The notes beneath the pieces are model-generated. The model saw nothing but the letters and a program-made list of their open reading frames with translations. It ran no database searches and was not told the origin of the DNA. From Candidatus Rokuibacteriota bacterium (GTDB taxonomy: Bacteria > Methylomirabilota > Methylomirabilia > Rokubacteriales > CSP1-6): a stretch of 63,379 nt of DNA. The translations under genes and the position numbers were made by a program. Positions 1 to 63,379 of this stretch are shown here, piece by piece; position 1 is the stretch's first letter; every line of letters begins with the position of its first letter. The stretch spans positions 1-63,379 of the forward strand of contig QHRU01000058.1 of assembly GCA_003220225.1 (NCBI GenBank), written 5' to 3'.

Positions 1-1254
1 ATCGACGTCCTCCGCCGTCGCGTTGTAGACGATGTTCTTCACGGGATCGCGCAGGGGCGTCATGCCCCACGACGACGCCTTCCACAGGACGAGATCGGCG
101 GTGGCGCCGGCGGCGATGCGGCCGAGGTCGTCGCGGCCCAGCGCGCGGGCGCCGCCGAGCGTGGCGGCGTCGAACACGTCGGCGGCGGTCGTGGCCGCCG
201 TGTTGCGCTCGACGATCTTGCTGCCGATGGCGGCCCAGCGCATGGCCTCGATGACGGACTGCGGATTGGTGTCGGTGCCGAGCGCGACGTTGATGCCGGC
301 CTTGCGGTAGAGCGCGAAGGACTCCATGAGCATACCGCGCCGCATGAAGACCCACGGCGCGTGGGCGACGGAGCAGCCGGTCTCGGCCATGATGGCGACG
401 TCGCCCGACGGGTAGTTGGTCCACGACGAGCCGCCGACGATGATGGCGTGGCCGAGGATGGTGTTCTCGCCGAGCACGCCGAGATCGTCGAGCCAGGCGA
501 TCGGCGACATCCCGTGGCGCTGGAGCATCTCGTTGAACTCGACGACCGACTGCGAGGCGTGCACGGTATACGGGCGCCCGGCGTCGTCGGCGCGGTCCTT
601 GGCCTCGCGCAGCAGCTCGGGCGTGCACGTGTCGACTTGCATCGGCGAGAACGCGCAGCGCACGAGGCCTCCGTGGGCTCCGTCGTGCTTCTCGAAGAAC
701 TCCACGGCGCGCCTCAGCCCCTGCCGCCCGGCCTCCTCGTCCCACTCCCACACGACCCGCCGCCCGTCGCGCGTGAGCCAGCGCCCCGAGCGGAACCCCA
801 GGCCCATGTACACCCGCAGCCCGTAGTGCGCGGCGCGCTCGACGACGTAGGCGCCCAGGCCGCCGATCTCCAGGCACGTGGTGACGCCGCCCCGCAGCAG
901 CTCGGCCATGGAGAAATCGACGCAGGCGCGCCCGGCCTCCTCGTCTTGCGCCTCGCCGCGGACGGGCAGCATCTCGAACAGCCCCGAGTACCAGAACTGC
1001 GGGCTGCCGCGGTCCTCGATGAACGAGCGATCGAGGGGCGAGCCGGCGATGTGCGCGTGGGTGGTGATGAGTCCCGGGGTCAGCACGCGGTCGCGCGCGT
1101 CCAGCGTCTCGTCGACCTGCCCCTCGCCGCCGCGGCCGACGTGAACGATGCGGGCGCCCTCCACGACGACCACGCCATCGCGCAGCAGGCGGTGACCGCC
1201 GCCGTCGAAGGCGATGATCCAGCCCGCTCTGATCGCGACGCGCCGGGTCGTCAC
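1..1254 (-). CDS. Amidohydrolase of the ATZ/TRZ-type family (3' end outside window)
   Basis: Metal-dependent hydrolase of the amidohydrolase superfamily (chlorohydrolase/guanine deaminase-like branch), which acts on C-N or C-Cl bonds of heterocycles and amides. The 418 visible codons include the metal motif THAHIAG (H66, H68), a VHASQ histidine, a GHAII histidine and the late catalytic Asp in LGTDTNP, so the barrel is intact up to the window edge. The start is a GTG at 1254 that overlaps the stop of the upstream KAS III gene in a GTGA, implying co-transcription. The C-terminus runs past base 1. The substrate cannot be told from sequence; the abundance of nitrogen-scavenging genes downstream makes a nitrogenous substrate attractive but unproven. 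Confidence 0.85.
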   Translation of the reverse strand, partial: MTTRRVAIRAGWIIAFDGGGHRLLRDGVVVVEGARIVHVGRGGEGQVDETLDARDRVLTPGLITTHAHIAGSPLDRSFIEDRGSPQFWYSGLFEMLPVRGEAQDEEAGRACVDFSMAELLRGGVTTCLEIGGLGAYVVERAAHYGLRVYMGLGFRSGRWLTRDGRRVVWEWDEEAGRQGLRRAVEFFEKHDGAHGGLVRCAFSPMQVDTCTPELLREAKDRADDAGRPYTVHASQSVVEFNEMLQRHGMSPIAWLDDLGVLGENTILGHAIIVGGSSWTNYPSGDVAIMAETGCSVAHAPWVFMRRGMLMESFALYRKAGINVALGTDTNPQSVIEAMRWAAIGSKIVERNTAATTAADVFDAATLGGARALGRDDLGRIAAGATADLVLWKASSWGMTPLRDPVKNIVYNATAEDVD

Positions 1255-3110
1255 TTCGCAACGATCGCCGGGTCGAGGCGCATCACGACGTAGCCGCCGA
1301 CGGCGCCCGCGCCGAAGCCCGGCGCGAAGAGCCGCATGGGCCGGTCGATCTTGCCGTCCTGCACGGCGTCGTAAATGGCCAACGGAATCGACGCCGACGA
1401 CGTGTTGCCGACGCGCTCGATGTTGAAATAGAGCTGCTCGGGCGCCAGGCCCGCCGCCTTGGCGTAATGAACGACCATCGTCTTGTTCGCCTGGTGCGGC
1501 ACGATGAGGTCGATGGCCTGGAGCAGGCTGCGCCCGCCGCCGTCGGGACTCGGCAAGGCGTCCAGCTCGCGGATCATCTGCGTGAGATAGCGCTTCACGA
1601 GCGCCTTCACCTCGGGCCCGTAGACGGTGATGTTGTTGTCGAAGTCCGGGTTCGGCCAGACGATCGAGTCCACCTCGCTCATGGGCCCGCTGGCGTAGGT
1701 CTGGTAGTACTCGATGTCGGGCGCGGCGCCGGCGGGGGCGGGGCCGACCACGACGGCGGCGGCGCCGTCGCCGAAGATCATGCGCGAGGTGCGCACGGTG
1801 CCGATCTTGTCGGAGAACTTCTCGCCGCACACGACGAGCACCGGCCGCTCGACCTCCTGGAGCAGGCGCACCGCCTCCGAGAGCCCGTAGGGCAGCCCCG
1901 CGCAGGCGGCCACGATGTCGCACGATGCGTGGGTCTGGAACATGCCGAGCCGGCCCGACAGCCAGGTGGCGAGGGACGGCATCATCTTCGCGCTCGTGCA
2001 CGAGCAGAAGAGCACGGCGCCGATCTCCTCGGGCTTGCGGCGAGCCTTGTCGAGCGCGCCCTGGGCGGCGAGCAGCGCGATGTGGTCGAGGTCGAGATCG
2101 GTGTAGAGCCGCTGGCGAATGCCCGTCTTCTCCTCGATCTCGTCGGCCGTCATCGGCGACCAGGAGTAGGCCGCGTTACGAATGAGGTCGTCGTTGGTGC
2201 ACGGCCGCTCGCCCTGGTACACGGCCAGCGACTCCAGCCGCGGCATCACGCGGAACTGCCGGCGCACGTCGACGGGCGGGTAGGGCGTCGTGGGCTGCCG
2301 CGAGGCGAGGGCGGGCGGCTTGGGCGGCCGGCTGCGCTGGCCGCGCTTGACGCGGCGGATGAAGTCGCGCACCTCGTCGCTGCGCGGATGGTAGACGACC
2401 ACGAAGTCGTCGTCGGCCAGCTTGCCCACCTCGACCACGCGCATGCGGTCGCGGTTCCAGCGGAACTGGTTGTGGAGCACCATCATCTGGCGCAGCAGCG
2501 CCTCGAGCTCCGGCACCGCGTGGCTGCACTCGATGATGTCGTCGTGGCCGTAGCCCGGGAAGTCGGGGTTGTGCACCGACAGGTGATAGGTCAGGTTGCG
2601 CGGGCTCGTGAGGATCTCGGCGACGGTCGGCTTGATCGGTTCCAGTTCCGCGCCGGCGCCCGCCTTGTGCCGGAACACGTCGATGAGCACGCGGAAGATC
2701 TTGTCCTCGGTGCCCTCGTCCCACGTCGGCTTGAGTGCGCGATACCCACGCTCGATGGCTGCGGTGAGCTCGCCGCTCTCCCACGGCTTGAAGATCGGCA
2801 GGAAGATGTCGTCGCGCATGCGCGGCACGTCGCGCCAGCGCGTCGGGCGCTTCTCGTACATCGTCAGCGCGTAGCGGTTGACCCAGAAGAGGTCCAGCGC
2901 GAGATCGCGCAGCAGGTCGTACCGGCCGCGGTACGCGCCCGACTCCAGGCGCGTGACGATGTCGGTCTCCGTCGGCGCCTTCTCCTCGAAGTCGCGTCGG
3001 ATCACCGCCGCGAACTGATCGAGCGTCTCGAAGACGGAGAAGTCGAGGTTCGGGAAAAAGTTGGAGGGGAAGACCATCCGACCGTAGCGATTGATCACGA
3101 AAGGCTTCAT
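1251..3110 (-). CDS. Long 3-oxoacyl-ACP synthase III-like protein with a ~290-residue N-terminal domain
   Basis: A 619-residue protein whose last ~325 residues are a FabH/KAS III thiolase fold: the N-lobe motif PCTNDDLIRNA near residue 303, catalytic Cys403 in VAACAGLPYG, His in VPHQANKT and Asn in GNTSSASIP. It should condense an acyl-CoA or acyl-ACP with a second acyl unit. Ordinary FabH is about 320 residues. Here an alpha/beta region of ~290 residues, rich in Trp and Arg and with no motif I recognise, precedes it, joined by a Pro/Arg-rich linker (residues ~253-290). The ATG at 3110 has a GAGGAG Shine-Dalgarno. The promoter is shared with the divergent selenoprotein-like gene. Confidence 0.85.
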   Translation of the reverse strand: MKPFVINRYGRMVFPSNFFPNLDFSVFETLDQFAAVIRRDFEEKAPTETDIVTRLESGAYRGRYDLLRDLALDLFWVNRYALTMYEKRPTRWRDVPRMRDDIFLPIFKPWESGELTAAIERGYRALKPTWDEGTEDKIFRVLIDVFRHKAGAGAELEPIKPTVAEILTSPRNLTYHLSVHNPDFPGYGHDDIIECSHAVPELEALLRQMMVLHNQFRWNRDRMRVVEVGKLADDDFVVVYHPRSDEVRDFIRRVKRGQRSRPPKPPALASRQPTTPYPPVDVRRQFRVMPRLESLAVYQGERPCTNDDLIRNAAYSWSPMTADEIEEKTGIRQRLYTDLDLDHIALLAAQGALDKARRKPEEIGAVLFCSCTSAKMMPSLATWLSGRLGMFQTHASCDIVAACAGLPYGLSEAVRLLQEVERPVLVVCGEKFSDKIGTVRTSRMIFGDGAAAVVVGPAPAGAAPDIEYYQTYASGPMSEVDSIVWPNPDFDNNITVYGPEVKALVKRYLTQMIRELDALPSPDGGGRSLLQAIDLIVPHQANKTMVVHYAKAAGLAPEQLYFNIERVGNTSSASIPLAIYDAVQDGKIDRPMRLFAPGFGAGAVGGYVVMRLDPAIVAK

Positions 3111-3131
3111 CGCGGGGGCTCCTCGACGGCG

Positions 3132-3141
3132 ACTATATAAT
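3132..3141. promoter_or_regulatory. Shared bidirectional -10 box
   Basis: The decamer ACTATATAAT reads as TATAAT on the plus strand (3136-3141, 5 nt before the ATG of the plus gene) and as TATAGT on the minus strand (3139-3134, upstream of the KAS III gene). I see no good -35 hexamer on either side. The plus transcript would be essentially leaderless; the minus one has a short leader with a Shine-Dalgarno. Confidence 0.6.
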
Positions 3142-3146
3142 GAGGC

Positions 3147-3809
3147 ATGGCCATTCTCCAGTCCCGCGACGAAGACGCCGTCCGCAAGGAGTTCCAGCGC
3201 ATCGCCGGGCCCGTCAAGCTGGTGGTGTTTTCGCAAGAGCTGGTGGCGGGCGACCTCTGCCGCCAGAACGAGCAGCTCATCAAGGAAGTCGCCGCGCTCT
3301 CGGACCAGATCAGCGTCGAGGTGCTCAACCCGGCGATCGACAAGGAGCGCGCGCAGGCCTATGGCATCGAGGAGGTGCCGGCCACCGTCGTGGAGGGCGC
3401 GCGCGACTACGGCGTGCGCTTTCTCGGCATCCCGGCGGGCTACGAGTTCAGCAACCTGATCGACTCGATCATCGCCGTCTCCAGCGGCGAGGCCGCGCTG
3501 ACCGACGACACGAAGGCGTCGCTGGCCGCGCTCGCCGGCGACGTCGACATCAAGGTCTTCTCGACCCCCACCTGACCGCACTGTCCCCGGGCCGTGCGCC
3601 TGGCACAGCACATGGCGATCGCGTCCGACCGCGTGACGGCGACCGCGATCGACGCGACCGAGTTTCCGGAGCTCGCGCGCGCCTATCAGGTGAGCGGCGT
3701 GCCGAAGATCGTGATCAACGACCGCGTCGAGCTGCTCGGCGCCTACCCGGAGCCGCAGTTCCTCGAGGCGGTGCTGCGCGGCGCCACCGACCCTGCCGGC
3801 GACCAGTAA
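3147..3809 (+). CDS. Two-domain thioredoxin-fold protein with in-frame UGA at the active site (probable selenoprotein)
   Basis: Read through the TGA at 3573-3575, this is a 220-residue protein of the glutaredoxin-like protein disulfide oxidoreductase (PDO) type: two thioredoxin-fold halves of ~110 residues. The TGA falls at residue 143 in FSTPT-U-PHC, exactly where the family has the first Cys of its C-terminal CxxC, and the frame continues without a shift into a canonical thioredoxin ending (GVPKIVIND). A 10-bp hairpin follows (see SECIS entry). In the N-terminal half the first motif is degenerate (GDLC, only Cys38), so redox activity would rest on U143/C146. The start ATG sits 5 nt after TATAAT, so the transcript is probably leaderless. 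The alternative is a TGC-to-TGA mutation or sequencing error. No selenium machinery is in the window. Confidence 0.75.
3581..3608 (+). promoter_or_regulatory. Candidate bacterial SECIS hairpin
   Basis: Directly after the in-frame TGA, CTGT (3581-3584) pairs with ACAG (3605-3608). After a C-C mismatch, CC (3586-3587) pairs with GG (3602-3603). After a bulged C, GGGC (3589-3592) pairs with GCCT (3598-3601). The apical loop is CGTGC (3593-3597). The loop begins 17 nt after the TGA and has G at its second position followed by U, within the published limits for bacterial SECIS elements (loop 16-37 nt from UGA, a G among the first two loop bases). Confidence 0.6.
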
Positions 3810-4155
3810 GCGGCTCTTCGCCTACGGCACCCTGATGCGCGGCTACGGGCGGCAACGCCTGCTGGCGCGCGGCGCGACGTTCCTGGGCAAGGGCAGCGTC
3901 GCCGGCCGGCTCCTGAACCTGGGCCGCTATCCCGGGCTGGTCGCCGGCGCCGGGCGGGTGACGGGTGAGCTCTACCGCCTGGACGACCCCGAACTTCTCC
4001 CGGTCCTCGATCGGGAGGAGGGGTACAATTTCCAGCGCTCGATCACGATCGTGACGCTCGCGGGCGGCCGGCGCGCGCGGGCGTGGGTCTATCGTTACTG
4101 CGGCCCGCGCGAGCGCGCGGTGCCGGTCCCTCACGGCGACTACCGGAGGATTTGA
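3793..4155 (+). CDS. Gamma-glutamylcyclotransferase-like (AIG2/GGCT fold) protein
   Basis: A ~120-residue GGCT/AIG2-fold protein with the substrate-binding signature LFAYGTLMRG at its N-terminus and the conserved DREEGYNFQR segment holding the catalytic Glu. Such enzymes cyclise gamma-glutamyl amines or related compounds. The first ATG in frame (3835) lies inside the YGTL motif, so the true start must be upstream. The only start-like codon before it is CTG at 3793, overlapping the end of the previous gene by 17 nt. Translation is probably coupled to that gene. The exact start is uncertain. Confidence 0.7.
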   Translation: MPATSKRLFAYGTLMRGYGRQRLLARGATFLGKGSVAGRLLNLGRYPGLVAGAGRVTGELYRLDDPELLPVLDREEGYNFQRSITIVTLAGGRRARAWVYRYCGPRERAVPVPHGDYRRI

Positions 4156-5538
4156 ATGGCAGCCACTGCCGCCGAGATCATCAAGGCCGACCAGGAGCAC
4201 CTGATCCACCCGCTGCACCATCCGATCGATCACGCCGAGCCGATGATCTATGTGCGCGGCAAGGGCGCGACGATCGAGACGCTGGGCGGGGAGCGCTACA
4301 TCGACGGGCTCGCCGGCCTCTGGAACGTCAACGTCGGCCACGGCCGCGCCGAGCTGGCCGAGGCGGCGGCCGCGCAGATGAAGGATATGGCCTACTTCTC
4401 CGCGTACGCCGGCTCGTCCAACCTGCCGGCCGTGCAGCTCGCCGAGAAGCTCGTGGGGCTCGCCTACGACAACATGCAGGCCGTCTTCTTCACGTGCGGC
4501 GGCGCCGAGTCCAACGAGTCGGCGTTCAAGACCGCGCGCTTCTACTGGAAGGCCAGGGGCAAGCCCGACAAGTTCAAGGTCATCGCGCGCCAGAACGCCT
4601 ACCACGGCGTGACCCAGCAGGCGATGAGCGCGACGGGCATGGCCGCCTACTGGAAGATGTTCGAGCCGCGCGTGCCCGGCTTCGTGCACATCCCGACCTG
4701 CTATCCGTACCGTCAACAAGATTCCAAGCCCGGCGAGACGGCGGGGCAGACGGCGGCGCGCCTGCTCGACGAGGCGATCTCGCGCGAGGGGCAGGAGACG
4801 GTGGCCGCCTTCATCGCCGAGCCGATCCATGGCGGCGGCGGCGTCCTCTATCCCGACGACGACTACTTCCGGCTCGTGCGCGAGGTGTGCACGAAGCGCG
4901 AGGTGCTCTTCATCTCCGACGAGGTGATCACGGGCTTCTGCCGCACCGGGCGCTGGTTCGCGCTCTCGCACTGGAACGTCAAGCCCGACATCATGTCGTT
5001 CGCCAAGGGCGTGACCTCCGGCTACCTGCCGCTGGGCGGCATCATGGTGAGCCGCGAGATCAAGGACACGATGGACTCGGTCAAGCCCGAGGATCGCTGG
5101 ATGCACGCGTACACCTACTCCGGCCACCCGACGTGCTGCGCGGTGGGGCTGAAGAACATCGAGATCATGGAGCGCGAGCGGCTCTGGGAGAAGGCGGCCG
5201 GGATGGGCACGCGGCTGTTCACGGGGCTGCAGCAGGCGTTCAAGGACCATCCCAACGCCGGCGACATCCGCGGCGGTAAGGGGCTGCTCGCCGCCGTCGA
5301 GCTGGTGGAGGACAAGGCCTCCAAGCGCAGCTTCGCCGCCGACAAGAAGATCGGGCCGCGCATCCAGCAGGAGATGACCAAGCGCGGCGTCATCACCCGC
5401 GTGCGGCCCACGAGCGGGGCGCACCCGGCGACGGCCGACATCATCATGTTCGCCCCGGCGCTGGTGATCACGGAGGCCGAGGTCGATCGCCTCGTGTCGG
5501 TCACGCGCGACGCGGTGAAGTCAGTGCTGGGCGTCTGA
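4156..5538 (+). CDS. Class III (omega) aminotransferase
   Basis: A 460-residue PLP-dependent aminotransferase of fold type I, class III. The PLP lysine is K284 in SFAKGVTSGY, preceded by the SDEVITGFCRTGRW motif with the PLP-nitrogen Asp. The phosphate-binding region is FFTCGGAESNESAFK. Family members move an amino group between omega-amines or beta-amino acids and pyruvate or 2-oxoglutarate. Its ATG touches the stop of the cyclotransferase gene and is preceded by GGAGG at about 4146, so the two are co-transcribed. Paired with a GGCT-like enzyme, a polyamine or gamma-amino-acid role is possible, but the sequence does not fix the substrate. Confidence 0.9.
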   Translation: MAATAAEIIKADQEHLIHPLHHPIDHAEPMIYVRGKGATIETLGGERYIDGLAGLWNVNVGHGRAELAEAAAAQMKDMAYFSAYAGSSNLPAVQLAEKLVGLAYDNMQAVFFTCGGAESNESAFKTARFYWKARGKPDKFKVIARQNAYHGVTQQAMSATGMAAYWKMFEPRVPGFVHIPTCYPYRQQDSKPGETAGQTAARLLDEAISREGQETVAAFIAEPIHGGGGVLYPDDDYFRLVREVCTKREVLFISDEVITGFCRTGRWFALSHWNVKPDIMSFAKGVTSGYLPLGGIMVSREIKDTMDSVKPEDRWMHAYTYSGHPTCCAVGLKNIEIMERERLWEKAAGMGTRLFTGLQQAFKDHPNAGDIRGGKGLLAAVELVEDKASKRSFAADKKIGPRIQQEMTKRGVITRVRPTSGAHPATADIIMFAPALVITEAEVDRLVSVTRDAVKSVLGV

Positions 5539-5552
5539 GGCGGGGGCCCGCG

Positions 5553-5747
5553 ATGCGACTGATCACGGCCCACCGGATCCTGATCGTCGCGGGCATCGCC
5601 TTCTTCCTGCTCTACGCCCTCATCGAGGCGCGCGCCTGGGTCCGCACGGGCTCCGGGGCCGCGCTCGCGCAGGCGCTCGTCTCCCCGCTGATCTCCGTCG
5701 GCTTCTGGCTCTACTACCGCTCGCTGGCCAAGCGGTGGGGCCGGTAG
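5553..5747 (+). CDS. Small membrane protein, two predicted TM helices
   Basis: A 64-residue hydrophobic protein with helices at about residues 8-26 and 40-57, separated by a short loop with Arg and Trp, and ending in a basic tail (KRWGR). I recognise no family. It lies 14 nt after the aminotransferase and overlaps the next gene by 13 nt, so it belongs to the same operon. Confidence 0.6.
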   Translation: MRLITAHRILIVAGIAFFLLYALIEARAWVRTGSGAALAQALVSPLISVGFWLYYRSLAKRWGR

Positions 5748-6121
5748 CCGCGGGCGCCTCGCCGGTCGCGACGCTCATCTACGACGGTGAGTGCGCGGTG
5801 TGCCGCGCCAGCGCGCTCTGGATCATGCGGCGGGCGATGGACGGCGGCGCCCTCGAGATCCTGCCGTGCCGCTCGGCGCCCCGCCGGGCGCGCTTTCCCC
5901 ACATCACCGACGCGCAGTGCATGACCGCCATGCAGCTCGTCCTTCCCGACGGCCGCGTGCTCGCCGGCGCCGACGCCATGCCCGAGCTGCTGCGCCGGAT
6001 CCCGCGCTGGCGCCGGGTCGCGTCGCTCTTCGCGCTGCCGGGCATGCGTCCGCTCGGGCGCGTCGTCTATGCGTGGATCGCGCGCAATCGGATGCGCGTG
6101 TCCTGTGCAATAACGAAATAG
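5735..6121 (+). CDS. DCC-family thiol-disulfide oxidoreductase (DUF393)
   Basis: A 128-residue protein with the family-defining YDGECAVC motif (C20xxC23) close to the N-terminus and a conserved pattern of Arg and Leu in the C-terminal half, as in DCC/DUF393 proteins, which have a thioredoxin-like fold. A GTG start at 5735 overlaps the previous small gene. It is the last gene of this plus-strand group; about 280 nt of regulatory DNA follows. Function beyond thiol-disulfide exchange is inferred. Confidence 0.8.
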   Translation: MGPVAAGASPVATLIYDGECAVCRASALWIMRRAMDGGALEILPCRSAPRRARFPHITDAQCMTAMQLVLPDGRVLAGADAMPELLRRIPRWRRVASLFALPGMRPLGRVVYAWIARNRMRVSCAITK

Positions 6122-6153
6122 TCTCCCTGCCACGCGAAGTAGCAGCGAGCGCC

Positions 6154-6236
6154 GCGCTGCAAACGAATCCGGCAGCGCGAGCGTGCCCGTGTCACGCGCA
6201 ATGAGCGCGTAACTCCGCGTCACAGCGATCTCGCTG
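6154..6236 (+). promoter_or_regulatory. Inverted repeats upstream of the nitrate operon
   Basis: Three short inverted repeats sit 50-135 nt before the predicted sigma-54 start site: GCGCTGC (6154-6160)/GCAGCGC (6172-6178), ACGCGC (6194-6199)/GCGCGT (6205-6210), and CAGCGA (6223-6228)/TCGCTG (6231-6236). The position suits activator (enhancer-binding) sites. No match to a known operator is claimed. Confidence 0.35.
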
Positions 6237-6262
6237 CCGGCGAGCGGACGGACGCGCTCGCG

Positions 6263-6278
6263 TGGCATGCCCGCTGCA
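6263..6278 (+). promoter_or_regulatory. Sigma-54 (-24/-12) promoter of the nitrate assimilation operon
   Basis: TGGCATGCCCGCTGCA contains GG (6264-6265) and GC (6276-6277) exactly 10 nt apart, close to the RpoN consensus TGGCAC-N5-TTGCA. The start site would be about 6289, leaving a ~117-nt leader. The same layout occurs before the other two nitrogen operons of the window. Confidence 0.65.
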
Positions 6279-6354
6279 TTCCTCCCCCTCCGAGTTCGCG
6301 CCGACGACGGCGCGGATGGACGCTCACGGCGCCGTTGCCGCGTTCGCAGGCACG

Positions 6355-6372
6355 GCGCCATTTTTTTGGCGC
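6355..6372 (+). promoter_or_regulatory. Leader stem-loop before the nitrate operon
   Basis: GCGCCA (6355-6360) and TGGCGC (6367-6372) flank a six-T loop, 33 nt before the GTG. A second palindrome, ACGGCGCCGT, is at 6326-6335. Both lie in the predicted leader. They could serve leader-mediated control, as in nas operons under NasR, but no terminator U-tract follows the hairpin. Confidence 0.3.
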
Positions 6373-6405
6373 GCGTCATCGAGGAGCGCCAAGAAGGGGG
6401 AATGC

Positions 6406-7641
6406 GTGACTCGTCGCGACTTCGTGAAGACCACCGCCGCGGCCGCGCTGCTGGCCGGCGTGCCGCTCGGCTGGCGCGGAACGGCGTACGCGTCGGACGC
6501 GCCGGAGACGCCGAAGGTCCGCATCGGCATCATCGCGCTCACCGACTGTTCGTCGATCGTGATGGCCCACGAGCTGGGCCTGTTCAAGAAGCAGGGCATC
6601 GAATCGACGATCTCGAAGGAGGCGTCGTGGGCGGTCATCCGCGACCGCCTCACGCTCGGTGAGAACCAGGCGACCCACTTGCTGCTCGGCATCCCGTACG
6701 CGGCGACCATGGGGCTCCAGGGCTCGCCCGTGAAACCGATGATCATCCCCATGTACCTCAACCGGAACGGGCAGGCGATCACGCTCACCAAGGCGCTGCT
6801 CGACAAGGGCGTCAAGACACCGCAGCAGCTCAAGCCGCTGGCGCTGGAGGCGAAGGCCAAGGGCAGCCCGATGACGTTCGCGATGACGTACCCGCCGGGC
6901 ACGCACGCGATGTGGACGCGCTACTGGCTCGCCGCCGGCGGCATCAATCCCGACCGCGACGTCTCGCTCATCACGATTCCGCCCGCCCAGATGGTCGCCA
7001 ACATGAAGGTCGGCAAGATGGACGGCTACTGCGTCGGCGAGCCGTGGGGCGCGCGCGCCATCGCCGACGGCATCGGCTTCACGGCGATCACCACGCAGCA
7101 GATCTGGAAGGATCACCCCGAGAAGGTGCTCGGGTTCACCGAGGAGTTCGCGACGAAAAACCCCAAGACGGTCAAGGCGGTGATGCGCGCGATCCTCGAG
7201 GCGAGCCAGTGGAACGACAAGCTCGAGAACCGTCCGAAGATGGCGGAGGTCGTCGGCCAGCCGCAGTACGTCAACGCCGCGAAGGAGGTCATCCTCGGCC
7301 GCATGCTCGGCGAGTACGACTACGGCGACGGGCGCAGGGAGAAGGACAAGTACTACATGACCTTCTTCGACCGTCAGACGAACTTCCCGATGAAGTCGCA
7401 CGGCACGTGGTGGCTCACACAGTTCCGGCGCTGGGGAATGGTGAAGGAGCCGCCGGACTACAAGGGCCTCGTCGACCGCGTGCACCGGCCCGACATCTAT
7501 CGCGAGGCGGCCAAAGAGATGGGCATCGAGACCCCGCGCGGCGACTCGCAGAAGGAGACGTTCTTCGACGGCGGCGTCTTCGACCCGGCGGACCCGGAGA
7601 AGTACGTCAAGAGCTTCGCCGTCCACACCATGGGGGCGTGA
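6406..7641 (+). CDS. nrtA: NitT/TauT-type ABC transporter substrate-binding protein (nitrate)
   Basis: A 411-residue periplasmic binding protein of the NrtA/CmpA family. A GTG at 6406, preceded by AAGGGGG, gives an N-terminus with the twin-arginine motif TRRDFVK and an Ala-rich h-region (residues 2-25), indicating Tat export. The body has the family hallmarks SWAVIRDRL and GEPWGARAI. Longer N-terminal extensions to 6262 are open but would bury the signal and run over the sigma-54 promoter. It heads an operon of permease, two ATPases, nitrate and nitrite reductases and siroheme genes, so nitrate (possibly nitrite) is the likely ligand. Confidence 0.88.
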   Translation: MTRRDFVKTTAAAALLAGVPLGWRGTAYASDAPETPKVRIGIIALTDCSSIVMAHELGLFKKQGIESTISKEASWAVIRDRLTLGENQATHLLLGIPYAATMGLQGSPVKPMIIPMYLNRNGQAITLTKALLDKGVKTPQQLKPLALEAKAKGSPMTFAMTYPPGTHAMWTRYWLAAGGINPDRDVSLITIPPAQMVANMKVGKMDGYCVGEPWGARAIADGIGFTAITTQQIWKDHPEKVLGFTEEFATKNPKTVKAVMRAILEASQWNDKLENRPKMAEVVGQPQYVNAAKEVILGRMLGEYDYGDGRREKDKYYMTFFDRQTNFPMKSHGTWWLTQFRRWGMVKEPPDYKGLVDRVHRPDIYREAAKEMGIETPRGDSQKETFFDGGVFDPADPEKYVKSFAVHTMGA

Positions 7642-8411
7642 TGAGTCCCTCGCGCGTGTCGCGCTTCGTGCTGCCGTTGCTCGGGCTGGGCCTCGTGCTG
7701 ATGGTGTGGACGGCCCTCAGCCAGACCGTGGCCACGGACCTGCCGTCGCCCGCGAGGACGTGGACCGAGTCGCGCCGCTACGTGCTGGAGCCGTTCTTCA
7801 AAGACGGCGAGATGAACCAGGGGATCGGGCGCCTGGCCTTCTATTCGCTCGTGCGCGTGGGCAAAGGCTACCTGCTCGCGCTCCTGATCGGCACGCCGAT
7901 CGGCTTCATGCTCGGGCTCTCGCGGAAGTTCTACGAGACGTTCGACCCGATCATCCAGTTCCTGCGCCCGATCTCACCGCTGGCGTGGCTGCCGCTCGGG
8001 CTCGTGATCTTTCGCCAGTCCGAGCCCGCCGCCGTCTTCACGATCGCCCTCTGCGCGATGTGGCCGACCGTCATCAACACCGCGGTCGGCGTGCGCTCGA
8101 TCAGCCCGGACTACCTCAACGTCGGCCGCGTGCTGAAGCTCTCGCGCTTCCGCATGCTGAGCAAGATCATCGTGCCGGCGTCGCTGCCGTACGTGTTCAC
8201 CGGCTACCGGCTCTCGCTCGGCCTCGCGTGGCTCGTGATCGTCGCCTCCGAGATGCTGACCGGCACGCCGGGCGTCGGCGGCTTCCTGTGGCAGGAGTAC
8301 AACAGCCTCGTCTACTCGCACATCATCCTGAGCGTCATCACGATCGGCGCCATCGGCTTCCTGCTCGACCGCCTGATGGGGCTGCTCGAGGCGCGGCTGA
8401 AGGCGGTCTGA
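7641..8411 (+). CDS. nrtB: Nitrate ABC transporter permease
   Basis: A 256-residue inner-membrane permease of the BPD_transp_1 fold. It has an N-terminal helix (VLPLLGLGLVLMVWTAL), about five further helices, and the EAA-type coupling loop around residues 150-175 (SPDYLNVGRVLKLSRF). The sequence RPISPLAWLPLGL is typical of NrtB/SsuC permeases. Its ATG overlaps the stop of the binding-protein gene (TGATG) and its stop overlaps the ATG of the ATPase. Confidence 0.9.
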   Translation: MSPSRVSRFVLPLLGLGLVLMVWTALSQTVATDLPSPARTWTESRRYVLEPFFKDGEMNQGIGRLAFYSLVRVGKGYLLALLIGTPIGFMLGLSRKFYETFDPIIQFLRPISPLAWLPLGLVIFRQSEPAAVFTIALCAMWPTVINTAVGVRSISPDYLNVGRVLKLSRFRMLSKIIVPASLPYVFTGYRLSLGLAWLVIVASEMLTGTPGVGGFLWQEYNSLVYSHIILSVITIGAIGFLLDRLMGLLEARLKAV

Positions 8412-9190
8412 TGGCGTACCTCGACGTGCGCGCGGTCGAGAAGTCGTTCGTCACGCCGCGCGGGGTGACGCGCGTGCTGGGCGGCGCAAGCCTGTCGCTC
8501 GACGAGGGCGAGTTCGTCGCCATCGTCGGCTACTCGGGCTCGGGCAAGACCACGCTGATCTCGCTCATCGCCGGCCTGCTCGCCGCGGACGCCGGCGAGA
8601 TCGTGCTCGACGGCGCGCCGGTGACGGAGCCGGGCCCCGAGCGCGGCATCGTGTTCCAGCACTACTCGCTGCTGCCGTGGATGACCGTGTCCCAGAACGT
8701 CGCCCTGGCGGTGGACGCTGTGGACGGAGCCTCGCCCGCCGCGGAACGCCGGCGGCGCACCGACGAGCTCGTGGCGCTGGTCGGCCTGGCCGCCGCCGCC
8801 GGCAAGCGCCCGCGCGAGCTGTCGGGCGGCATGCGCCAGCGCGTGGCCGTCGCGCGCGGCCTGGCCATGCGGCCGAAGATCCTCTTGATGGACGAGCCGT
8901 TCAGCGCGCTCGACGCGCTCACTCGCGCGCGGCTCCAGGACGAGCTGCTCGCCATCTGGAACGAGCGGCGCACGACTGTCGTGCTCGTCACCAACGACGT
9001 CGACGAGGCGATCCTGCTCGCCGATCGCATCTACCCGATGACGCCGGGGCCCGGCGCCGTGCTCGGCCCGCCGATCGAGGTCGGCCTGCCGCGCCCGCGC
9101 GAGCGCCGGCACATGAGCCTGGCGCCGGCCTATCAGAAGGTGCGCCAGGGCATTGTCGAATTCCTGCGCGCGTGCCGGCGGGTGGCCTGA
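8411..9190 (+). CDS. nrtC: Nitrate ABC transporter ATP-binding protein 1
   Basis: A 259-residue ATPase with Walker A GYSGSGKTT, signature LSGGMRQRV and Walker B ILLMDEPFSALDA. The H-loop reads VTNDVDEA, with Asn in place of the usual His, whereas the partner ATPase below keeps VTHDVDEA. The pair may therefore have one weakened nucleotide site. There is no fused binding-protein domain as in cyanobacterial NrtC. The start overlaps the permease stop; 66 nt separate it from the second ATPase. Confidence 0.88.
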   Translation: MAYLDVRAVEKSFVTPRGVTRVLGGASLSLDEGEFVAIVGYSGSGKTTLISLIAGLLAADAGEIVLDGAPVTEPGPERGIVFQHYSLLPWMTVSQNVALAVDAVDGASPAAERRRRTDELVALVGLAAAAGKRPRELSGGMRQRVAVARGLAMRPKILLMDEPFSALDALTRARLQDELLAIWNERRTTVVLVTNDVDEAILLADRIYPMTPGPGAVLGPPIEVGLPRPRERRHMSLAPAYQKVRQGIVEFLRACRRVA

Positions 9191-9256
9191 CGTGCGGCCC
9201 TTTGTAGCGACGGCGCCAGCTCGGCTCGAGCCGCAGGTGGCCTGGTCGAGGCGGCC

Positions 9257-10027
9257 GTGAGGGCGTTCGTCGAAATCGCTGCGCTCGGCAAGACGTACGC
9301 GACGCCGGCCGGCCCGGCGGAGATCGTGCGCGACTTCAGCCTCTACGTCGACGAGGGCGAGTTCGTCTGCCTGCTCGGCCACTCGGGCTGCGGCAAGTCC
9401 ACGGTGCTCTCCATCCTCATGGGGCTGAACCAGGCGACCACGGGCGGTGTCGTGATCGGCGGCCGCGAGATCGACGGCCCGGGCACCGATCGCGGCGTCG
9501 TCTTCCAGTCGGCCACGCTGCTGCCGTGGATGTCGGTGCGCGCCAACGTGCGGCTGGCCGTCGACCAGGTGCGCCGTGCCCCCGGCGCCGGCGACGCCGA
9601 GGCCTACCTCGAGGCGGTGGGCCTCGACGGCCTCGGCGATCGCCTGCCGCGCGAATTGTCCGCCGGCATGCAGCAGCGTGTGGGCATCGCGCGGGCGTTC
9701 TCGCTGGAGCCGCGCCTGCTGCTGCTCGACGAGCCCTTCTCGCTGCTCGACGCGCTCACGCGCATGGATTGTCAAGATTTGCTGATGGCGCTCTGGGAGC
9801 GCACGCGGCGCACGGTCCTCATGGTCACGCACGACGTGGACGAGGCCTTGCTGCTCGCCGACCGCATCGTGCTGATGACGAGCGGACCGGCGGCGACGAT
9901 CGGCGAGATTCTCCGGGTGAAGTTCCCGCGCCCCCGCGTGCGCGAGGAGATCCTGTCGCGGCCGGATTATTTCTGGCTGCGCGACCAGGTGCTCGGCTTT
10001 CTCGAGGCGCAGCCCGTCCATGCCTGA
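9257..10027 (+). CDS. nrtD: Nitrate ABC transporter ATP-binding protein 2
   Basis: A 256-residue NrtD-like ATPase. Walker A is GHSGCGKST, the signature is LSAGMQQRV (Ala replacing the usual Gly), Walker B is LLLLDEPFSLLDA and the H-loop VTHDVDEA is intact. The GTG start at 9257 is supported by the first beta strand (FVEIAALGKTY). Its last 8 nt overlap the nitrate reductase gene, which couples transport to reduction. Two different ATPases per transporter suggests a heterodimer, as in NrtCD. Confidence 0.88.
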   Translation: MRAFVEIAALGKTYATPAGPAEIVRDFSLYVDEGEFVCLLGHSGCGKSTVLSILMGLNQATTGGVVIGGREIDGPGTDRGVVFQSATLLPWMSVRANVRLAVDQVRRAPGAGDAEAYLEAVGLDGLGDRLPRELSAGMQQRVGIARAFSLEPRLLLLDEPFSLLDALTRMDCQDLLMALWERTRRTVLMVTHDVDEALLLADRIVLMTSGPAATIGEILRVKFPRPRVREEILSRPDYFWLRDQVLGFLEAQPVHA

Positions 10028-12125
10028 GACGGCGACGCTGTGCCCGTACTGCGGTGTCGGCTGCGGCCTGCTCGTGGAGGTGCGCGAGGGCCGGGTCGCG
10101 CGCGTGCGCGGCGACCCCGCGCACCCGTCCAGCCTCGGCGATCTCTGCGCCAAGGCGGTCCACCTGCCGCCGACGCTGCGGACCGACGACCGGCTGCTGT
10201 ACCCGCACCTGCGCACGCGCCGCGACGCCGCGCTGTCGCGCGTGCCGTGGGACCTGGCGATTCGCACCGTGGCCGACCGCCTCGGCGAGATCGTCGCCGC
10301 TCACGGGCCGAAGGCGATCGCGTTCTACGCGTCCGGTCAGCTCACCACCGAGGAGTACTACGTCGCCGGAAAGCTGGCGAAAGGTTTCTTGAGGTCGAAC
10401 AACTTCGACACCAACTCGCGCCTGTGCATGGCCTCGGCCGCCGTCGGCTACACGCGGACGTTTGGCGCCGACGGCCCGCCGTGCTCCTACGAGGACGTCG
10501 ACGCCGCCGACGTCTTCTTGTTGATCGGCACCAACACCGCCGACTGCCACCCCGTGCTCTTCAAGCGCCTGCGCCGCCGCAAGGCCGCCGCGCCGGACGA
10601 CGTCGGCGTCATCGTCGCCGATCCCCGCTGGACCGAAACCGCGGACCTCGCGGACCTGCACCTGGCGCTGCGCCCCGGCTCGGACGTCGCCCTGCTCAAC
10701 GGGATGCTGCATGTGCTCGCACGCGAGGGCCTGCTCGATCGTGACTTCATCACCGCGCACACGACGGGCTGGGGCGCCGTCGAGCGCGAGATCGCCGCCT
10801 ACCCGCCGGAGCGGGCGGCCATCCTCACGGGGCTCTCGGCGGAGGCGATCGTCGCCGCCGCGCTCGCCTTCGGCCGCGCGCGCCGCGCGCTGACGCTCTG
10901 GAGCATGGGCGTCAACCAGAGCCGCATCGGCACCGACAAGACGGCGGCGATCCTCAACCTGCACCTGGCCACGGGGCAGATAGGGCGAGCGGGCGCCGGA
11001 CCGTTCTCGCTGACCGGCCAGCCGAACGCGATGGGCGGCCGCGAGACGGGCGGGCTCGCACATCTGCTGCCCGGCTATCGCTCGATCGGCGACGCCGCCG
11101 CGCGCGCGGTGGTCGAACGGCACTGGGGAGTGGAGCCGGGGACGATCCAGCCCGAGCCCGGGCGCGCGGCCCTCGAGATCTTCGAGGGCCTGACCACCGG
11201 CGAGGTGCGCGCGGTGTGGATCCTCTGCACGAACCCGGCGGCGTCGCTGCCCGACACCGATCTCGTCGAGCGCGCGCTGCGCCAGGCGGACCTCGTGATC
11301 GTGCAGGACGCGTATCACCCGACGGAGACGACGCGGTTCGCCGACGTGCTGCTGCCGGCCGCCCAGTGGCCCGAGAAGGACGGCGTCATGACGAGCTCCG
11401 AGCGCCGGCTGACGTACCTGCCGAGGCTCGTCCCACCGCCGGGCGAGGCGCTGCCCGACGCCGAGATCGTCACGCGCGTCGCGGCCGCGATGGGCTTCAA
11501 GGCCTGGTTCGCGTACGAGAGCGCGGCGGAGATCTTCGACGAGTTCGCGGCGCTGACGGCCGGGCGGCCCTGCGACTACTCGGGGTTGAGCCACGCGCGG
11601 CTGCGCGCGCGCCCCGTGCAGTGGCCGGCGCCCACGCCCGAGCATCCCGGCACCGCCCGGCTCTACGGCGACGGCGTCTTTCCGACGGCCGACGGCCGCG
11701 CGCGCTTCGTGCCCGTCGCCCACGCCGAGCCCGCCGAGCTCCCCGACCGCGCGTTTCCGCTGACCCTCACGACGGGCCGCGTGCGCGATCACTGGCACAC
11801 GCTGACGCGCACCGGGCAAGCCCCCGCGCTGCGCGCGCGCACGCCCGAGCCGATCGTCGAGGTCAACGTGGCCGACGCGCAGCGCGCGGGGATCCAGGAC
11901 GGGGACTTCGTGGAGGTCGCCTCGCGCCGCGGCAAGCTGATCGCCCAGTGCCGCGTGACCTCGGCCATCCGCGAAGGCGTCTGCTTCGCGCCGTTCCACT
12001 GGGGGCGCGGCCTCGGCTTCTACAAGAGCGCCAACAACCTCACGCTGAGCGCGCGCGATCCGCTGTCGCGTCAGCCGGAGCTCAAGGCATGCGCGGTGCG
12101 CTTGCGCCGCGTGGAGTCACCATGA
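10020..12125 (+). CDS. nasA: Assimilatory nitrate reductase catalytic subunit (NarB/NasA type)
   Basis: A 701-residue cytoplasmic molybdopterin oxidoreductase that reduces nitrate to nitrite. The N-terminal [4Fe-4S] motif is C8-x2-C11-x3-C15-x27-C43 (CPYCGVGC ... LCAKA). The Mo ligand is C136 in NSRLCMASA. The C-terminal molydop-binding domain begins near residue 580 (LTTGRVRDHWHT). The length matches ferredoxin- or flavodoxin-dependent NarB; there is no C-terminal extra [2Fe-2S] domain and no FAD partner nearby. It overlaps the gene before it by 8 nt and the next by 4 nt. Confidence 0.92.
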   Translation: MPETATLCPYCGVGCGLLVEVREGRVARVRGDPAHPSSLGDLCAKAVHLPPTLRTDDRLLYPHLRTRRDAALSRVPWDLAIRTVADRLGEIVAAHGPKAIAFYASGQLTTEEYYVAGKLAKGFLRSNNFDTNSRLCMASAAVGYTRTFGADGPPCSYEDVDAADVFLLIGTNTADCHPVLFKRLRRRKAAAPDDVGVIVADPRWTETADLADLHLALRPGSDVALLNGMLHVLAREGLLDRDFITAHTTGWGAVEREIAAYPPERAAILTGLSAEAIVAAALAFGRARRALTLWSMGVNQSRIGTDKTAAILNLHLATGQIGRAGAGPFSLTGQPNAMGGRETGGLAHLLPGYRSIGDAAARAVVERHWGVEPGTIQPEPGRAALEIFEGLTTGEVRAVWILCTNPAASLPDTDLVERALRQADLVIVQDAYHPTETTRFADVLLPAAQWPEKDGVMTSSERRLTYLPRLVPPPGEALPDAEIVTRVAAAMGFKAWFAYESAAEIFDEFAALTAGRPCDYSGLSHARLRARPVQWPAPTPEHPGTARLYGDGVFPTADGRARFVPVAHAEPAELPDRAFPLTLTTGRVRDHWHTLTRTGQAPALRARTPEPIVEVNVADAQRAGIQDGDFVEVASRRGKLIAQCRVTSAIREGVCFAPFHWGRGLGFYKSANNLTLSARDPLSRQPELKACAVRLRRVESP

Positions 12126-13630
12126 ACCGCATCGAGGCGATGAAGGCGGAGAAGGACGGCCTCGACGTGCAGGAGGACCTCGCCCGTTTCGCGCGCGAGG
12201 GCTGGAAGACGCTCGGCGACGACGACAAGGAGCGGCTCAAGTGGGTGGGCGTCTTCCATCGCCGGCCCACGCCGGGGCATTTCATGATGCGCGTGCGCAT
12301 GCCCAACGGCATCGTGAGCGCGGCGCAGGCGCGGCTGCTCGGCGAGATCACCCGGGAGGCGGGCCGCGCGTCGGGCCGCCCGATCGCCGACGTCACCACG
12401 CGCCAGCAGATCCAGCTGCGCTGGGTGACGCTCGAGAACGTGCCGGAGGTCATCGCACGGCTGGAAGCGGCGGGCCTCTCGAGCCTCCAGACGGGGATGG
12501 ACAACATCCGCGGCATCATCGGCTGCCCGGCCACGGGGCTGACACCGGGTGAGCTGCTCGACACCGCGCCGATCGCCACCGCCTTCCAGAAGATCTTCCT
12601 CGGCAACAAGGAGTTCACGAACCTGCCGCGCAAGTTCAACGTCACCATCACCGGCTGCCTGGAGCACTGCACGGGCGGCGAGACGCAGGACATCTCGCTC
12701 ACGCCGGCGGTGACGGGTCACGAGCCCGGCTTCAACCTCGCCGTCGGCGGCAAGCAGGGCTCGGGCGGGCCCGTCTTCGCCACGCCGCTCGACGCGTTCG
12801 TGCGACCGGACGAGGCGGCGGACGTGTGCGCAGCGATCGCGCTGGTCTTCCGCGACCACGGCCCGCGCGAGTCGCGCAGCAAGGCGCGCCTGGCGTTCCT
12901 GCTGGAGGTCTGGGGCGCCGCCCGCATGCGCGCGGAGCTGGAAAAGCGCCTGGGCCGCTCGCTGCCGCCCGCCGGCGCCGACGCGCGGCTGGCGACGCAC
13001 ACCGATCACGTCGGCGTCTTTCGTCAGAAGCAGGCCGGACTGAACTACGTCGGGCTCAAGACGCCGGTCGGGCGGCTGACGGGCGAGCAGCTTCTCGAGC
13101 TGGCGCGGCTGGCCGAGCAGTACGGCCGCGGCGAGCTGCGCTTCACGCCGCTGCAGAACGTGCTGCTGCCGCACGTGCCCGACGCCCGACTGGGCGACCT
13201 CACCCAGGAGCCGCTGCTGAGGGCGCTGCCCTACAACCCCTCCGAGGTCGCGCGCGGCCTCGTCGCGTGCACGGGCACCGACTTCTGCAACCTCGCGCTC
13301 ATCGACACCAAGACGCGCGCCCTGGCGCTCGCGAAGGAGTTCGAGGCACGCTTCGGCTCCACGCGGCCGATCGCCGTGCGCTGGTCGGGCTGCCCGGCGG
13401 GATGCGGCAATCACCACACGGCGGACATCGGGCTGCAGGGCTGCAAGGTGAAGGTCAACGGCAAGATCGTGGATGGCGTGCACGTCTTCGTCGGCGGCCG
13501 CGGCGGCGCCGACGCGCGCGCGGGTTTGCGCATCCTCGAGGATCTGCCGTGCGACCAGCTGCCGGAGGTGCTCGAGCGGCTCGTGCGCTTCTTCCCGCGC
13601 GCCGAGCGCAAGCCGGAGGCCGAGCCATGA
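12122..13630 (+). CDS. nirA: Ferredoxin-dependent nitrite reductase (siroheme)
   Basis: A 502-residue siroheme-[4Fe-4S] reductase that takes nitrite to ammonia with six electrons. The cluster and siroheme ligands are C383-x5-C389 (ACTGTDFC) and C424-x3-C428 (SGCPAGCGNH). Two ferrodoxin-like half-domains precede each lobe. The motif TTRQQIQLRW fits the siroheme-binding arginines. It follows the nitrate reductase with an ATGA overlap and precedes siroheme-synthesis genes, which favours nitrite over sulfite as substrate. Confidence 0.92.
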   Translation: MNRIEAMKAEKDGLDVQEDLARFAREGWKTLGDDDKERLKWVGVFHRRPTPGHFMMRVRMPNGIVSAAQARLLGEITREAGRASGRPIADVTTRQQIQLRWVTLENVPEVIARLEAAGLSSLQTGMDNIRGIIGCPATGLTPGELLDTAPIATAFQKIFLGNKEFTNLPRKFNVTITGCLEHCTGGETQDISLTPAVTGHEPGFNLAVGGKQGSGGPVFATPLDAFVRPDEAADVCAAIALVFRDHGPRESRSKARLAFLLEVWGAARMRAELEKRLGRSLPPAGADARLATHTDHVGVFRQKQAGLNYVGLKTPVGRLTGEQLLELARLAEQYGRGELRFTPLQNVLLPHVPDARLGDLTQEPLLRALPYNPSEVARGLVACTGTDFCNLALIDTKTRALALAKEFEARFGSTRPIAVRWSGCPAGCGNHHTADIGLQGCKVKVNGKIVDGVHVFVGGRGGADARAGLRILEDLPCDQLPEVLERLVRFFPRAERKPEAEP

Positions 13631-14397
13631 ATGGACGCCCGTTCGTCTCGTTCGTCGGCGCCGGCCCCGGCGACCCGGAGCTCGTCACGCTGAAGGCGCT
13701 CCGGCGCCTGCGCGAGGCCGACGTCGTGATCCACGATCGCCTCATCCCCGCCGCGCTGCTCGCCGAGGCGCCGGCGGACGCCGAGATCATCGACGCCGGC
13801 AAGGCGCCCGGCCGCCACTGCATGGGCCAGGCGCAGATCAACTGGCTCCTCGTCGATCGTGCGCGCCGCCGCGGGCGCGTCGTCCGGCTCAAGGGCGGCG
13901 ACCCCGCGATCTTCGGCCGGCTCGCCGAGGAGATCGACGCCGTGCGCGCGGGCGGTGTCGACTTCGAGGTCGTGCCCGGCGTCACGGCGGCCACCGCGGC
14001 CGCCGCGCGCGGCGGCATCTCGCTCACCGCCCGCGGCCACGCCTCGATGCTCGTGCTCGCGACCGGCAGCGACCACGCGGGGCGCGGCGTGGCGGCGCTC
14101 GACTGGGAGCTGCTGGCGCGCGCGGAGGCGACGCTGGTCTTCTACATGCCGATGCAGGGGCTCGACTCGATCACCACGGCGCTCACGGCCATGGGCCGCG
14201 ATCACCGCGAGCCCGCGCTGGTCGTCGAGCGCGCCGGCACGCCGGACGAGCGCGTCGTCGCGGGCCGGCTCGGCGACATCGCCGCGCGCTGCCGCGAGGC
14301 CTGCGTCGGCGCCCCGGCGCTCCTGCTCGTCGGGCCCACGGTGGACGCCGCGTCGGTTCCGCTCGCCGTGCGCCATCTCACCGCCGCGCAGGCCTGA
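13627..14397 (+). CDS. cobA: Uroporphyrinogen-III C-methyltransferase
   Basis: A 256-residue SAM-dependent methyltransferase making precorrin-2, the first step to siroheme. It has the P-loop-like VGAGPGDPELVTLKA, the motif VRLKGGDPAIFGR and VVPGVTAA, all diagnostic for the SUMT family. It overlaps nirA by 4 nt, so the cofactor is made alongside the enzyme that needs it. Its length matches stand-alone CobA, with no fused HemD or CysG domain. Confidence 0.93.
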   Translation: MNGRPFVSFVGAGPGDPELVTLKALRRLREADVVIHDRLIPAALLAEAPADAEIIDAGKAPGRHCMGQAQINWLLVDRARRRGRVVRLKGGDPAIFGRLAEEIDAVRAGGVDFEVVPGVTAATAAAARGGISLTARGHASMLVLATGSDHAGRGVAALDWELLARAEATLVFYMPMQGLDSITTALTAMGRDHREPALVVERAGTPDERVVAGRLGDIAARCREACVGAPALLLVGPTVDAASVPLAVRHLTAAQA

Positions 14398-14400
14398 GCG

Positions 14401-14988
14401 ATGCCCGACTATTTTCCCGCGTTCCTCGATCTGCGCGGCCGGCGCTGCCTGGTCGTCGGCGGCGGCGCTGTCGCCTCCCGCAAGGTGCACGGCCTGCTCG
14501 AGTGCGGCGCGCGCGTCGGCGTGGTGAGCCCGGCCCTCGTCCCCGCGCTGGCCCGACTCGTCGCCTCCGGCCGCATCGAGCACCGCGCGCGCGCGTTTCG
14601 CAAGGTCGACGCACGCGGCTGCGTGCTGGTCATCGCGGCCACCGGCGTCGCCGCCGTGGACGACGCCGTCGCCGAGGCGGCGCGTCGCCACGGCGCGCTC
14701 GTCAACGCGGTGGACCGGCCCGCCCGCTGCGACTTCATCTACGGCTCGGTCCTTCGCCGCGGTGAGCTGCAGATCGCCGTCTCCACGGGCGGCCGCGCGC
14801 CCGCGCTCGCCCGCGAGATCCGGCGGCGACTGGAGCCCGTGGTCGGCGCCGAGTACGCCGCGCTCGTCGAGCGCGTCGGCCGCGCGCGTCAGGCGGCGCG
14901 CGCCGGCGCGGTGACGCCCGCGCAACGGCTGGCCGCAGGCGAGCGCGTCGTGGCGGTGGCGCTCGGCGCACCCGTCGTTCGTCCCTGA
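14401..14988 (+). CDS. Precorrin-2 dehydrogenase / sirohydrochlorin ferrochelatase (CysG N-terminal type)
   Basis: A 195-residue protein with an NAD-binding Rossmann motif CLVVGGGAVASRKV near residue 15 and the CysG-B/Met8 core (NAVDRPARCDFIYGSVLRRG). It oxidises precorrin-2 to sirohydrochlorin and probably inserts iron. It starts 3 nt after cobA. With CobA it makes a split version of the CysG fusion of enterobacteria, completing siroheme supply for NirA. Confidence 0.9.
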   Translation: MPDYFPAFLDLRGRRCLVVGGGAVASRKVHGLLECGARVGVVSPALVPALARLVASGRIEHRARAFRKVDARGCVLVIAATGVAAVDDAVAEAARRHGALVNAVDRPARCDFIYGSVLRRGELQIAVSTGGRAPALAREIRRRLEPVVGAEYAALVERVGRARQAARAGAVTPAQRLAAGERVVAVALGAPVVRP

Positions 14989-15027
14989 CCCTCGCCAATC
15001 TCTGCGCATTCCTGCGGCACCCTGCCG

Positions 15028-15033
15028 TAAGAT
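15028..15033 (+). promoter_or_regulatory. -10 box close to the gdh start
   Basis: TAAGAT lies 6 nt before the ATG at 15040, with no Shine-Dalgarno between. This fits a leaderless or near-leaderless transcript for the dehydrogenase, separate from the upstream operon. No clear -35 is visible. Confidence 0.4.
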
Positions 15034-15039
15034 CGCTGT

Positions 15040-16272
15040 ATGCCCGGCTTCGAAGAGGTCAACTACTACTTCCGCAAGGCCGCGCGCGTGATGGACCTGT
15101 CGAGCGCGGTCGAGCGCATGCTCGTCACGCCGTACCGCGAGGTCAAGGTCGACGTCTCCATCACCATGGACAACGGCGAGCTGGGGACGTTCATCGGCTA
15201 CCGCGTCCAGCACGATCGCAGCCGCGGCCCCATGAAGGGCGGCCTCCGCTATCACAAGACGGTCGATCTCGACGAGGCGCTCGGCCTCGCCTCGCTCATG
15301 ACGTGGAAGACCGCCGTGGTGAACCTGCCGTACGGCGGCGCCAAGGGCGGCATCGCGGTGGATCCGGACCATCTGTCGCCCGGAGAGCTGGAACGACTGA
15401 CTCGAAAGTTCGTGCAGCAGATCCACGAGATCATCGGGCCGCAGACGGACATCCCGGCGCCCGACGTCAACACCAACGCGCAGGTGATGGCGTGGATCAT
15501 GGACGAGTACTCCAAGATGCACGGCTTCTCGCCGGCCGTCGTCACCGGCAAGCCGGTGGATCTCTTCGGCTCCCGCGGCCGCGAGGAGGCGACGGGCCGC
15601 GGCGCCGTGTTCGCGCTGGAGGAGTACCTCAAGGACGCGAAGCAGGGCGAGGTCCGCGGCAAGACGTTTGCGATCCAGGGCTTCGGCAACGTCGGCTCGT
15701 GGGCCGCGCGCTTCCTGCACGAGCGCGGCGGCAAGGTGATCGCCGTCTCCGACGTGAAGGGCGGCGTGCGCAACCCCGAGGGCCTCGACATCCCGCGCCT
15801 GATCGCGCATCAGGCGCAGCAGAAGACGGTCACCGGCTTTCCGGGCAGCGACTCGATCAGCAACGAGGATCTGCTGCTCCTGCCCGTCGACGTGCTGGTG
15901 CCCGCCGCGCTCGGCGGCGTCATCACCGAGGCCAACGTCAAGGACATCCGCGCGCGGCTGATCCTCGAGGCGGCGAATGCCCCCACCACGCCTCAGGCCG
16001 ACGAGGCCCTGGTCAACAACGGCGTCACCGTGCTGCCGGACATCTACGTCAACGCGGGCGGCGTCACCGTCTCCTACTTCGAGTGGGCGCAGAACATCCA
16101 GCAGTTCACGTGGGAGGAGGACAAGGTCAACGCGGAGCTGCACCGCCACATGCGCGACGCCTACGCGACGCTCGCGCGCGTCGTGCGCGAGCGCAAAGTG
16201 TCGTTCCGCACCGCCGCCTTCATCGTGGCCATCGGCCGCGTGGGGCGGGCCACCGTGCTGCGCGGAGTCTGA
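15040..16272 (+). CDS. gdhA: Glutamate dehydrogenase (Glu/Leu/Phe/Val dehydrogenase family)
   Basis: A 410-residue hexameric-type glutamate dehydrogenase that joins ammonia to 2-oxoglutarate. The substrate segment is GGLRYHKTV, the active-site Lys is in PYGGAKGGI, the conserved Asp in PAPDVNTNAQVMAW, and the NAD(P) Rossmann motif in IQGFGNVGSWAA. The position directly after nitrite reductase and siroheme genes closes the path from nitrate to glutamate. It has its own near-leaderless promoter. Cofactor preference (NADH or NADPH) cannot be told safely. Confidence 0.9.
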   Translation: MPGFEEVNYYFRKAARVMDLSSAVERMLVTPYREVKVDVSITMDNGELGTFIGYRVQHDRSRGPMKGGLRYHKTVDLDEALGLASLMTWKTAVVNLPYGGAKGGIAVDPDHLSPGELERLTRKFVQQIHEIIGPQTDIPAPDVNTNAQVMAWIMDEYSKMHGFSPAVVTGKPVDLFGSRGREEATGRGAVFALEEYLKDAKQGEVRGKTFAIQGFGNVGSWAARFLHERGGKVIAVSDVKGGVRNPEGLDIPRLIAHQAQQKTVTGFPGSDSISNEDLLLLPVDVLVPAALGGVITEANVKDIRARLILEAANAPTTPQADEALVNNGVTVLPDIYVNAGGVTVSYFEWAQNIQQFTWEEDKVNAELHRHMRDAYATLARVVRERKVSFRTAAFIVAIGRVGRATVLRGV

Positions 16273-16283
16273 GAGGAGACGCC

Positions 16284-16814
16284 ATGACGCAATCCGAGGC
16301 GAGCAAGGTCATTCGCGGCGTGCTCTGCCGCGGCCTCTCGTACGAGCAGACCGAGCAGATCCTCAAGGCGATGGTGCCGGTGAAGGCCGAGACCGGCCTC
16401 GTCGTCTTCAAGGAAGGCGAGCGGCCACAAGGCTTGATGGTGCTGCTCGAGGGCACGGCGGAGGTGTTCAAGGAGGGCCGCGGCAAGAAGGGCAGCGACC
16501 AGGTGCTCGCCACCATCCCCGCGCCGACGGTGCTCGGCGAGATCAGCCTGCTGACGGAAGGCCCGCACACCGCCAGCGTCCGCGCGAAGACGGCGTGCGA
16601 GTTCAGCCTGCTCACGACGACGCAGTTCCACCGCCTCCTGCGCGAGGAGAGCCTGGCCGCCTACAAGGTCATCGCGACCCTGGCCGAGGTGCTCGCGCGG
16701 CGGCTCCAGCGGATGGACGAGAAGTTCGTCGAGGTCTCGCGCAGGTCACCCTCCGCGCACGTCGAGGAGCTGACCGCGTTCAAGCAGAAGCTCTTCACGG
16801 AGTGGAGCTTCTAG
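16284..16814 (+). CDS. Cyclic nucleotide-binding domain protein
   Basis: A 176-residue protein made of a single CAP-type cyclic-nucleotide-binding beta-barrel (residues ~10-140; FKEGERPQGLMVLLEGTAEV, VLGEISLLTEGPHTASVRA) and a C-terminal helix. The phosphate-binding cassette is partly kept: GEISLL followed by TASVRA has the Glu and the Arg region. There is no helix-turn-helix DNA-binding domain. The start has a GAGAGGAGAC ribosome site and it follows gdh by 11 nt, so it may regulate or tether something in nitrogen or energy signalling; the partner is unknown. Confidence 0.8.
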   Translation: MTQSEASKVIRGVLCRGLSYEQTEQILKAMVPVKAETGLVVFKEGERPQGLMVLLEGTAEVFKEGRGKKGSDQVLATIPAPTVLGEISLLTEGPHTASVRAKTACEFSLLTTTQFHRLLREESLAAYKVIATLAEVLARRLQRMDEKFVEVSRRSPSAHVEELTAFKQKLFTEWSF

Positions 16815-16950
16815 CGCCACACCCGGCGGCGGATCTCCTGAACGCGACCGAGGAAGGCTGCGGGCGGGGCGTCGCGTTCGAGGCGCTGGTCTGTCGACGT
16901 TCTCATACAGTTGACCAGCGTGTCCGCCGCGTCCAAGAGTACCGTGCGCG

Positions 16951-17067
16951 ATGGACGACGAGGCCAAATTCTGCGAAGCCCTTATCGCGCTCGGCTACGA
17001 GCGCGGGTCGGAGCGGTTCGAGCATTTCGCTTCGGCGTGGCGGTCGCTGAAGCGACGACGCGCCTGA
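16951..17067 (+). CDS. Possible small protein (38 residues)
   Basis: ATG to TGA reading of 38 codons with a balanced amphipathic composition (MDDEAKFCEALIALGYERG, then a basic tail LKRRRA). No ribosome site is obvious and a minus-strand ORF overlaps it. I cannot decide which of the two is real; this is recorded as a weak candidate. Confidence 0.25.
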   Translation: MDDEAKFCEALIALGYERGSERFEHFASAWRSLKRRRA

Positions 17068-17188
17068 ACGCTGCCATCCGAGCCGCCCGCTCGGTCGGTG
17101 GGAGCTTGGCGAGGTCATCGGAGATCTGTCGTGCCACGAGCGCTGCCACTTCGCGTTCTGGAGTCGCCTTGCTCGCGCGCTTCGCCAT
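16982..17188 (-). CDS. Possible small basic protein
   Basis: A 68-residue reading starting at ATG 17188. Residues 12-48 look like an amphipathic helical protein (REVAALVARQISDDLAKL) and the C-terminus is strongly basic. It resembles small antitoxin-like or accessory proteins in composition only. It overlaps the 38-residue plus-strand candidate. A further open minus-strand frame, ending at 16811 with EIRRRVWR, lies just downstream. Confidence 0.35.
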   Translation of the reverse strand: MAKRASKATPEREVAALVARQISDDLAKLPPTERAARMAAFRRVVASATATPKRNARTAPTRARSRAR

Positions 17189-17225
17189 AGGCGCAGTCTG
17201 CCACAGCGACGCGTCGAACTCTAGC

Positions 17226-17813
17226 CTAGGGTAGCAGGTCGTCCACCGCCACGCGCGCCGCGGGCTTGGCCAGCGGCGTCAGCGTCGCCCCCGGCCGCGC
17301 GAGCTCGATATCTTGATACGCGGCGCCGAAATCGGCGCCTGGATCGGGTGCTGGTCGGCGGCGCACCTCCACGACGCGATCGACCAGGTTCACGATCCAG
17401 TAGTCGGCGACGCCGGCACGCGCGTAGAGGCTGCCCTTGTGGCGGCGGTCGAACGCGAGGCTGGAGAGCGCGACTTCGACGACGAGCGCCGCACGTTCGG
17501 GATGGGCGTCGCGATAATCGCGAATCTGACCGGCGACGACCATGACGTCCGGTTCGGGCTCGGACTCGTCATCCAGAGCGATCGGGTTGTGGGTGCAGAC
17601 GAGCCAACCATCGCCGAAGGCGACGCGGAGCGCGTCGCCCGCAAGGCCGATCGCGGTGCTGTCGAGCGGCGTCTTCGGCTCGGCGACGAGCATCTGACCG
17701 GCAAGCAGCTCGATCGGCTCGTCCTCGTGCAGGATGCCCAGGTCGATGAGCCGGTCGTACTCCTTTCGCGTCCAGCGCCGCGTGCGCACGGGATAGCTCG
17801 ACATCGCGCCCAT
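17226..17813 (-). CDS. Uma2-family (DUF820) PD-(D/E)xK nuclease-like protein
   Basis: A 195-residue Uma2/DUF820 protein. The nuclease-like core reads EPEPDVMVV, LVVEVALSSLAFDR and DRRHKGSLYARAGVADYWIV, the last being the hallmark of the family. These proteins have a restriction-endonuclease fold, are common in Cyanobacteria and other soil bacteria, and mostly lack a known role. The start at 17813 is taken for its strong hydrophobic/aromatic N-terminus (RRWTRKEYDRLI); the Met four codons in is equally possible. Confidence 0.85.
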   Translation of the reverse strand: MGAMSSYPVRTRRWTRKEYDRLIDLGILHEDEPIELLAGQMLVAEPKTPLDSTAIGLAGDALRVAFGDGWLVCTHNPIALDDESEPEPDVMVVAGQIRDYRDAHPERAALVVEVALSSLAFDRRHKGSLYARAGVADYWIVNLVDRVVEVRRRPAPDPGADFGAAYQDIELARPGATLTPLAKPAARVAVDDLLP

Positions 17814-17837
17814 GCTAGGCGCGGCGTGCGTGAGCCG

Positions 17838-18074
17838 TCAATGTCCTTGATCTATGACGTCGCGTGCGTCGCGGAGGGGCTCGCGCCAGTGCCAGCACCG
17901 CACGGCTTCGGCGCCATGCTCCACCGCCACCGCGCCCGCGTAGCCCGGCCCGAGCGCGAGCTGGCGGACCGTCCAGCCGGCCGGCGGCGTGTCGCGCATG
18001 GCGTCGAGCCCGCGTCCGATCGCCTTCGCGTACGCCTCCCGCGCGGTCCACAGGGCGAAGAACGTCTCGTGCAA
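17838..18074 (-). pseudogene. 4'-phosphopantetheinyl transferase fragment (C-terminal half)
   Basis: 78 residues beginning at a TTG and carrying the Sfp-type motif FFALWTAREAYAKAIGRGL with its Mg-binding and CoA-binding residues. It lacks the N-terminal half (another ~120 residues with the RHxxD segment) found in true PPTases. It begins 7 nt after the amidase stop. It looks like a leftover of a gene whose front was replaced by, or lost next to, the amidase operon. No full-length PPTase is in the window. Confidence 0.55.
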
Positions 18075-18080
18075 TGCGTT

Positions 18081-19472
18081 TCACATGGCAACGGGCGCTC
18101 CCACCACCCCGTCGGCCTCGAGCCGCGCCGCGACGCGGAACAGCACGGCCTCGTTGAACGGCGCCGCGATCAGCTGCACGCCGACGGGCAGCGCCCCCGC
18201 CGACACCAGCGGGACCGAGATCACGGGCAGGCCGATGAACGACAGCGGCTGGGTGAAGACGCCGAGGTGGCCGCGCGTGGGCACCTCCGTCCCGTCGATC
18301 CGGGTCGTCCACGGCGCGCCGATCGCCGGCGCCGTCCACGGCGTCGTGGGCGCGAGCAGCACGTCCACCTCGCGAAAGACCTCGGCGACGCGCGCCCGGT
18401 ACCACGCGCGGAAGCGCTGCGCGCGCAGGTAGGCGGCGGCCGGGAGCAGCGCGGCGGCCAGTAAGCGGTCGCGGATCATCGGATCGAAGTCGGCGGCGCG
18501 TGCCCTGAGGTTCTCGAGGTGGTAGGCGCTGCCCTCGCACGCGGTGATCACCTGCGCGGCCGCGCGGGCGCGGTGCGCCTCGGGCAGGCTCACCTCGCGG
18601 CGGGCGCCGAGCGCCGCGGCGACGCGCGTCACGGCCGCCAGCGCCTCGTCGGCGGCCAGCCGCGCGAAGTGGCCGCCGGCGACCGCGAGGCGCAGCCCGT
18701 CGATGCCGCGCTCGAGCTCTCCCGAGCAGCGCGGCGGCGGCAGGGTCGAGCACGCGGGATCGAGCGGGTCCGGCCCGGCGATCGCGTCGAAAGCCGCGGC
18801 GAGGTCGGCCACGTGACGCGCGAACGGTCCGACGTGGTCGAACGACCACGCGAGCGGCACCACGCCCGCGCGCGACACGCGTCCGAAGGTCGGCTTGAGC
18901 CCGAACACGCCGCAGAGCGCCGCCGGCACGCGGATCGAGCCGTTGGTATCGGTGCCGAGGGTGAGGGGCACGAGGCCGCCGGCCACGGCCGCCGCCGAGC
19001 CGCCCGACGAGCCGCCGGCGATCCGCGACGGGTCGCGCGGGTTGCGCGTCGGGCCGTAGTGCGTGTTCTCCGTCGAGAAGCCGTAGGCGTACTCGTCCAT
19101 GTTGAGCGCGCCGACCAGCACCGCGCCGGCCGCGCGCAGTCGCGCGACCGCGGCGGCGTCACGCGTCGCCGGCGGGTGGCCGGCGTTGATCTTCGAGCCG
19201 GCGAGGGTCGCGAGCCCGGCGACGTCGAAGAGGTTCTTGGCCGCGAACGGCACGCCGGCGAGCGGTCCCGGATCGTCCCCCGCCGCCAGGCGCCGGTCGA
19301 TCGCGTCGGCGTCGGCCAGGGCGCGCTCGCCCAGCACGGCCGTGAAGGCGTTGAGCGCGGCATTGCGCCGCGCGATCCGCTCGAGCGCGCCGGCCACGAC
19401 GTCGCGCGCGCGGGTCTTGCCGGCGCGCACGGACGCGGCGATCGACCGCGCGGACGTCGTCGCGTCGATCAT
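18081..19472 (-). CDS. AtzE-like amidase
   Basis: A 463-residue amidase-signature enzyme with catalytic Lys79 (PFAAKNLFDVAG), cis-Ser155 (GGSSGGSAAAV) and nucleophile Ser179 (DTNGSIRVPAA). Family members cleave carboxamides. The AtzE subgroup hydrolyses 1-carboxybiuret in complex with the small AtzG subunit. The gene overlaps the AtzG-like gene in an ATGA and is the last intact gene of the minus operon that starts at 25502. GatA is the alternative, but the partners and the peptide-type transporter argue for a catabolic amidase. The actual substrate is not proven. Confidence 0.85.
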   Translation of the reverse strand: MIDATTSARSIAASVRAGKTRARDVVAGALERIARRNAALNAFTAVLGERALADADAIDRRLAAGDDPGPLAGVPFAAKNLFDVAGLATLAGSKINAGHPPATRDAAAVARLRAAGAVLVGALNMDEYAYGFSTENTHYGPTRNPRDPSRIAGGSSGGSAAAVAGGLVPLTLGTDTNGSIRVPAALCGVFGLKPTFGRVSRAGVVPLAWSFDHVGPFARHVADLAAAFDAIAGPDPLDPACSTLPPPRCSGELERGIDGLRLAVAGGHFARLAADEALAAVTRVAAALGARREVSLPEAHRARAAAQVITACEGSAYHLENLRARAADFDPMIRDRLLAAALLPAAAYLRAQRFRAWYRARVAEVFREVDVLLAPTTPWTAPAIGAPWTTRIDGTEVPTRGHLGVFTQPLSFIGLPVISVPLVSAGALPVGVQLIAAPFNEAVLFRVAARLEADGVVGAPVAM

Positions 19473-19657
19473 GGATCGAAGCGCGGCGCCGGCTCGATCG
19501 GCTCCGGCAGCGCGAACTCGTCGAGGAGCAGCACCGCGGCCAGGAGCCCGGCGAGGTGCTGCGCCACGGCCGCTCGCGACTCGGGCGCGATGGTCAGCCC
19601 GACCTGTGCCGCCAGCCGCTCGACGTCGGCGTCGGTCACGCGAACGGGCTCGCTCAC
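19469..19657 (-). CDS. AtzG-like small subunit (DUF4089)
   Basis: A 62-residue protein of the DUF4089/AtzG type, related in fold to GatC: two helices (VERLAAQVGLTI, VAQHLAGLLAAVLLLDEF) and a conserved C-terminal PIEPAPRFDP. In the cyanuric acid pathway AtzG forms a heterotetramer with AtzE and stabilises it. The GTG start overlaps the stop of the upstream gene (GTGA) and its stop overlaps the AtzE start, giving 1:1 coupled translation. Confidence 0.8.
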   Translation of the reverse strand: MSEPVRVTDADVERLAAQVGLTIAPESRAAVAQHLAGLLAAVLLLDEFALPEPIEPAPRFDP

Positions 19658-20052
19658 GTCGTCCTGCGCGCGGCGACGTAGGCGCGCCAGCCGCCGAACT
19701 TCGTGATCTCGCGCTGCCCCTCGCACAGGATCGGCTCGCCGAGGACGCCGAGCGTCTCGTCGCCATCCGCGAGGCGGACCTTGCCGATGCAGAGGCCGGG
19801 CGGCTCGGCGAGCAGCAGCGACGCGAGTCCCGCCGCCGGCACGCTCCACACCTCGAGCGCGATCGCGGCGCCGCCCTCGCGCACACGCAGCATCGCGGGG
19901 TGGCGATCGCCGATCGACCACAGCCGGTACTCGGGGACGGTGGCGGCCTCGCGCAGGAAGCGCGCGCCGGCGGCGGTAAGATTGCCGTTGAGCTCGAGAC
20001 CACGCATGAGCGTGCCGTTAACGGCCAGCGGGATGTCTGACGGGGAGCTCAC
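19654..20052 (-). CDS. Stand-alone allophanate hydrolase C-terminal domain protein
   Basis: A 132-residue protein matching the C-terminal domain of allophanate hydrolase/AtzF: AVNGTLMRGLELNGNL, a variable middle, IALEVWSVP, IGKVRLADG and the terminal ITKFGGWRAY. In full-length allophanate hydrolase this domain handles the product of the amidase domain. Here it is a separate gene without that amidase domain, next to AtzG/AtzE-like genes. The GTG start overlaps the DppF-type stop in GTGA. It may process a carboxylated nitrogen intermediate; this is inference. Confidence 0.75.
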   Translation of the reverse strand: MSSPSDIPLAVNGTLMRGLELNGNLTAAGARFLREAATVPEYRLWSIGDRHPAMLRVREGGAAIALEVWSVPAAGLASLLLAEPPGLCIGKVRLADGDETLGVLGEPILCEGQREITKFGGWRAYVAARRTT

Positions 20053-21074
20053 GCCGCCGGTTCTCCGCCCGACCGTCGGGCGCCGGAGCCCTGCGCAGGC
20101 GCCCCGACGGCAAATCCAAAGTGACACGCGGCGAGATGGTCGGCGGCCGGTCCGGGACGCAACACCGGCATCTCGCGGGTGCAGCGCTCGACGCCGTCGG
20201 GGCAGCGGCCGTGGAACCGGCACACCGTTGGCGGCGGGTCGATGGGGCTGCGCGGCTCGCCGACGAGCGCGATGCGCGCGCGGCGCGCGGCCGGGTCGGG
20301 CGCGGGCACGGCCGACATCAGCGCGCGTGTGTACGGATGCGCCGGCCGATCGAACACCTCCTCCGAGCGTCCGCTCTCCACGATCTTGCCCAGATACATG
20401 ACGAGGACCCGGTCGGTCAAGAGGCGCACGAGGTTGAGGTCGTGGGACACGAAGAGATAGCTCATGCCCAGCCGGTCGCGCAGCTCGGCCAGCAGGTGCA
20501 GGATCGTCGCCTGCACCGAGACGTCCAGCGCCGACGTCGGCTCGTCGAGCACGAGAAGCCGCGGGCGCAGGGCGATGGCGCGCGCGATGCCGACGCGCTG
20601 CTGCTGGCCGCCGGAGAGCTGGTGCGGAAAGCGACCGAGCAGCTCGCGCGGCAGCCCCACGAGGTCCGCCAGCTCGGCGACGTGATCGGCCAGCGCCGCG
20701 CGCTGCGCCGGGGTACCGAGGCGCCGCAGCGGCTCGGCGATCGTGTCGAAGGCGGTGAAGCGCGGGTTGAGGCTGTCGGCGGGGTCCTGGAAGACCATCT
20801 GGATCAGCCGCCGCTCCGGCGCGTGCGTGAACTGCGCGGGCGGGATGACGCCGACGTCCCGCCCCGCGAAGACGATGCGGCCGTCCGACGGGTCGAGGAG
20901 CCGGGTCACGAGCCGCACGAGCGTGGACTTGCCGCACCCCGACTCGCCGACGAGGCCGACGGACTCGCCGCGCTCGATCGTGAACGACACATCGTCGACG
21001 GCGTGCACGCGCCGCTCGCTGCCCCGCACGGGGAAGCGCTTGGTCAGCGCGCGGACGTCGAGGAGCGCGCTCAC
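20049..21074 (-). CDS. Peptide-type ABC transporter ATP-binding protein (DppF/OppF type)
   Basis: A 341-residue ATPase with Walker [10 protein letters not shown], signature [14 protein letters not shown], Walker [13 protein letters not shown] and the family's C-terminal Cys motif (CRFHGRCP ... C). The GTG start overlaps the upstream stop. Its last ~18 residues ([18 protein letters not shown]) are encoded by a palindromic repeat at 20069-20117, also found at 32145-32192, so the C-terminal tail appears to be a repeat insertion. Confidence 0.88.
20069..20117 (-). repeat. Palindromic repeat family 2, copy inside the DppF-type gene
   Basis: Plus-strand CCGTCGGGCGCC (20073-20084) pairs with GGCGCCCCGACGG (20098-20110) around the loop GGAGCCCTGCGCA, followed by AAATCC. 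The copy at 32145-32192 keeps the loop and changes both sides of the stem together, so the hairpin is conserved by compensatory change. Here the element supplies the 3' end of a coding sequence without breaking the frame. Confidence 0.7.
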
Positions 21075-22039
21075 AGCGGCCTCGCGCACGCGACGACGTG
21101 GCCGGGGGCCACGACCTCGCGCGGCAGCGGCGGCCGATCGCAGACGGCGGCCGCGCGCTCGCACCGCGTGCGGTAGCGGCACGGCGTCGTCTCGCCGCGC
21201 AGATCGGGCACCGCGCCGGGGATCGGCGTGAGGTCGGCGAGCTTCGCGCCGGCGCGCGGCGTCGAGGCGAGGAGCCGGGCGGTGTAGGGATGGCGCGGCC
21301 GCGCGAAGAGCGTCCGCGCGGGCGCCTGCTCCACGACGTGACCCGCGTGCATGACCACGATCCGGTCGCAGCGCTCGGCGACGACGGCGAGGTCGTGCGT
21401 GATCATGATCGTCGCCATGCCGGCCGTCCGCGACAGATCGCCGAGCAGGTCGAGGATGCCGGCCTGGGTCGTGACGTCGAGCCCGGTGGTGGGCTCGTCG
21501 GCGATGAGGAGCGCCGGCGAGCACGCGACGGCGAGCGCGATCATCACGCGCTGGCACATTCCGCCCGACAGCTCGAACGGGTAGGCGTGGTAGCGCCGCT
21601 CGGGGTCGGGGATCTGCACGCGCGCCAGCAGCTCGAGCACGCGGTCGCGGCGCCTGGCGCGCGGGAGGTTGGCGTGACGCTCGAGCACGTCGGCGATCTG
21701 TTTGCCGACGGGGCGGATGGGATTGAGCGCGGTGCGGGGGCTCTGGAAGATCATCGACAGCTCGCGGCCGCGGTACTCGAGGAGCTGGCCGGCGCTCGCG
21801 GTGAGCAGATCGAGGCCGCCGAACACCGCGCGGCCCGACGTCACCCGCCCCGCCGGCGGCAGCAGGCCGAGCACGGTGAACGCCGTCACCGACTTGCCCG
21901 AGCCGCTCTCGCCGACGATGCCGACCGTCTCGCCCCTCGCGATACTGAATCCGACGCGCTCGAGCGCGCGGACGACGCCGTGGCGCGTGCGGAACTCCAC
22001 CGACAGGTCCTCGACGGACATGAGCGGGACCGCGCTCAC
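21071..22039 (-). CDS. Peptide-type ABC transporter ATP-binding protein (DppD/OppD type)
   Basis: A 322-residue ATPase: Walker A GESGSGKSV, signature LSGGMCQRV, Walker B LLIADEPTTGLD, H-loop ITHDLAVV, and the C-terminal oligopeptide-type motif CRYRTRCERAAAVC likely to hold an iron-sulfur or structural Cys set. It starts at GTG 22039, overlapping the permease stop, and its stop overlaps the DppF-type start. It partners the next ATPase as a heterodimer. Confidence 0.9.
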   Translation of the reverse strand: MSAVPLMSVEDLSVEFRTRHGVVRALERVGFSIARGETVGIVGESGSGKSVTAFTVLGLLPPAGRVTSGRAVFGGLDLLTASAGQLLEYRGRELSMIFQSPRTALNPIRPVGKQIADVLERHANLPRARRRDRVLELLARVQIPDPERRYHAYPFELSGGMCQRVMIALAVACSPALLIADEPTTGLDVTTQAGILDLLGDLSRTAGMATIMITHDLAVVAERCDRIVVMHAGHVVEQAPARTLFARPRHPYTARLLASTPRAGAKLADLTPIPGAVPDLRGETTPCRYRTRCERAAAVCDRPPLPREVVAPGHVVACARPL

Positions 22040-22881
22040 GTGCGCCGCCGCGGGTCGATGAGGTCGCGCAGCCCGTCCCCGAGCAGGTTGAAGCAGAAGA
22101 CGGCGAGCATCAGCGCCAGGCCGGGGAAGAGCGCGATCCACCACTCTCCGGACACGATGAAGGCGGCGCCCTCGGCGACCATGATGCCCCACTCCGGCGT
22201 GGGCGGGCGGACGCCGAGGCCGATGAACGACAGGCCGGCCGCGTTGAGGATCGCCCAGCCGAGGTTCAGCGAGGCCTGCACCATCATCGGGGGCAGGCAG
22301 TTGGGGAACACGTGGACGGTGAGGATGCGCGCGGAGCCGTTGCCTGAGAGCCGCGCCGCCTCCACGAAGCCGGCTTCACGCCGCACGTTGACCTCGGCCC
22401 GCGCCATGCGCGCGTAGAACGGCAGGTTGATGATGGCCGTCGCGTACACGATGTTGGCGAGCGTGTTGCCGAGCGCGGCCACGATGGCCATGGCGAGGAC
22501 GAACAACGGGAAGGCCATGATGGTGTCGGTGACGCGCGTGACGATGCGGTCCGTCCAGCCGCCGAAGAACCCGGCCGACGCGCCGAGCCCGCTGCCCACC
22601 ACGAACGACAGGGTGACCGCCGAGAGCGAGATAGCGAGGTCCAGCCGCGTGGCCACCAGCACGCGGCTCAGGATGTCGCGGCCGACCTGGTCGGTCCCGA
22701 ACCAGTAGCGCGCCGAGGGCGGCTCGAGCTTGCGCGCGGTGTCGCTGGCCAGCGGATCGTGCGGCGCGAGTGACGGCCCGACGAGCGCCAGGAGGATCAG
22801 GACGACGAACAGTCCGAAGGCCACCGCCGTCACGGGATTCTCGCCCAGCACGTAGCGGCCGTGCCGCAGGAGCGCGCTCAC
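22036..22881 (-). CDS. Peptide-type ABC transporter permease (DppC type)
   Basis: A 281-residue permease. After an N-terminal helix (AVAFGLFVVLILLALVGP) come the OppC_N motif HDPLASDTARKLEPPS and WFGTDQVGRDILSRV, typical of DppC, five further helices, and the EAA loop near FVEAARLSGNGSARI. The GTG start overlaps the dppB-type stop. Confidence 0.9.
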   Translation of the reverse strand: MSALLRHGRYVLGENPVTAVAFGLFVVLILLALVGPSLAPHDPLASDTARKLEPPSARYWFGTDQVGRDILSRVLVATRLDLAISLSAVTLSFVVGSGLGASAGFFGGWTDRIVTRVTDTIMAFPLFVLAMAIVAALGNTLANIVYATAIINLPFYARMARAEVNVRREAGFVEAARLSGNGSARILTVHVFPNCLPPMMVQASLNLGWAILNAAGLSFIGLGVRPPTPEWGIMVAEGAAFIVSGEWWIALFPGLALMLAVFCFNLLGDGLRDLIDPRRRT

Positions 22882-23897
22882 GCCTCGATCCGCACGCGGG
22901 GATCGACGAGCCCGTAGACGATGTCGATGGTGAGGTTGAGGAAGACGTAGAGCGTGGCCATCAGCAGCACGAAGCCCTGCACGGGCGCATAGTCGGAGGC
23001 GATGAGCGCCTCCAGCGCATACGAGCCCACGCCGGGCCACGCGAAGACCTTCTCCACCAGCACGTTGGCGCCGAGCAGGAACGAGAACACCATGCCGAGC
23101 AGCGTGATCACGGGCAGCAGGGCGTTGCGCAGCGCGTAGGTGACGAGCACCGTGCGCGGCGCCAGCCCCGCCGCGCGCGCGGTGCGGATGAACTCGCTGC
23201 CGAGGACGCCGAGCATCGAGGCGCGCGTCATCCGGGCGATCGGCGCCATCGCGAACAGCCCCAGGGTGACGGCCGGCAGCGCCAGCTGGCGGAGCGCCGC
23301 CCACGCCAGCGCGCCGTCGTGCGCGAGGACGGCATCGACGACGAAGAACCCGGTGACCTGGCGCGGCGCCGTCGAGAACGCGTCGAGGCGGCCGAGCGGC
23401 GCCGGCGCCCAGCCGAGCAGGAAATAGAAGACGTAGACGAGGAGCAGGCCGGTGAAGAAGATCGGCAGCGACACGCCTGCCGTCGTCACGACGCGCGCGA
23501 GGTGGTCGACCCACGAGCCCGGCCGCGTGGCCGACAGCACGCCGAGCGGCAGCGCCACCGTCACCGCCAGCGCGAGCCCGGCCAGTGTCAGCTCCAGCGA
23601 GGCGGGCAGGCGTGTCGCGAGGTCGCGCAGCACGGGCTGGCCGGTCGTCAGCGACGTGCCGAGGTCGCCGCGCGCCAGGTCCCGGACGTAATACACGAAC
23701 TGCTCGGGCACGCTCTTGTCGAGTCCGAGCCGTGCACGGATCTCCTCGATGGCCTGGCGGGTCGCCGCCGGCCCGGCGAAGAACGCCGCGGGGTCGCCCG
23801 GCAGCGCGCGATTCAGCAGGAAGGTGACGACGATCACGCCCAGCAGCCCCGGCACGGCGAGCGCGAGCCGCCGGCCGGCCAGCCGGAGCAGCGCCAT
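22878..23897 (-). CDS. Peptide-type ABC transporter permease (DppB type)
   Basis: A 339-residue permease with the DppB N-terminal signature (LLGVIVVTFLLNRALPGDP), a periplasmic segment containing RARLGLDKSVPEQF, and an EAA loop at FIRTARAAGLAPRTVL, then a C-terminal helix ending in DPRVRIEA. The ATG at 23897 lies 6 nt after the binding-protein stop. Confidence 0.9.
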   Translation of the reverse strand: MALLRLAGRRLALAVPGLLGVIVVTFLLNRALPGDPAAFFAGPAATRQAIEEIRARLGLDKSVPEQFVYYVRDLARGDLGTSLTTGQPVLRDLATRLPASLELTLAGLALAVTVALPLGVLSATRPGSWVDHLARVVTTAGVSLPIFFTGLLLVYVFYFLLGWAPAPLGRLDAFSTAPRQVTGFFVVDAVLAHDGALAWAALRQLALPAVTLGLFAMAPIARMTRASMLGVLGSEFIRTARAAGLAPRTVLVTYALRNALLPVITLLGMVFSFLLGANVLVEKVFAWPGVGSYALEALIASDYAPVQGFVLLMATLYVFLNLTIDIVYGLVDPRVRIEA

Positions 23898-23903
23898 GCC
23901 CGC

Positions 23904-25502
23904 CTACCCCTTCGACAGCTGACGGTAGTCCAGCTGCCGGTGGAACCAGTACTGGTAGCCCTTCACGTTCTTCTGCATCGCCACGTCGAGCAGCGGCTGG
24001 TAGACGGGCACGCGCGGGACGTCGGTGATCTCGATCTTCGCGAAGCCGCGCACGAGCTCGCGGTACTTCTTGGGATCCGTCTCGAAGCGCGCGGCCTCGA
24101 TCAGCCGATCCATGTCCGGGTTCTGATAGGACGACGTGTTGAAGACGGCGTTCTGGCCGTGGAAGTTCCAGAAGAAGAAGTACTCGGGATAGTTCAGCCA
24201 CCCGCCGAAGGCGTTGAGGAAGAGCGGCATCTCCTTCTTGAGCAGCATGTTCCGCCAGTTCGAGCCGGGGATCTTCTCGATCGTCGTCTTGATTCCGATC
24301 TGGCCGAGTGATTCCTGGACGAGCACCGCCGTCGGCTCGTTGATCGTCGCGAAGCCCTGGTCGAAGGACAGCGTGGTCTCGAACCCGTTCGGGAAGCCGG
24401 CGTCCGCCATCAGCGCTTTCGCCTTCGCCATGTCCGTCTTGTACGGCGAGGGGAACAGGTCGTGACCGTAGGTGAGGCTCACGATCGGGTTGCCCGTCAG
24501 CAGCACGCCGCGCCCGAACACGGCGGTGGAGAAGATCTTCTCGTACGGGACGGCGTGCGCCACCGCCTGACGAACCTTGAGATTGTTGAACGGCGGGTTC
24601 TTGACGTTCATGCCGACGTACGCGAACGCGTTCTCCACCGGATGCGAGACGACGGCCAGCTTGCCGGCCTTGGCCATCTCCGCGAAGTCCTTGGGGGGCA
24701 GGTCGAACGAGATGTCGGCGTCTCCGCGCTCGAGCAGGGCGCGGCGGTTGCCCGCCGACGGCACCTCGCGCACGATCACGCGCCGGATCTTCGGCAGCGG
24801 CCCCGACTTCCAGTCGTCGAAGCGGACGTAGACGGTGTCCTGGCCGGGCTTCCACGACTCGAGCTTGTAGGCGCCCGAGCCCGCGTCGTTGCTCTTCAGC
24901 CACTCCATCGCCCACGGGTCCTGCGCGGTGGCGTGCTTCCTCGCGAGCTCGGAGTTGAACACGGCCGGCACGACCACGGCCAGGTCCGGCATCGTCATCT
25001 TGTCCTTGCGAACGAAGGTGACGCGGAACGTGTAGTCGTCGACCACGACGAACTGTTCCGGCTTCTCGAGCGAGCCGGCCTTCATCTGGAAGGTCGGAAA
25101 GCCGCCGACGGTGACCGCGCGATCAAACGACCACTTCACGTCCCTCGCCGTCACCGGCGTGCCGTCGTGAAACCTGGCGTCGCGGCGCAGCTTGAAGGTG
25201 ACCGACAGGCCGTCGGGCGCGAGCGTCCAGCTCTCGGCGAGCTCCGGCTTGAGCGAGTTGTAGTCGTACATCCTCGAGCCGTCGGGCAGCCGCTTCACGC
25301 CGTACGTCAGCAGGCGGTCGTAGAGGTTCCACGACGCCTGGTACGCGGGCCGGTTGGCGCCCACGCCGTGGATGTCCATGGAGTTGGGGCCGGACTCGAC
25401 GATGACGATCAGCGTTTCCTGGCGGCCCTGGGCGCTCACGGGCGCAGGCGGGGCGAGCAGGGTCGCCGCGCTCAGGACCAGCGTGCCGAGCACTCGCATC
25501 AT
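23904..25502 (-). CDS. Peptide-type ABC transporter substrate-binding protein (SBP_bac_5)
   Basis: A 532-residue periplasmic protein of the DppA/OppA family. The start at 25502 (two adjacent Met codons) has GGAGGACG before it and begins a classic signal peptide with an AQG cleavage region near residue 24. Family landmarks include LAESWTLAPDGLSVTFKLR and RQAVAHAVPYEKI. It heads the minus-strand operon of transporter plus AtzF-C/AtzG/AtzE-like genes, so the cargo is more likely a small amide or urea-type compound than a peptide. A sigma-54 promoter lies ~95 nt upstream. Confidence 0.88.
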   Translation of the reverse strand: MMRVLGTLVLSAATLLAPPAPVSAQGRQETLIVIVESGPNSMDIHGVGANRPAYQASWNLYDRLLTYGVKRLPDGSRMYDYNSLKPELAESWTLAPDGLSVTFKLRRDARFHDGTPVTARDVKWSFDRAVTVGGFPTFQMKAGSLEKPEQFVVVDDYTFRVTFVRKDKMTMPDLAVVVPAVFNSELARKHATAQDPWAMEWLKSNDAGSGAYKLESWKPGQDTVYVRFDDWKSGPLPKIRRVIVREVPSAGNRRALLERGDADISFDLPPKDFAEMAKAGKLAVVSHPVENAFAYVGMNVKNPPFNNLKVRQAVAHAVPYEKIFSTAVFGRGVLLTGNPIVSLTYGHDLFPSPYKTDMAKAKALMADAGFPNGFETTLSFDQGFATINEPTAVLVQESLGQIGIKTTIEKIPGSNWRNMLLKKEMPLFLNAFGGWLNYPEYFFFWNFHGQNAVFNTSSYQNPDMDRLIEAARFETDPKKYRELVRGFAKIEITDVPRVPVYQPLLDVAMQKNVKGYQYWFHRQLDYRQLSKG

Positions 25503-25596
25503 GAGCGTCCTCCGGTGCGGCTGAGTGAGTTCGCGGGCCGATCTCCCGTGCGCCGTTGCACCGCGGAGCGCTTGCTGCATTGCCCGCGGCTTTCTC

Positions 25597-25612
25597 GGCA
25601 AGGCGCGTGCCG
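25597..25612 (-). promoter_or_regulatory. Sigma-54 promoter of the amidase/transporter operon
   Basis: Minus-strand CGGCACGCGCCTTGCC has GG (25611-25610) and GC (25599-25598) with exactly 10 nt between, close to the RpoN consensus. The start site is about 25586, leaving an ~84-nt leader before the ATG at 25502. Confidence 0.7.
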
Positions 25613-25664
25613 GACGCGCTCGCGTGAGGAATCGCGGACTTGACCGTGCGGGACGTCACGGCCC

Positions 25665-25712
25665 TGCTCACGGGGTGAGCACGCGAGATGGCGCTGCTCA
25701 TTCGACGAGCAG
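25665..25712. promoter_or_regulatory. Two palindromes between divergent sigma-54 promoters (candidate enhancer sites)
   Basis: TGCTCACGGGGTGAGCA (25665-25681) is a perfect inverted repeat, and CTGCTC (25694-25699)/GAGCAG (25707-25712) is a second, sharing the TGCTCA half-site. They lie about 85-130 nt upstream of both predicted start sites, the normal place for NtrC-type activators. They are not an exact match to the classical NtrC site. Confidence 0.5.
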
Positions 25713-25775
25713 GGTGAGGCGGTTCGGTCACGCCGAAGTGCGCGCCGTTGCGACGATGCGGCCGTCGGCGCGGCG

Positions 25776-25791
25776 CGGCATGCGCCTTGCT
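25776..25791 (+). promoter_or_regulatory. Sigma-54 promoter of the cyanate operon
   Basis: CGGCATGCGCCTTGCT has GG (25777-25778) and GC (25789-25790) 10 nt apart. Its core GGCATGCGCCTTGC differs by one base from that of the divergent promoter. The start site would be about 25802, with a ~70-nt leader to the ATG at 25874. The rest of 25503-25873 holds no gene that I can support. Confidence 0.7.
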
Positions 25792-25873
25792 CGCTTCACG
25801 AGCGTCCCGCGACGCTGCGGTCGCGGCCCCCGGTCACCGACGCCCGGAAACGAATCGAGACCAGGGGGCGCGA

Positions 25874-27157
25874 ATGCACAAGATCGAGGCAGAGCGGGAC
25901 GACATCCTCGAGCGCGCGGTCGAGCGCTCGATCGAGCACGCGGTCTTCGGCGGCGAGCTGGGTCGCCGCGCCTTCATCGCACGCGTGGGCGCCTCGACGG
26001 CGGCCGCCGCGCTCGCCTCCGTCTTCCCCCTCGGCGCTGCGCGCGCACTCGCGCAGGAGAAAGCCGGGCCGCCCGAGAAGAAAGACCTCAAGGTCGGCTT
26101 CATTCCGATCACCTGCGCGACGCCGATCATCATGGCCGAGCCGATGGGCTTCTACAGGAAGCACGGACTCAGCGTCCAGGTGACGAAGGCCTCGTCGTGG
26201 GCGATGATCCGCGACCTCTCGATCAACGGCGAGACGGACGCCACGCACATGCTCTCGCCGATGCCGCTCGCGATCTCGCTCGGCGTCGGCTCGCAGTCGG
26301 TGCCCTACGTGATGCCAGCGGTCGAGAACATCAACGGCCAGGCGATCACGCTCGCCATGAAGCACAAGGCGGTGAAGTCGCCCGCGGAGATGAAGGGCTT
26401 CAAGTTCGGCGTGCCGTTCGACTTCTCGATGCACAACTTCCTGCTGCGCTACTACCTGGCCGAGGGCGGCGTGGACCCGGACAAGGACGTGCAGATCCGC
26501 GCGGTGCCGCCGCCGGAGATGGTGGCGAATCTCCGGGCCGGCAACCTCGACGGCTATCTCGCGCCCGATCCGTTCAACCAGCGCGCGGTCTTCGAGGAGG
26601 TCGGCTTCATCCACCTGCTGTCCAAGGACATCTGGCCGGGGCACCCCTGCTGCGCGTTCGCGGCCAAGCGCGAGTTCGCTTCGAGCGCGCCGAACACGTT
26701 CCGCGCGCTGCTCGCCGCGATCGTGGACGCCACGCAGTACGCGCGGGATCGGAAGAACCGCAAGGAGATCGCGGCCGCCATCGCGCCGAAGAACTTCCTC
26801 AACCAGCCGGTGGAGGTGCTCGAGCAGGTGCTGACCGGCGTGTTCCCGGACGGCCTCGGCAACACGAAGAACGTGCCCGATCGCATCGACTTCGACCCGT
26901 TCCCGTACCACTCGATGGCGATCTGGATCCTCACGCAGATGAAGCGCTGGGGCTACCTCAAGACCGACGTGACATACAAGAAGGTGGCCGAGGAGGTGTT
27001 CCTGGCGAGCGCGTGTCGCGACACCCTGAAGGCGCTCGGCTACAAGGCGCCGGACACGGCCTCGGTCAAGCACGCGTTCGCGCTCGGCAAGACGAAGGTC
27101 TTCGATCCCGACCGGCCGGACGACTATCTCAAGTCGTTCGCGATCCGGAAGGCGTGA
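25874..27157 (+). CDS. cynA: NitT/TauT-type substrate-binding protein, probably for cyanate
   Basis: A 427-residue NrtA/CmpA-family binding protein. The ATG at 25874 follows AGGGGG. A 30-residue polar leader precedes the twin-arginine-type signal GRRAFIARVGAS and a cleavage region near ARALAQ. The body has SWAMIRDLSINGE and YLAPDPFNQRAV. It is a homologue of the protein at 6406 but clearly diverged. It sits in an operon ending with cyanase, so cyanate is the likely ligand. Bicarbonate is the main alternative, since cyanase consumes it and the family includes CmpA. Confidence 0.82.
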   Translation: MHKIEAERDDILERAVERSIEHAVFGGELGRRAFIARVGASTAAAALASVFPLGAARALAQEKAGPPEKKDLKVGFIPITCATPIIMAEPMGFYRKHGLSVQVTKASSWAMIRDLSINGETDATHMLSPMPLAISLGVGSQSVPYVMPAVENINGQAITLAMKHKAVKSPAEMKGFKFGVPFDFSMHNFLLRYYLAEGGVDPDKDVQIRAVPPPEMVANLRAGNLDGYLAPDPFNQRAVFEEVGFIHLLSKDIWPGHPCCAFAAKREFASSAPNTFRALLAAIVDATQYARDRKNRKEIAAAIAPKNFLNQPVEVLEQVLTGVFPDGLGNTKNVPDRIDFDPFPYHSMAIWILTQMKRWGYLKTDVTYKKVAEEVFLASACRDTLKALGYKAPDTASVKHAFALGKTKVFDPDRPDDYLKSFAIRKA

Positions 27158-27936
27158 TGCGGCGCGACCGGCTCCGCGTGGCCCTCTACTCGCTGCTGAT
27201 CGGCGCCGTGCTGCTCGGCGTCTGGCAGGCGGCGGTGGCCGGCAAGCCGGCGGGCAGGTCCATTCCGGGGCCGGCCGCGGTGGCGGCGACGGCCGCGCAC
27301 ATGCTCGCGCACCCGTTCTACGACAACGGGCCGAACGACAAGGGTATCGGGCTCCAGCTCGCGGCGAGTCTCGGGCGCATGGCCATCGGCTACACGATCG
27401 CCTCGGTCATCGCGGTCTCGCTCGGCGTGGTCCTCGGGCTGTCACCCGTGCTCTACCGCGCCGTGAACCCGTACGTCCAGGTGCTGAAGCCGATCTCGCC
27501 ACTGGCGTGGATGCCGCTGTTCCTCTACACCATCCGGGACTCCGCGCAGGCGGCGGTGCTCGTCATCGTCATGTCGTCGCTCTGGCCCACGCTGGCCAAC
27601 ACGGCCTTCGGCGTCGCCTCGATCAAGCGGGACTACCTGAACGTCGCGGCCATCCTCCAGCTCTCGTGGCCGCGCCGGCTCGTGACCGTGATCCTGCCGG
27701 CGGCCGCGCCCGCGATCGTGGCCGGCCTGCGCATCTCGGTGGGCAGCGCGTGGGTGGCCATCGTCGCCGCCGAGATGCTCATCGGCGGCACCGGGATCGG
27801 CTACTTCGTCTGGAACGAGTGGAACAACCTGGCGCTCACGAGCGTGATCTTCGCGATTCTCGCCATCGGGGTCATCGGCGTGCTCCTCGACGCCGGCCTC
27901 GGCCGGCTGTCGCGGCGCCTGGCGTACACGGAATGA
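27157..27936 (+). CDS. cynB: NitT/TauT-type ABC permease, probably for cyanate
   Basis: A 259-residue permease with an N-terminal helix (LYSLLIGAVLLGVWQAA), the motif KPISPLAWMPLFLYT shared with the nitrate permease, and the EAA loop around RDYLNVAAILQLSWP. Start and stop overlap the neighbouring genes by 1 and 4 nt. Confidence 0.86.
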   Translation: MRRDRLRVALYSLLIGAVLLGVWQAAVAGKPAGRSIPGPAAVAATAAHMLAHPFYDNGPNDKGIGLQLAASLGRMAIGYTIASVIAVSLGVVLGLSPVLYRAVNPYVQVLKPISPLAWMPLFLYTIRDSAQAAVLVIVMSSLWPTLANTAFGVASIKRDYLNVAAILQLSWPRRLVTVILPAAAPAIVAGLRISVGSAWVAIVAAEMLIGGTGIGYFVWNEWNNLALTSVIFAILAIGVIGVLLDAGLGRLSRRLAYTE

Positions 27937-28727
27937 CGTCCTATCTCCTCGTCGATCACGTGAGCAAGACCTTTCCGCCGGCGGAGGGGCGCGGCGACGG
28001 TCTCGACGTGTTCGACGACGTGACGCTGGAGATCGCCCGCGGCGAGTTCGTCACGATGATCGGCCACTCGGGGTGCGGCAAGTCCACGCTGCTGAACATC
28101 ATCGCGGGCCTCGAGCGCCCCACGCGCGGCGGCGTCGTGCTCGAGGGGCGCGAGGTCACGCGCCCGGGCATGGACCGGATGGTCGTGTTCCAGAATTTCT
28201 CGCTCATGCCGTGGATGACGGCCTTCGACAACATCCGGCTCGCCGTGCGCGCCGCGCACCCGGGGTGGGCGCGCGCGGAGGTGGCCGCTCACGTCCAGCG
28301 CTGGGTGGACATGGTGGGCCTCGGCGGCGCGGAGTCCAAGCGCCCGGCCGCGCTGTCCGGCGGCATGCGGCAGCGGGTGGGACTGGCGCGCGCGTTCTCG
28401 ACGGAGCCGAAGGTGCTCCTGCTCGACGAGCCCTTCGCCCAGATCGACGCGCTCACGCGCGGCGTGATCCAGGACGAGCTGGTGCGGATGTGGTCGGCGA
28501 CCCGTAACACAGTCTTCATGGTGACCCACGACGTGGACGAGGCAATCTTGCTCTCGGACCGGATCGCCCTCATGACGCGGGGTCCACAGGCGAAGCTGGC
28601 GGAGCAAGTGGAGGTGAAGCTGGCGCGGCCGCGACGGCGCGCCGACCTGATCGATGACCCGGAGTTCCTCCGGCTGCGCACGCACATTCTGCGCTTCCTG
28701 GTGGAAGGCTCGCTCACTCTCACGTAA
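27933..28727 (+). CDS. cynD: NitT/TauT-type ABC ATP-binding protein, probably for cyanate
   Basis: A 264-residue ATPase with Walker A GHSGCGKST, signature LSGGMRQRVGLARA, Walker B LLLLDEPFAQIDA and an intact H-loop VTHDVDEA. Only one ATPase is present here, so it should act as a homodimer, unlike the nitrate system with two. The C-terminal ~25 residues (EFLRLRTHILRFL) are the regulatory-type tail usual for NrtD/SsuB proteins. Twenty nt follow before cyanase. Confidence 0.88.
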   Translation: MTSYLLVDHVSKTFPPAEGRGDGLDVFDDVTLEIARGEFVTMIGHSGCGKSTLLNIIAGLERPTRGGVVLEGREVTRPGMDRMVVFQNFSLMPWMTAFDNIRLAVRAAHPGWARAEVAAHVQRWVDMVGLGGAESKRPAALSGGMRQRVGLARAFSTEPKVLLLDEPFAQIDALTRGVIQDELVRMWSATRNTVFMVTHDVDEAILLSDRIALMTRGPQAKLAEQVEVKLARPRRRADLIDDPEFLRLRTHILRFLVEGSLTLT

Positions 28728-28747
28728 CGGCGTCAAGGAGGACGACC

Positions 28748-29176
28748 ATGGACCGAACGGCGGCACTCGAGCAGATCCGCGCCGCGCGCGTGGCGCGCGG
28801 CGTGAGCTACGAGGACCTCGGCAAGGCGATCGGCACCAAGGACCCGACGTACCTCGCGGCCGCGCTGCACGGCCAGCACCGGCTGTCCGCCGACGAGGCG
28901 AAGAAGCTGGCGGCCACCGTCGGCGTGCCCGTCGAGACCGCGATGGCGACGACGGCGATCCCGCTGCGCACCGACTTCCCGCTCACCACCGATCCGTTCA
29001 AGTACCGGCTCATGGAGCTGGTCGGCGTGTACGGCGACGCGCTTCGCGAGCGCTGCAACGAACTGTTCGGCGACGGCATCTTATCTGCGATCGACTGCGT
29101 CGTGAAGCTCGAGAAGAAGGGCGAGCGCGGCGTGCTGACCATCGACGCGAAATTCCTCCACTACAAGGAATACTAA
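28748..29176 (+). CDS. cynS: Cyanase (cyanate hydratase)
   Basis: A 142-residue cyanase that turns cyanate plus bicarbonate into ammonia and CO2. The catalytic residues R87, E90 and S113 correspond to Arg96, Glu99 and Ser122 of E. coli CynS with a constant offset of nine (YRLMELVGVYG ... FGDGILSAID). The N-terminal helix-turn-helix-like domain is present. It has a strong AAGGAGG ribosome site. It gives the nitrogen gain of the preceding transporter. Confidence 0.96.
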   Translation: MDRTAALEQIRAARVARGVSYEDLGKAIGTKDPTYLAAALHGQHRLSADEAKKLAATVGVPVETAMATTAIPLRTDFPLTTDPFKYRLMELVGVYGDALRERCNELFGDGILSAIDCVVKLEKKGERGVLTIDAKFLHYKEY

Positions 29177-29185
29177 GGAGGCAGC

Positions 29186-29503
29186 ATGGCGGACGGGGAC
29201 GGCGGCCGTAACGGAACGGGAATCGGATTGCTCGCACGAGCGGTGGCCGACGCCGTCCCCGGCATCGTGGAGCACCTCTGCGCGGCCAACAATCCACGGG
29301 TGCACCGCGAGGCCCTCGCGCTGCTCGAGCGCCCACTGCTCGCCCACGTGCTGGCGCTGACCGGTGGCAACCAGCTCCGGGCCGCCCGCATGCTCGGGCT
29401 CAATCGCAACACGCTGCGCAAGCGCTGTCGCGAGCTGTCACTGCCGGCCACGCGCGTGGTCCGGCGGCCGCGGGTGAGGGCGAGCGCCCCGCCGACAGCG
29501 TAG
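29186..29503 (+). CDS. Fis-type helix-turn-helix protein
   Basis: A 105-residue protein whose residues ~45-90 match the Fis/NtrC C-terminal DNA-binding domain (HVLALTGGNQLRAARMLG then LNRNTLRKRCREL). There is no receiver or AAA+ domain, so it cannot itself activate sigma-54 polymerase. It starts 9 nt after cyanase with AAGGAGG. It may bind the operators of this region as an accessory factor. The last codons (RRPRVRASAPPTA) lie in the first copy of a 97-bp direct repeat. Confidence 0.75.
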   Translation: MADGDGGRNGTGIGLLARAVADAVPGIVEHLCAANNPRVHREALALLERPLLAHVLALTGGNQLRAARMLGLNRNTLRKRCRELSLPATRVVRRPRVRASAPPTA

Positions 29504-29555
29504 CGGCGCGCCTTCGAGGAGCGCCCCGGGTTTCCCGGGGCGCGCCGAGCGTTGG
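29459..29555 (+). repeat. 97-bp direct repeat, copy 1
   Basis: This copy spans the last 15 codons of the Fis-type gene and a terminator hairpin. It is repeated at 29632-29728 (offset 173 bp) with two mismatches. The hairpin GCGCCCCGGG-TTT-CCCGGGGCGC lies at 29521-29543. Confidence 0.9.
29521..29543 (+). terminator. Hairpin after the cyanate operon
   Basis: A perfect 10-bp stem GCGCCCCGGG/CCCGGGGCGC with a TTT loop, 18 nt after the Fis-type stop. It has no U-tract, so it is either a weak intrinsic terminator or an mRNA 3'-end stabiliser. Confidence 0.5.
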
Positions 29556-29630
29556 CCGGGGGAGTCCGAGGGGGGCGTAGCCCCCTTCGCTTGAATGATC
29601 AGGGGGCCATGTCGGGGCCCCCCACGTGAT
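29556..29630 (+). repeat. Palindromic repeat family 1 (copy A) followed by a family 3-type hairpin
   Basis: 29556-29597 carries CCGGGGGAGT then the hairpin GAGGGGGGC-GTA-GCCCCCTTC and CGCTTGAAT. The same element lies inside fdhA at 49451-49493 and 50674-50714. Next to it, 29602-29623 holds a GGGGGCC/GGCCCCC hairpin. No coding potential is seen here. Confidence 0.75.
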
Positions 29631-29631
29631 C

Positions 29632-29728
29632 GTCCGGCGGCCGCGGGTGAGCGCGAGCGCCCCGCCGACAGCGTAGCGGCGCGCCTTCGAGGGGCGCCCC
29701 GGGTTTCCCGGGGCGCGCCGAGCGTTGG
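29632..29728 (+). repeat. 97-bp direct repeat, copy 2
   Basis: Second copy of 29459-29555, now non-coding, with the same terminator hairpin (29694-29716). It ends just before the 3' end of the convergent antiporter gene and could terminate both strands. Confidence 0.9.
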
Positions 29729-29747
29729 GCGCTTCGCCGCCCTGCGC

Positions 29748-31682
29748 CTAGCGCCGCGCCGACTCAGCCGCGAAGGCGTCGATCTGGTCGGGCAGGCCGA
29801 AGACGCGCACGACGTCGCCCGCGCGCAGCGTCGTCTCGGGCGGCGGATTGAGCACGAGCCCGTCCGCGCGCCGGACGGCGACCACCGTCACGCCGAAGCG
29901 CTCGCGGATCCGCGCGTCGCTGAGCGACTGGTCGGCGACGCCGCCCTTGCGGAGCGTCAGCTCGCGCACCTCCGGCAGCGGGACGGCGGCAGCGGCGTCG
30001 CCGGCGTCGGCGCGCTCCATCGCGCTGCGATACCGCTCGAGGTAGGCGATCGTGCGGTCCTTGGGCAGTCCGAGAGCGGCGAGCGCATGGCGGATCAGCG
30101 TGGCCGAGGCCTCGAGCTCGGGTTGGATGATCTCGGTGGCGCCTTTCGCGCGCAGCGCCTCCGCCTCGGCGCGACCGTGAGCGCGCGCGAGCAGCGGGAC
30201 GTCGGCGCGGAGCGCGCGCACGGCGGCGACCGCGAGACGCGCGCGCTCGATCTCCGGCAGGGCCACGATGACGAGCGGCGCCCGCGCGACCCCCGCCCGC
30301 GCCAGCAGCTCGCGATGCGCGGCGTCGCCGAAGACGCACGGGACGCCCCGTGCGCGCAGTTGCGCGCAGATGTCGGGATCCCGCTCGATGACAGCGTAGG
30401 GGATTTCGAACGTCTCGAGGGCCTCGCCGATCTCGCTCCCCACGCGTCCGAATCCACAGAGGACGACGCCGCCGGCCCGGGTGGACTCGGCGACCGACGG
30501 TCCGCGCGCGCGGAAGTGCCACAGGGCGTCGAGCCAGTCCGGGACGTGGCGGACGAGCAGCGCGTTGAACAGGATCGAGAAGAGCGAGGCCGCCAGCGTG
30601 GCGTTGTAGACGTCGTCGCCGACGAGGCGCGCGCCGCGTGCGACCTGCACGAGGATGAACGAGAACTCGCCGATCTGGGCGAGCCCGACGCCGACCCGCG
30701 CCGCCGTCGACCACGGGTAGCCGAAGAGCCGCACGATGGCGGAGCGGATGACGGCTTTGCCGACGACGATCAACACGATGAGCGCGGCCAGCAGCGGCAG
30801 GTTGGCGGCCACGGTGAATGGGTCGACCAGCATTCCGACGGTGACGAAGAACATCGCGACGAAGACGTCGCGCAGCGGCAGCAGGCGCGCGATGGTCTCG
30901 TGCGCGTAGTCGGAGGTGCTGATGATGAGCCCGGCCAGGAAGGCCCCGAGCGCGACCGACAGACCCACCGCCTGGGTGAGGGCGCCGGTGCCGAGGCCGA
31001 CGGCGAGGACGACGAGCAGGAACAGCTCGTCGTTGTGCGTGCGCGCTACGCGACGCATGAGCGCCGGGACGACGCGCGCGGCCAGGAATAACGCGGGGAC
31101 GAGCACGAGCGCCGCCTTGCCGAACGCGATCGCCACCGCGAGGGGCCGCTCCGTCACCCCCGCGCCGAGCGCGGGCAGCAGAACGGTCATCGCGACGACG
31201 GCGAGGTCCTCGACGAGCGAGATGCCGATCATCACGCGGCCGTGGCGGGTGTGCAGCTCGCCGCGGTCCATGAGAAGCCGCACGAGCACCATGGTGCTGG
31301 CCACGGAGATGACGAGGCCGACGGCGAGCCCCTGCCCGGGCGGCCAGCCGAGCACGCCCCCGGCGCCGGCGCCCAGCGCGGCCGTCAGCACGATGCCCAG
31401 CGGTCCGCCGAGCAGCGCGACCCACCGGACGCGCAGCAGGTCGCGCAGCGAGAACTCGATGCCGACCGAGAACATCAGCAGGACGACGCCGATCTCGGCG
31501 AACAGCTCGAAGGTGTGGGTGTCGGACACGGTGGGGCCCGGCGTGAAACGCCCGACGAGGATGCCGCCCACGACGTACCCGAGGATCAGGGGCTGGCGCG
31601 CGAGCCACGCCAGCGCGCCACCGGCGACGGCGGCGACGATCACCCAGGCGAGGTCGCCGAAGAAATTGGGGTCGGTGGCCAT
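29748..31682 (-). CDS. Kef-type monovalent cation:proton antiporter with TrkA-N and TrkA-C domains
   Basis: A 644-residue protein. Residues ~5-380 form a CPA2 antiporter with about 12 helices, including the conserved ISLVEDLAVV with the transport Asp. Residues ~405-520 form a Rossmann RCK/TrkA-N domain (VVLCGFGRVGSEIG) that binds nucleotide or glutathione in KefB/C. Residues ~560-644 form a TrkA-C ligand domain. It should exchange K+ or Na+ for H+ across the inner membrane. The start at 31682 is chosen for the first helix; a Met 15 codons earlier is possible. It is transcribed toward the cyanate operon. Confidence 0.9.
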   Translation of the reverse strand: MATDPNFFGDLAWVIVAAVAGGALAWLARQPLILGYVVGGILVGRFTPGPTVSDTHTFELFAEIGVVLLMFSVGIEFSLRDLLRVRWVALLGGPLGIVLTAALGAGAGGVLGWPPGQGLAVGLVISVASTMVLVRLLMDRGELHTRHGRVMIGISLVEDLAVVAMTVLLPALGAGVTERPLAVAIAFGKAALVLVPALFLAARVVPALMRRVARTHNDELFLLVVLAVGLGTGALTQAVGLSVALGAFLAGLIISTSDYAHETIARLLPLRDVFVAMFFVTVGMLVDPFTVAANLPLLAALIVLIVVGKAVIRSAIVRLFGYPWSTAARVGVGLAQIGEFSFILVQVARGARLVGDDVYNATLAASLFSILFNALLVRHVPDWLDALWHFRARGPSVAESTRAGGVVLCGFGRVGSEIGEALETFEIPYAVIERDPDICAQLRARGVPCVFGDAAHRELLARAGVARAPLVIVALPEIERARLAVAAVRALRADVPLLARAHGRAEAEALRAKGATEIIQPELEASATLIRHALAALGLPKDRTIAYLERYRSAMERADAGDAAAAVPLPEVRELTLRKGGVADQSLSDARIRERFGVTVVAVRRADGLVLNPPPETTLRAGDVVRVFGLPDQIDAFAAESARR

Positions 31683-31705
31683 CGGATGCGCCGAAGGTAA
31701 CACGG

Positions 31706-31711
31706 TACAAT
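31706..31711 (+). promoter_or_regulatory. -10 box just before hcmB
   Basis: TACAAT lies 8 nt before the ATG at 31720, with no Shine-Dalgarno, as for several other lead genes here. This suggests a leaderless or nearly leaderless mRNA. Confidence 0.4.
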
Positions 31712-31719
31712 TGGCGGCC

Positions 31720-32127
31720 ATGACGGCGCCCATCCGCGTGCTGATCGCCAAGGTCGGGCTCGACGGCCACGACCGCGGCGTGAAGATCGTCGCGCGGGCG
31801 CTCCGCGATGCCGGCATGGACGTCATCTACACGGGCCTGCACCGGACGCCGGAGGAGGTGGTGGCGGCCGCCGTGCAGGAGGACGTGGACGCCATCGGCA
31901 TCAGCATCCTCTCGGGCGCCCATCTCACACTCGTGCCTCGCATCGTCGAGCTGCTCCGCCAGCACGACGCCGACGACACGGTGGTCGTCGTCGGTGGCGT
32001 GATCCCCGACGAGGACGTGCCGGCGCTCAAGGCGTGCGGCGTGGCCGACGTCGTCCTTCAGGACGCGCCGCCCGACGAGGTCGTGCGGCGCGTGCGCGAC
32101 GCCGTGGCCGCGCATCCGCGGACATGA
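31720..32127 (+). CDS. hcmB: B12-binding small subunit of an acyl-CoA mutase (HcmB-like)
   Basis: A 135-residue cobalamin-binding subunit with the base-off motif GLDGHDRG (DxHxxG), ISILSGAHL and VVVVGGVIPDED, the three cobalamin contact regions. Its size matches the separate small subunit of 2-hydroxyisobutyryl-CoA mutase and of archaeal-type methylmalonyl-CoA mutase. It is first in the operon hcmB-ligase-hcmA. Function follows from the large subunit's specificity residues. Confidence 0.88.
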   Translation: MTAPIRVLIAKVGLDGHDRGVKIVARALRDAGMDVIYTGLHRTPEEVVAAAVQEDVDAIGISILSGAHLTLVPRIVELLRQHDADDTVVVVGGVIPDEDVPALKACGVADVVLQDAPPDEVVRRVRDAVAAHPRT

Positions 32128-32144
32128 GCGCGCGGGTTGTTTCC

Positions 32145-32192
32145 CCGACCGTCGAGCGGCGGAGCCCTGCGAAGCCGCTCCGACGGCGAATC
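32145..32192 (+). repeat. Palindromic repeat family 2, intergenic copy
   Basis: CCGTCGAGCGGC pairs with GCCGCTCCGACGG around GGAGCCCTGCGAA, then GAATCA. Compared with the copy at 20069-20117, four stem positions differ on both arms in a compensatory way. It ends 2 nt before the ligase ATG and may bear on its translation. Confidence 0.7.
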
Positions 32193-32194
32193 AG

Positions 32195-33601
32195 ATGAGC
32201 GCGACCTGGCCGCCGCGCTACGACCCGGCGTGGCGGCCGGCGCCGGACGCCGAGCACTGGGCGCCCGGGCTCGAGTGCGCGGAGCCGAAGAAGCGCGACG
32301 AGGTCGTCTTGGCCAAGCTGCGCGCGCAGGTGCAGTACGCGTGGGAGCGCAGCCCGTTTTATCGCCGCCGCTGGGAGGCCGCCGGCGTGTCGCCGGCGAG
32401 GCTCCGCACGCTCGCCGATCTCGCGAAGTTCCCCGTCGTACAGAAGGCGGACCTGAGAGCCGCCCAGGCGGCGGCGCCGCCGTTCGGCGATTATCTCTGC
32501 ATCGAGCCGCGCGAGGTGGCGCGCATCCACGGCACCAGCGGCACCACCGGCCACCCGACGGTGTTCGGGGTGGGCCGCGACGACTGGGAGCGGATCGGCG
32601 AGGCGCACGCGCGCGTTCTCTGGGGCGCGGGCCTCCGCCCCGACGACCGCGTGCTGATCGCGTCGTTCTTCAGCCTGTATCTGGGATCGTGGGGAGCGCT
32701 GAAGGGCTGCGAGCGGCTCGGCGCCACCGTGTTCCCGTTCGGCGCCGGTCTTCCTGGTCAGACGCTGATGGCCGTGCAATGGGCGCGCGAGATGAGCGCG
32801 ACGGCATTCTACGGCACGCCGTCCTACGCGCTGCACTTCGCCGAGACCGCGCGCCGCGAGGGCATCGAGCCGCGTGACTTCGGCTTCCGCACCCTGTTCT
32901 TCTCCGGCGAGCCCGGCGCCGGCGTCGCCGCCACCAAGCGGTTGATCGAGGCCACGTTCGGCGGCGCCTGCATCGACATGGGCAGCATGGCCGAGATGAC
33001 GCCGTGGATGACCAACGGCGAGTGCCGCCGGCGCACCGGCATGCACCTGTGGCAGGACATCGTCTACACGCAGGTCTGCGACCCCGAGACGTTCGCGCCG
33101 GTGCCCTACGGAGGCGAGGGCACGCCCGTCTACACGCACCTCGAGCGCACGTCGCAGCCGATGATCCGGCTGGTCTCCGGCGACCTCGCGCGGTGGACCG
33201 ACGAGCCGTGCCCGTGCGGCCGTACGTACCCGCGCCTGCCCGGGGGGCTCTACGGCCGCATCGACGACATGTTCATCGTGCGCGGCGAGAACATCTACCC
33301 GAGCGCCATCGAGGACACCCTGCGCGCCATCGAGGGATTCGGCGGCGAGTTCAGGGTGATCATCTCGCGCCGCGAGGCGATGGACGAGCTGCTCGTGCGC
33401 GCGGAGTACGCGGCGAGCCACGCTGCCGACGCGCCCCGCGCCGCGCTCGCCGCGCGCATGCGGGAGCGGCTGCGCGCGCGGCTCGGCGTCACGCCGCGCA
33501 TCGAGCTGGTGGCGGCGGGCGAGCTGCCGCGCACGGAATTCAAGGCCAAGCGCGTGATCGACGACCGTGATCTCTACAAGAAAGGCGTTGCGAATGTTTG
33601 A
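32195..33601 (+). CDS. Acyl-CoA ligase of the phenylacetate-CoA ligase (PaaK) type
   Basis: A 468-residue adenylate-forming ligase. The ATP loop is HGTSGTTGHPT (about residue 112), with YGTPSYALHFAE, GDLARWTDEPCPCGRTYPRL and RGENIYPSAIEDTL following in the PaaK order. It joins a carboxylic acid to CoA. Between the two mutase subunits it probably supplies the mutase substrate, as Hcl does with 2-hydroxyisobutyrate in Aquincola tertiaricarbonis. It overlaps hcmA by 8 nt. Confidence 0.85.
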   Translation: MSATWPPRYDPAWRPAPDAEHWAPGLECAEPKKRDEVVLAKLRAQVQYAWERSPFYRRRWEAAGVSPARLRTLADLAKFPVVQKADLRAAQAAAPPFGDYLCIEPREVARIHGTSGTTGHPTVFGVGRDDWERIGEAHARVLWGAGLRPDDRVLIASFFSLYLGSWGALKGCERLGATVFPFGAGLPGQTLMAVQWAREMSATAFYGTPSYALHFAETARREGIEPRDFGFRTLFFSGEPGAGVAATKRLIEATFGGACIDMGSMAEMTPWMTNGECRRRTGMHLWQDIVYTQVCDPETFAPVPYGGEGTPVYTHLERTSQPMIRLVSGDLARWTDEPCPCGRTYPRLPGGLYGRIDDMFIVRGENIYPSAIEDTLRAIEGFGGEFRVIISRREAMDELLVRAEYAASHAADAPRAALAARMRERLRARLGVTPRIELVAAGELPRTEFKAKRVIDDRDLYKKGVANV

Positions 33602-35279
33602 TCCGAAAGCCATCGAGCGAATTCGCGCGGAGCGCGAGGCCTGGGAGGCGCGCGAGCTGGCCGACTTCGTCAGACGCCAGCCCGAGGCGCGCCCCGAGTA
33701 CCGGACGGGCTCGGGACTACCCGTGCAGCGGGTCTACACGCCGGAGGACGTCGCCGACACGCCGTGGAGCGACATCGGGCTGCCGGGCCGCTGGCCGTTC
33801 ACGCGCGGGCCGTACCCGACGATGTACCGCGGCCGGCGCTGGACGATGCGCCAGATCGCGGGGTTCGGAACGGGGGAAGACACCAACAACCGGTTCAAGT
33901 ATCTGATCGGGCAAGGACAGACGGGACTCTCCGTCGATTTCGACATGCCATCGTTGATGGGCTACGACTCCGACGACCCGCGGTCGCTGGGCGAGGTGGG
34001 CCGCGAGGGGGTGGCCGTCGACACCATCGAGGACGTCGAGGCGCTGTTCGCCGGGATCGACCTCGAGAAGATCTCCGTCTCGATGACGATCAACCCGACC
34101 GCGTGGATCCTGCTCGCGATGTACGTCGCGGTCGCGCAGGCGCGCGGCTTCGACCTGAACAAGCTCTCGGGCACCGTGCAGGCCGACATCCTCAAGGAGT
34201 ACATCGCGCAGAAGGAGTGGATCTTCCCGATCCGGCCGTCCATGCGGCTCATGCGCGACATGATCGTCTTCTGCGCCCGGAGCATGGCCCGCTACAACCC
34301 GGTCAACGTCAGCGGCTACCACATCTCCGAGGCCGGGGCGACGTCGGTGCAGGAGGTCGCCTTCACGATGGCCAACGGCATCGCCTACGTCGAGGAGGTC
34401 ACCAGGAGCGGGGTGGCCGTCGACGCCTTCGCGCCGCGGCTGGCCTTCTACTTCGTCGCCCAGGCAGACTTCTTCGAGGAGGTGGCCAAGTTCCGCGCGG
34501 CGCGCCGCGTGTGGGCCAGGATCATGAAGGAGCGGTTCGGCGCCACGAAGGCGGAGTCGATGCGCCTGCGCTTCCACTGCCAGACGGCCGCCGCCACGCT
34601 CACGCGTGCCCAGCCGATGAACAACGTCGTGCGCACCGCGCTGCAGGCGCTGTCGGCCGTGCTGGGCGGCGCCCAGTCGTTGCACACCAACGGGTTGGAC
34701 GAAGCCTACGCCATCCCGTCGGAGGAGGCGATGAAGCTGGCGCTGCGGACACAGCAGATCATCGCCGACGAGACGCGCGTGCCGAACGTCGTCGACCCGC
34801 TCGGGGGGTCGTACTACGTGGAGGCGCTCACCACACGCATCGAGCGCGAGGTGCTCGCGATCCTGAACAAGGTGGACGCGATGGGCGGCACCATCGCCGC
34901 CATCGAGGCGGGCTGGTTCCAGCGGGAGATCGCGGACTCGGCCTACGACTTCGCGCGCCGTAAGGCGTCGGGCGAGGCGCCCGTGATCGGGGTCAACACG
35001 TACGTGGAGCCGGCGGCCGCCGCCCCGGACATGCCGATCCACAAGGTCCCGCCCGAGACCGAGGCCCGCCAGGTGGCCCGGCTGCGGGCGGTCCGGGCCC
35101 GGCGCGACGAGCGGGAGGTCGCCCGGCTCATGGACGGGCTGGCGGAGGCGGCCTCGGACCCGGCCGCCAACCTCATGGAGCCGACCATCGCCCTGGTCCG
35201 CGCCCGGGCCTCGATGGGGGAGATCGTCAATCGTCTCCGCAACATCTGGGGCACCTACGTGGAGAAACCGGTGTTCTAG
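33594..35279 (+). CDS. hcmA: Acyl-CoA mutase large subunit, 2-hydroxyisobutyryl-CoA mutase type
   Basis: A 561-residue MCM-alpha TIM-barrel protein. Where methylmalonyl-CoA mutase has the substrate-specifying Tyr, this has Ile88 ([12 protein letters not shown]), and Asp115 stands in GLSVDFDMP. In Aquincola HcmA (562 residues) the residues for 2-hydroxyisobutyryl-CoA are Ile90 and Asp117, so both match with the same offset of two. The role would be interconversion of branched 2-hydroxyacyl-CoA and 3-hydroxyacyl-CoA with adenosylcobalamin. The ATG at 33594 lies in the end of the ligase gene. The G-protein chaperone MeaB/MeaH is not in the window. Confidence 0.85.
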
Positions 35280-35282
35280 TGA

Positions 35283-35366
35283 CATGGGGGGCCTCGAAGG
35301 GCCCCCCATACCCCCCACACGCTCGGGGCGCCCCGGCGAAGCCGTGGCACCCCTCGATACTCCGAC
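35283..35366 (+). repeat. Two-hairpin palindromic repeat (family 3)
   Basis: TGGGGGGCC...GGGCCCCCCA is followed by TACCCCCCACACGCTCGG and a second imperfect hairpin ending in CCCTCGAT. The same plan recurs at 48163-48242, and its first hairpin at 43671. It lies between hcmA and the ATPase gene and probably ends the mutase transcript. Confidence 0.65.
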
Positions 35367-35483
35367 AGGCTCCTAGCTCCAGGGGGCCCGATATGGCCCC
35401 GCGATCTCGCGTCAACCCCGGTGCGGCTAACCGGGCCATTCTGCTAGACTGATTGGGCAGATTTCAGCCACTGGGGAGGCGCT

Positions 35484-37787
35484 TTGGCGGTCCAAGAATC
35501 TGTCCTGGTGCTGCAGGAAAGGCTGGCCAACGAGCAGAAGCTCGTCCACCTGATCGATCGGATCCACTCCGCGAAGACCCTCGACACGATCTTCATTGAG
35601 ATCCAGGGCGACATCCTCTCCTTCCTCGACGCCGACCGCATGACGCTCTACGTGGTGGACATAGAGAAGAAGGAGCTCTACTCCAAGTTCCTCGCCCTCG
35701 ACGCCGTCAAGGAGATCCGGGTTCCGATCAACGAGGGCTCGGTGGCGGGCTTCGTGGCCACCAGCCGCCAGACCGTCAACATCGCGGACGCCTACGACAC
35801 CGGCGAGGTCGCCAAGGTCAGCCCCAAGCTGCGCTTCGACTCGTCGTGGGACAAGAAGACCGGGTACCGCACCACGCAGATCCTCGGCATGCCGATCCTG
35901 CACGAGAACCGGCTCGTGGTCGGCGTGGTCCAGCTGCTGAACAAGAAGAAGGGCGGCCGCTTCACCAAGGATGACGAGCTCAACGTCGCCCGCATCGCCA
36001 AGACGCTCGGCGTCGCCTTCCACAACCAGCAGCAGCTCGGCGCCAAGCGCGGCACCAAGTTCGACTACCTGCTCGCCCAGGGCCTGATGAGCCAGGACGA
36101 CGTCAACGCCGCCATCGCCGCCGCGCGCCACAAGAACACCGACGTCGAGGCGGTCCTGCTGGACCAGTACAGGATCCCGAAGGGCGAGCTGGGGACGTCG
36201 CTGAGCCAGTTCTACCGGGTGCCGTTCGTCGAGTTCAACGAGCGGATCATCCCGCCGCCCGACCTCATGAAGGACCTCAAGCTGGAGTTCCTCAAGCGGA
36301 ACCTCTGGCTGCCGCTCAAGCGCGACAACGACGGCACGACGATCGTCCTCATCGACAACCCCCAGGACATCCAGCGCGTGGACTCGATCCACCAGGTCAT
36401 GCGCGGGCACAAGATCCAGCTCGCGGTCGGCCTCAAGAAGGACATCCAACAGTTCCTGGGCATGGCGGGCGGCGAAGGCACCGGCGGCGCCCGCGCGAGC
36501 ATGAGCGACATCCTGTCCGACCTCGGCGCCGAGGCGCAGGCCGAGAAGGAGCAGGACGCCAGCGGCTCGGAGGTCGACGAGAACGACAGCGCGGTCATCC
36601 GGCTCGCCAACCAGGTGATCGTGGACGCCTTCAAGGCGCGCGCCTCGGACATCCACATCGAGCCCTATGGCGCGGCGAAGGACACGATGATCCGGCTCCG
36701 CATCGACGGCGGCTGCAACGAGTACCAGCGCGTCCCAGGCGCCTTCCGGCGCGCCCTCGTCGCGCGCATCAAGATCATGGCGATGCTCGACATCGCCGAG
36801 CGGCGCAAGCCGCAGGACGGCAAGATCAAGTTCCGGATGCCGGACGGGCGCGACATCGAGCTGCGCGTGGCCACCTTGCCGACCCAGGGCGGCAACGAGG
36901 ACGTGGTCATGCGGATCCTCTCCGCCAGCGAGCCGATTCCCATCGACAAGCTCGGCATGCTCGACCGCAACCTCCGGGAGATGAAGTCAGCGGCCGAGAA
37001 GCCGTACGGCCTGATCCTCTGCGTGGGGCCGACCGGCTCGGGCAAGACGACGACGCTGCACTCCGTGCTCGGCTACATCAACAAGCCTGAGCGCAAGATC
37101 TGGACGGCCGAGGACCCGGTCGAGATCACGCAGTACGGCCTGCGGCAGGTGCAGGTGCAGCCGAAGATCGGCTTCACGTTCGCGCAGGCGATGCGCGCCT
37201 TCCTCCGCGCCGACCCCGATGTGATCATGGTCGGTGAGATGCGCGACGAGGAAACGGCCGAGACGGGCATCGAAGCGTCGCTGACCGGACATCTCGTCTT
37301 CAGTACTCTGCACACGAACAGCGCGGTCGAGACGGTGATCCGGCTCCTCGACATGGGTCTCGATCCCTTCAACTTCGCCGACGCGCTGCTGGCCGTGCTG
37401 GCCCAGCGCCTCGTCAAGCGGATCTGCCCCGAGTGCAAGGAGGAGTACCACCCCGACGAGGACGAGTTCGCCGAGCTGGAGCACGCCTTCGGCGGCAAGG
37501 AGGAGACCGCGAAGTTCGGCATCGAGTACAGTGACGACTTCGTGCTCTTCCGCGGCAAGGGCTGCGGAAGCTGCAACAACTCCGGCTACCGCGGCCGCGC
37601 CGGCATCCACGAGCTCCTGGTGGCCAACGACGCCATGAAGCGCCTGATCGCCAACAAGGCGCGCGTGACCGAGATGGTGACGACGGCCAAGGGCGATGGG
37701 ATGACGACGCTCGTGCAGGACGGCATTCTCAAGGCGCTCGACGGCCTCACCGACGTGAAGCAGGTCAAGGCCGTCGCCATCAAGTAG
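35484..37787 (+). CDS. GspE/PilB-family secretion or pilus assembly ATPase with N-terminal GAF domain
   Basis: A 767-residue protein: GAF domain (residues ~20-185), MshEN/T2SSE N-terminal domain (~195-330), acidic linker, then the GspE ATPase. Walker A is GPTGSGKTT near residue 514, the Asp box is WTAEDPVEI, Walker B is VIMVGEMRDEETAE, and the zinc tetracysteine is CPEC ... CGSC at about 648-693. It powers type IV pilus or type II secretion assembly. The start is TTG at 35484, set by GGGGAGG 4 nt before it. A -10-like TAGACT lies at about 35445. Fusion of a sensor GAF domain to the ATPase is unusual. No other pilus gene is nearby. Confidence 0.88.
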   Translation: MAVQESVLVLQERLANEQKLVHLIDRIHSAKTLDTIFIEIQGDILSFLDADRMTLYVVDIEKKELYSKFLALDAVKEIRVPINEGSVAGFVATSRQTVNIADAYDTGEVAKVSPKLRFDSSWDKKTGYRTTQILGMPILHENRLVVGVVQLLNKKKGGRFTKDDELNVARIAKTLGVAFHNQQQLGAKRGTKFDYLLAQGLMSQDDVNAAIAAARHKNTDVEAVLLDQYRIPKGELGTSLSQFYRVPFVEFNERIIPPPDLMKDLKLEFLKRNLWLPLKRDNDGTTIVLIDNPQDIQRVDSIHQVMRGHKIQLAVGLKKDIQQFLGMAGGEGTGGARASMSDILSDLGAEAQAEKEQDASGSEVDENDSAVIRLANQVIVDAFKARASDIHIEPYGAAKDTMIRLRIDGGCNEYQRVPGAFRRALVARIKIMAMLDIAERRKPQDGKIKFRMPDGRDIELRVATLPTQGGNEDVVMRILSASEPIPIDKLGMLDRNLREMKSAAEKPYGLILCVGPTGSGKTTTLHSVLGYINKPERKIWTAEDPVEITQYGLRQVQVQPKIGFTFAQAMRAFLRADPDVIMVGEMRDEETAETGIEASLTGHLVFSTLHTNSAVETVIRLLDMGLDPFNFADALLAVLAQRLVKRICPECKEEYHPDEDEFAELEHAFGGKEETAKFGIEYSDDFVLFRGKGCGSCNNSGYRGRAGIHELLVANDAMKRLIANKARVTEMVTTAKGDGMTTLVQDGILKALDGLTDVKQVKAVAIK

Positions 37788-37820
37788 CGCGTCGTCCGGC
37801 CGTTGCGCCGGCGCGGCGCG

Positions 37821-37945
37821 GCGCCCGGGCGGGGCTCGTGAGACCACGCAAATCGACCCTACGTGGCGCCTGTCAGCGAGCCACGATTCCCCGCCGGAGC
37901 CGTCGCAGTACCCAGAAGACACGGGTCTCACGAGCCCCACCCGAG
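37821..37945. repeat. Long inverted repeat around a ~78-bp core
   Basis: GGGGCTCGTGAGACC (37831-37845) and GGTCTCACGAGCCCC (37924-37938) are perfect inverse copies, and the match continues outward imperfectly to ~25 bp. The total is ~125 bp. It could be a small MITE-like element or a structured RNA. I find no target-site duplication. The 37788-38099 interval has no gene that I can support. Confidence 0.6.
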
Positions 37946-38053
37946 CCCTGCCGCGCGGCGGCGCTAACCGCGCCACTGCGCTACTCATCCTCGACCTGGT
38001 TGCGGTCGGTGACTGGTCCGCTCACCAGTGGGCGCACGGGAACTCCGCACTAA

Positions 38054-38069
38054 CGCCCCCCAGGGGGCG
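38054..38069 (-). terminator. Hairpin downstream of the small minus-strand gene
   Basis: CGCCCC (38054-38059) and GGGGCG (38064-38069) with a CCAG loop, about 30 nt past the stop at 38100. It has no T-run. A likely end for the MFS-small gene transcript. Confidence 0.35.
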
Positions 38070-38099
38070 CAACAGGACCGTGCACGGCGGGCGGGAGCG

Positions 38100-38449
38100 T
38101 CAGGCGGGAGGGGTTTCGGTGTCGGTGGCGGCGACGCCGTCGGTCAGCAGCGTCCAGTCATCGGGGGGATCGGCGGGCGGCCGCTGCTTGGGCTCGGTGG
38201 TCACGACGCGGCCGCGGCTGGGCGAAAACCACTCCCAGCGATCGGCCGGCGCGCCGGCCTCGGCGGCGGTGCCCATCTCGGGGCCGACCTCGCCCTGGGT
38301 GGCGCGGTCGGCCTTTCGCTGGAGCTTGGCCTCGTGGCGGGTCTTGCGGATCTCTTCCTTGCGGCGGCGCTCGAAGCCGTAGTTCCGGCGCGGGCTCAGC
38401 GGAGGGTCCCCGAAGCCATAGGCAGTATCACGATATCCGATTTTCTCAT
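38100..38449 (-). pseudogene. Small hydrophilic protein gene with an apparent -1 frameshift near its start
   Basis: An ATG at 38449 overlaps the MFS stop in ATGA but its frame closes after 17 codons. The next frame is open from just upstream to the TGA at 38100 and reads like a real protein (GDPPLSPRRNYGFERRRKEE, then a Lys/Arg-rich helix, then DRWEWFSPSRGRVV and an acidic tail), about 115 residues. Adding one A to the four-A run at 38441-38444 would join the two. It is either a sequencing or true frameshift, or slippage. No family recognised. Confidence 0.5.
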
Positions 38450-39636
38450 GTCAGCTCCCGTGGTTTCACGTCCTTGAAGGTGACCCATAGCATCAGGTCG
38501 TACACGATTTTCAGCCCTCCGCCCAGCACGAAGGGGGCGGCGAGCGCCACCGAGGCCATCACCCAGCCCGTCACGGTGGGGCTCACCGCCTGCGCCACCG
38601 TCCGCCAGAGCGTCGTCGTGGTCGCCGCCGCCTCGCGCTCGCGATCCTCGACCACGGCCATGACGTAGGCCTGGCGCGTCGGCACGTCCATCTGCGACAG
38701 CAGCTGGCGCGCGTACAGCAACGCGACGGCCGCCCAGGCCGTGGGCGCGGCGGCGATGGCGATGAGGAAGACGTTGGACACGAGGTGCGAGGCCACCATC
38801 GTGTTGAGCAGGCCGAAGCGGCGCGCCGCGCGCGGGGCGAGCAACAGCGAGGCGGCGGTCACGAGCTGGGCTCCGAGGAAGATGTGGCCGAGGGCTTCGA
38901 GGCCGAGTCCGTAGCGCTCGTGCAGAAAATAGGCGACGAGCGACTGCAGCACGAAGCCGCCGGCGAAGGAGTCGAGCGCGAACAGCGCGGCGAGCCGGCG
39001 GATCAGCGCCGACGAGGGGCCTGCCGCCGCCGCCGGCGCGGCGGGAACGACGGCCGGGAGCCGCGCGTAGAGCAGCGCCTGCCCGACCGACGCCGCGAGG
39101 AAGATCGCGAAGAGCGCGCGCGGCGCGGCCAGTCCCACGATCGCCGCGCCGAGTCCGGACGCCGCGTAGCCGAGCAGATTATAGACGCTCAGCACCGTCG
39201 TCCGCCGCGTGCCCGTCACCGCGCGCGCGACGACGACCTGCTCGATCGAGAGGAACGGTCCGGTCTCGCCGGTGCCGACGGCGACATTGCCGACCGTGGC
39301 CGCGAGCACCACGATCCAGGGATGCTCCGAGGCGAGCAGCAGGGCGGCGGAGAGCGCCGAGAGCACGGCGAGGGCGCTCAGCGCCGCGCGCGCACCCAGG
39401 CGCTCGGCCGGGCGCCGCACGGCCCACGTCAGCCCCGCGCTGCCGACCAGCGTGCACGTCACCGCCAGTCCGATGCCCGTGGCGCTCATCCCGTGGTCGG
39501 CGAGGTAGACGGGCAGGAGGATCCCGAGGAAGCCGTAGCAGAACGTGCGGATCGACTTGGCCAGGAGGACCGCGGTGACGGGGCTCAAATCGAGGCTTGA
39601 CAATAACTCAACTTGTGTTGAGTATATAGATCCCAC
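38446..39636 (-). CDS. Major facilitator superfamily transporter
   Basis: About 396 residues with 12 predicted helices and the internal MFS pattern (LLPVYLADHGMSATGIGLAVTC, a loop RRPAERLGARAA between helices 2 and 3). It is probably a drug or metabolite exporter. The start is uncertain: GTG at 39636 gives the longest form, but it lies in the promoter/operator below, and TTG codons 12-17 residues in are more likely given the first helix. The operator palindrome at its start suggests control by a local repressor. Confidence 0.75.
   Translation of the reverse strand: MGSIYSTQVELLSSLDLSPVTAVLLAKSIRTFCYGFLGILLPVYLADHGMSATGIGLAVTCTLVGSAGLTWAVRRPAERLGARAALSALAVLSALSAALLLASEHPWIVVLAATVGNVAVGTGETGPFLSIEQVVVARAVTGTRRTTVLSVYNLLGYAASGLGAAIVGLAAPRALFAIFLAASVGQALLYARLPAVVPAAPAAAAGPSSALIRRLAALFALDSFAGGFVLQSLVAYFLHERYGLGLEALGHIFLGAQLVTAASLLLAPRAARRFGLLNTMVASHLVSNVFLIAIAAAPTAWAAVALLYARQLLSQMDVPTRQAYVMAVVEDREREAAATTTTLWRTVAQAVSPTVTGWVMASVALAAPFVLGGGLKIVYDLMLWVTFKDVKPRELT
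39597..39630 (+). promoter_or_regulatory. Promoter with embedded operator palindrome
   Basis: TTGACA (39597-39602) and an AT-rich -10 region (GTATATA, 39622-39628) flank the perfect palindrome ACTCAAC-TTGT-GTTGAGT (39606-39623). This is the most AT-rich spot of the region. A repressor bound here would block the plus gene at 39660 and probably the divergent MFS gene. Confidence 0.6.
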
Positions 39637-39659
39637 AGAAGACGGGGGAGGTTTCCCAC

Positions 39660-39947
39660 ATGAACCCGGTAGAGTGGTTGCTGCATGAAGAAATCACGCA
39701 CTTCCTCGACCGACTGGCTTCGTCGGTCCCTTCGGACGGCGTCACCTCGCACGCGATGACTCCGGCGGTGCGCACGCGCCTGGACGAAGCCGAGACGCAG
39801 CTGGCCCAGGCCCGCGCCTCGCTGATGGAAGGCTACGGCCGCTGGCGCCGCGTGCTCGAGGACGTCGAGAATCTTTGGGCGCTGGCCGCCTGGCGATCAA
39901 CTGCGGCCGAAGAGACGGGCGAGCACCCCGCGCCGCTCGCCGCCTGA
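39660..39947 (+). CDS. Small helical hypothetical protein
   Basis: 95 residues, mostly amphipathic helix, with a long coiled-coil-like stretch (RTRLDEAETQLAQARASLME) and several Trp. The start has a strong GGGGGAGG ribosome site and the clear promoter above. It converges on and overlaps (51 nt) the next gene. No family recognised. Confidence 0.65.
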   Translation: MNPVEWLLHEEITHFLDRLASSVPSDGVTSHAMTPAVRTRLDEAETQLAQARASLMEGYGRWRRVLEDVENLWALAAWRSTAAEETGEHPAPLAA

Positions 39948-40316
39948 CGGCGAGGGCTCGGCCAGGAAGCGGGCGCTGAGCGCCTCGAAGCGCTGCCAGT
40001 AGTCCGGCAGCGCCCGCGCGTACGCGACCTGCGCGGCAAGCAGGCGCTGCTGCTCGTCGCCGCCCCCCGCGCGACACGTGGGATCGGGCGGCGGCACCTC
40101 GGCCTGGAGCAGCCGGAGGAAGGCGAGGACGTGCTGCGTGTACTCGGCGCGGTCGGCGGCGTTGTCGGCCACGGGCGCCGGCAGGGCGCGCGCCCGGCGC
40201 GTGCGCACGAGCGCGTCGAGGCAGACGAAGTCGATCGCCTCCTCGAGGCGCTCGCGGACTTCGTGCTCGATGCGCGTGTCGAGGTCGTGCGAGCGGTCGG
40301 GATGGCGGAAGGGCAT
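39897..40316 (-). CDS. Hypothetical protein
   Basis: 139 residues, acidic and helical at the N-terminus (HDLDTRIEHEVRERLEEAID), with a Pro-rich middle and a basic C-terminus (RRGVLARLFGRS). The ATG at 40316 overlaps the stop of the epimerase-like gene (TGATG), so it is co-transcribed with it. It overlaps the plus-strand gene tail by 51 nt. No family recognised. Confidence 0.6.
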   Translation of the reverse strand: MPFRHPDRSHDLDTRIEHEVRERLEEAIDFVCLDALVRTRRARALPAPVADNAADRAEYTQHVLAFLRLLQAEVPPPDPTCRAGGGDEQQRLLAAQVAYARALPDYWQRFEALSARFLAEPSPSGGERRGVLARLFGRS

Positions 40317-41224
40317 CAGGCGAGCATCGCCGCCAGCCCCGTGGAGAGCGGCACCGGCACGAGGTCGAAGGTCTCGTAGAACGCACCCGGCTCGCAGGTG
40401 TTCTCTTCCTCGAGCATGAGGAGCTGGTCGGGGGTGAGCGGATAGCCGGGGAAGCGGTAGAGCACGGTGGTCGCCGCCCGCACGAGGCCGAGCGGCGCGT
40501 GCGCCTTCAGCGGGCGGCGGCGACCCATAGCGGCGGCGACCCGGTCGAGCAGATCGACCATCGTCACGGGCTCAGGGCCGCCGACGTCGTAGGTGTGCTT
40601 CACGCTGGCGTCGAGCGAGAGCGCGCGGACGAAGCCCTGCGCCACGTGCGCGACGGGCACCGGCTGCAGACGCTGGCGGCCGGTGCCGATCACCGGCACG
40701 ACCGGCAGGCGCCCGATCATGCCCGCGAGGATCGTGACGAAGCCGTCACCGCGGCCGTAGATGATCGACGGGCGGAAGATCGTCCAGGGGATGGGACTCG
40801 CGCGGACCGCCTCCTCGGCCGCCCACTTGGTCTGGTGATAGCGTGAGTGCGCGCCCGCCCGTGTGCCGAGCGCGCTCATGTGCACATAGCGGCGCGCGCC
40901 CACCGCGGCGGCCGCCTCGAGGACGTTGATCGTGCCCTGCGCGTGGACGCGCTCGAAGGTGGCGCCGATCGACGGGTGCTCGCGGATGATGCCGACCAGG
41001 TGGATCACGGCGTCGCAGCCGGCCATCCCCTGGGCCAGCGACTGCCGTGCCATCACGTCGCCCTCGACGCGCTCGATCGCCCCCAGGCCGTGCAGCTCGC
41101 GCTCCGAGCCCCGGCGGACCAGGCAGCGGACCGCGCATCCAGCCGCCCGCAGGGCCTGGACGACCGTCCGGCCCACGAAGCCGGTGCCGCCCGTGACGAA
41201 CACCCGTCGCATCGGCGACTGCAT
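40316..41224 (-). CDS. NAD(P)-dependent epimerase/dehydratase-like (NDUFA9-type SDR)
   Basis: A 302-residue extended/atypical SDR with the nucleotide motif VTGGTGFVGR at the N-terminus and YHQTKWAAEE as the YxxxK active site. The C-terminal half (DVGGPEPVTMVDLLDRVAA) is typical of complex-I-NDUFA9-like proteins in bacteria, which bind NAD(P)H and often lack known activity. The ATG at 41224 has AAGGG before it; a second Met four codons in is possible. Confidence 0.82.
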   Translation of the reverse strand: MQSPMRRVFVTGGTGFVGRTVVQALRAAGCAVRCLVRRGSERELHGLGAIERVEGDVMARQSLAQGMAGCDAVIHLVGIIREHPSIGATFERVHAQGTINVLEAAAAVGARRYVHMSALGTRAGAHSRYHQTKWAAEEAVRASPIPWTIFRPSIIYGRGDGFVTILAGMIGRLPVVPVIGTGRQRLQPVPVAHVAQGFVRALSLDASVKHTYDVGGPEPVTMVDLLDRVAAAMGRRRPLKAHAPLGLVRAATTVLYRFPGYPLTPDQLLMLEEENTCEPGAFYETFDLVPVPLSTGLAAMLA

Positions 41225-41260
41225 GGCCCTTAGGATATCAACCCGGTCCGCGCAGGATGA

Positions 41261-41266
41261 TAAGAT
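41261..41266 (+). promoter_or_regulatory. -10 box just before the beta-lactamase-NamZ gene
   Basis: TAAGAT lies 7 nt before the GTG at 41274 with no Shine-Dalgarno, matching the near-leaderless pattern of other lead genes. Confidence 0.35.
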
Positions 41267-41273
41267 CGAACCC

Positions 41274-43622
41274 GTGGTCGTGGCGGTCCGCCCCGCCGTC
41301 CTTCTGGTCCTCTCTCTCGCGCTGGCGCTGAGCTCTGCCCAGGCGTCGGCGCAGGACTGGAGCGGCATCGACGAGGCGGCCGTCGACGCCGTCGGCTCCG
41401 GCGAGGTTCCCGGCATCGTGGTGGTGGTCGGGCGCGGCGACGACATCGTCTACCGGCGCGCGTGGGGCATGCGGCGCGTGGTGCCCGAGCCGGTCGCGAT
41501 GACGGAGGACACGATCTTCGACATCGCGTCGCTGACCAAGCCGCTCGGCACCACGTTAGCCGTGATGTCGCTCGTCGAGCGCGGCCACGTGAAGCTCGAC
41601 GCGCCGCTCGGCCGCTACCTGAAGGAATTCCGCGGGCGCGCCCACGAGCTGGTGACCGTCCGCCGTCTGCTCACGCACAGCGCGGGGTTGCCCGCCATCC
41701 CGCCCGCCGGCAGCGTGAGCCCCGGGTTTCCGAAGGCGGCGACGCTGCTTGCGAAGCTGCCGTTCGACTACCCGCCGGGCAGCTCGTTCCAGTACAGCGA
41801 CACCGGCTTCATCCTGCTCGGCGAGATGGTGCGGCGGGTCTCGGGCGAGCCGCTCGACCGCTACCTCGATCAGCACGTCTTCAAGCCGCTCGGGCTTCGC
41901 GACACGGGCTTCAATCCGTCTGGGCGCGTGCGCGACCGCGTCGCGCCCACCGAGTTTGCGAACGGCCACCTGCTCGTCGGCGAGGCGCACGATCCACGGG
42001 CGCGCGTGCTCGGCGGCGTGGCCGGGCATGCCGGCATGTTCTCGACGGCGTGGGACCTCGCGCGGATCTGCCGCATGCTCGTGGACGGCGGCGCGCTCGA
42101 AGGCAAGCGCGTGTTCAAGTCGGCGACGATCGCGACCATGTGGGCGCGCTCGCCCGAGGGCAACGCCAGCCGCGCGCTCGGCTGGGACGTGTCCAGCTCC
42201 TTCTCGCGCACGGCGTCGCCGTTCTTTCCGCCGGAGGCGGTGGGCCATCTCGGCTTCACCGGCACCTCCGTCTGGATCGACCCGCTCACGCGCTCGTACC
42301 TGATCCTCCTCACGAATCGCGTGCACCCCAGCGGCGGCGGCGCCACCAAGATCCGCGAGCTGCGCATGCGCGTGGCGGCGGCGGCGGGCGCGGCGCTCTT
42401 CGTGCCGGAGCTCGGGACCAAGGTGGCGATGGGCGACTCCACCACGCCCGCGGCCGACGGCGGCGACGAGGCGAAGCCCCCCCGTCCCGCGTCCGTCGTG
42501 CGCTCCGGCCTGGACGTGCTCGTCGCGCAGGATTTCGCGCCGATCGCGGGCTACACGGTGGGGCTGGTGACCAACCAGACCGGGATCGACGCGCAGAGTC
42601 GCCGCGCGATCGACCTGCTGGCGGCGTCGCCGCGCGTGAAGCTGTCGGCGATCTTCACGCCCGAGCACGGCCTCACCGGCGACGCCAATACCGAGGTGCC
42701 GCACGGCCGCGACGCGATCACAGGGCTGCCGGTGTGGAGCCTCTACGGCAATACGCGACGCCCGACCGGCTTCATGCTGCGCGGCCTCGACCTGATCGTG
42801 TTCGACATCCAGGACGTGGGCGTGCGCTACTACACGTACCTCACAACGCTCGTCTACGTGATGGAGGAGGCAGCGCGCGCGGGAGTTCCCGTGCTCGTGC
42901 TCGACCGGCCCAATCCCATCACGGGTCGCGTCGTCGAGGGCCCGCTGATGGATCCCGACCTCGCCTCGTTCACGGGGCCCCATCCGATTCCCGTCCGCAC
43001 CGGCATGACCATCGGCGAGTTCGCGCGCATGGCGGCCGTCGAGCGGAACATTCCCGTGTCGCTCACGATCGTGCCGCTCGAGGGCTGGGAGCGTGGGCGC
43101 TGGTTCGACGAGACGGGGCTGCCGTGGGTGAACCCGTCACCGAATATCCGCTCGCTGACGCAGGCCTTGCTCTATGCCGGGATCGGGTTGCTGGAGTCGA
43201 CGAACGTCTCGGTGGGGCGGGGGACGGAGCGGCCGTTCGAGGTCGTCGGGGCGCCCTGGCTCGATCCGCACCGCGTGAGCCAGGACTTGAACGCGCTGCG
43301 GCTGCGCGGCGTGGCCTTCGAGCCCGTGGTCTTCACGCCGAGCGCCGACATGTATGCGGGGATGCCCTGCGGCGGCGTCCGCGTCGTCGTCACGGACCGG
43401 GAGACGATCCGGCCGGTGACGGTGGGGCTGGCGATCGCGAGGACGCTACGGAGCCGTCACCGCGACCAGTTCAGGCCCGAGGCGATCCAGAACCTCCTGG
43501 TGAATCGCGCGACGATGTGGGCCTTCTTGCGGAACGAGTCGTTGGATCGGCTGGTGGCGTGGACCGAGATGGAGCGGAACAGCTTCCTGAACCGGCGCGC
43601 GTCGTACCTCATCTACCGTTAG
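41274..43622 (+). CDS. Secreted beta-lactamase-fold hydrolase fused to NamZ-type (DUF1343) muramidase
   Basis: A 782-residue exported protein. A signal peptide (residues 1-27, ending ASAQ) is followed by a serine beta-lactamase/class C-like domain (S86xxK89 in ASLTKP, Tyr motif FQYSDTGF, HLGFTGTS near residue 325). From about residue 415 follows a DUF1343 domain (GLVTNQTGID, FTPEHGLTGDAN, DIQDVGVRYYTY). DUF1343/NamZ enzymes remove terminal MurNAc from peptidoglycan fragments. The fusion suggests combined stem-peptide and sugar trimming for wall recycling. The GTG at 41274 (or 41280) is near-leaderless. Confidence 0.88.
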   Translation: MVVAVRPAVLLVLSLALALSSAQASAQDWSGIDEAAVDAVGSGEVPGIVVVVGRGDDIVYRRAWGMRRVVPEPVAMTEDTIFDIASLTKPLGTTLAVMSLVERGHVKLDAPLGRYLKEFRGRAHELVTVRRLLTHSAGLPAIPPAGSVSPGFPKAATLLAKLPFDYPPGSSFQYSDTGFILLGEMVRRVSGEPLDRYLDQHVFKPLGLRDTGFNPSGRVRDRVAPTEFANGHLLVGEAHDPRARVLGGVAGHAGMFSTAWDLARICRMLVDGGALEGKRVFKSATIATMWARSPEGNASRALGWDVSSSFSRTASPFFPPEAVGHLGFTGTSVWIDPLTRSYLILLTNRVHPSGGGATKIRELRMRVAAAAGAALFVPELGTKVAMGDSTTPAADGGDEAKPPRPASVVRSGLDVLVAQDFAPIAGYTVGLVTNQTGIDAQSRRAIDLLAASPRVKLSAIFTPEHGLTGDANTEVPHGRDAITGLPVWSLYGNTRRPTGFMLRGLDLIVFDIQDVGVRYYTYLTTLVYVMEEAARAGVPVLVLDRPNPITGRVVEGPLMDPDLASFTGPHPIPVRTGMTIGEFARMAAVERNIPVSLTIVPLEGWERGRWFDETGLPWVNPSPNIRSLTQALLYAGIGLLESTNVSVGRGTERPFEVVGAPWLDPHRVSQDLNALRLRGVAFEPVVFTPSADMYAGMPCGGVRVVVTDRETIRPVTVGLAIARTLRSRHRDQFRPEAIQNLLVNRATMWAFLRNESLDRLVAWTEMERNSFLNRRASYLIYR

Positions 43623-43670
43623 TGCTCCGGACCTATACGCGTGGTGTGACCTCCGATGTTGATGGTAGAT

Positions 43671-43857
43671 GGGGGGCTGCGAGGCGCGCCCCCCATACCC
43701 CCCACGCGACGACCGTTCTGACAGCGACCGTTCTGAAAGGGGCTGCGAGGCGCGCCCCCCATACCCCCCACGCGACGACCGTTCTGACAGCGACCGTTCT
43801 GAAAGGGGCTGCGAGGCGCGCCCCCCATACCCCCCACGCTACGACCGTTCTGACAGA
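43671..43857 (-). repeat. Tandem repeat, about three 66-bp units
   Basis: Starts of the shared GGGGCTGCGAGG lie at 43673, 43739 and 43805, exactly 66 bp apart. Each unit holds a GGGGGGC/GCCCCCC hairpin (family 3-like), CATACCCCCCACGC and a doubled GACCGTTCTGA. 66 bp is 22 codons, so all units share a frame in which the minus strand is open, but I see no start signal or sensible protein. It lies between convergent genes and may terminate both. Confidence 0.85.
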
Positions 43858-43877
43858 CACCCGTCGGGCGCTGATGC

Positions 43878-44831
43878 TCACTTCTCGATGACGCGCAGCT
43901 TGACGTCGGGCTTCAGCTTCTCGCGGCGATCGGCGGGGACGGTGACGGTTGCGGCATCGCCGTCGCTCACGAACCGCTCCTGGGGGTGCTTGTCGAACCA
44001 CGCGAGCCACGAGGCAAGGTCGCGCTCGAGGACTTGGATGCGCGGCAGGCGCATCGGATCGAAGCCGCGCGCGAACGGCGAGAGGGCGGCGCCGCCGGCC
44101 ACCATGAGGATCGCGTCGTGCTCGTACGCGGTGCCCTTGGCGCTGCCCCGGAGCGCCCACGCGACCTCGCGCGGGTAGACGCCGTGCGGCAGCGCGATCG
44201 TGCGGATCTTGTAGTCGGGCACGTGGCGCTGGATCCACTGCTGCGCCTCGGCGATCTGCAGGCGCACGACCGCCTCGTCGTACTTGCCGAGGTTGGCGTG
44301 CCAGAGCGTGTGGTTGCCGATCTCGTAGCCGTGGGACACCAGATATTGGAGCTTCTTGCCCTCGTACTCCGGCTGGTTGAAGAGGCGATTGGGCTTGCTG
44401 GCGCCCGGCAGCACGTAGAACGTGGCGGCGCGGCCGAAGTCCGGCTTCTCGTGCAGGAAGGCCTCCAGAATGCCCACCGCGCACTTCGGGTCGATCTCGA
44501 GCGCGCCGTTGGTCTCGACGTAGCGGAACTGGCCGGGCGACGAGTCGTCGAAGGTGAGCACGACCGGGGTGGTGCCGGCCGGCACCGTGATGCGGCCGTC
44601 GAGGAGCGCGTTGAGCGATTGCAGCCGGTAGCCGCGCGCGTAGAGGGTCTCGAGGTCGCGCCGGAAGTTCTCGGGCGTGCGCGTCCAGCGATCTTCGGGA
44701 TAGTCGACCTTGTGGTACTCGAGAATCATCAGCCGCCCGAGCTCGTTGGCGGTGCGCTGATCGGCCCACACGAAGGCGGCGAACATCAGCGCGGCGGCCA
44801 GCACCAGGACGGCGACGAGGGCGAGCCTCAT
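43878..44831 (-). CDS. Polysaccharide deacetylase family protein
   Basis: A 317-residue NodB-fold protein with an N-terminal membrane anchor (LALVAVLVLAAALMFAAFVW). It has LTFDDSSPGQFRY as the first metal/base motif (TFDD), GNHTLWHANL as the HxxxH metal motif, and TIALPHGVYP near the RxxxY/P motif. It should N-deacetylate surface glycans or peptidoglycan. Its ATG overlaps the upstream gene's stop (ATGA). Confidence 0.87.
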   Translation of the reverse strand: MRLALVAVLVLAAALMFAAFVWADQRTANELGRLMILEYHKVDYPEDRWTRTPENFRRDLETLYARGYRLQSLNALLDGRITVPAGTTPVVLTFDDSSPGQFRYVETNGALEIDPKCAVGILEAFLHEKPDFGRAATFYVLPGASKPNRLFNQPEYEGKKLQYLVSHGYEIGNHTLWHANLGKYDEAVVRLQIAEAQQWIQRHVPDYKIRTIALPHGVYPREVAWALRGSAKGTAYEHDAILMVAGGAALSPFARGFDPMRLPRIQVLERDLASWLAWFDKHPQERFVSDGDAATVTVPADRREKLKPDVKLRVIEK

Positions 44832-46369
44832 CGGGCCGCCAGCGGGCTCTTGGCCCGGAGGGCCGCGCCCGTGTAGTCGTTGCGCGGGTTCCACAGCATC
44901 CACCCGGTGCCACCGCCCTCGTCGGTGCCGCGGATCTGGTCGCGGATCTCGGATATGCCGAAGATGCGCCGGTCGAACGCGTAGTCCTTGAAGTCCTGCA
45001 GCCAGGGCCGCACGCGCGCCGGCGTGTGCCCCGCGCGCCTGCGCATCAGCCGCACGCTCTCGCGCACGACCGCGTAGGAGTTCTGGACGGGGTTGCGGAA
45101 GCCCGGGATGCCGACGTGGTAGCCCGAGGGATAGACCATCGGGCAGAGGTAGTCCAGGTGCGGCGCCAGCTCCTCGATGCGCTGGCCGATGTCCGTGTCG
45201 TTCTCGTTGAACGCGGTGTAGCCGAAGAGGTCGGCGGCCACGTAGGCGCCGCGCGCGCCCAGCTCCTTGCGCGCCAGCTCGAGGAAGGCGGCGATGGTCG
45301 GCAGCCGCGTCTCCTTGGTGACGGGCTTGAGGTACTTGGCGGCCTGCAGCTTGCCGTCGGTCGGGAAGCGCACGTAGTCGAACTGGACCTCGTCGAAGCC
45401 GCGCTCGACGGCTTCCTTCGCGATGGCGACGTTGTAGTTCCATACCTCTTCGCGGAACGGGTCGACCCACGCGAGGTTCTCGCGATCGGTCCACGGCTTG
45501 CCGGTGCGGGCGTCCAGGACGGCCAGGTCGGGCCGCCTTGTGGCCAGGATGTTGTCCTTGAACGTCACGATCCGCGCGATCGTGTAGACGCCGCGGGCCT
45601 TGAGGTCGGCCATCATGCCGTCGAAGTCGCGCAGGGTGGCCGGCCCCTGGGCGCCGATGGCCAGCGCCTGCTCGACACGCGTCGGATAGATGATCCAGCC
45701 GCGGTCGCCCTTGACGTCGATGACCACCGCGTTCAACTCGGTACGCTCGAGCAGGTCGAGCACGCGGCTGCGGATGGTGCGATCGCCGAAGCCGAAGTAG
45801 GTGAGGTAGGCCGCCTTGATCGCCTGCGGCCGCATCACGACCTCGAGCGGTCCCTTCATCGGCGTGGGCTCCACGCTGACCTTCATGTATCCCGGACGCT
45901 TGACGATCAGCGTCGCGTCCGGCGGCGGCGTCACCGTGAACGCCCCGTCGTCGCCGACGCGCGTCTCGACGCCGCCCCCCACCACGGACGCGCCGACGAG
46001 GGCCTGTCCGTCCTGGTCCAGCACCTTGCCGCTCACGGCGCCTGACCACGTGCCGCGCGGGCGCTCGGGCTGCGCGGGCTGGGGCGCGGGCCGCACGTCG
46101 GGCACGGGCCGCGCGCGCGCGCGCCGCGCGTCGGGCGTGAGCCGCGCCGTCTGCAGCGTCTTCGCGGGAGGCGCGGGCGGCTGATCGCTCACGCGCGGGT
46201 TGATGGACGCGACCACGCGCGCGGGCGGCTCCGACTCCATGAGGAGACCGAGTCGCTCGGGCGCCAGCAGGCCGTAGCCGGAGAGGATGGCGGCCGCCAG
46301 GAGTCCCACCGTGTAGCCGGCATCGAGCAGAGGGCGCGGTGTGGCGGGTCCGGTGGGTACTTCGAGCAT
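44828..46369 (-). CDS. Membrane-anchored putative glycoside hydrolase (DUF4015)
   Basis: A 513-residue protein: one N-terminal helix (~15-38), a Pro/Arg-rich linker, a carboxypeptidase-regulatory-like beta domain (residues ~105-170, GKVLDQDGQALVGASVV), then a DUF4015 TIM-barrel glycosidase-like domain (~185-500; VVIDVKGDRGWIIYPT, FDEVQFDYVRFPTDG, DYLCPMVYPSGYH). The ATG at 46369 is preceded by GGAGCAAGG. It is paired with the deacetylase as an exopolysaccharide-modifying duo; substrate unknown. Confidence 0.83.
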   Translation of the reverse strand: MLEVPTGPATPRPLLDAGYTVGLLAAAILSGYGLLAPERLGLLMESEPPARVVASINPRVSDQPPAPPAKTLQTARLTPDARRARARPVPDVRPAPQPAQPERPRGTWSGAVSGKVLDQDGQALVGASVVGGGVETRVGDDGAFTVTPPPDATLIVKRPGYMKVSVEPTPMKGPLEVVMRPQAIKAAYLTYFGFGDRTIRSRVLDLLERTELNAVVIDVKGDRGWIIYPTRVEQALAIGAQGPATLRDFDGMMADLKARGVYTIARIVTFKDNILATRRPDLAVLDARTGKPWTDRENLAWVDPFREEVWNYNVAIAKEAVERGFDEVQFDYVRFPTDGKLQAAKYLKPVTKETRLPTIAAFLELARKELGARGAYVAADLFGYTAFNENDTDIGQRIEELAPHLDYLCPMVYPSGYHVGIPGFRNPVQNSYAVVRESVRLMRRRAGHTPARVRPWLQDFKDYAFDRRIFGISEIRDQIRGTDEGGGTGWMLWNPRNDYTGAALRAKSPLAAR

Positions 46370-46451
46370 TCCTTGCTCCGACAATAGCCAAGCGGTGCGG
46401 ACGCGCCAAGAAAAAGCTTGCGTAGCGCGTTTTACGCTCTAACAAACACCG

Positions 46452-46457
46452 TACAAT
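46452..46457 (+). promoter_or_regulatory. -10 box just before the alpha/beta hydrolase gene
   Basis: TACAAT lies 8 nt before the ATG at 46466 in an AT-rich stretch, with no Shine-Dalgarno. This is the same spacing and hexamer as for hcmB. Confidence 0.45.
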
Positions 46458-46465
46458 CCCTGACC

Positions 46466-47311
46466 ATGACGCGTCAACTGCTCGCTTGCGAGGTCGCGCA
46501 GCGTCGCTCGGAGACGATCAACGGGCTGCAATTACAGTTCTTGCAAATGGGGCCGGAACGTGCGCCGGCGGTGTGCTTTCTTCATGGCGGCGCCGCGCAC
46601 GCCCACTGGTTCGATCGGGTCATGCCGGCCTTGGGAGACCGGTTCCACGTGATTTCCCTCGACCAGCGCGGCCACGGCGGGAGCCAGTGGGCGACTCCAC
46701 CGGCCTACGCCACCGAGGATTTCGCGGGCGATCTGCTCGCCCTGATGGACCGGCTGGGCTGGGTCCGGATGACGCTGGTGGGCCACTCGATGGGTGGCCA
46801 CAACGCGATGGGTTTTGCCTCCTGGCACCCCCAGCGCACGGCGGCCCTCGTCGTGGTCGACTCGCGGCCGTACCTGCCGCCCGATCGGGTCCAGCGCATG
46901 CGCGAGCGTGGTCGGCGGCCGCCACGCGTGCACGCCTCGGAGGAGGCGGCGGTGGCCTCGTTCCGGCTGTTGCCGCGTGACACCATCGCCGATCCGGCGC
47001 TGCTCGGCCACATGGCGCGCATGGGGCTGGCGCGCGTCGACGGCGGGTTCCGGTTTCGCTTCGATCCGGCCTGCTATGCCGACCGCAAGCCGGTGGACTG
47101 CTGGCCCCTCCTGCCAGGCGTCACGGCGCCCACCCTCGTCGTCCGCGGCGAGCATTCGCCGGTCCTGCCGCTGGAGATGGCCGCGCGCATGCTCGAGACG
47201 ATCCCGAACGCGGAGCTCGTCGAGATTCCCGGCGCGTACCACCATCTGACCCTCGACGCGCCGGAGGCGTTCAGCGCCGCCCTCGACCGGTTCCTGCGCC
47301 GCACCCTGTGA
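46466..47311 (+). CDS. Alpha/beta hydrolase
   Basis: A 281-residue alpha/beta-hydrolase of the haloalkane dehalogenase/esterase type: oxyanion region FLHGGAAH, nucleophile elbow GHSMGGHNA, a late Asp near RGEHSP and the final His in YHHLTLDAP. No export signal, so cytoplasmic. The ATG at 46466 follows the -10 box. It overlaps the next gene by 4 nt. Confidence 0.87.
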   Translation: MTRQLLACEVAQRRSETINGLQLQFLQMGPERAPAVCFLHGGAAHAHWFDRVMPALGDRFHVISLDQRGHGGSQWATPPAYATEDFAGDLLALMDRLGWVRMTLVGHSMGGHNAMGFASWHPQRTAALVVVDSRPYLPPDRVQRMRERGRRPPRVHASEEAAVASFRLLPRDTIADPALLGHMARMGLARVDGGFRFRFDPACYADRKPVDCWPLLPGVTAPTLVVRGEHSPVLPLEMAARMLETIPNAELVEIPGAYHHLTLDAPEAFSAALDRFLRRTL

Positions 47312-48153
47312 GGATGCTCTCCGCGGCGCTGGCGCTCGTGCTCGCCGGCTGCGCCGCGCCGCCGCTCGAGCGGCCGAGCTTCACGCCCACGGACGCCGGC
47401 CGGATCGCCGTCCCCGTGAGCCGTGACGAGACGCTGACGGGGACCCTCACGCTGCCGGGCGCGGGGAGCCCCGTCCCGGCCGTCGTCCTCATGCACGGCT
47501 GCAGCGGCGTGTCGCCCACGCATCATTTCTGGGCGACGACCCTGCGCGGCTGGGGCTACGCCGGGCTCGTCCTCGATTCCTTCGGCGCCCGCGGCGTGAG
47601 ATCGGTGTGCGAGACGGGCGGCATCACCTCCGAGCAGCGGGTGGAGGACGCGTTCGCCGCGCTCGGCACGCTGGCCACGCACCCGGGCATCGATCCGCGG
47701 CGCGTCGCGCTGATGGGCTTCTCGCACGGCGGCGGGACGGTGCTGGCCGCGGCGGCGCCCTGGATCGCGCGACGGTATGCGACGCCCGGCGGCCCCGCCT
47801 TCCGCGCGCTGATCGCCTTCTACCCGCGCTGCGAGGCCCGCTATCCCGGCACGCCGCTCGCGGCGCCGTTGCGGATCCACATCGGCGCGCTCGACGACTG
47901 GACGCCGGCCCCGCCGTGCGAGACGCTCGTCGCCATGCTGCAGCGCTCCGGCGCCGACGCCCGGATCACCGTATACCCGGACTCTCACCATGGCTTCGAT
48001 TCCACCCGGCGGGGGCCGCCAGTGCGCCTGCCGAACGTGTCGGTCTACGGCGCTGGCCGGCGGGGTGCGAGCGTAGGGCCGAATCCCGTGGCGGCTCAGC
48101 GTGCCCGCGACAACGTCCGCCGCGAGCTGGAGGAATTACTTGGCCACCCCTGA
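47308..48153 (+). CDS. Dienelactone hydrolase-family lipoprotein
   Basis: A 281-residue alpha/beta hydrolase with a lipobox (VLAGC) close to a short signal sequence, so probably anchored to a membrane on the periplasmic side. It has VVLMHGCSGVS, nucleophile motif GFSHGGGT, and the catalytic Asp and His in GALDDWTP and DSHHGFD. The GTG start overlaps the previous stop. A family 3 repeat follows immediately. Confidence 0.84.
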   Translation: MRMLSAALALVLAGCAAPPLERPSFTPTDAGRIAVPVSRDETLTGTLTLPGAGSPVPAVVLMHGCSGVSPTHHFWATTLRGWGYAGLVLDSFGARGVRSVCETGGITSEQRVEDAFAALGTLATHPGIDPRRVALMGFSHGGGTVLAAAAPWIARRYATPGGPAFRALIAFYPRCEARYPGTPLAAPLRIHIGALDDWTPAPPCETLVAMLQRSGADARITVYPDSHHGFDSTRRGPPVRLPNVSVYGAGRRGASVGPNPVAAQRARDNVRRELEELLGHP

Positions 48154-48162
48154 TGGCACGTC

Positions 48163-48242
48163 CTCTATTGTGGGGGCCCCGACACGGCCCCCACACCCCC
48201 ATACGCTCGGAACCGCCCCGGGAAACCCGGGACGGTCCTCGA
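48163..48242 (+). repeat. Two-hairpin palindromic repeat (family 3)
   Basis: GTGGGGGCC...GGCCCCCAC is followed by CCCCATACGCTCGG and a second hairpin built on CCGCCCCGGG/CCCGGGACGG, ending CCTCGAT. It closely parallels 35283-35366. It lies exactly between two convergent genes and probably acts as a bidirectional terminator. Confidence 0.65.
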
Positions 48243-50996
48243 TCAGGCGCGCGTCACGCGGACGGCGCAGACCTTGTACTCGGGGATTTTCGAGGAGGGG
48301 TCGAAGGCGGCGTTGGTGAGGAAGTTCGCCGCCGACTCGCCGAGCTTCACGAACGGCACGAAGATCGCGCCTGCCTTCACCGCCTCCGTCACGCGCGCGT
48401 AGCCGGTCAGCTCGCCGCGCCGGCTCTCCACGCGCAGCCGCGCGCCGTCGTCGACGCCGAGCCGGCGCGCGTCGCTCGGATGGATCGCGATCTCGAGCCG
48501 AGGCGCCAGCTCCATCAGTCCCTGCACCCGGCGCGTGAGCGTGCCGCCGTGCCAGTGGTAGAGGAGCCGGCCCGTGTTGAGCACGAACGGGTAGTCGGCG
48601 TCGGGCAGCTCCGCGGCCGTCTCGATCTGGCGCGCCGGGATGAAGCGGCCGCGGCCGCGTGGGAACGACTCGCCGTAGAGGTAGCGCGTGCCGGGATGCT
48701 CGGGAGTCGGGCACGGCCACTGCAGGCCGCCCTCGCGGTCGAGCCGTGCGTGCGAGAGGCCCGCGAGGAACGGGGTGAGGCGCGCCATCTCGTCGAAGAT
48801 CTCCGCCGCCCCCGGGTAATCGAACTGCGCGCCGACCTCGACGCCAACACGTCTCGCGACGCGCTTGGCCAGCTCCGCGGTGATCCACCAGTCGGGTCGC
48901 GCCTCGCCCGGCGGCGGCACCGCGGCACGCACGCGCTGGACGCGCCGCTCTGAGTTCGTGAACGTGCCTTCCTTCTCGGCGAAGGCCGCGGCGGGCAGGA
49001 AGACGTGCGCGCGCTCCGCCGTCTCGTGGAGGAAGAGATCCTGCACCAGGAGGAAGTCGAGCTGCTCGAGCGCTTTCTCGGCGTGATGCAGGTCGGGCTC
49101 GGACAGCAGCGGGTTCTCGCCGACCACGTACATCGCGCGCGTGGCGCCGGTGAGGCAGCCGTCCACCATCTCGGTGACGACGCGGCCGGCGCGTCCCGGT
49201 GGCCGCACACCCCAGGCGGCCTCGAAGCGCGCCAGGGTGTCGTCGACGTAGTGCTGATAGCCAGGCAGGTTCGTGGGGATGCAGCCGGCGTCGCCGCAGC
49301 CCTGGACGTTGTTCTGGCCGCGCAGCGGCGAGATGCCGCTGCCGGGGAAGCCCATCTGTCCGGCGACGAGGGAGAGGTTGAGAAGCGCGTGGGCGTTGTG
49401 GATGCCGTTCACGTGCTGGGTGATGCCCATGCCCCAGATGAGGCAGGAGCCCCGGGGGAGCTCCGAGGGGGGCGTAGCCCCCCTCGCTTGAAAGAGGTGC
49501 GGCTTCGCGTACCAGCGGGCGGCCTGGGCGATGTGGCGCGCGGGCACGCCGGTGACGCGCTCGGCGTAGTCCAGCGTGTACGTCTCGAGCGAACCGCGCC
49601 ACGCGTGGAAGCCCTCGGTGCGCTCGCGGATGAAGCGCTCGTCGTCGAGCCTCTCGTCGACGATCACGCGCGCCATCGCGTTGAAGAGGGCCACGTCGGT
49701 GCCGGGGCGCTGGGCGAGCCAGAGGTCGGCCTGGTCGCACAGCTCCACGCGCTTGGGGTTGACGACGATCAGGCGCGCGCCGCGGCTCACGGCACGACGA
49801 AAGCGGACGGCGATCACCGGGTGGTTCGCGGACGCGTCGGCGCCGACCACCATGAGGCAGCCCGCTTCTTCGTAGTCCTGGTACGAGTTGGACGTCGCGC
49901 CCGAGCCCATGGAGGCGAGCATCGCCTCTACCGAGGGCGAGTGGCAGAGGCGCGTGCAGTGGTCGACGTCGTTGGTCGCCATGACCACGCGGCAGAACTT
50001 CTGCACGAGGTAGCCGTCTTCGTTGGTGGCCTTGGCGCTGGCGAGCGCGCCGAAGCGGCCGCGGTGCTTCGCGAGGCCGTCGGCGGCGGCGTCGAGCGCC
50101 TCGTCCCAGCTCGCCTCGTGCCAGCGGCCGTCGCGCTTGATCATCGGTCGGGTGATCCGGTCGGGCGCGTGGACGAAACCGGTGGCGAAGCGTCCCTTCA
50201 CGCAGAGCATGCCGAGGCTCGAGCCGTTCCGGGGCACATCGTCGGCCATCAGCGCGAGGCGGCCGTCGTCGCGCACCTTCAGCTCGATCCCGCAGCCCAC
50301 GCCGCAGTAGGGGCAGGTGGTCGCGACCGTCCGGGCGATCTTGCCCGGCGCTTCCTTGGGCCGCAGCGCGCCCGTCGGGCACGTGGCCACGCACTGGCCG
50401 CACGACGTGCACACCGACGAGGACATCGGCCCGTCGCCGAAGACGCCGACCTTGGTGGCGTGGCCGCGGCCCAGAAGCGCGATGGCCCCGATCTGCTGGA
50501 CGTCGTCGCACGCGACGGCGCAGCGGCCGCAGAGGATGCAGGCGTCGCGGTCGAGGACGAAGAACGACTTGCTCGCGTCCTCGTCGTAGGCGTGCAGCGG
50601 CGCCCACGACGGCTCGAGCCGGCCGTGGCGGGCGGTGGCGTCGCCGAGCTGCCCGAAACCATTTCTGGCTGTTCGTGTGAGGGGGGCTACGCCCCCCTCG
50701 TACTCCCCCGGGGGCGTCAGCATCGAGAGCGTCAGGTCGAGCACCATCGAGCGCACGCGCACGACCTCGGGATGCTGCGTGTCCACGACCATGCCGTCGC
50801 GCGCGGGCAGGTGGCAGGCGGCCGGCGTCCCACGCTGCCCCTCGACGTGGACGAGACACGTGCGGCACGCGCCGAGCGGCGCGCGATCGGGATCCTTGCA
50901 GAGCTGTGGCAGCGCGAGGCCCAGGCGATTGACGGCGTCGAGGACCGTGGCCCCGGCGGCCAGCTCGACGCGGCGTCCGTCGACGGTGACGATCAT
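48243..50996 (-). CDS. fdhA: NAD-dependent formate dehydrogenase alpha subunit
   Basis: A 917-residue cytoplasmic enzyme oxidising formate to CO2. Order: [2Fe-2S] ferredoxin domain (C33, C44, C47, C61), two [4Fe-4S] ferredoxin motifs (CILCGRCAVAC, CTSCGQCVATC, residues ~153-206), the molybdopterin [4Fe-4S] motif C228-x2-C231-x3-C235, Mo ligand C351 in RLCHSPSVEAM (Cys, not Sec), and a C-terminal molydop-binding domain. Two short inserts, residues ~94-108 and ~500-515, are encoded by family 1 palindromic repeats in opposite orientation, both in frame. It forms an operon with the NuoE/F-type subunit 7 nt upstream. Confidence 0.92.
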   Translation of the reverse strand: MIVTVDGRRVELAAGATVLDAVNRLGLALPQLCKDPDRAPLGACRTCLVHVEGQRGTPAACHLPARDGMVVDTQHPEVVRVRSMVLDLTLSMLTPPGEYEGGVAPLTRTARNGFGQLGDATARHGRLEPSWAPLHAYDEDASKSFFVLDRDACILCGRCAVACDDVQQIGAIALLGRGHATKVGVFGDGPMSSSVCTSCGQCVATCPTGALRPKEAPGKIARTVATTCPYCGVGCGIELKVRDDGRLALMADDVPRNGSSLGMLCVKGRFATGFVHAPDRITRPMIKRDGRWHEASWDEALDAAADGLAKHRGRFGALASAKATNEDGYLVQKFCRVVMATNDVDHCTRLCHSPSVEAMLASMGSGATSNSYQDYEEAGCLMVVGADASANHPVIAVRFRRAVSRGARLIVVNPKRVELCDQADLWLAQRPGTDVALFNAMARVIVDERLDDERFIRERTEGFHAWRGSLETYTLDYAERVTGVPARHIAQAARWYAKPHLFQARGATPPSELPRGSCLIWGMGITQHVNGIHNAHALLNLSLVAGQMGFPGSGISPLRGQNNVQGCGDAGCIPTNLPGYQHYVDDTLARFEAAWGVRPPGRAGRVVTEMVDGCLTGATRAMYVVGENPLLSEPDLHHAEKALEQLDFLLVQDLFLHETAERAHVFLPAAAFAEKEGTFTNSERRVQRVRAAVPPPGEARPDWWITAELAKRVARRVGVEVGAQFDYPGAAEIFDEMARLTPFLAGLSHARLDREGGLQWPCPTPEHPGTRYLYGESFPRGRGRFIPARQIETAAELPDADYPFVLNTGRLLYHWHGGTLTRRVQGLMELAPRLEIAIHPSDARRLGVDDGARLRVESRRGELTGYARVTEAVKAGAIFVPFVKLGESAANFLTNAAFDPSSKIPEYKVCAVRVTRA
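49451..49493 (+). repeat. Palindromic repeat family 1 (copy B) inside fdhA
   Basis: CCCGGGGGAGCTC, then the hairpin GAGGGGGGC-GTA-GCCCCCCTC and GCTTGAAA; near-identical to 29556-29597. Read on the fdhA strand it encodes FQARGATPPSELPRG between YAKPH and the conserved CLIWGMG, where related dehydrogenases have only a few residues. Confidence 0.8.
50674..50714 (-). repeat. Palindromic repeat family 1 (copy C) inside fdhA
   Basis: On the minus strand this reads CCCGGGGGAGTAC, hairpin GAGGGGGGC-GTA-GCCCCCCTC and ACACGAA. It has the opposite orientation to copy B relative to the gene. It encodes TPPGEYEGGVAPLTR after the conserved DLTLSML of the ferredoxin-domain linker. The frame is kept. Confidence 0.8.
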
Positions 50997-51003
50997 GCGC
51001 GCC

Positions 51004-53049
51004 TCATGATACGCCGAACTCCCGGGGGAACTCCGCGAGCCCCGAGAGCACGGCGAGGGGCGCCGCCTGGCCGAGGCCGCAGAGCGACGCGAGCTGGACC
51101 GTCTCCGCCAGCGCCTGCACCCGCGCCACGTCGATCTCGGGCTCGTCGAGCAGCGCGAGCATCCGCGCTGTCCCCTCGCGGCACGGCGTGCACTTGCCGC
51201 ACGACTCTCGCGCGTTGAACGCCAGCAGCGTGCGCACGGCCGCGGGCACGGCCGCCGCGTCGCCCAGCGCGACCACGCCGCCCGTCCCCGGGTTGACGGC
51301 GCCGCGCGGGATCAGCGGCTCGTCGAACTGGCGCGGGTGGACGACGCTGCCCGACGGTCCGCCGATCACGGCGGCGCCGACCGGTGTCTCGCCGCCGCCG
51401 CCGACGTCCTCGATCAGCGTGCGCAGCGTGCAGCCGACCTCCATCTCGACGACGCCGGGCCGCTTGAGGTTTCCGGAGAGGCCGAACAGCTTCGTTCCGC
51501 GGCCACCGCCGAGCGCGGCGAAGGCGGCGCCGCCCCGCGCGACGATCGGCACCACGGCGAAGAGCGTCTCGACGTTGTTGATGGCGGTGGGCTTGCCGAA
51601 GAGCCCGGACTCCACCGGGAAGGGCGGCCGCGTGCGCGGCATCGCCCGCTGGCCCTCGAGCGACTCCAGCAGCGCCGTCTCCTCGCCGAGCACGAAGCCG
51701 CCGGCGCCCCGGCGGATCTCGACCGCGAGCGACAGCTCGGAGCCGAGCACGCGCTCGCCGATCAGTCCCCACTGACGCGCCTGGCCGAGCGCCACCGCCA
51801 GCCGCTCGGCGGCGAGCTCGGCCTCGCCGTGGATATAGAGGATGGTGCGCGAGGCGCCGGTCGCGTAGGCGGCGATCAGCGACGCCTCCAGCAAGCGGTG
51901 GGGGTCGCCTTCCATCAGGTGGCGATCCTTGAAGATGCCGGGCTCGCCCTCCTCGCCGTTGACCACGAGGTACTTCGGCGAGCCGGCGGCTGCGCGACAC
52001 CCCGACCACTTCACCGCCGTCTGGAAGTACGCGCCGCCGCGGCCGGCCAGCCCCGCCGCGCGGACTTCCTCGATCACCGCCTCCGGCCGCCCCTCCTCCA
52101 GCACGCGCGCAAGCGTGCCGTAGGTCCCGTGGCGGAACGCGTCGGCGATGTCGTAGGGATCGGCGAGGCCGCAGCGCTCGGTGAGCACGCGGCGCTGCGC
52201 CGCCATCCAGTCGGGCCCGGCGGCGAAGTCGCGCTCCGCCATGTTGGCGGCGAGCGCGTTGAGCAGGCGCGGGACGGCCTCAGGCGTGACGCGCGCGGCC
52301 GTGATCGGCGGCTTGCCGTCGCGCAGCGCCTCGACGATCGGGGCGGCCCAGCACATACCGTTGCAGCCCGCGGCGACGACGGTCCACGCCAGGCCGCGCC
52401 GCTGGACCTCGACGCGCAGCGCCTCGAGCGTCTCGCCCGCGCCCACGGCGAGGCCGCACGTGCCGACGCCGACGGCGAGCCGGGCGCCGGTGCGCCGCCG
52501 CTCGGCCTCGCGCCGGAGCATCGTGAAGCGCGCGCCGGGCGAGCCGGAGGACGGCGGCGTGGCCGGCGGCCCCCCGCGGCCGGTGAGCGGCGGCGGAATC
52601 CGATGCGCGGCCGGCGCGTCGAGCAGCGCGTCGAGCACGGCGTCGGTCACGCGGCCGCGATCGGCGTGGTCGGCCTCGACCACGGGCGCCACCGCGCACG
52701 CGAACGCGCAGTCCATCGCCTCCAGGGTCAGCGCGCCGTCGCGCGTCGTCTCGCCGGCGCGGATCCCGAGCCGCCGCTCGCAGCGCTCGAGCAGGCGCTC
52801 GCCGCCGCGCGCGACGCAGGCGACGCCGGTGCACACGCGCACGACGCGCCGGCCCGGCTTCGCCAGGCGCAGCTCCGGGTAGTGGCTGGCGACGCCCCAG
52901 ACCTCGCTCGCGGGCACGCGCACGTGGGCGGCGACGGTCGCCAGCGTCTCGGGCGAGAGCCAGCCCTCGGCGCGCTGAGCGGCCTGCAGCGCGGGCAGGA
53001 GCCAGGTCCGCTCGCGCGGAAACTGCGACAACGCTTCGCCGACGGGCAT
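51004..53049 (-). CDS. fdhB: Formate dehydrogenase beta/gamma fusion (NuoE-NuoF type, NADH-forming)
   Basis: A 681-residue fusion. Residues ~1-140 are NuoE-like ([2Fe-2S] Cys in RVCTGVACVARGG and CAFACAVAPVV). Residues ~175-250 are the second thioredoxin-like [2Fe-2S] domain (GVGTCGLAVGAG, AGCNGMCWAAP). The rest is the NuoF flavoprotein with the FMN/NAD site (GRGGAYFQTAVKWSG, VNGEEGEPG) and the [4Fe-4S] motif SCGKCTPCREGT. It passes electrons from FdhA to NAD. ATG 53049. A ferredoxin-like NuoG C-terminal piece is absent. Confidence 0.9.
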   Translation of the reverse strand: MPVGEALSQFPRERTWLLPALQAAQRAEGWLSPETLATVAAHVRVPASEVWGVASHYPELRLAKPGRRVVRVCTGVACVARGGERLLERCERRLGIRAGETTRDGALTLEAMDCAFACAVAPVVEADHADRGRVTDAVLDALLDAPAAHRIPPPLTGRGGPPATPPSSGSPGARFTMLRREAERRRTGARLAVGVGTCGLAVGAGETLEALRVEVQRRGLAWTVVAAGCNGMCWAAPIVEALRDGKPPITAARVTPEAVPRLLNALAANMAERDFAAGPDWMAAQRRVLTERCGLADPYDIADAFRHGTYGTLARVLEEGRPEAVIEEVRAAGLAGRGGAYFQTAVKWSGCRAAAGSPKYLVVNGEEGEPGIFKDRHLMEGDPHRLLEASLIAAYATGASRTILYIHGEAELAAERLAVALGQARQWGLIGERVLGSELSLAVEIRRGAGGFVLGEETALLESLEGQRAMPRTRPPFPVESGLFGKPTAINNVETLFAVVPIVARGGAAFAALGGGRGTKLFGLSGNLKRPGVVEMEVGCTLRTLIEDVGGGGETPVGAAVIGGPSGSVVHPRQFDEPLIPRGAVNPGTGGVVALGDAAAVPAAVRTLLAFNARESCGKCTPCREGTARMLALLDEPEIDVARVQALAETVQLASLCGLGQAAPLAVLSGLAEFPREFGVS

Positions 53050-53082
53050 GTGTCCCGTCAGCGTATCACCGTCGGCGCGGTT

Positions 53083-54228
53083 TCAGCGCTCGAGCGAGTC
53101 CAGGAACGCCTTCAGCGTCGGCCCCCACTTGGCCCACTCGGGACCGCTCGCGCCGTGGCCGAAGTCGCTGTCGATCTCGAAATACTTCGCGTCGACGCCC
53201 GCCTTCGCGAGCTTGTCCATCACGTCGGGCGCGATCGCTGGCGGAAAGAGCGTGTCGGTGCGCGAGAGCACGTAGAGCACTCTCGCGCGGATCTTGCCGA
53301 ACTCCGGCTCCGTGTCGAAGGTCTCGAGCGCGCGCCGCAGCGCCACCATCGAGTTCGGGTCGAACTCCCGGGCCCAGCCCTCGGCCCTCTGGCGGATGAA
53401 CGCCTCACGCTGGGTCCGGTCGGGATACGCCGCCGCGTACATCTCGTTGGCGCCGTAGCGCAGGAGCGTCTCGTACCGCAGCTCCGTCATCGTCGCCACG
53501 ATTCCGCCGCGCTCGTAGTGCCAGCCGCCGTTCCAGTTCGGATCCTTCGCGAAGCGATCGGTCAGCTCGTTGGTGGACCGCGTTCGGGCGCTCGGCTTCG
53601 TCACCACGGGCACGACGCCGAGCATGAGGTCCGGATACGTCACGGCCCACTGGAAGGCCTGGTAGCCGCCGTACGACGGGCCGGCGACGGCGACGAGGCG
53701 GTTGACACCCAGCGCCGAGAGCAGCACGCGCTGCGCCTCGACGATGTCGCGCATGGTGATCGCCGGGAAGTCGGGGCCGTAGCGCTTGCCCGTCGCCGGG
53801 TCGATCGAGGCGGGCGCCGTCGAGCCGTACGAGGACCCGAGCACGTTCGACGCGACGACGAAGTAGCGGTTGGTGTCGATGGCCTTGCCGGGACCGATCA
53901 GCCCGTCCCACCAGCCCGGCACGCCGTCGCTCGGCGAGTATTTGCCGGCGGCGTGGCCACTGGACGTGCCGCCGTGGGTGATGAGGATCGCGTTGCGCCC
54001 ATCGGGTGCCAGGCGCCCGTACGTCTCGTAGGCCAGGGCCATCTCCGGCAGCACGCGCCCGCTCTGCAGGCGGAAGCCGTACGCCGTGAACGTGCGCTTG
54101 ACGACGGCGTCGAGCGGGCCGCTGTCGGCGACGAGCGCCGAGCCGTTGCCGCGCGGCGGGGCGGCGGTGGTGCAGCCGGCGAGACCGATGACGAACGCGA
54201 GGAGCAGGACGAGCAGGCGTCTGGCCAT
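53083..54228 (-). CDS. Exported alpha/beta hydrolase lipoprotein, homoserine O-acetyltransferase-like
   Basis: A 381-residue protein with a lipobox (VIGLAGC) after a short signal peptide and a MetX-like alpha/beta-hydrolase domain: ALAYETYGRLAPDGRNAILITHG, VVASNVLGSSYGSTAP, nucleophile motif GPSYGGYQAFQWA and a C-terminal His near DFGHGAS. True MetX is cytoplasmic, so the export signal points to an esterase or acyltransferase acting outside. The ATG at 54228 has AGGGGG upstream. Confidence 0.83.
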   Translation of the reverse strand: MARRLLVLLLAFVIGLAGCTTAAPPRGNGSALVADSGPLDAVVKRTFTAYGFRLQSGRVLPEMALAYETYGRLAPDGRNAILITHGGTSSGHAAGKYSPSDGVPGWWDGLIGPGKAIDTNRYFVVASNVLGSSYGSTAPASIDPATGKRYGPDFPAITMRDIVEAQRVLLSALGVNRLVAVAGPSYGGYQAFQWAVTYPDLMLGVVPVVTKPSARTRSTNELTDRFAKDPNWNGGWHYERGGIVATMTELRYETLLRYGANEMYAAAYPDRTQREAFIRQRAEGWAREFDPNSMVALRRALETFDTEPEFGKIRARVLYVLSRTDTLFPPAIAPDVMDKLAKAGVDAKYFEIDSDFGHGASGPEWAKWGPTLKAFLDSLER

Positions 54229-54320
54229 GGCGAGCCCCCTCTGGTGGACCGCGCGCAGAGCATCACGCCGGCCGACGGCATGCGCAAGAGGCAACGGTTG
54301 CTGGTGGGCTGAGTGGGCGG

Positions 54321-54479
54321 CTAGGCGTGACGGGGAGCGCCGTCGTCGAGCAGCGCCTCGACTTCGCGGGTGAGGTGCTTCATTTCGCGGAGTCCCCTGC
54401 GCATGTCGCGCATTACCCAGAGAAAAAATCCGAACAGCGTGACGAAGCCGGCAACGAGGGCGATCAGTAAGCCGACCAT
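54321..54479 (-). CDS. Small membrane protein with one TM helix
   Basis: 52 residues: a helix (GLLIALVAGFVTLFGFFLWV) then an amphipathic charged tail (RGLREMKHLTREVEALLDD). Typical of phage-shock or septation-type small anchors in general layout only. No strong ribosome site. About 130 nt upstream hold no gene that I can support. Confidence 0.55.
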   Translation of the reverse strand: MVGLLIALVAGFVTLFGFFLWVMRDMRRGLREMKHLTREVEALLDDGAPRHA

Positions 54480-54610
54480 CGTTACTTGCGCAGCTTGCCA
54501 GTTTCTTGAACGACGAGGGTAGCGACCGCGCGGGTCATCCGCTGCACGGCGACCATGCACCAGTGTGCTCGCGCCGTCGTCACGATGTCAACGTCGCCGC
54601 GCGGATACGG

Positions 54611-55309
54611 CTACGCGACGCCGACGTGGAGCGCGATCGTGCCGAAGCCGAAGCGGCGATAGCGTACGCCGCGCAGACCCGCGCGGCGCATCGCCTCGGC
54701 CATGCCGGGCGGGCTCGCGAAGCGCTCGACCGATTCGGGCAGGTAGGTGTACGCCGCGCGGTCGCCGGCGACGAGCGCGCCCATGAGCGGCACGATGCGG
54801 TGGAAGTAGAGGCCGAACACGCGATCCCAGCCGGGTACCCGCGGCCGTGTGATGTCGAGCGTGACGACGAGGCCGCCGGGCATGGCGACGCGCCGCATCT
54901 CGGCGAGGCCGCGCGCGAGCTCGGTGAGGTTGCGTACGAGGAAGGCCGAGGTCACCGCGGCGAACGTGCGGTCGCGGAAGGGCAGGGTGAGCGCGTCGGC
55001 GGCCAGCAGGCACACGCGCGTCTCGCGGCGCCGCGCGAGCTTGGCGCGCGCCTGCCGGAGCATCCCCTCGGAGAAATCGGCGCCGACCACCGTCGAGGCC
55101 GACCGCATCGCCCGCACGGCCAGCGCGAGGTCGCCGGTGCCGGTGGCGAGGTCGAGCACGGGGCCCGGCGGCGCGGCGACGACGGCCTCCGCGGCCAGCC
55201 GCCGCCACGCGTGGTGGCGGCCGCCCGTCATGACCGTGTTCATGACGTCGTAACGTCGCGCGATGCGCGTGAACATCTCGCGCACCCGCGCCGCATCCGG
55301 GTCTACCAC
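54611..55309 (-). CDS. ubiE: Demethylmenaquinone/ubiquinone C-methyltransferase
   Basis: A 232-residue SAM-dependent methyltransferase. It has the UbiE-type N-terminus (VREMFTRIARRYDVMNTVMTGG), SAM motif VLDLATGTGDLAL, GADFSEGMLRQA, and the second UbiE signature near LVVTLDITRPRVPGWDRVF. It methylates the quinone ring at the end of (mena)quinone synthesis. It lies 7 nt after ubiA and the three Ubi genes form one minus-strand operon. Confidence 0.9.
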   Translation of the reverse strand: MVDPDAARVREMFTRIARRYDVMNTVMTGGRHHAWRRLAAEAVVAAPPGPVLDLATGTGDLALAVRAMRSASTVVGADFSEGMLRQARAKLARRRETRVCLLAADALTLPFRDRTFAAVTSAFLVRNLTELARGLAEMRRVAMPGGLVVTLDITRPRVPGWDRVFGLYFHRIVPLMGALVAGDRAAYTYLPESVERFASPPGMAEAMRRAGLRGVRYRRFGFGTIALHVGVA

Positions 55310-55316
55310 GTGCGTG

Positions 55317-56147
55317 CTACCACCAGAGCCCGCCGACGACCGACGCCAGGACGATCACCGCGATGTAGCCGTTGACGTTGAAGAAGGCGACGTCGAGGCC
55401 GGAGAGGTCGCCCGGGCTCACGAGCGAGTGCTCGTAGACGAGCAGCGCGACCACCACGAGCCAGCCGACCCAGAAGAGCGGACCGAGCGCCAGCATCACG
55501 CCCAGCAGCGCGAACGCCGCCGCCGTCAGGGCGTGGCAGACCCGCGCCGTGCGGAGCGCCGCGGCGATCCCGAAGCGCGCGGGCACGGAGTGCAGGCCGT
55601 GCGCGCGGTCGAACGCCACGTCCTGACAGGCGTAGATGAGATCGAAGCCCGCGATCCACACGGTCAGCGCGAACCACAGCACGAGCACCGGCGCGTCGAA
55701 CCGCGCGCGCACGGCGATCCAGCCGCCGGCGGCCGCGATGCCGTCGGTGAAGCCGAGGATCCAGTGCGACGTCCACGTGAAGCGCTTGGTGTAGTTGTAG
55801 CCGACGAGGAAGACGAGGGCGAGCGGCGCCAGGGCCAGACAGAGAGGGTTCAGCCGCCAGGCGGCGACGAGCAGCAACAGCGCGCCGCCGATGGCCAGCG
55901 CGCGCACCTCGCCGACGCGCAGGAGGCCGCGCGGCAGATGACGCGCCGCGGTCCGCGGGTTGGCGGCGTCGATCCAGCGGTCCACCACGCGGTTGGTGGC
56001 CATCGCGCACGTGCGCGCGCCGACCATGGCCGCGGTGACCCAGGCGACGGCGTGCCAGCCCGGCCAGCCGCCGGCGGCCAGGACCATGGCGATGTAGGCG
56101 AAGGGGAGCGCGAAGATCGTGTGCTCGAACTTGATGGCGTCGAGCAG
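55317..56147 (-). CDS. ubiA: UbiA-type aromatic prenyltransferase
   Basis: About 276 residues with eight or nine helices and both Asp-rich motifs of the UbiA fold: NRVVDRWIDAANPRT and DLIYACQDVAFDRAHG. It attaches the polyprenyl tail to the aromatic head group; with UbiD and UbiE it serves quinone synthesis (MqnP role in a futalosine pathway is possible). The conserved IKFEHTIFALPFAY lies before the first ATG (56087), so the start must be further up. No ATG, GTG or TTG is available in that stretch; CTG at 56147 is my best guess, 28 nt after the UbiD stop. Confidence 0.85.
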   Translation of the reverse strand: MLDAIKFEHTIFALPFAYIAMVLAAGGWPGWHAVAWVTAAMVGARTCAMATNRVVDRWIDAANPRTAARHLPRGLLRVGEVRALAIGGALLLLVAAWRLNPLCLALAPLALVFLVGYNYTKRFTWTSHWILGFTDGIAAAGGWIAVRARFDAPVLVLWFALTVWIAGFDLIYACQDVAFDRAHGLHSVPARFGIAAALRTARVCHALTAAAFALLGVMLALGPLFWVGWLVVVALLVYEHSLVSPGDLSGLDVAFFNVNGYIAVIVLASVVGGLWW

Positions 56148-56175
56148 GTGTCGCGCCCGGCTCCCGCGCGGCGTC

Positions 56176-57618
56176 TCAGAGGCCGTAGTCGGTCCAGCGG
56201 CGCGTGACGAGGTCGCGCACGTCGTCGCTCATGCGGATCTCGTCGGGCCACGCCTGGGCCACCTCGTCGAGCGGGCCCTTCTCGGTGGCGTCCACGCCGA
56301 GCTTGCCGCCGTAGCGGTGGCGGAGCGCGGCGTGGTCGAGGTCGTCCATCGGCCCCTCGAGAATGACGAGGTCGCGCTTCGGATCGATGTTGCCGGTGGC
56401 GCGCCAGGCGACTTCCGAGAGATCGTGCACGTTCACGTGCTCGCTCACGACGACGATGGTCTTGGCGAGCATCATGAGACCCATCCCCCAGAGCGCTTGC
56501 ATGACCTTGCGCGCCTGGCCCGGGTACCGCTTCTTGATGGAGACGATGACCATGTTGTGGAACACGCCCTCCGCCGGCATGTTCACGTCCACGATCTCCG
56601 GGAGCATGAGCCTCATGATCGGCAGGAAGATCCGCTCGGTGGCCTTGCCGAGCCAGTAGTCTTCCTGTGGCGGCCGGCCGACGATCGTCGTCGGGTAGAT
56701 CGGCCGCGCGCGGCGCGTGAGCGCGGTGAGGTGGAAGACGGGATAGTCCCGCGCCAGCGAATAGTAGCCGGTGTGGTCGCCGAACGGTCCCTCCAGCCGC
56801 CGCTCGGCGGGATCGACGTAGCCTTCCAGCACGATCTCGGCCTGCGCCGGCACCTCGAGGTCGATCGTCCGGCACGGGACGAGCTCCACGCCCTCGCCGC
56901 GCAGCCAGCCGGCGAAGACGACTTCGTCGATGCCCGGCGGCAGCGGCGCGGACGCCGCGTACACCATCGCCGGATCGCCGCCCAGCGCGATGGCCACCGG
57001 CATGCGCGCGGTCGCGCGATGCTGATGCTCGGCGCCCCCCTTGTGCGTCTGCCAGTGCATGCCGAGCGTGCGGTCGTCGAACACCTGGAGCCGGTACATG
57101 CCGACGTTGCGCGCCCCGGTGACGGGATCGCGCGTGAACACCGCGGGCAGCGTGATGTAGCGCCCACCGTCACCCGGCCAGCATTTCAAGATCGGCAGCC
57201 CCGACACCGACGGGTTCACCGTCTCGACGATCTCCTGGCACGGCGCCGTGCTCACGCGCCGCGGTGATGCCTTGGCCACGTCGAGGAGCGTGCCCAGCTT
57301 CTTCAGCTTGTCGAGGAACGAGCCGGGCATCTTCAGATCGAGCAGTTTCGCGACGCGCGCGCCGAGATCGTCGAGGCGCTCGACGCCGAGGGCCGTCGCC
57401 ATGCGGTCGCCGCTGCCGAAGGCGTTGACGAGCACCGGCATCTCGAAGCCCTGCACGCGCTCGAAGAGGAGGGCGACGTTGGCCTCGCCGCGAGCCTTGG
57501 AGACGCGATCGACGATCTCGGTGATCTCGAGGTCGCGCGAGACGGGCACGGTCACGCGGCGCAGACGGCCGCGACGCTCGAGGTGCGCGACGAGCTCGCG
57601 CAGGTCGCTGAAGCCCAC
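56176..57618 (-). CDS. ubiD: UbiD-family prenyl-FMN-dependent decarboxylase
   Basis: A 480-residue UbiD-type (de)carboxylase. The N-terminus is FSDLRELVAHLERRGRLRRV. The prenyl-FMN and metal region is around NVGMYRLQVFDDRTLGMHW, and the catalytic Glu/Arg segment is GPFGDHTGYYSLARDYPVF. It acts on the carboxylated aromatic precursor of the quinone, or as MqnL in the futalosine route. The GTG start at 57618 lies 2 nt after the permease-like gene's stop. No UbiX (prenyl-FMN synthase) is in the window. Confidence 0.9.
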   Translation of the reverse strand: MGFSDLRELVAHLERRGRLRRVTVPVSRDLEITEIVDRVSKARGEANVALLFERVQGFEMPVLVNAFGSGDRMATALGVERLDDLGARVAKLLDLKMPGSFLDKLKKLGTLLDVAKASPRRVSTAPCQEIVETVNPSVSGLPILKCWPGDGGRYITLPAVFTRDPVTGARNVGMYRLQVFDDRTLGMHWQTHKGGAEHQHRATARMPVAIALGGDPAMVYAASAPLPPGIDEVVFAGWLRGEGVELVPCRTIDLEVPAQAEIVLEGYVDPAERRLEGPFGDHTGYYSLARDYPVFHLTALTRRARPIYPTTIVGRPPQEDYWLGKATERIFLPIMRLMLPEIVDVNMPAEGVFHNMVIVSIKKRYPGQARKVMQALWGMGLMMLAKTIVVVSEHVNVHDLSEVAWRATGNIDPKRDLVILEGPMDDLDHAALRHRYGGKLGVDATEKGPLDEVAQAWPDEIRMSDDVRDLVTRRWTDYGL

Positions 57619-57622
57619 CGGC

Positions 57623-58120
57623 CTACTCGTGATGGAAGGTCGCGACCAGCCAGCCGGCGACGACGGGGAAGGCGAGGCTCGGGATCACGCGCACCCATAC
57701 GAACTTCCACCCCATGAGCGGCGCCTCCCACGCGATGATGCGCTGCAGCCCGAAGAGCGACCACGCGGTCATGTAGGTGACCAGCGCGGGCAGCGCCGCG
57801 CCGGAGTTCGCCAGGGCCACGAGAAACGGCACGCTCACCATCGGCCCGCCGGGCGTGATGACGCCGGCCATCATGGCCATCACGAGACCCTTCACGCCCG
57901 CCTCGCGGCCGAAGTAGCGCGAGACGATTTCTTGCGGGACGACGACCTGGAAGAGGCCGGCCAGCAGCAGCGCCGGGACCAGTCGCGGCAGCACGAAGCC
58001 GAGCATCGAGAGACCGTTGCGCGCGCCGATCAGCGGGAGCGACGGGTCCTTGAAGTACGCGACCACCGCGAACACGAGGGCAAGTCCTGCCAGGACCAGC
58101 GTGGAGGGATCGAGGCGCAT
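57623..58120 (-). CDS. Small DUF318/permease-like membrane protein
   Basis: A 165-residue protein with four to five helices and the motif GVITPGGPMVSVPFLVALANSG, which recalls half of a DUF318/YraQ permease, though it is only half the usual length and could function as a dimer. It leads the minus-strand group before UbiD. Substrate unknown. Confidence 0.7.
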   Translation of the reverse strand: MRLDPSTLVLAGLALVFAVVAYFKDPSLPLIGARNGLSMLGFVLPRLVPALLLAGLFQVVVPQEIVSRYFGREAGVKGLVMAMMAGVITPGGPMVSVPFLVALANSGAALPALVTYMTAWSLFGLQRIIAWEAPLMGWKFVWVRVIPSLAFPVVAGWLVATFHHE

Positions 58121-58174
58121 CGCCCGGGATTATGGCACATCGCGCCGCGGCGGCTTGCCCGGGCGCCGCGACGG

Positions 58175-58555
58175 CTATGCGGATGCCGCGAAGTCCGGAT
58201 GCTCGAGATACTCCAGGATGCGCGACCACTCCACGGGCTTTGTAAAAACGACGTCGGCCCCCGCCTGGCGCGCCCGCGCCAGGAACGGCTCACCGTAGCC
58301 GGTCACGACCACGACGCGCGTCGCGCGGGCCGACCGGGCCCGAAGCTCGCGAATCAGCACGTCTCCAGGGATGTCGGGCAGCCCGAGGTCGCTCAGCACC
58401 ACGTCGAACCGCTGCGCGGCGAAGAGGTCGGTCGCGTCCCGCCGGTTGGCCGCAGATGCGACGTCGGCGCCCTCGGCCCGGAGGAGAAGCGTGAAAACCT
58501 CGCGGATGTCTTGGGCGTCTTCGATCACGAGGATGCGAACACCCCTGAGCCCCAT
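58175..58555 (-). CDS. Stand-alone response regulator receiver protein
   Basis: A 126-residue CheY-like domain with acidic pocket E12/D13, phospho-acceptor D56 (VVLSDLGLPD), Thr85 in VVTGYGEP and Lys106 (FTKPVEW). There is no output domain. It diverges from the large hybrid kinase next door, with 81 nt between, so it is a likely phosphorelay partner. The ATG at 58555 is chosen because the receiver fold begins right after it. Confidence 0.85.
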   Translation of the reverse strand: MGLRGVRILVIEDAQDIREVFTLLLRAEGADVASAANRRDATDLFAAQRFDVVLSDLGLPDIPGDVLIRELRARSARATRVVVVTGYGEPFLARARQAGADVVFTKPVEWSRILEYLEHPDFAASA

Positions 58556-58622
58556 CGGAATCCTAGTGCAGGCCATATTTAGCAAGGGGGATGCCAGTGG
58601 CCACGCCCCCGGCGAGGATTGC

Positions 58623-58628
58623 TATACT
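58623..58628 (+). promoter_or_regulatory. -10 box just before the hybrid kinase
   Basis: TATACT lies 8 nt before the TTG at 58637, again without a Shine-Dalgarno. Confidence 0.4.
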
Positions 58629-58636
58629 GACCGGGC

Positions 58637-61600
58637 TTGGATCCGCTGGGCGCGAGCCTGATCGAGGGCCTCGAAGACGCGGTCGTCGTGACCGATTCCG
58701 CGCTGACCGTGGTGGCATGGAACGGCGTGATGGAGCATCTGACCGGGGTCGCGCGCGACGCCGCGCTGGGCCAGCCCGCGGCCGAGGTGCTCGACTTCCT
58801 GCGTGACGTCGACGTGGCCTCGCATCTCTCCAGGGCGCTCGCCGGCGAGCCCTCCACGACCGGCGACATCCGCTACGAGTTCGCCGGGGACACGCGGGGC
58901 GGCTGGATCGCCGCGCGCTACGTGCCCTGGCGTGACGCTGGCGGCGCCATCGGCGGCGTCATCGGCTTTCACACCGTGGTCACCGAGCGCCGGCGCCGCG
59001 CGATGTTCGTGCGCGCGCTGGAGTCGATCGGCCAATCGCTGACGTCCTCCCTCGATCTCAACGAGACGCTCGACACGATCGTGAACCGCGCGCTCGAGGT
59101 GATGGCCGCCGACGCCGCGCTGGTGGTGGCCTGGGACGGTCACGCCTCCACCTTCACCGTGCTGCGCGCGGCCGGCCGTCTCTCCGACCAGTACGCGAGC
59201 GCGGGCTCCGTTCCCGTGGGCGGCGGCCCCATGAGCCGCGCGATCCTCAACGGCACGGCCGTGACGACGCCGGATATCCTGCACGACCCGGAGACGTGGC
59301 TCGTCGCCGAGCGTCGCACCCAGGTCGAGCGCGAGGGCTTCCGGGCCGTCGGCGCAGCGCCGCTGCGCAGCAAGGGGCGCGTGCACGGAGCGCTCGTCGT
59401 CCACTACTGGACGGTGCGCACGCTGAGCGAGGAGGACATGGCGGCGCTGCAGCTCCTGGCCGAGCACGCCGCGCTCGCCATCGACAACGCGCGCGTCTAC
59501 GCCGACGCCACGCGCCGCGCCGACCGCCTGCGCGAGCTGACCGACCTCGAGCAGCTCGTGACGGAGTCGCTCGTCGTCGACGACGTGCTGCGGCGCATCG
59601 CCCAGGCCGCCGCGCGGCTGCTCGACGCACCCATGGTGCAGCTGTGGACCGCGGATCCCGCCGAGCGCGTGGTACGGCTGTCGGCCTCCAGCGTGGAGCC
59701 GGGGCTGCCCGAGGTGCGCATGCCGCGCGCGGTGCCCCTGGGCGAGGGCGTCGTGGGCCGCGTGGCCGAGACGAAGACCACGATCTACGTCGCCGACGTG
59801 GCCGGCGACCCGCGAGCCCTGTCCTCGGACTGGGCGCGCGAGACCGGCATCGTGCGCATGATGTCCGTGCCCATCCTGGCCGGCAACGACGACCTGCTCG
59901 GCGTGCTGGTCGTGCGCTCGCGCGACGAGAGCCTGTCGAAGGACGAGAACCGTGCGCTGGTGACCTCGTTCGCCGCGCGCGCGGCGATCGCCATGCAGCA
60001 CGCGCGGATGTACGGCGAGGCCGTGCACCGCGCCGCGCGGCTGCGCGACCTCGTCGCCGTCAGCCAGTCCATCACCGGCTCGCTCGACTCGGCCGACGTC
60101 ATGCGCCGCATCACGCAGGCGGTGGCCGGCATGCGTCCCGGCGCCCTCGGTGCCGTGCACCTCTACGACGCGGCGCGGGGCGTGCTGCGCGCCGAGGCGC
60201 TCTCCGGCGCCGAGTGGCAGGGGCTGCCGATCGAGCGCCCGGCCAACGCCGGGCTGCCTGGCGTCGTCTTCGAGGCGCAGACGCCCGTGCTCGTCCCGCA
60301 GCCGATCACGCACCCGCGCACGCTGGCGCCCGCGTGGTGGCAGAAGCGGCCGAAGGGCACGTACTACGGCGTGCCGATCGCCGTGGGCGACACGTTCGTC
60401 GGCGTGCTCGATTACGTGCTCCCCGAGGGCCTGCCCGACGCCGAGGAGCAGGAGGCTCTGCGCCTGCTCGCCGCGCAGGCCGGCATCGCCCTGCGCAACG
60501 CCAGCCTCTACCAGACCGAGCGCGTGCAGGCCGAGCGCATCCGCGCGCTGGCCACCGTCAACCAGCGGCTGTCGAGCGCGCTGGAGCTGGACGAGCTGCT
60601 GCGGACGATCTCGGAGTCCGCGGCGTCGCTCGTCGGCGTGCGCTTCGTCGCCTTCTGGCTGGCCGACGAGGCGGCGCGCACGCTGACGCTGGCGAGCAGC
60701 AGCGACCCCGCGATCGCGGGCGACTCGCCACGCCGGACCGCGCCCTACGAGATGGGCGCCTCCGGCTGGGTGGCGCGCCACCGCGAGCGGGTCGTGATCG
60801 ACGACATCATGGGCGATCCGCGCATCATGGACGGCGAGTGGCTCGCGCGGTGGGGTCTCACCTCGTACATGGCGTACCCGATCGTCTCCGGCGACGAGCT
60901 GCTGGCCATCGTGGCGCTCCTGCACTCGGCGCCCATCCGGGTGCCCGACGACGCCGTCGATGTCATCGACATGTTCCTGGGACAGGCGAGCGTGGCCGTG
61001 CGCAACGCGCAGCTCTACCGCGAGGCGCAGCGCCGGCGGGACGTGGCCGAGACGCTCGCGCGCATCGCCCGCGAGCTGACGGGCACTCTGGACGCCGAGC
61101 GGATCGCGGAGCTGGTCACCCACGGCCTCGTCGACCTCCTCGCCAGCCGCGGCGCCGCCCTCTATCGTTACGATCCGGAGACCGGTGGGCTGCGCCAGCT
61201 CGCCGCCCACGGCGGCGACGCCGGCGTCTTGCGGGGCGTGGACATGACGCCCGGCGAGGGCGTCGTGGGCTGGGCGGTGACCGAGCGCAAGATCGTGACG
61301 ACGCCTGACGTGCTGCGCGAGCCGCGCGTGAGCCTGTCGCCGGAGCTGCGCCGGCGGCTGGTGGCGATCGGCGGCTGCGCGGTGGTCGGCGTCCCGCTGC
61401 TCACCCGCGACAGCATCGTGGGCGCGCTCTCGCTGGGCGATAGCGTGGGCCGCGAGTTCTCCGCCGACGAGCTGCAGGCGCTCCAGGCCGTCGCCGACCA
61501 GACGGCGCTCGCGCTGGAGAACGCCCGGCTCTACGCCACCGCGCAGGAGAGCCTGGCGCGGCTGCGCGAGACGCAGGCGCAGCTGGTGCAGGCGGCCAAG

Positions 61601-62692
61601 ATGTCCGCGCTCGGCCAGCTCGTGTCCGGCGTGGCCCACGAGCTGAACAACCCGCTCAGCGTCATCATCGGCTACGGCCAGCTGCTGCTCTCGCGCGACG
61701 TGCCGCCGACGCTCAAGCGTCCCCTCGAGCTCATGGTCTCGCAGGGCGACCGCATGGCAAAGATCGTGCGCAACCTGCTCTACTTCGCGCGCCAGCGCCC
61801 GCCCGAGCGCGCCTCGGTGGACGTGCGCCAGGTGATGGAGCAGACGCTCGCGCTGCGGCTCAACCACCTGACGCTCTCCGGGATCGTGGTCGAGCGCGAC
61901 TTCCCCGACGCGCTGCCCGTCATCAACGGCGACGCGCAGCAGCTCGAGCAGGTGTTCCTGAACCTGCTGCTCAACGCCGAGCAGGCGATCCTTGACGCCA
62001 TGCCGAGCGGCCGCATCGTGCTGCGCGCGCGGCTACGGCCCGACGGCCGCGCCATCCTCGCGCAGATCGTCGACGACGGTCCCGGCATCCCGCCCGACGC
62101 GCTGCCGCGCGTGTTCGAGCCGTTCTACACGACGAAGACGGTGGGCATGGGAACCGGCCTCGGGCTCTCCGTGTCGTACGGCATCGTGCAGGAGCACGGC
62201 GGCCGGCTGAGCGTCGAGAGCCGGCCCCGCGAGACGACCTTCACCCTCGAGCTGCCGATCACCCAGGCGCCGGTCCGGGACCGGGCGGCGCGCGAGCGTC
62301 GCGTCTACCACGGTGTCGGCAAGGTGGCGCTCGTGGTCGAGGACGAGCCGAGCGTGCTCGACCTGGTCGTGACGCTGCTCGGCGAGAGCGGCTGGCGCGT
62401 GGAAGCGGCCCTCGGCGGCCGCGCCGGCCTCGACAGCGTACGCCGCAACCGCTACGACCTGATCGTGTCCGACATCCGCATGCCCGACGGCGACGGCCAG
62501 GAGTTCTACGAGCACGCCCTCGCCCACGATCCCGCGCTGCGGAGCCGCTTCATCTTCATCACCGGCGACACCGCGGGCGACCGCGCGCGCGCCTTCATCG
62601 ACGGCGCCGAGGTGCCGGTGGTCGAGAAGCCGTTCTCGCCGATGGCGTTCGAGGAAGCGGTGTGGCGCCTGATGGCGGCCGCCGCTTCGTGA
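58637..62692 (+). CDS. Hybrid sensor histidine kinase with PAS, five GAF and receiver domains
   Basis: A 1351-residue soluble kinase. A PAS domain (residues ~5-115) is followed by five GAF domains (~120-290, ~295-465, ~470-635, ~640-805, ~810-985), each ending in a helical ARLY-like linker. A HisKA domain has H1001 in GVAHELNNPLSVIIGYG, then comes the ATPase (N-box NLLLNAEQAI, G-box DDGPGIPPDALPRVFEPFY and GMGTGLGLSVSYG) and a C-terminal receiver with D1279 (LIVSDIRMPDGDG) and Lys in VVEKPFSP. No transmembrane helix, so it senses cytoplasmic ligands or gases. TTG start, near-leaderless. It diverges from a lone receiver protein. Confidence 0.9.
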   Translation: MDPLGASLIEGLEDAVVVTDSALTVVAWNGVMEHLTGVARDAALGQPAAEVLDFLRDVDVASHLSRALAGEPSTTGDIRYEFAGDTRGGWIAARYVPWRDAGGAIGGVIGFHTVVTERRRRAMFVRALESIGQSLTSSLDLNETLDTIVNRALEVMAADAALVVAWDGHASTFTVLRAAGRLSDQYASAGSVPVGGGPMSRAILNGTAVTTPDILHDPETWLVAERRTQVEREGFRAVGAAPLRSKGRVHGALVVHYWTVRTLSEEDMAALQLLAEHAALAIDNARVYADATRRADRLRELTDLEQLVTESLVVDDVLRRIAQAAARLLDAPMVQLWTADPAERVVRLSASSVEPGLPEVRMPRAVPLGEGVVGRVAETKTTIYVADVAGDPRALSSDWARETGIVRMMSVPILAGNDDLLGVLVVRSRDESLSKDENRALVTSFAARAAIAMQHARMYGEAVHRAARLRDLVAVSQSITGSLDSADVMRRITQAVAGMRPGALGAVHLYDAARGVLRAEALSGAEWQGLPIERPANAGLPGVVFEAQTPVLVPQPITHPRTLAPAWWQKRPKGTYYGVPIAVGDTFVGVLDYVLPEGLPDAEEQEALRLLAAQAGIALRNASLYQTERVQAERIRALATVNQRLSSALELDELLRTISESAASLVGVRFVAFWLADEAARTLTLASSSDPAIAGDSPRRTAPYEMGASGWVARHRERVVIDDIMGDPRIMDGEWLARWGLTSYMAYPIVSGDELLAIVALLHSAPIRVPDDAVDVIDMFLGQASVAVRNAQLYREAQRRRDVAETLARIARELTGTLDAERIAELVTHGLVDLLASRGAALYRYDPETGGLRQLAAHGGDAGVLRGVDMTPGEGVVGWAVTERKIVTTPDVLREPRVSLSPELRRRLVAIGGCAVVGVPLLTRDSIVGALSLGDSVGREFSADELQALQAVADQTALALENARLYATAQESLARLRETQAQLVQAAKMSALGQLVSGVAHELNNPLSVIIGYGQLLLSRDVPPTLKRPLELMVSQGDRMAKIVRNLLYFARQRPPERASVDVRQVMEQTLALRLNHLTLSGIVVERDFPDALPVINGDAQQLEQVFLNLLLNAEQAILDAMPSGRIVLRARLRPDGRAILAQIVDDGPGIPPDALPRVFEPFYTTKTVGMGTGLGLSVSYGIVQEHGGRLSVESRPRETTFTLELPITQAPVRDRAARERRVYHGVGKVALVVEDEPSVLDLVVTLLGESGWRVEAALGGRAGLDSVRRNRYDLIVSDIRMPDGDGQEFYEHALAHDPALRSRFIFITGDTAGDRARAFIDGAEVPVVEKPFSPMAFEEAVWRLMAAAAS

Positions 62693-62721
62693 TATTGTCC
62701 TGGCCTCAGCGTGACGTCAGC

Positions 62722-62994
62722 GTGACCAAGGCCGAGCTCGTCTCGATTCTCGCGAAGACCGCCGGCGGCTCCCGCGCCTCCGCCGATCGCGCCTTCGCCG
62801 CCTTCGTCGGCGGCGTGCGCGAGTCGCTGCGCCAGGGCAAGTCCGTCACCATCTCCGGCTTCGGCACCTTTGTGGTCGCCCGCCGCGCCACCCGCAACGG
62901 CCGCCATCCGCGCAACGGCACGGCCATCACGATCCCCGGCGCGCGCGTGCCGAAGTTCCGCGCCAGCCGCGCGCTCAAGATCGCCGTGCGTTGA
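62722..62994 (+). CDS. hup: HU/IHF-family DNA-binding protein
   Basis: A 90-residue HU-type protein: helical N-terminus (VTKAELVSILAKTAGGSRAS), the core GKSVTISGFGTFVVARRATRNGRHPRNG with the DNA-intercalating arm, and a C-terminal GARVPKFRASRALK helix. The GTG at 62722 is preferred over the longer frame because HU proteins begin (M/V)TKAEL. It lies 29 nt after the kinase and 46 nt before a tRNA gene. Confidence 0.9.
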   Translation: MTKAELVSILAKTAGGSRASADRAFAAFVGGVRESLRQGKSVTISGFGTFVVARRATRNGRHPRNGTAITIPGARVPKFRASRALKIAVR

Positions 62995-63040
62995 CCGCTC
63001 TGTAGCCCTGTGGTCTAATCGTGCGTCGTTGCGGTGATCC

Positions 63041-63114
63041 TGGGGGATCGTCTAATGGTAGGACGCCGGGTTCTGGCCCCGGTAATGGGGGTTCGAGCCC
63101 TCCTCCCCCAGCCA
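63041..63114 (+). tRNA. tRNA-Gln (anticodon CTG)
   Basis: Cloverleaf with acceptor TGGGGGA/TCCCCCA, discriminator G and encoded CCA (63112-63114). The D-arm is around GTCTAATGGTAGGAC, the anticodon stem CCGGG/CCCGG with loop TTCTGGC (anticodon CTG, reading CAG), and the T-loop GTTCGAGC. Confidence 0.93.
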
Positions 63115-63131
63115 CTCACCGTCGATTGGCC

Positions 63132-63207
63132 GGCCCCATCGTCTAGAGGCCCAGGACACGGCCCTCTCAAGGCTGAAACACGGGTTCGAATCCCGTTGGG
63201 GCCACCA
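63132..63207 (+). tRNA. tRNA-Glu (anticodon CTC)
   Basis: Acceptor GGCCCCA/TGGGGCC, discriminator A and encoded CCA (63205-63207). The anticodon loop is CTCTCAA (anticodon CTC, reading GAG), with T-loop GTTCGAAT. It follows tRNA-Gln by 17 nt; the two are probably one transcript. Confidence 0.93.
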
Positions 63208-63379
63208 CTTGAGTTACAAGCAGTTGCATCGAATGAGTTTCCGTCCCCTCCCGTCGGCGCACGAATACACGTCGGTAGTATCGAAGTGCTCGTCGCATCA
63301 ATTCATTGACGCGTGAGAACTTGCACCGAACGAGGACGCACTACCCGGGAAGGGGACTGAAACAGTGGAACCAGTCCTG
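63208..63379 (+). other. Non-coding end of window with a CRISPR-repeat-like sequence
   Basis: No gene seen. Near the end, CACTACCCGGGAAGGGGAC followed by TGAAAC (to 63363) has the GAAAC terminus and weak CCC/GGG stem of many CRISPR repeats, then 16 nt of unrelated sequence to the edge. A degenerate inverse form, GTTTCCGTCCCCTCCCG, lies at about 63238. One unit cannot prove an array. Confidence 0.25.

Follow-up and report, generated by a model that had tools for sequence, protein, structure and literature searches.

The window (the whole stretch of 63,379 nucleotides that was analyzed) carries on its forward strand, at positions 3147-3809, a gene of the protein disulfide oxidoreductase (PDO) type. 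Its reading frame contains a single TGA at positions 3573-3575 (codon 143), is otherwise open up to the TAA stop codon (3807-3809), and yields a product of 220 amino acids when TGA is translated as selenocysteine (Sec, U). A first-pass annotation of this DNA had placed the sole internal stop at the first cysteine of a C-terminal CxxC motif, with coordinates that proved right: the TGA is directly followed by P-H-C146, such that U143 would be the first residue of a UPHC motif and Cys146 (3582-3584, forward strand; invariant in 49 aligned sequences) its putative resolving cysteine. The protein matched the NCBIfam model TIGR02187.2 (PDO_seleno_TRX) over residues 6-210 with 255.6 bits (curated cut-off, 185 bits), placing it within this family; it also matched Pfam Glutaredoxin, and the protein disulfide oxidoreductases of Pyrococcus and Aquifex were its closest solved sequences. 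An AlphaFold2 model built from 61 aligned sequences (pLDDT 96.8) contained two tandem thioredoxin folds, and Foldseek matched it to 2ayt, 2ywm and 1a8l, as well as to 1j08, with TM-scores of about 0.9. The 3147-3809 product is a PDO of two domains.

Codon 143 was compared among homologues from related genomes, a check that the first-pass annotation had proposed. Among 52 Methylomirabilota homologues, the window's included, 51 carried TGA, one (in genome G050) carried AGA and none carried a cysteine codon, and the codon for C146 was always TGC or TGT. Nearly every homologue in the 99 relatives searched had exactly one in-frame TGA. At the aligned Sec position Cys was found in 39 homologues and TGA in 170, placing the in-frame UGA at the position of a cysteine, and residues encoded beyond the TGA (C146, P147, A149, V150, V185, P186 and G198) were invariant even in far relatives. 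PDOs from records named Candidatus Rokuibacteriota fell into the same clade of the protein tree as the window PDO. The window comes from a soil bacterium of the Rokubacteria (Methylomirabilota).

Some individual records were notable in their own right. The AGA codon belongs to the PDO of L055 (G050:C122), where it replaces TGA at the Sec codon (codon 142 of that protein) and where the hairpin described below is retained. Genome G050 (78% complete) gave no tRNA-Sec over the cut-off and a weak selB match, and its sisters G020 and G037 have both; loss of Sec with replacement by Arg is possible, as are gaps or an error in the assembly. In the PDO of L067 (G087:C278:10000-13500) an in-frame internal deletion joins IPA to AVRLAH and the UPYCP site is gone; the frame remains open, the N-terminal domain retains CEFC, and the deletion is either real or an assembly join. 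The PDO of L133 (MGTY01000078.1, 'Elusimicrobia bacterium GWA2_69_24') lies within the Rokubacteria clade, which probably reflects a wrong label or faulty binning of this record, or else transfer of the gene.

To cover more distant lineages, one genome per species (genome_contigs) was scanned with the pattern P-T-TGA-P-[HY]-C-P-x-A-V, which returned at least 115 matches from about 11 phyla; those listed included 32 from Chloroflexota, 30 from Acidobacteriota, 24 from Bacillota, 10 from Actinomycetota and 8 from Rokuibacteriota, among others. Eighty of the matches were compared by BLASTP and all matched the window protein (E <= 1e-31); the remaining 35 of the matches listed were read in the same manner. 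With the TIGR02187 model, applied to 388 genomes, about 39 outside the phylum exceeded the cut-off with Cys forms, and 10 had a form with one TGA. No viral relative of the PDO was found, either by protein or by the Sec-specific pattern.

Downstream of the TGA the transcript is predicted to fold into a bacterial SECIS (bSECIS) hairpin (3581-3608, forward strand), composed of a lower stem of four pairs, CUGU/ACAG (3581-3584/3605-3608), a 2/1 internal loop, and an upper stem of six pairs, one of them G.U (3587-3592/3598-3603), that closes the apical loop CGUGC (3593-3597), the upper part reading CCGGGC(CGUGC)GCCUGG. The 10-bp hairpin of the first-pass annotation is therefore real with respect to its ten pairs, but these are not continuous, being split into six and four by the internal loop. 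RNA folding bore out that the apical loop begins 17 nt past the UGA, with G then U at its second and third positions. Published constraints for bSECIS elements, as given in PMC13188914, comprise a loop of 3-9 nt, a stem of 4-16 bp, a spacing of 16-37 nt, a G within the first two loop nucleotides and a minimum free energy of -7.5 kcal/mol or lower. The window hairpin agrees with all of these (a 5-nt loop with G at position 2, a 6-bp stem and a 17-nt spacing; -9.6 kcal/mol for the upper stem-loop and -12.3 kcal/mol in full). Compared with dinucleotide shuffles, the hairpin stretch was not unusually stable (z = +0.76). Thermodynamic stability alone was thus abandoned as evidence for a SECIS, and tests based on position, codon freezing and Cys controls were used instead.

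Among about 570 offsets, +17 gave the greatest mean stem length across homologues, reaching 6.0 bp in Rokubacteria-type genes and, over a background of 2.0 (s.d. 0.43), 5.66 bp in 80 genome_contigs genes. Stems of 5 bp or more at this offset were present in 51/51 Rokubacteria-type genes and in 84% of 115 other TGA forms among the matches listed. Of the 38 Cys homologues, which provide the strongest control, 8% had such a stem, and shuffling the synonymous codons of the TGA genes produced one in 12-13% of cases. The stem sequences vary and their arms stay complementary (CCGGGC/GCCTGG, GCGAGC/GCTCGC, AGCCGC/GCGGCT, CCGTGC/GCACGG). Synonymous sites of codons 147-152 were nearly frozen in 49 aligned sequences: CCC in 46/49, CGG in 47/47 of the Arg codons at 148, GCC in 46/49, GTG in 47/49, CGC in 48/49 and, at 152, CTG in 49/49. 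Third positions of P144, C146 and A153 varied freely, and those of the lower stem were likewise variable among homologues. When both strands of the window were scanned for TGAs flanked by coding-type composition, the one at 3573-3575 was the single case with a stem of at least 6 bp and a loop at +17; no other candidate Sec codon of this kind was found in the window. This hairpin is thus both conserved and consistent with the bacterial SECIS model.

The machinery for Sec insertion was located in the same genome. Genes for tRNA-Sec (C5:19682-19775, 69.7 bits), selA (C5:17007-18359, 585 bits) and selB (C5:15074-16951, 372 bits) sit together on the same strand of contig C5; selD is found on contig C159 (335 bits). 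All four genes whose absence was to count against the first reading are present. The selD gene (G000:C159:12780-13730) is itself interrupted by a single in-frame TGA, in keeping with a SelD that contains Sec.

Taken together, TGA conservation, the conserved SECIS-type hairpin and the Sec machinery support the selenoprotein reading of the first-pass annotation, and on this sequence evidence it is very likely that the PDO gene encodes a selenoprotein with Sec at UGA 143. Were the TGA a true stop, the product would be a 142-residue N-terminal domain and the remainder a decaying remnant of a pseudogene; standard translation does end at the TGA, but the sequence beyond it is conserved in far relatives, with C146 and other residues invariant, the short product would lack a redox motif, and the TGA is seen again in about 11 phyla, leaving this reading highly improbable. 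A sequencing or assembly error that turned TGC or TGT into TGA would require a difference of one base; however, the TGA is common to 51 homologues and Cys occurs in none of them, and the SECIS hairpin tracks TGA rather than Cys, so that the chance of such an error is close to negligible. An in-frame UGA is by itself no proof of Sec, and it could be read through by another route, such as reassignment to Trp or near-cognate suppression. Most homologues of the PDO gene, however, use TGA as a real stop, which argues against global UGA reassignment, and the codon occupies the position of the catalytic Cys in Cys homologues, with a SECIS next to it and the full Sec machinery in the genome; readthrough of this kind is very unlikely. 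We infer that Sec is inserted at this codon in the cell.

The C-terminal UPHC motif appears to be the only dithiol-type site of the protein. Canonical PDOs have CxxC in both domains, whereas the N-terminal motif of the window PDO reads AGDLC, in which the first Cys is missing and CxxC is reduced to Cys38 (GDLC, residues 35-38; 3249-3260, forward strand). This loss had been noted in the first-pass annotation, which also held the Sec site to be the sole active centre, and the motif agrees on both points; in Rokubacteria, where the N-terminal motif is AGDLC, GSETC or GPETN, the sequences support U143-C146 as the one dithiol-type site left. A related PDO of the same class (G068/L064) has CPTC in the N-terminal domain together with UPYC. 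The N-terminal CxxC was retained in 35/39 Cys forms and 76/170 Sec forms, proportions that are not unbiased because the Sec set was gathered with a TGA-specific pattern. On the tree, CxxC appears to have been lost in at least five lineages of Sec forms, among them Rokubacteria, two Acidobacteriota groups, Sulfobacillus-type Bacillota and Thermoleophilia, and in two Cys lineages; with too few independent pairs on the tree, no significant link between Sec and N-terminal CxxC loss was established. A tentative idea, which we regard as possible but doubtful, is that once Sec occupies the C-terminal site the N-terminal CxxC becomes more dispensable, and that Sec-only, single-site PDOs arose repeatedly by trading isomerase activity for fast reductase activity. 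Recurrent loss of the second site would offer a handle on the advantage that selenium confers on an oxidoreductase with two sites.

The surroundings of the gene are partly conserved. Immediately downstream and co-directional lies a gamma-glutamyl cyclotransferase/AIG2-like gene (PF06094; 3802-4155, forward strand; Pfam, 80 bits), whose start is approximate and may overlap the PDO stop, followed by a class-III aminotransferase gene (4156-5538, forward strand; Pfam, 302.6 bits) as the next member of the cluster. Linkage of the PDO to the AIG2-like gene was conserved in 26/27 contexts, and the context formed with the aminotransferase is conserved inside Rokubacteria. The divergent upstream gene (1251-3109, reverse strand), named from its sequence as 3-oxoacyl-ACP-synthase-III-like, keeps its linkage to the PDO in part of Rokubacteria. 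A DCC1-like thiol-disulfide oxidoreductase gene (PF04134; 5735-6121), near the PDO cluster in many Rokubacteria, is possibly a second thiol-redox gene of this neighbourhood, and positions 6262-13630 hold what was judged from sequence to be a nitrate assimilation-like block (ABC transport, molybdopterin oxidoreductase, sirohaem-type reductase). Gene context had been considered as a clue to the substrate and was set aside, since no PDO neighbour was shared in the four other genomes read; it is therefore uninformative for function.

With respect to mechanism, Sec-tRNA-Sec and SelB, docked on the hairpin past codon 143, would decode UGA 3573-3575 as selenocysteine. The U143 selenolate would then attack a disulfide substrate, C146 would resolve the selenyl-sulfide, and NADPH-thioredoxin reductase would re-reduce the oxidised PDO; peroxiredoxins or other oxidised proteins are likely targets, and the N-terminal thioredoxin fold, devoid of CxxC, would probably serve as a scaffold or docking surface. 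The same genome encodes a thioredoxin reductase (393 bits). As neither thioredoxin reductase nor peroxiredoxin was identified among the conserved PDO neighbours, reductant and substrate are proposed from distant PDOs. In Sulfolobus, according to PMC7465337, electrons pass from NADPH-thioredoxin reductase through the PDO to peroxiredoxins, and the same direction of flow may apply here. That review and PMC7278568 further describe the thiol transferase activity of Sulfolobus PDO as strictly dependent on its C-terminal site, and its isomerase activity as requiring both. By these site roles, a single-site Sec PDO is best read as a reductase or transferase, and with its N-terminal CxxC lost the Rokubacteria form would not be expected to act as an isomerase. 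On this analogy, a relay from NADPH-thioredoxin reductase through the PDO to its substrate, free of isomerase activity, is somewhat favoured.

The protein could also be a selenoprotein of another type, namely a glutaredoxin that depends on GSH or a peroxiredoxin reductase domain like that of AhpF. The Pfam Glutaredoxin match, the adjoining gamma-glutamyl cyclotransferase-like gene and the AhpF N-terminal domain, which has the same tandem thioredoxin fold (TM 0.80-0.87), are consistent with this. However, the solved PDOs are structurally closer than the AhpF domains, and a Pyrococcus horikoshii homologue is described in PMC7278568 as having Trx activity and no Grx activity. We therefore consider such an assignment unlikely, and prefer the thioredoxin reductase-dependent PDO. 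Unlike AhpF, the window PDO has no attached flavoprotein domain, and with the AhpF model it reaches 73 of 503 bits, far below the cut-off.

The first-pass annotation took the Sec form of PDO/glutaredoxin-like proteins to be rare and knew of none like it, a view that has to be given up: the family is named in NCBIfam, tabulated in papers and widespread, and the at least 115 TGA matches show the Sec form to be common. Sec-type PDOs are tabulated in PMC13188914, PMC9312934 and PMC1794560, the last including those of Carboxydothermus hydrogenoformans and Symbiobacterium thermophilum, and are reported as CHY_0740 in PMC1914089 and from Asgard archaea in PMC11227280; a 2026 review mentions a MAG from Methylomirabilota that carries 63 genes for selenoproteins. 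The excerpts of the literature on Sec-type PDOs yielded no discussion of a one-site form. For annotation, the consequence is that standard translation truncates the PDO selenoprotein at residue 142.

Compared with the Cys-type PDOs of thermophiles (Pyrococcus 1a8l/1j08, Aquifex 2ayt/2ywm, Aeropyrum 2hls), the window PDO shares two fused thioredoxin folds, with 29-39% identity in structural alignment and a TM-score of about 0.9. The described thermophile proteins carry CxxC in both domains, whereas the window PDO would have UxxC in one and has neither motif in the other. The same 2020 review (PMC7465337) calls PDOs exclusive to thermophiles, but in environmental genomes the family of the window PDO is common across many phyla, and Sec-type PDOs are thus widespread in environmental bacteria. 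With the known Sec PDOs (Carboxydothermus, Symbiobacterium, CHY_0740, Asgard) the window PDO has in common the NCBIfam family, UxxC and, as predicted here, TGA decoding; the Rokubacteria forms lack the N-terminal CxxC that many other Sec forms retain, a comparison made over sequences other than that of Carboxydothermus. The window PDO is a clean, testable candidate selenoprotein that opens no new kind of system: Sec-type PDOs are of a kind already known, and the modest new point is the loss of the N-terminal site in Rokubacteria.
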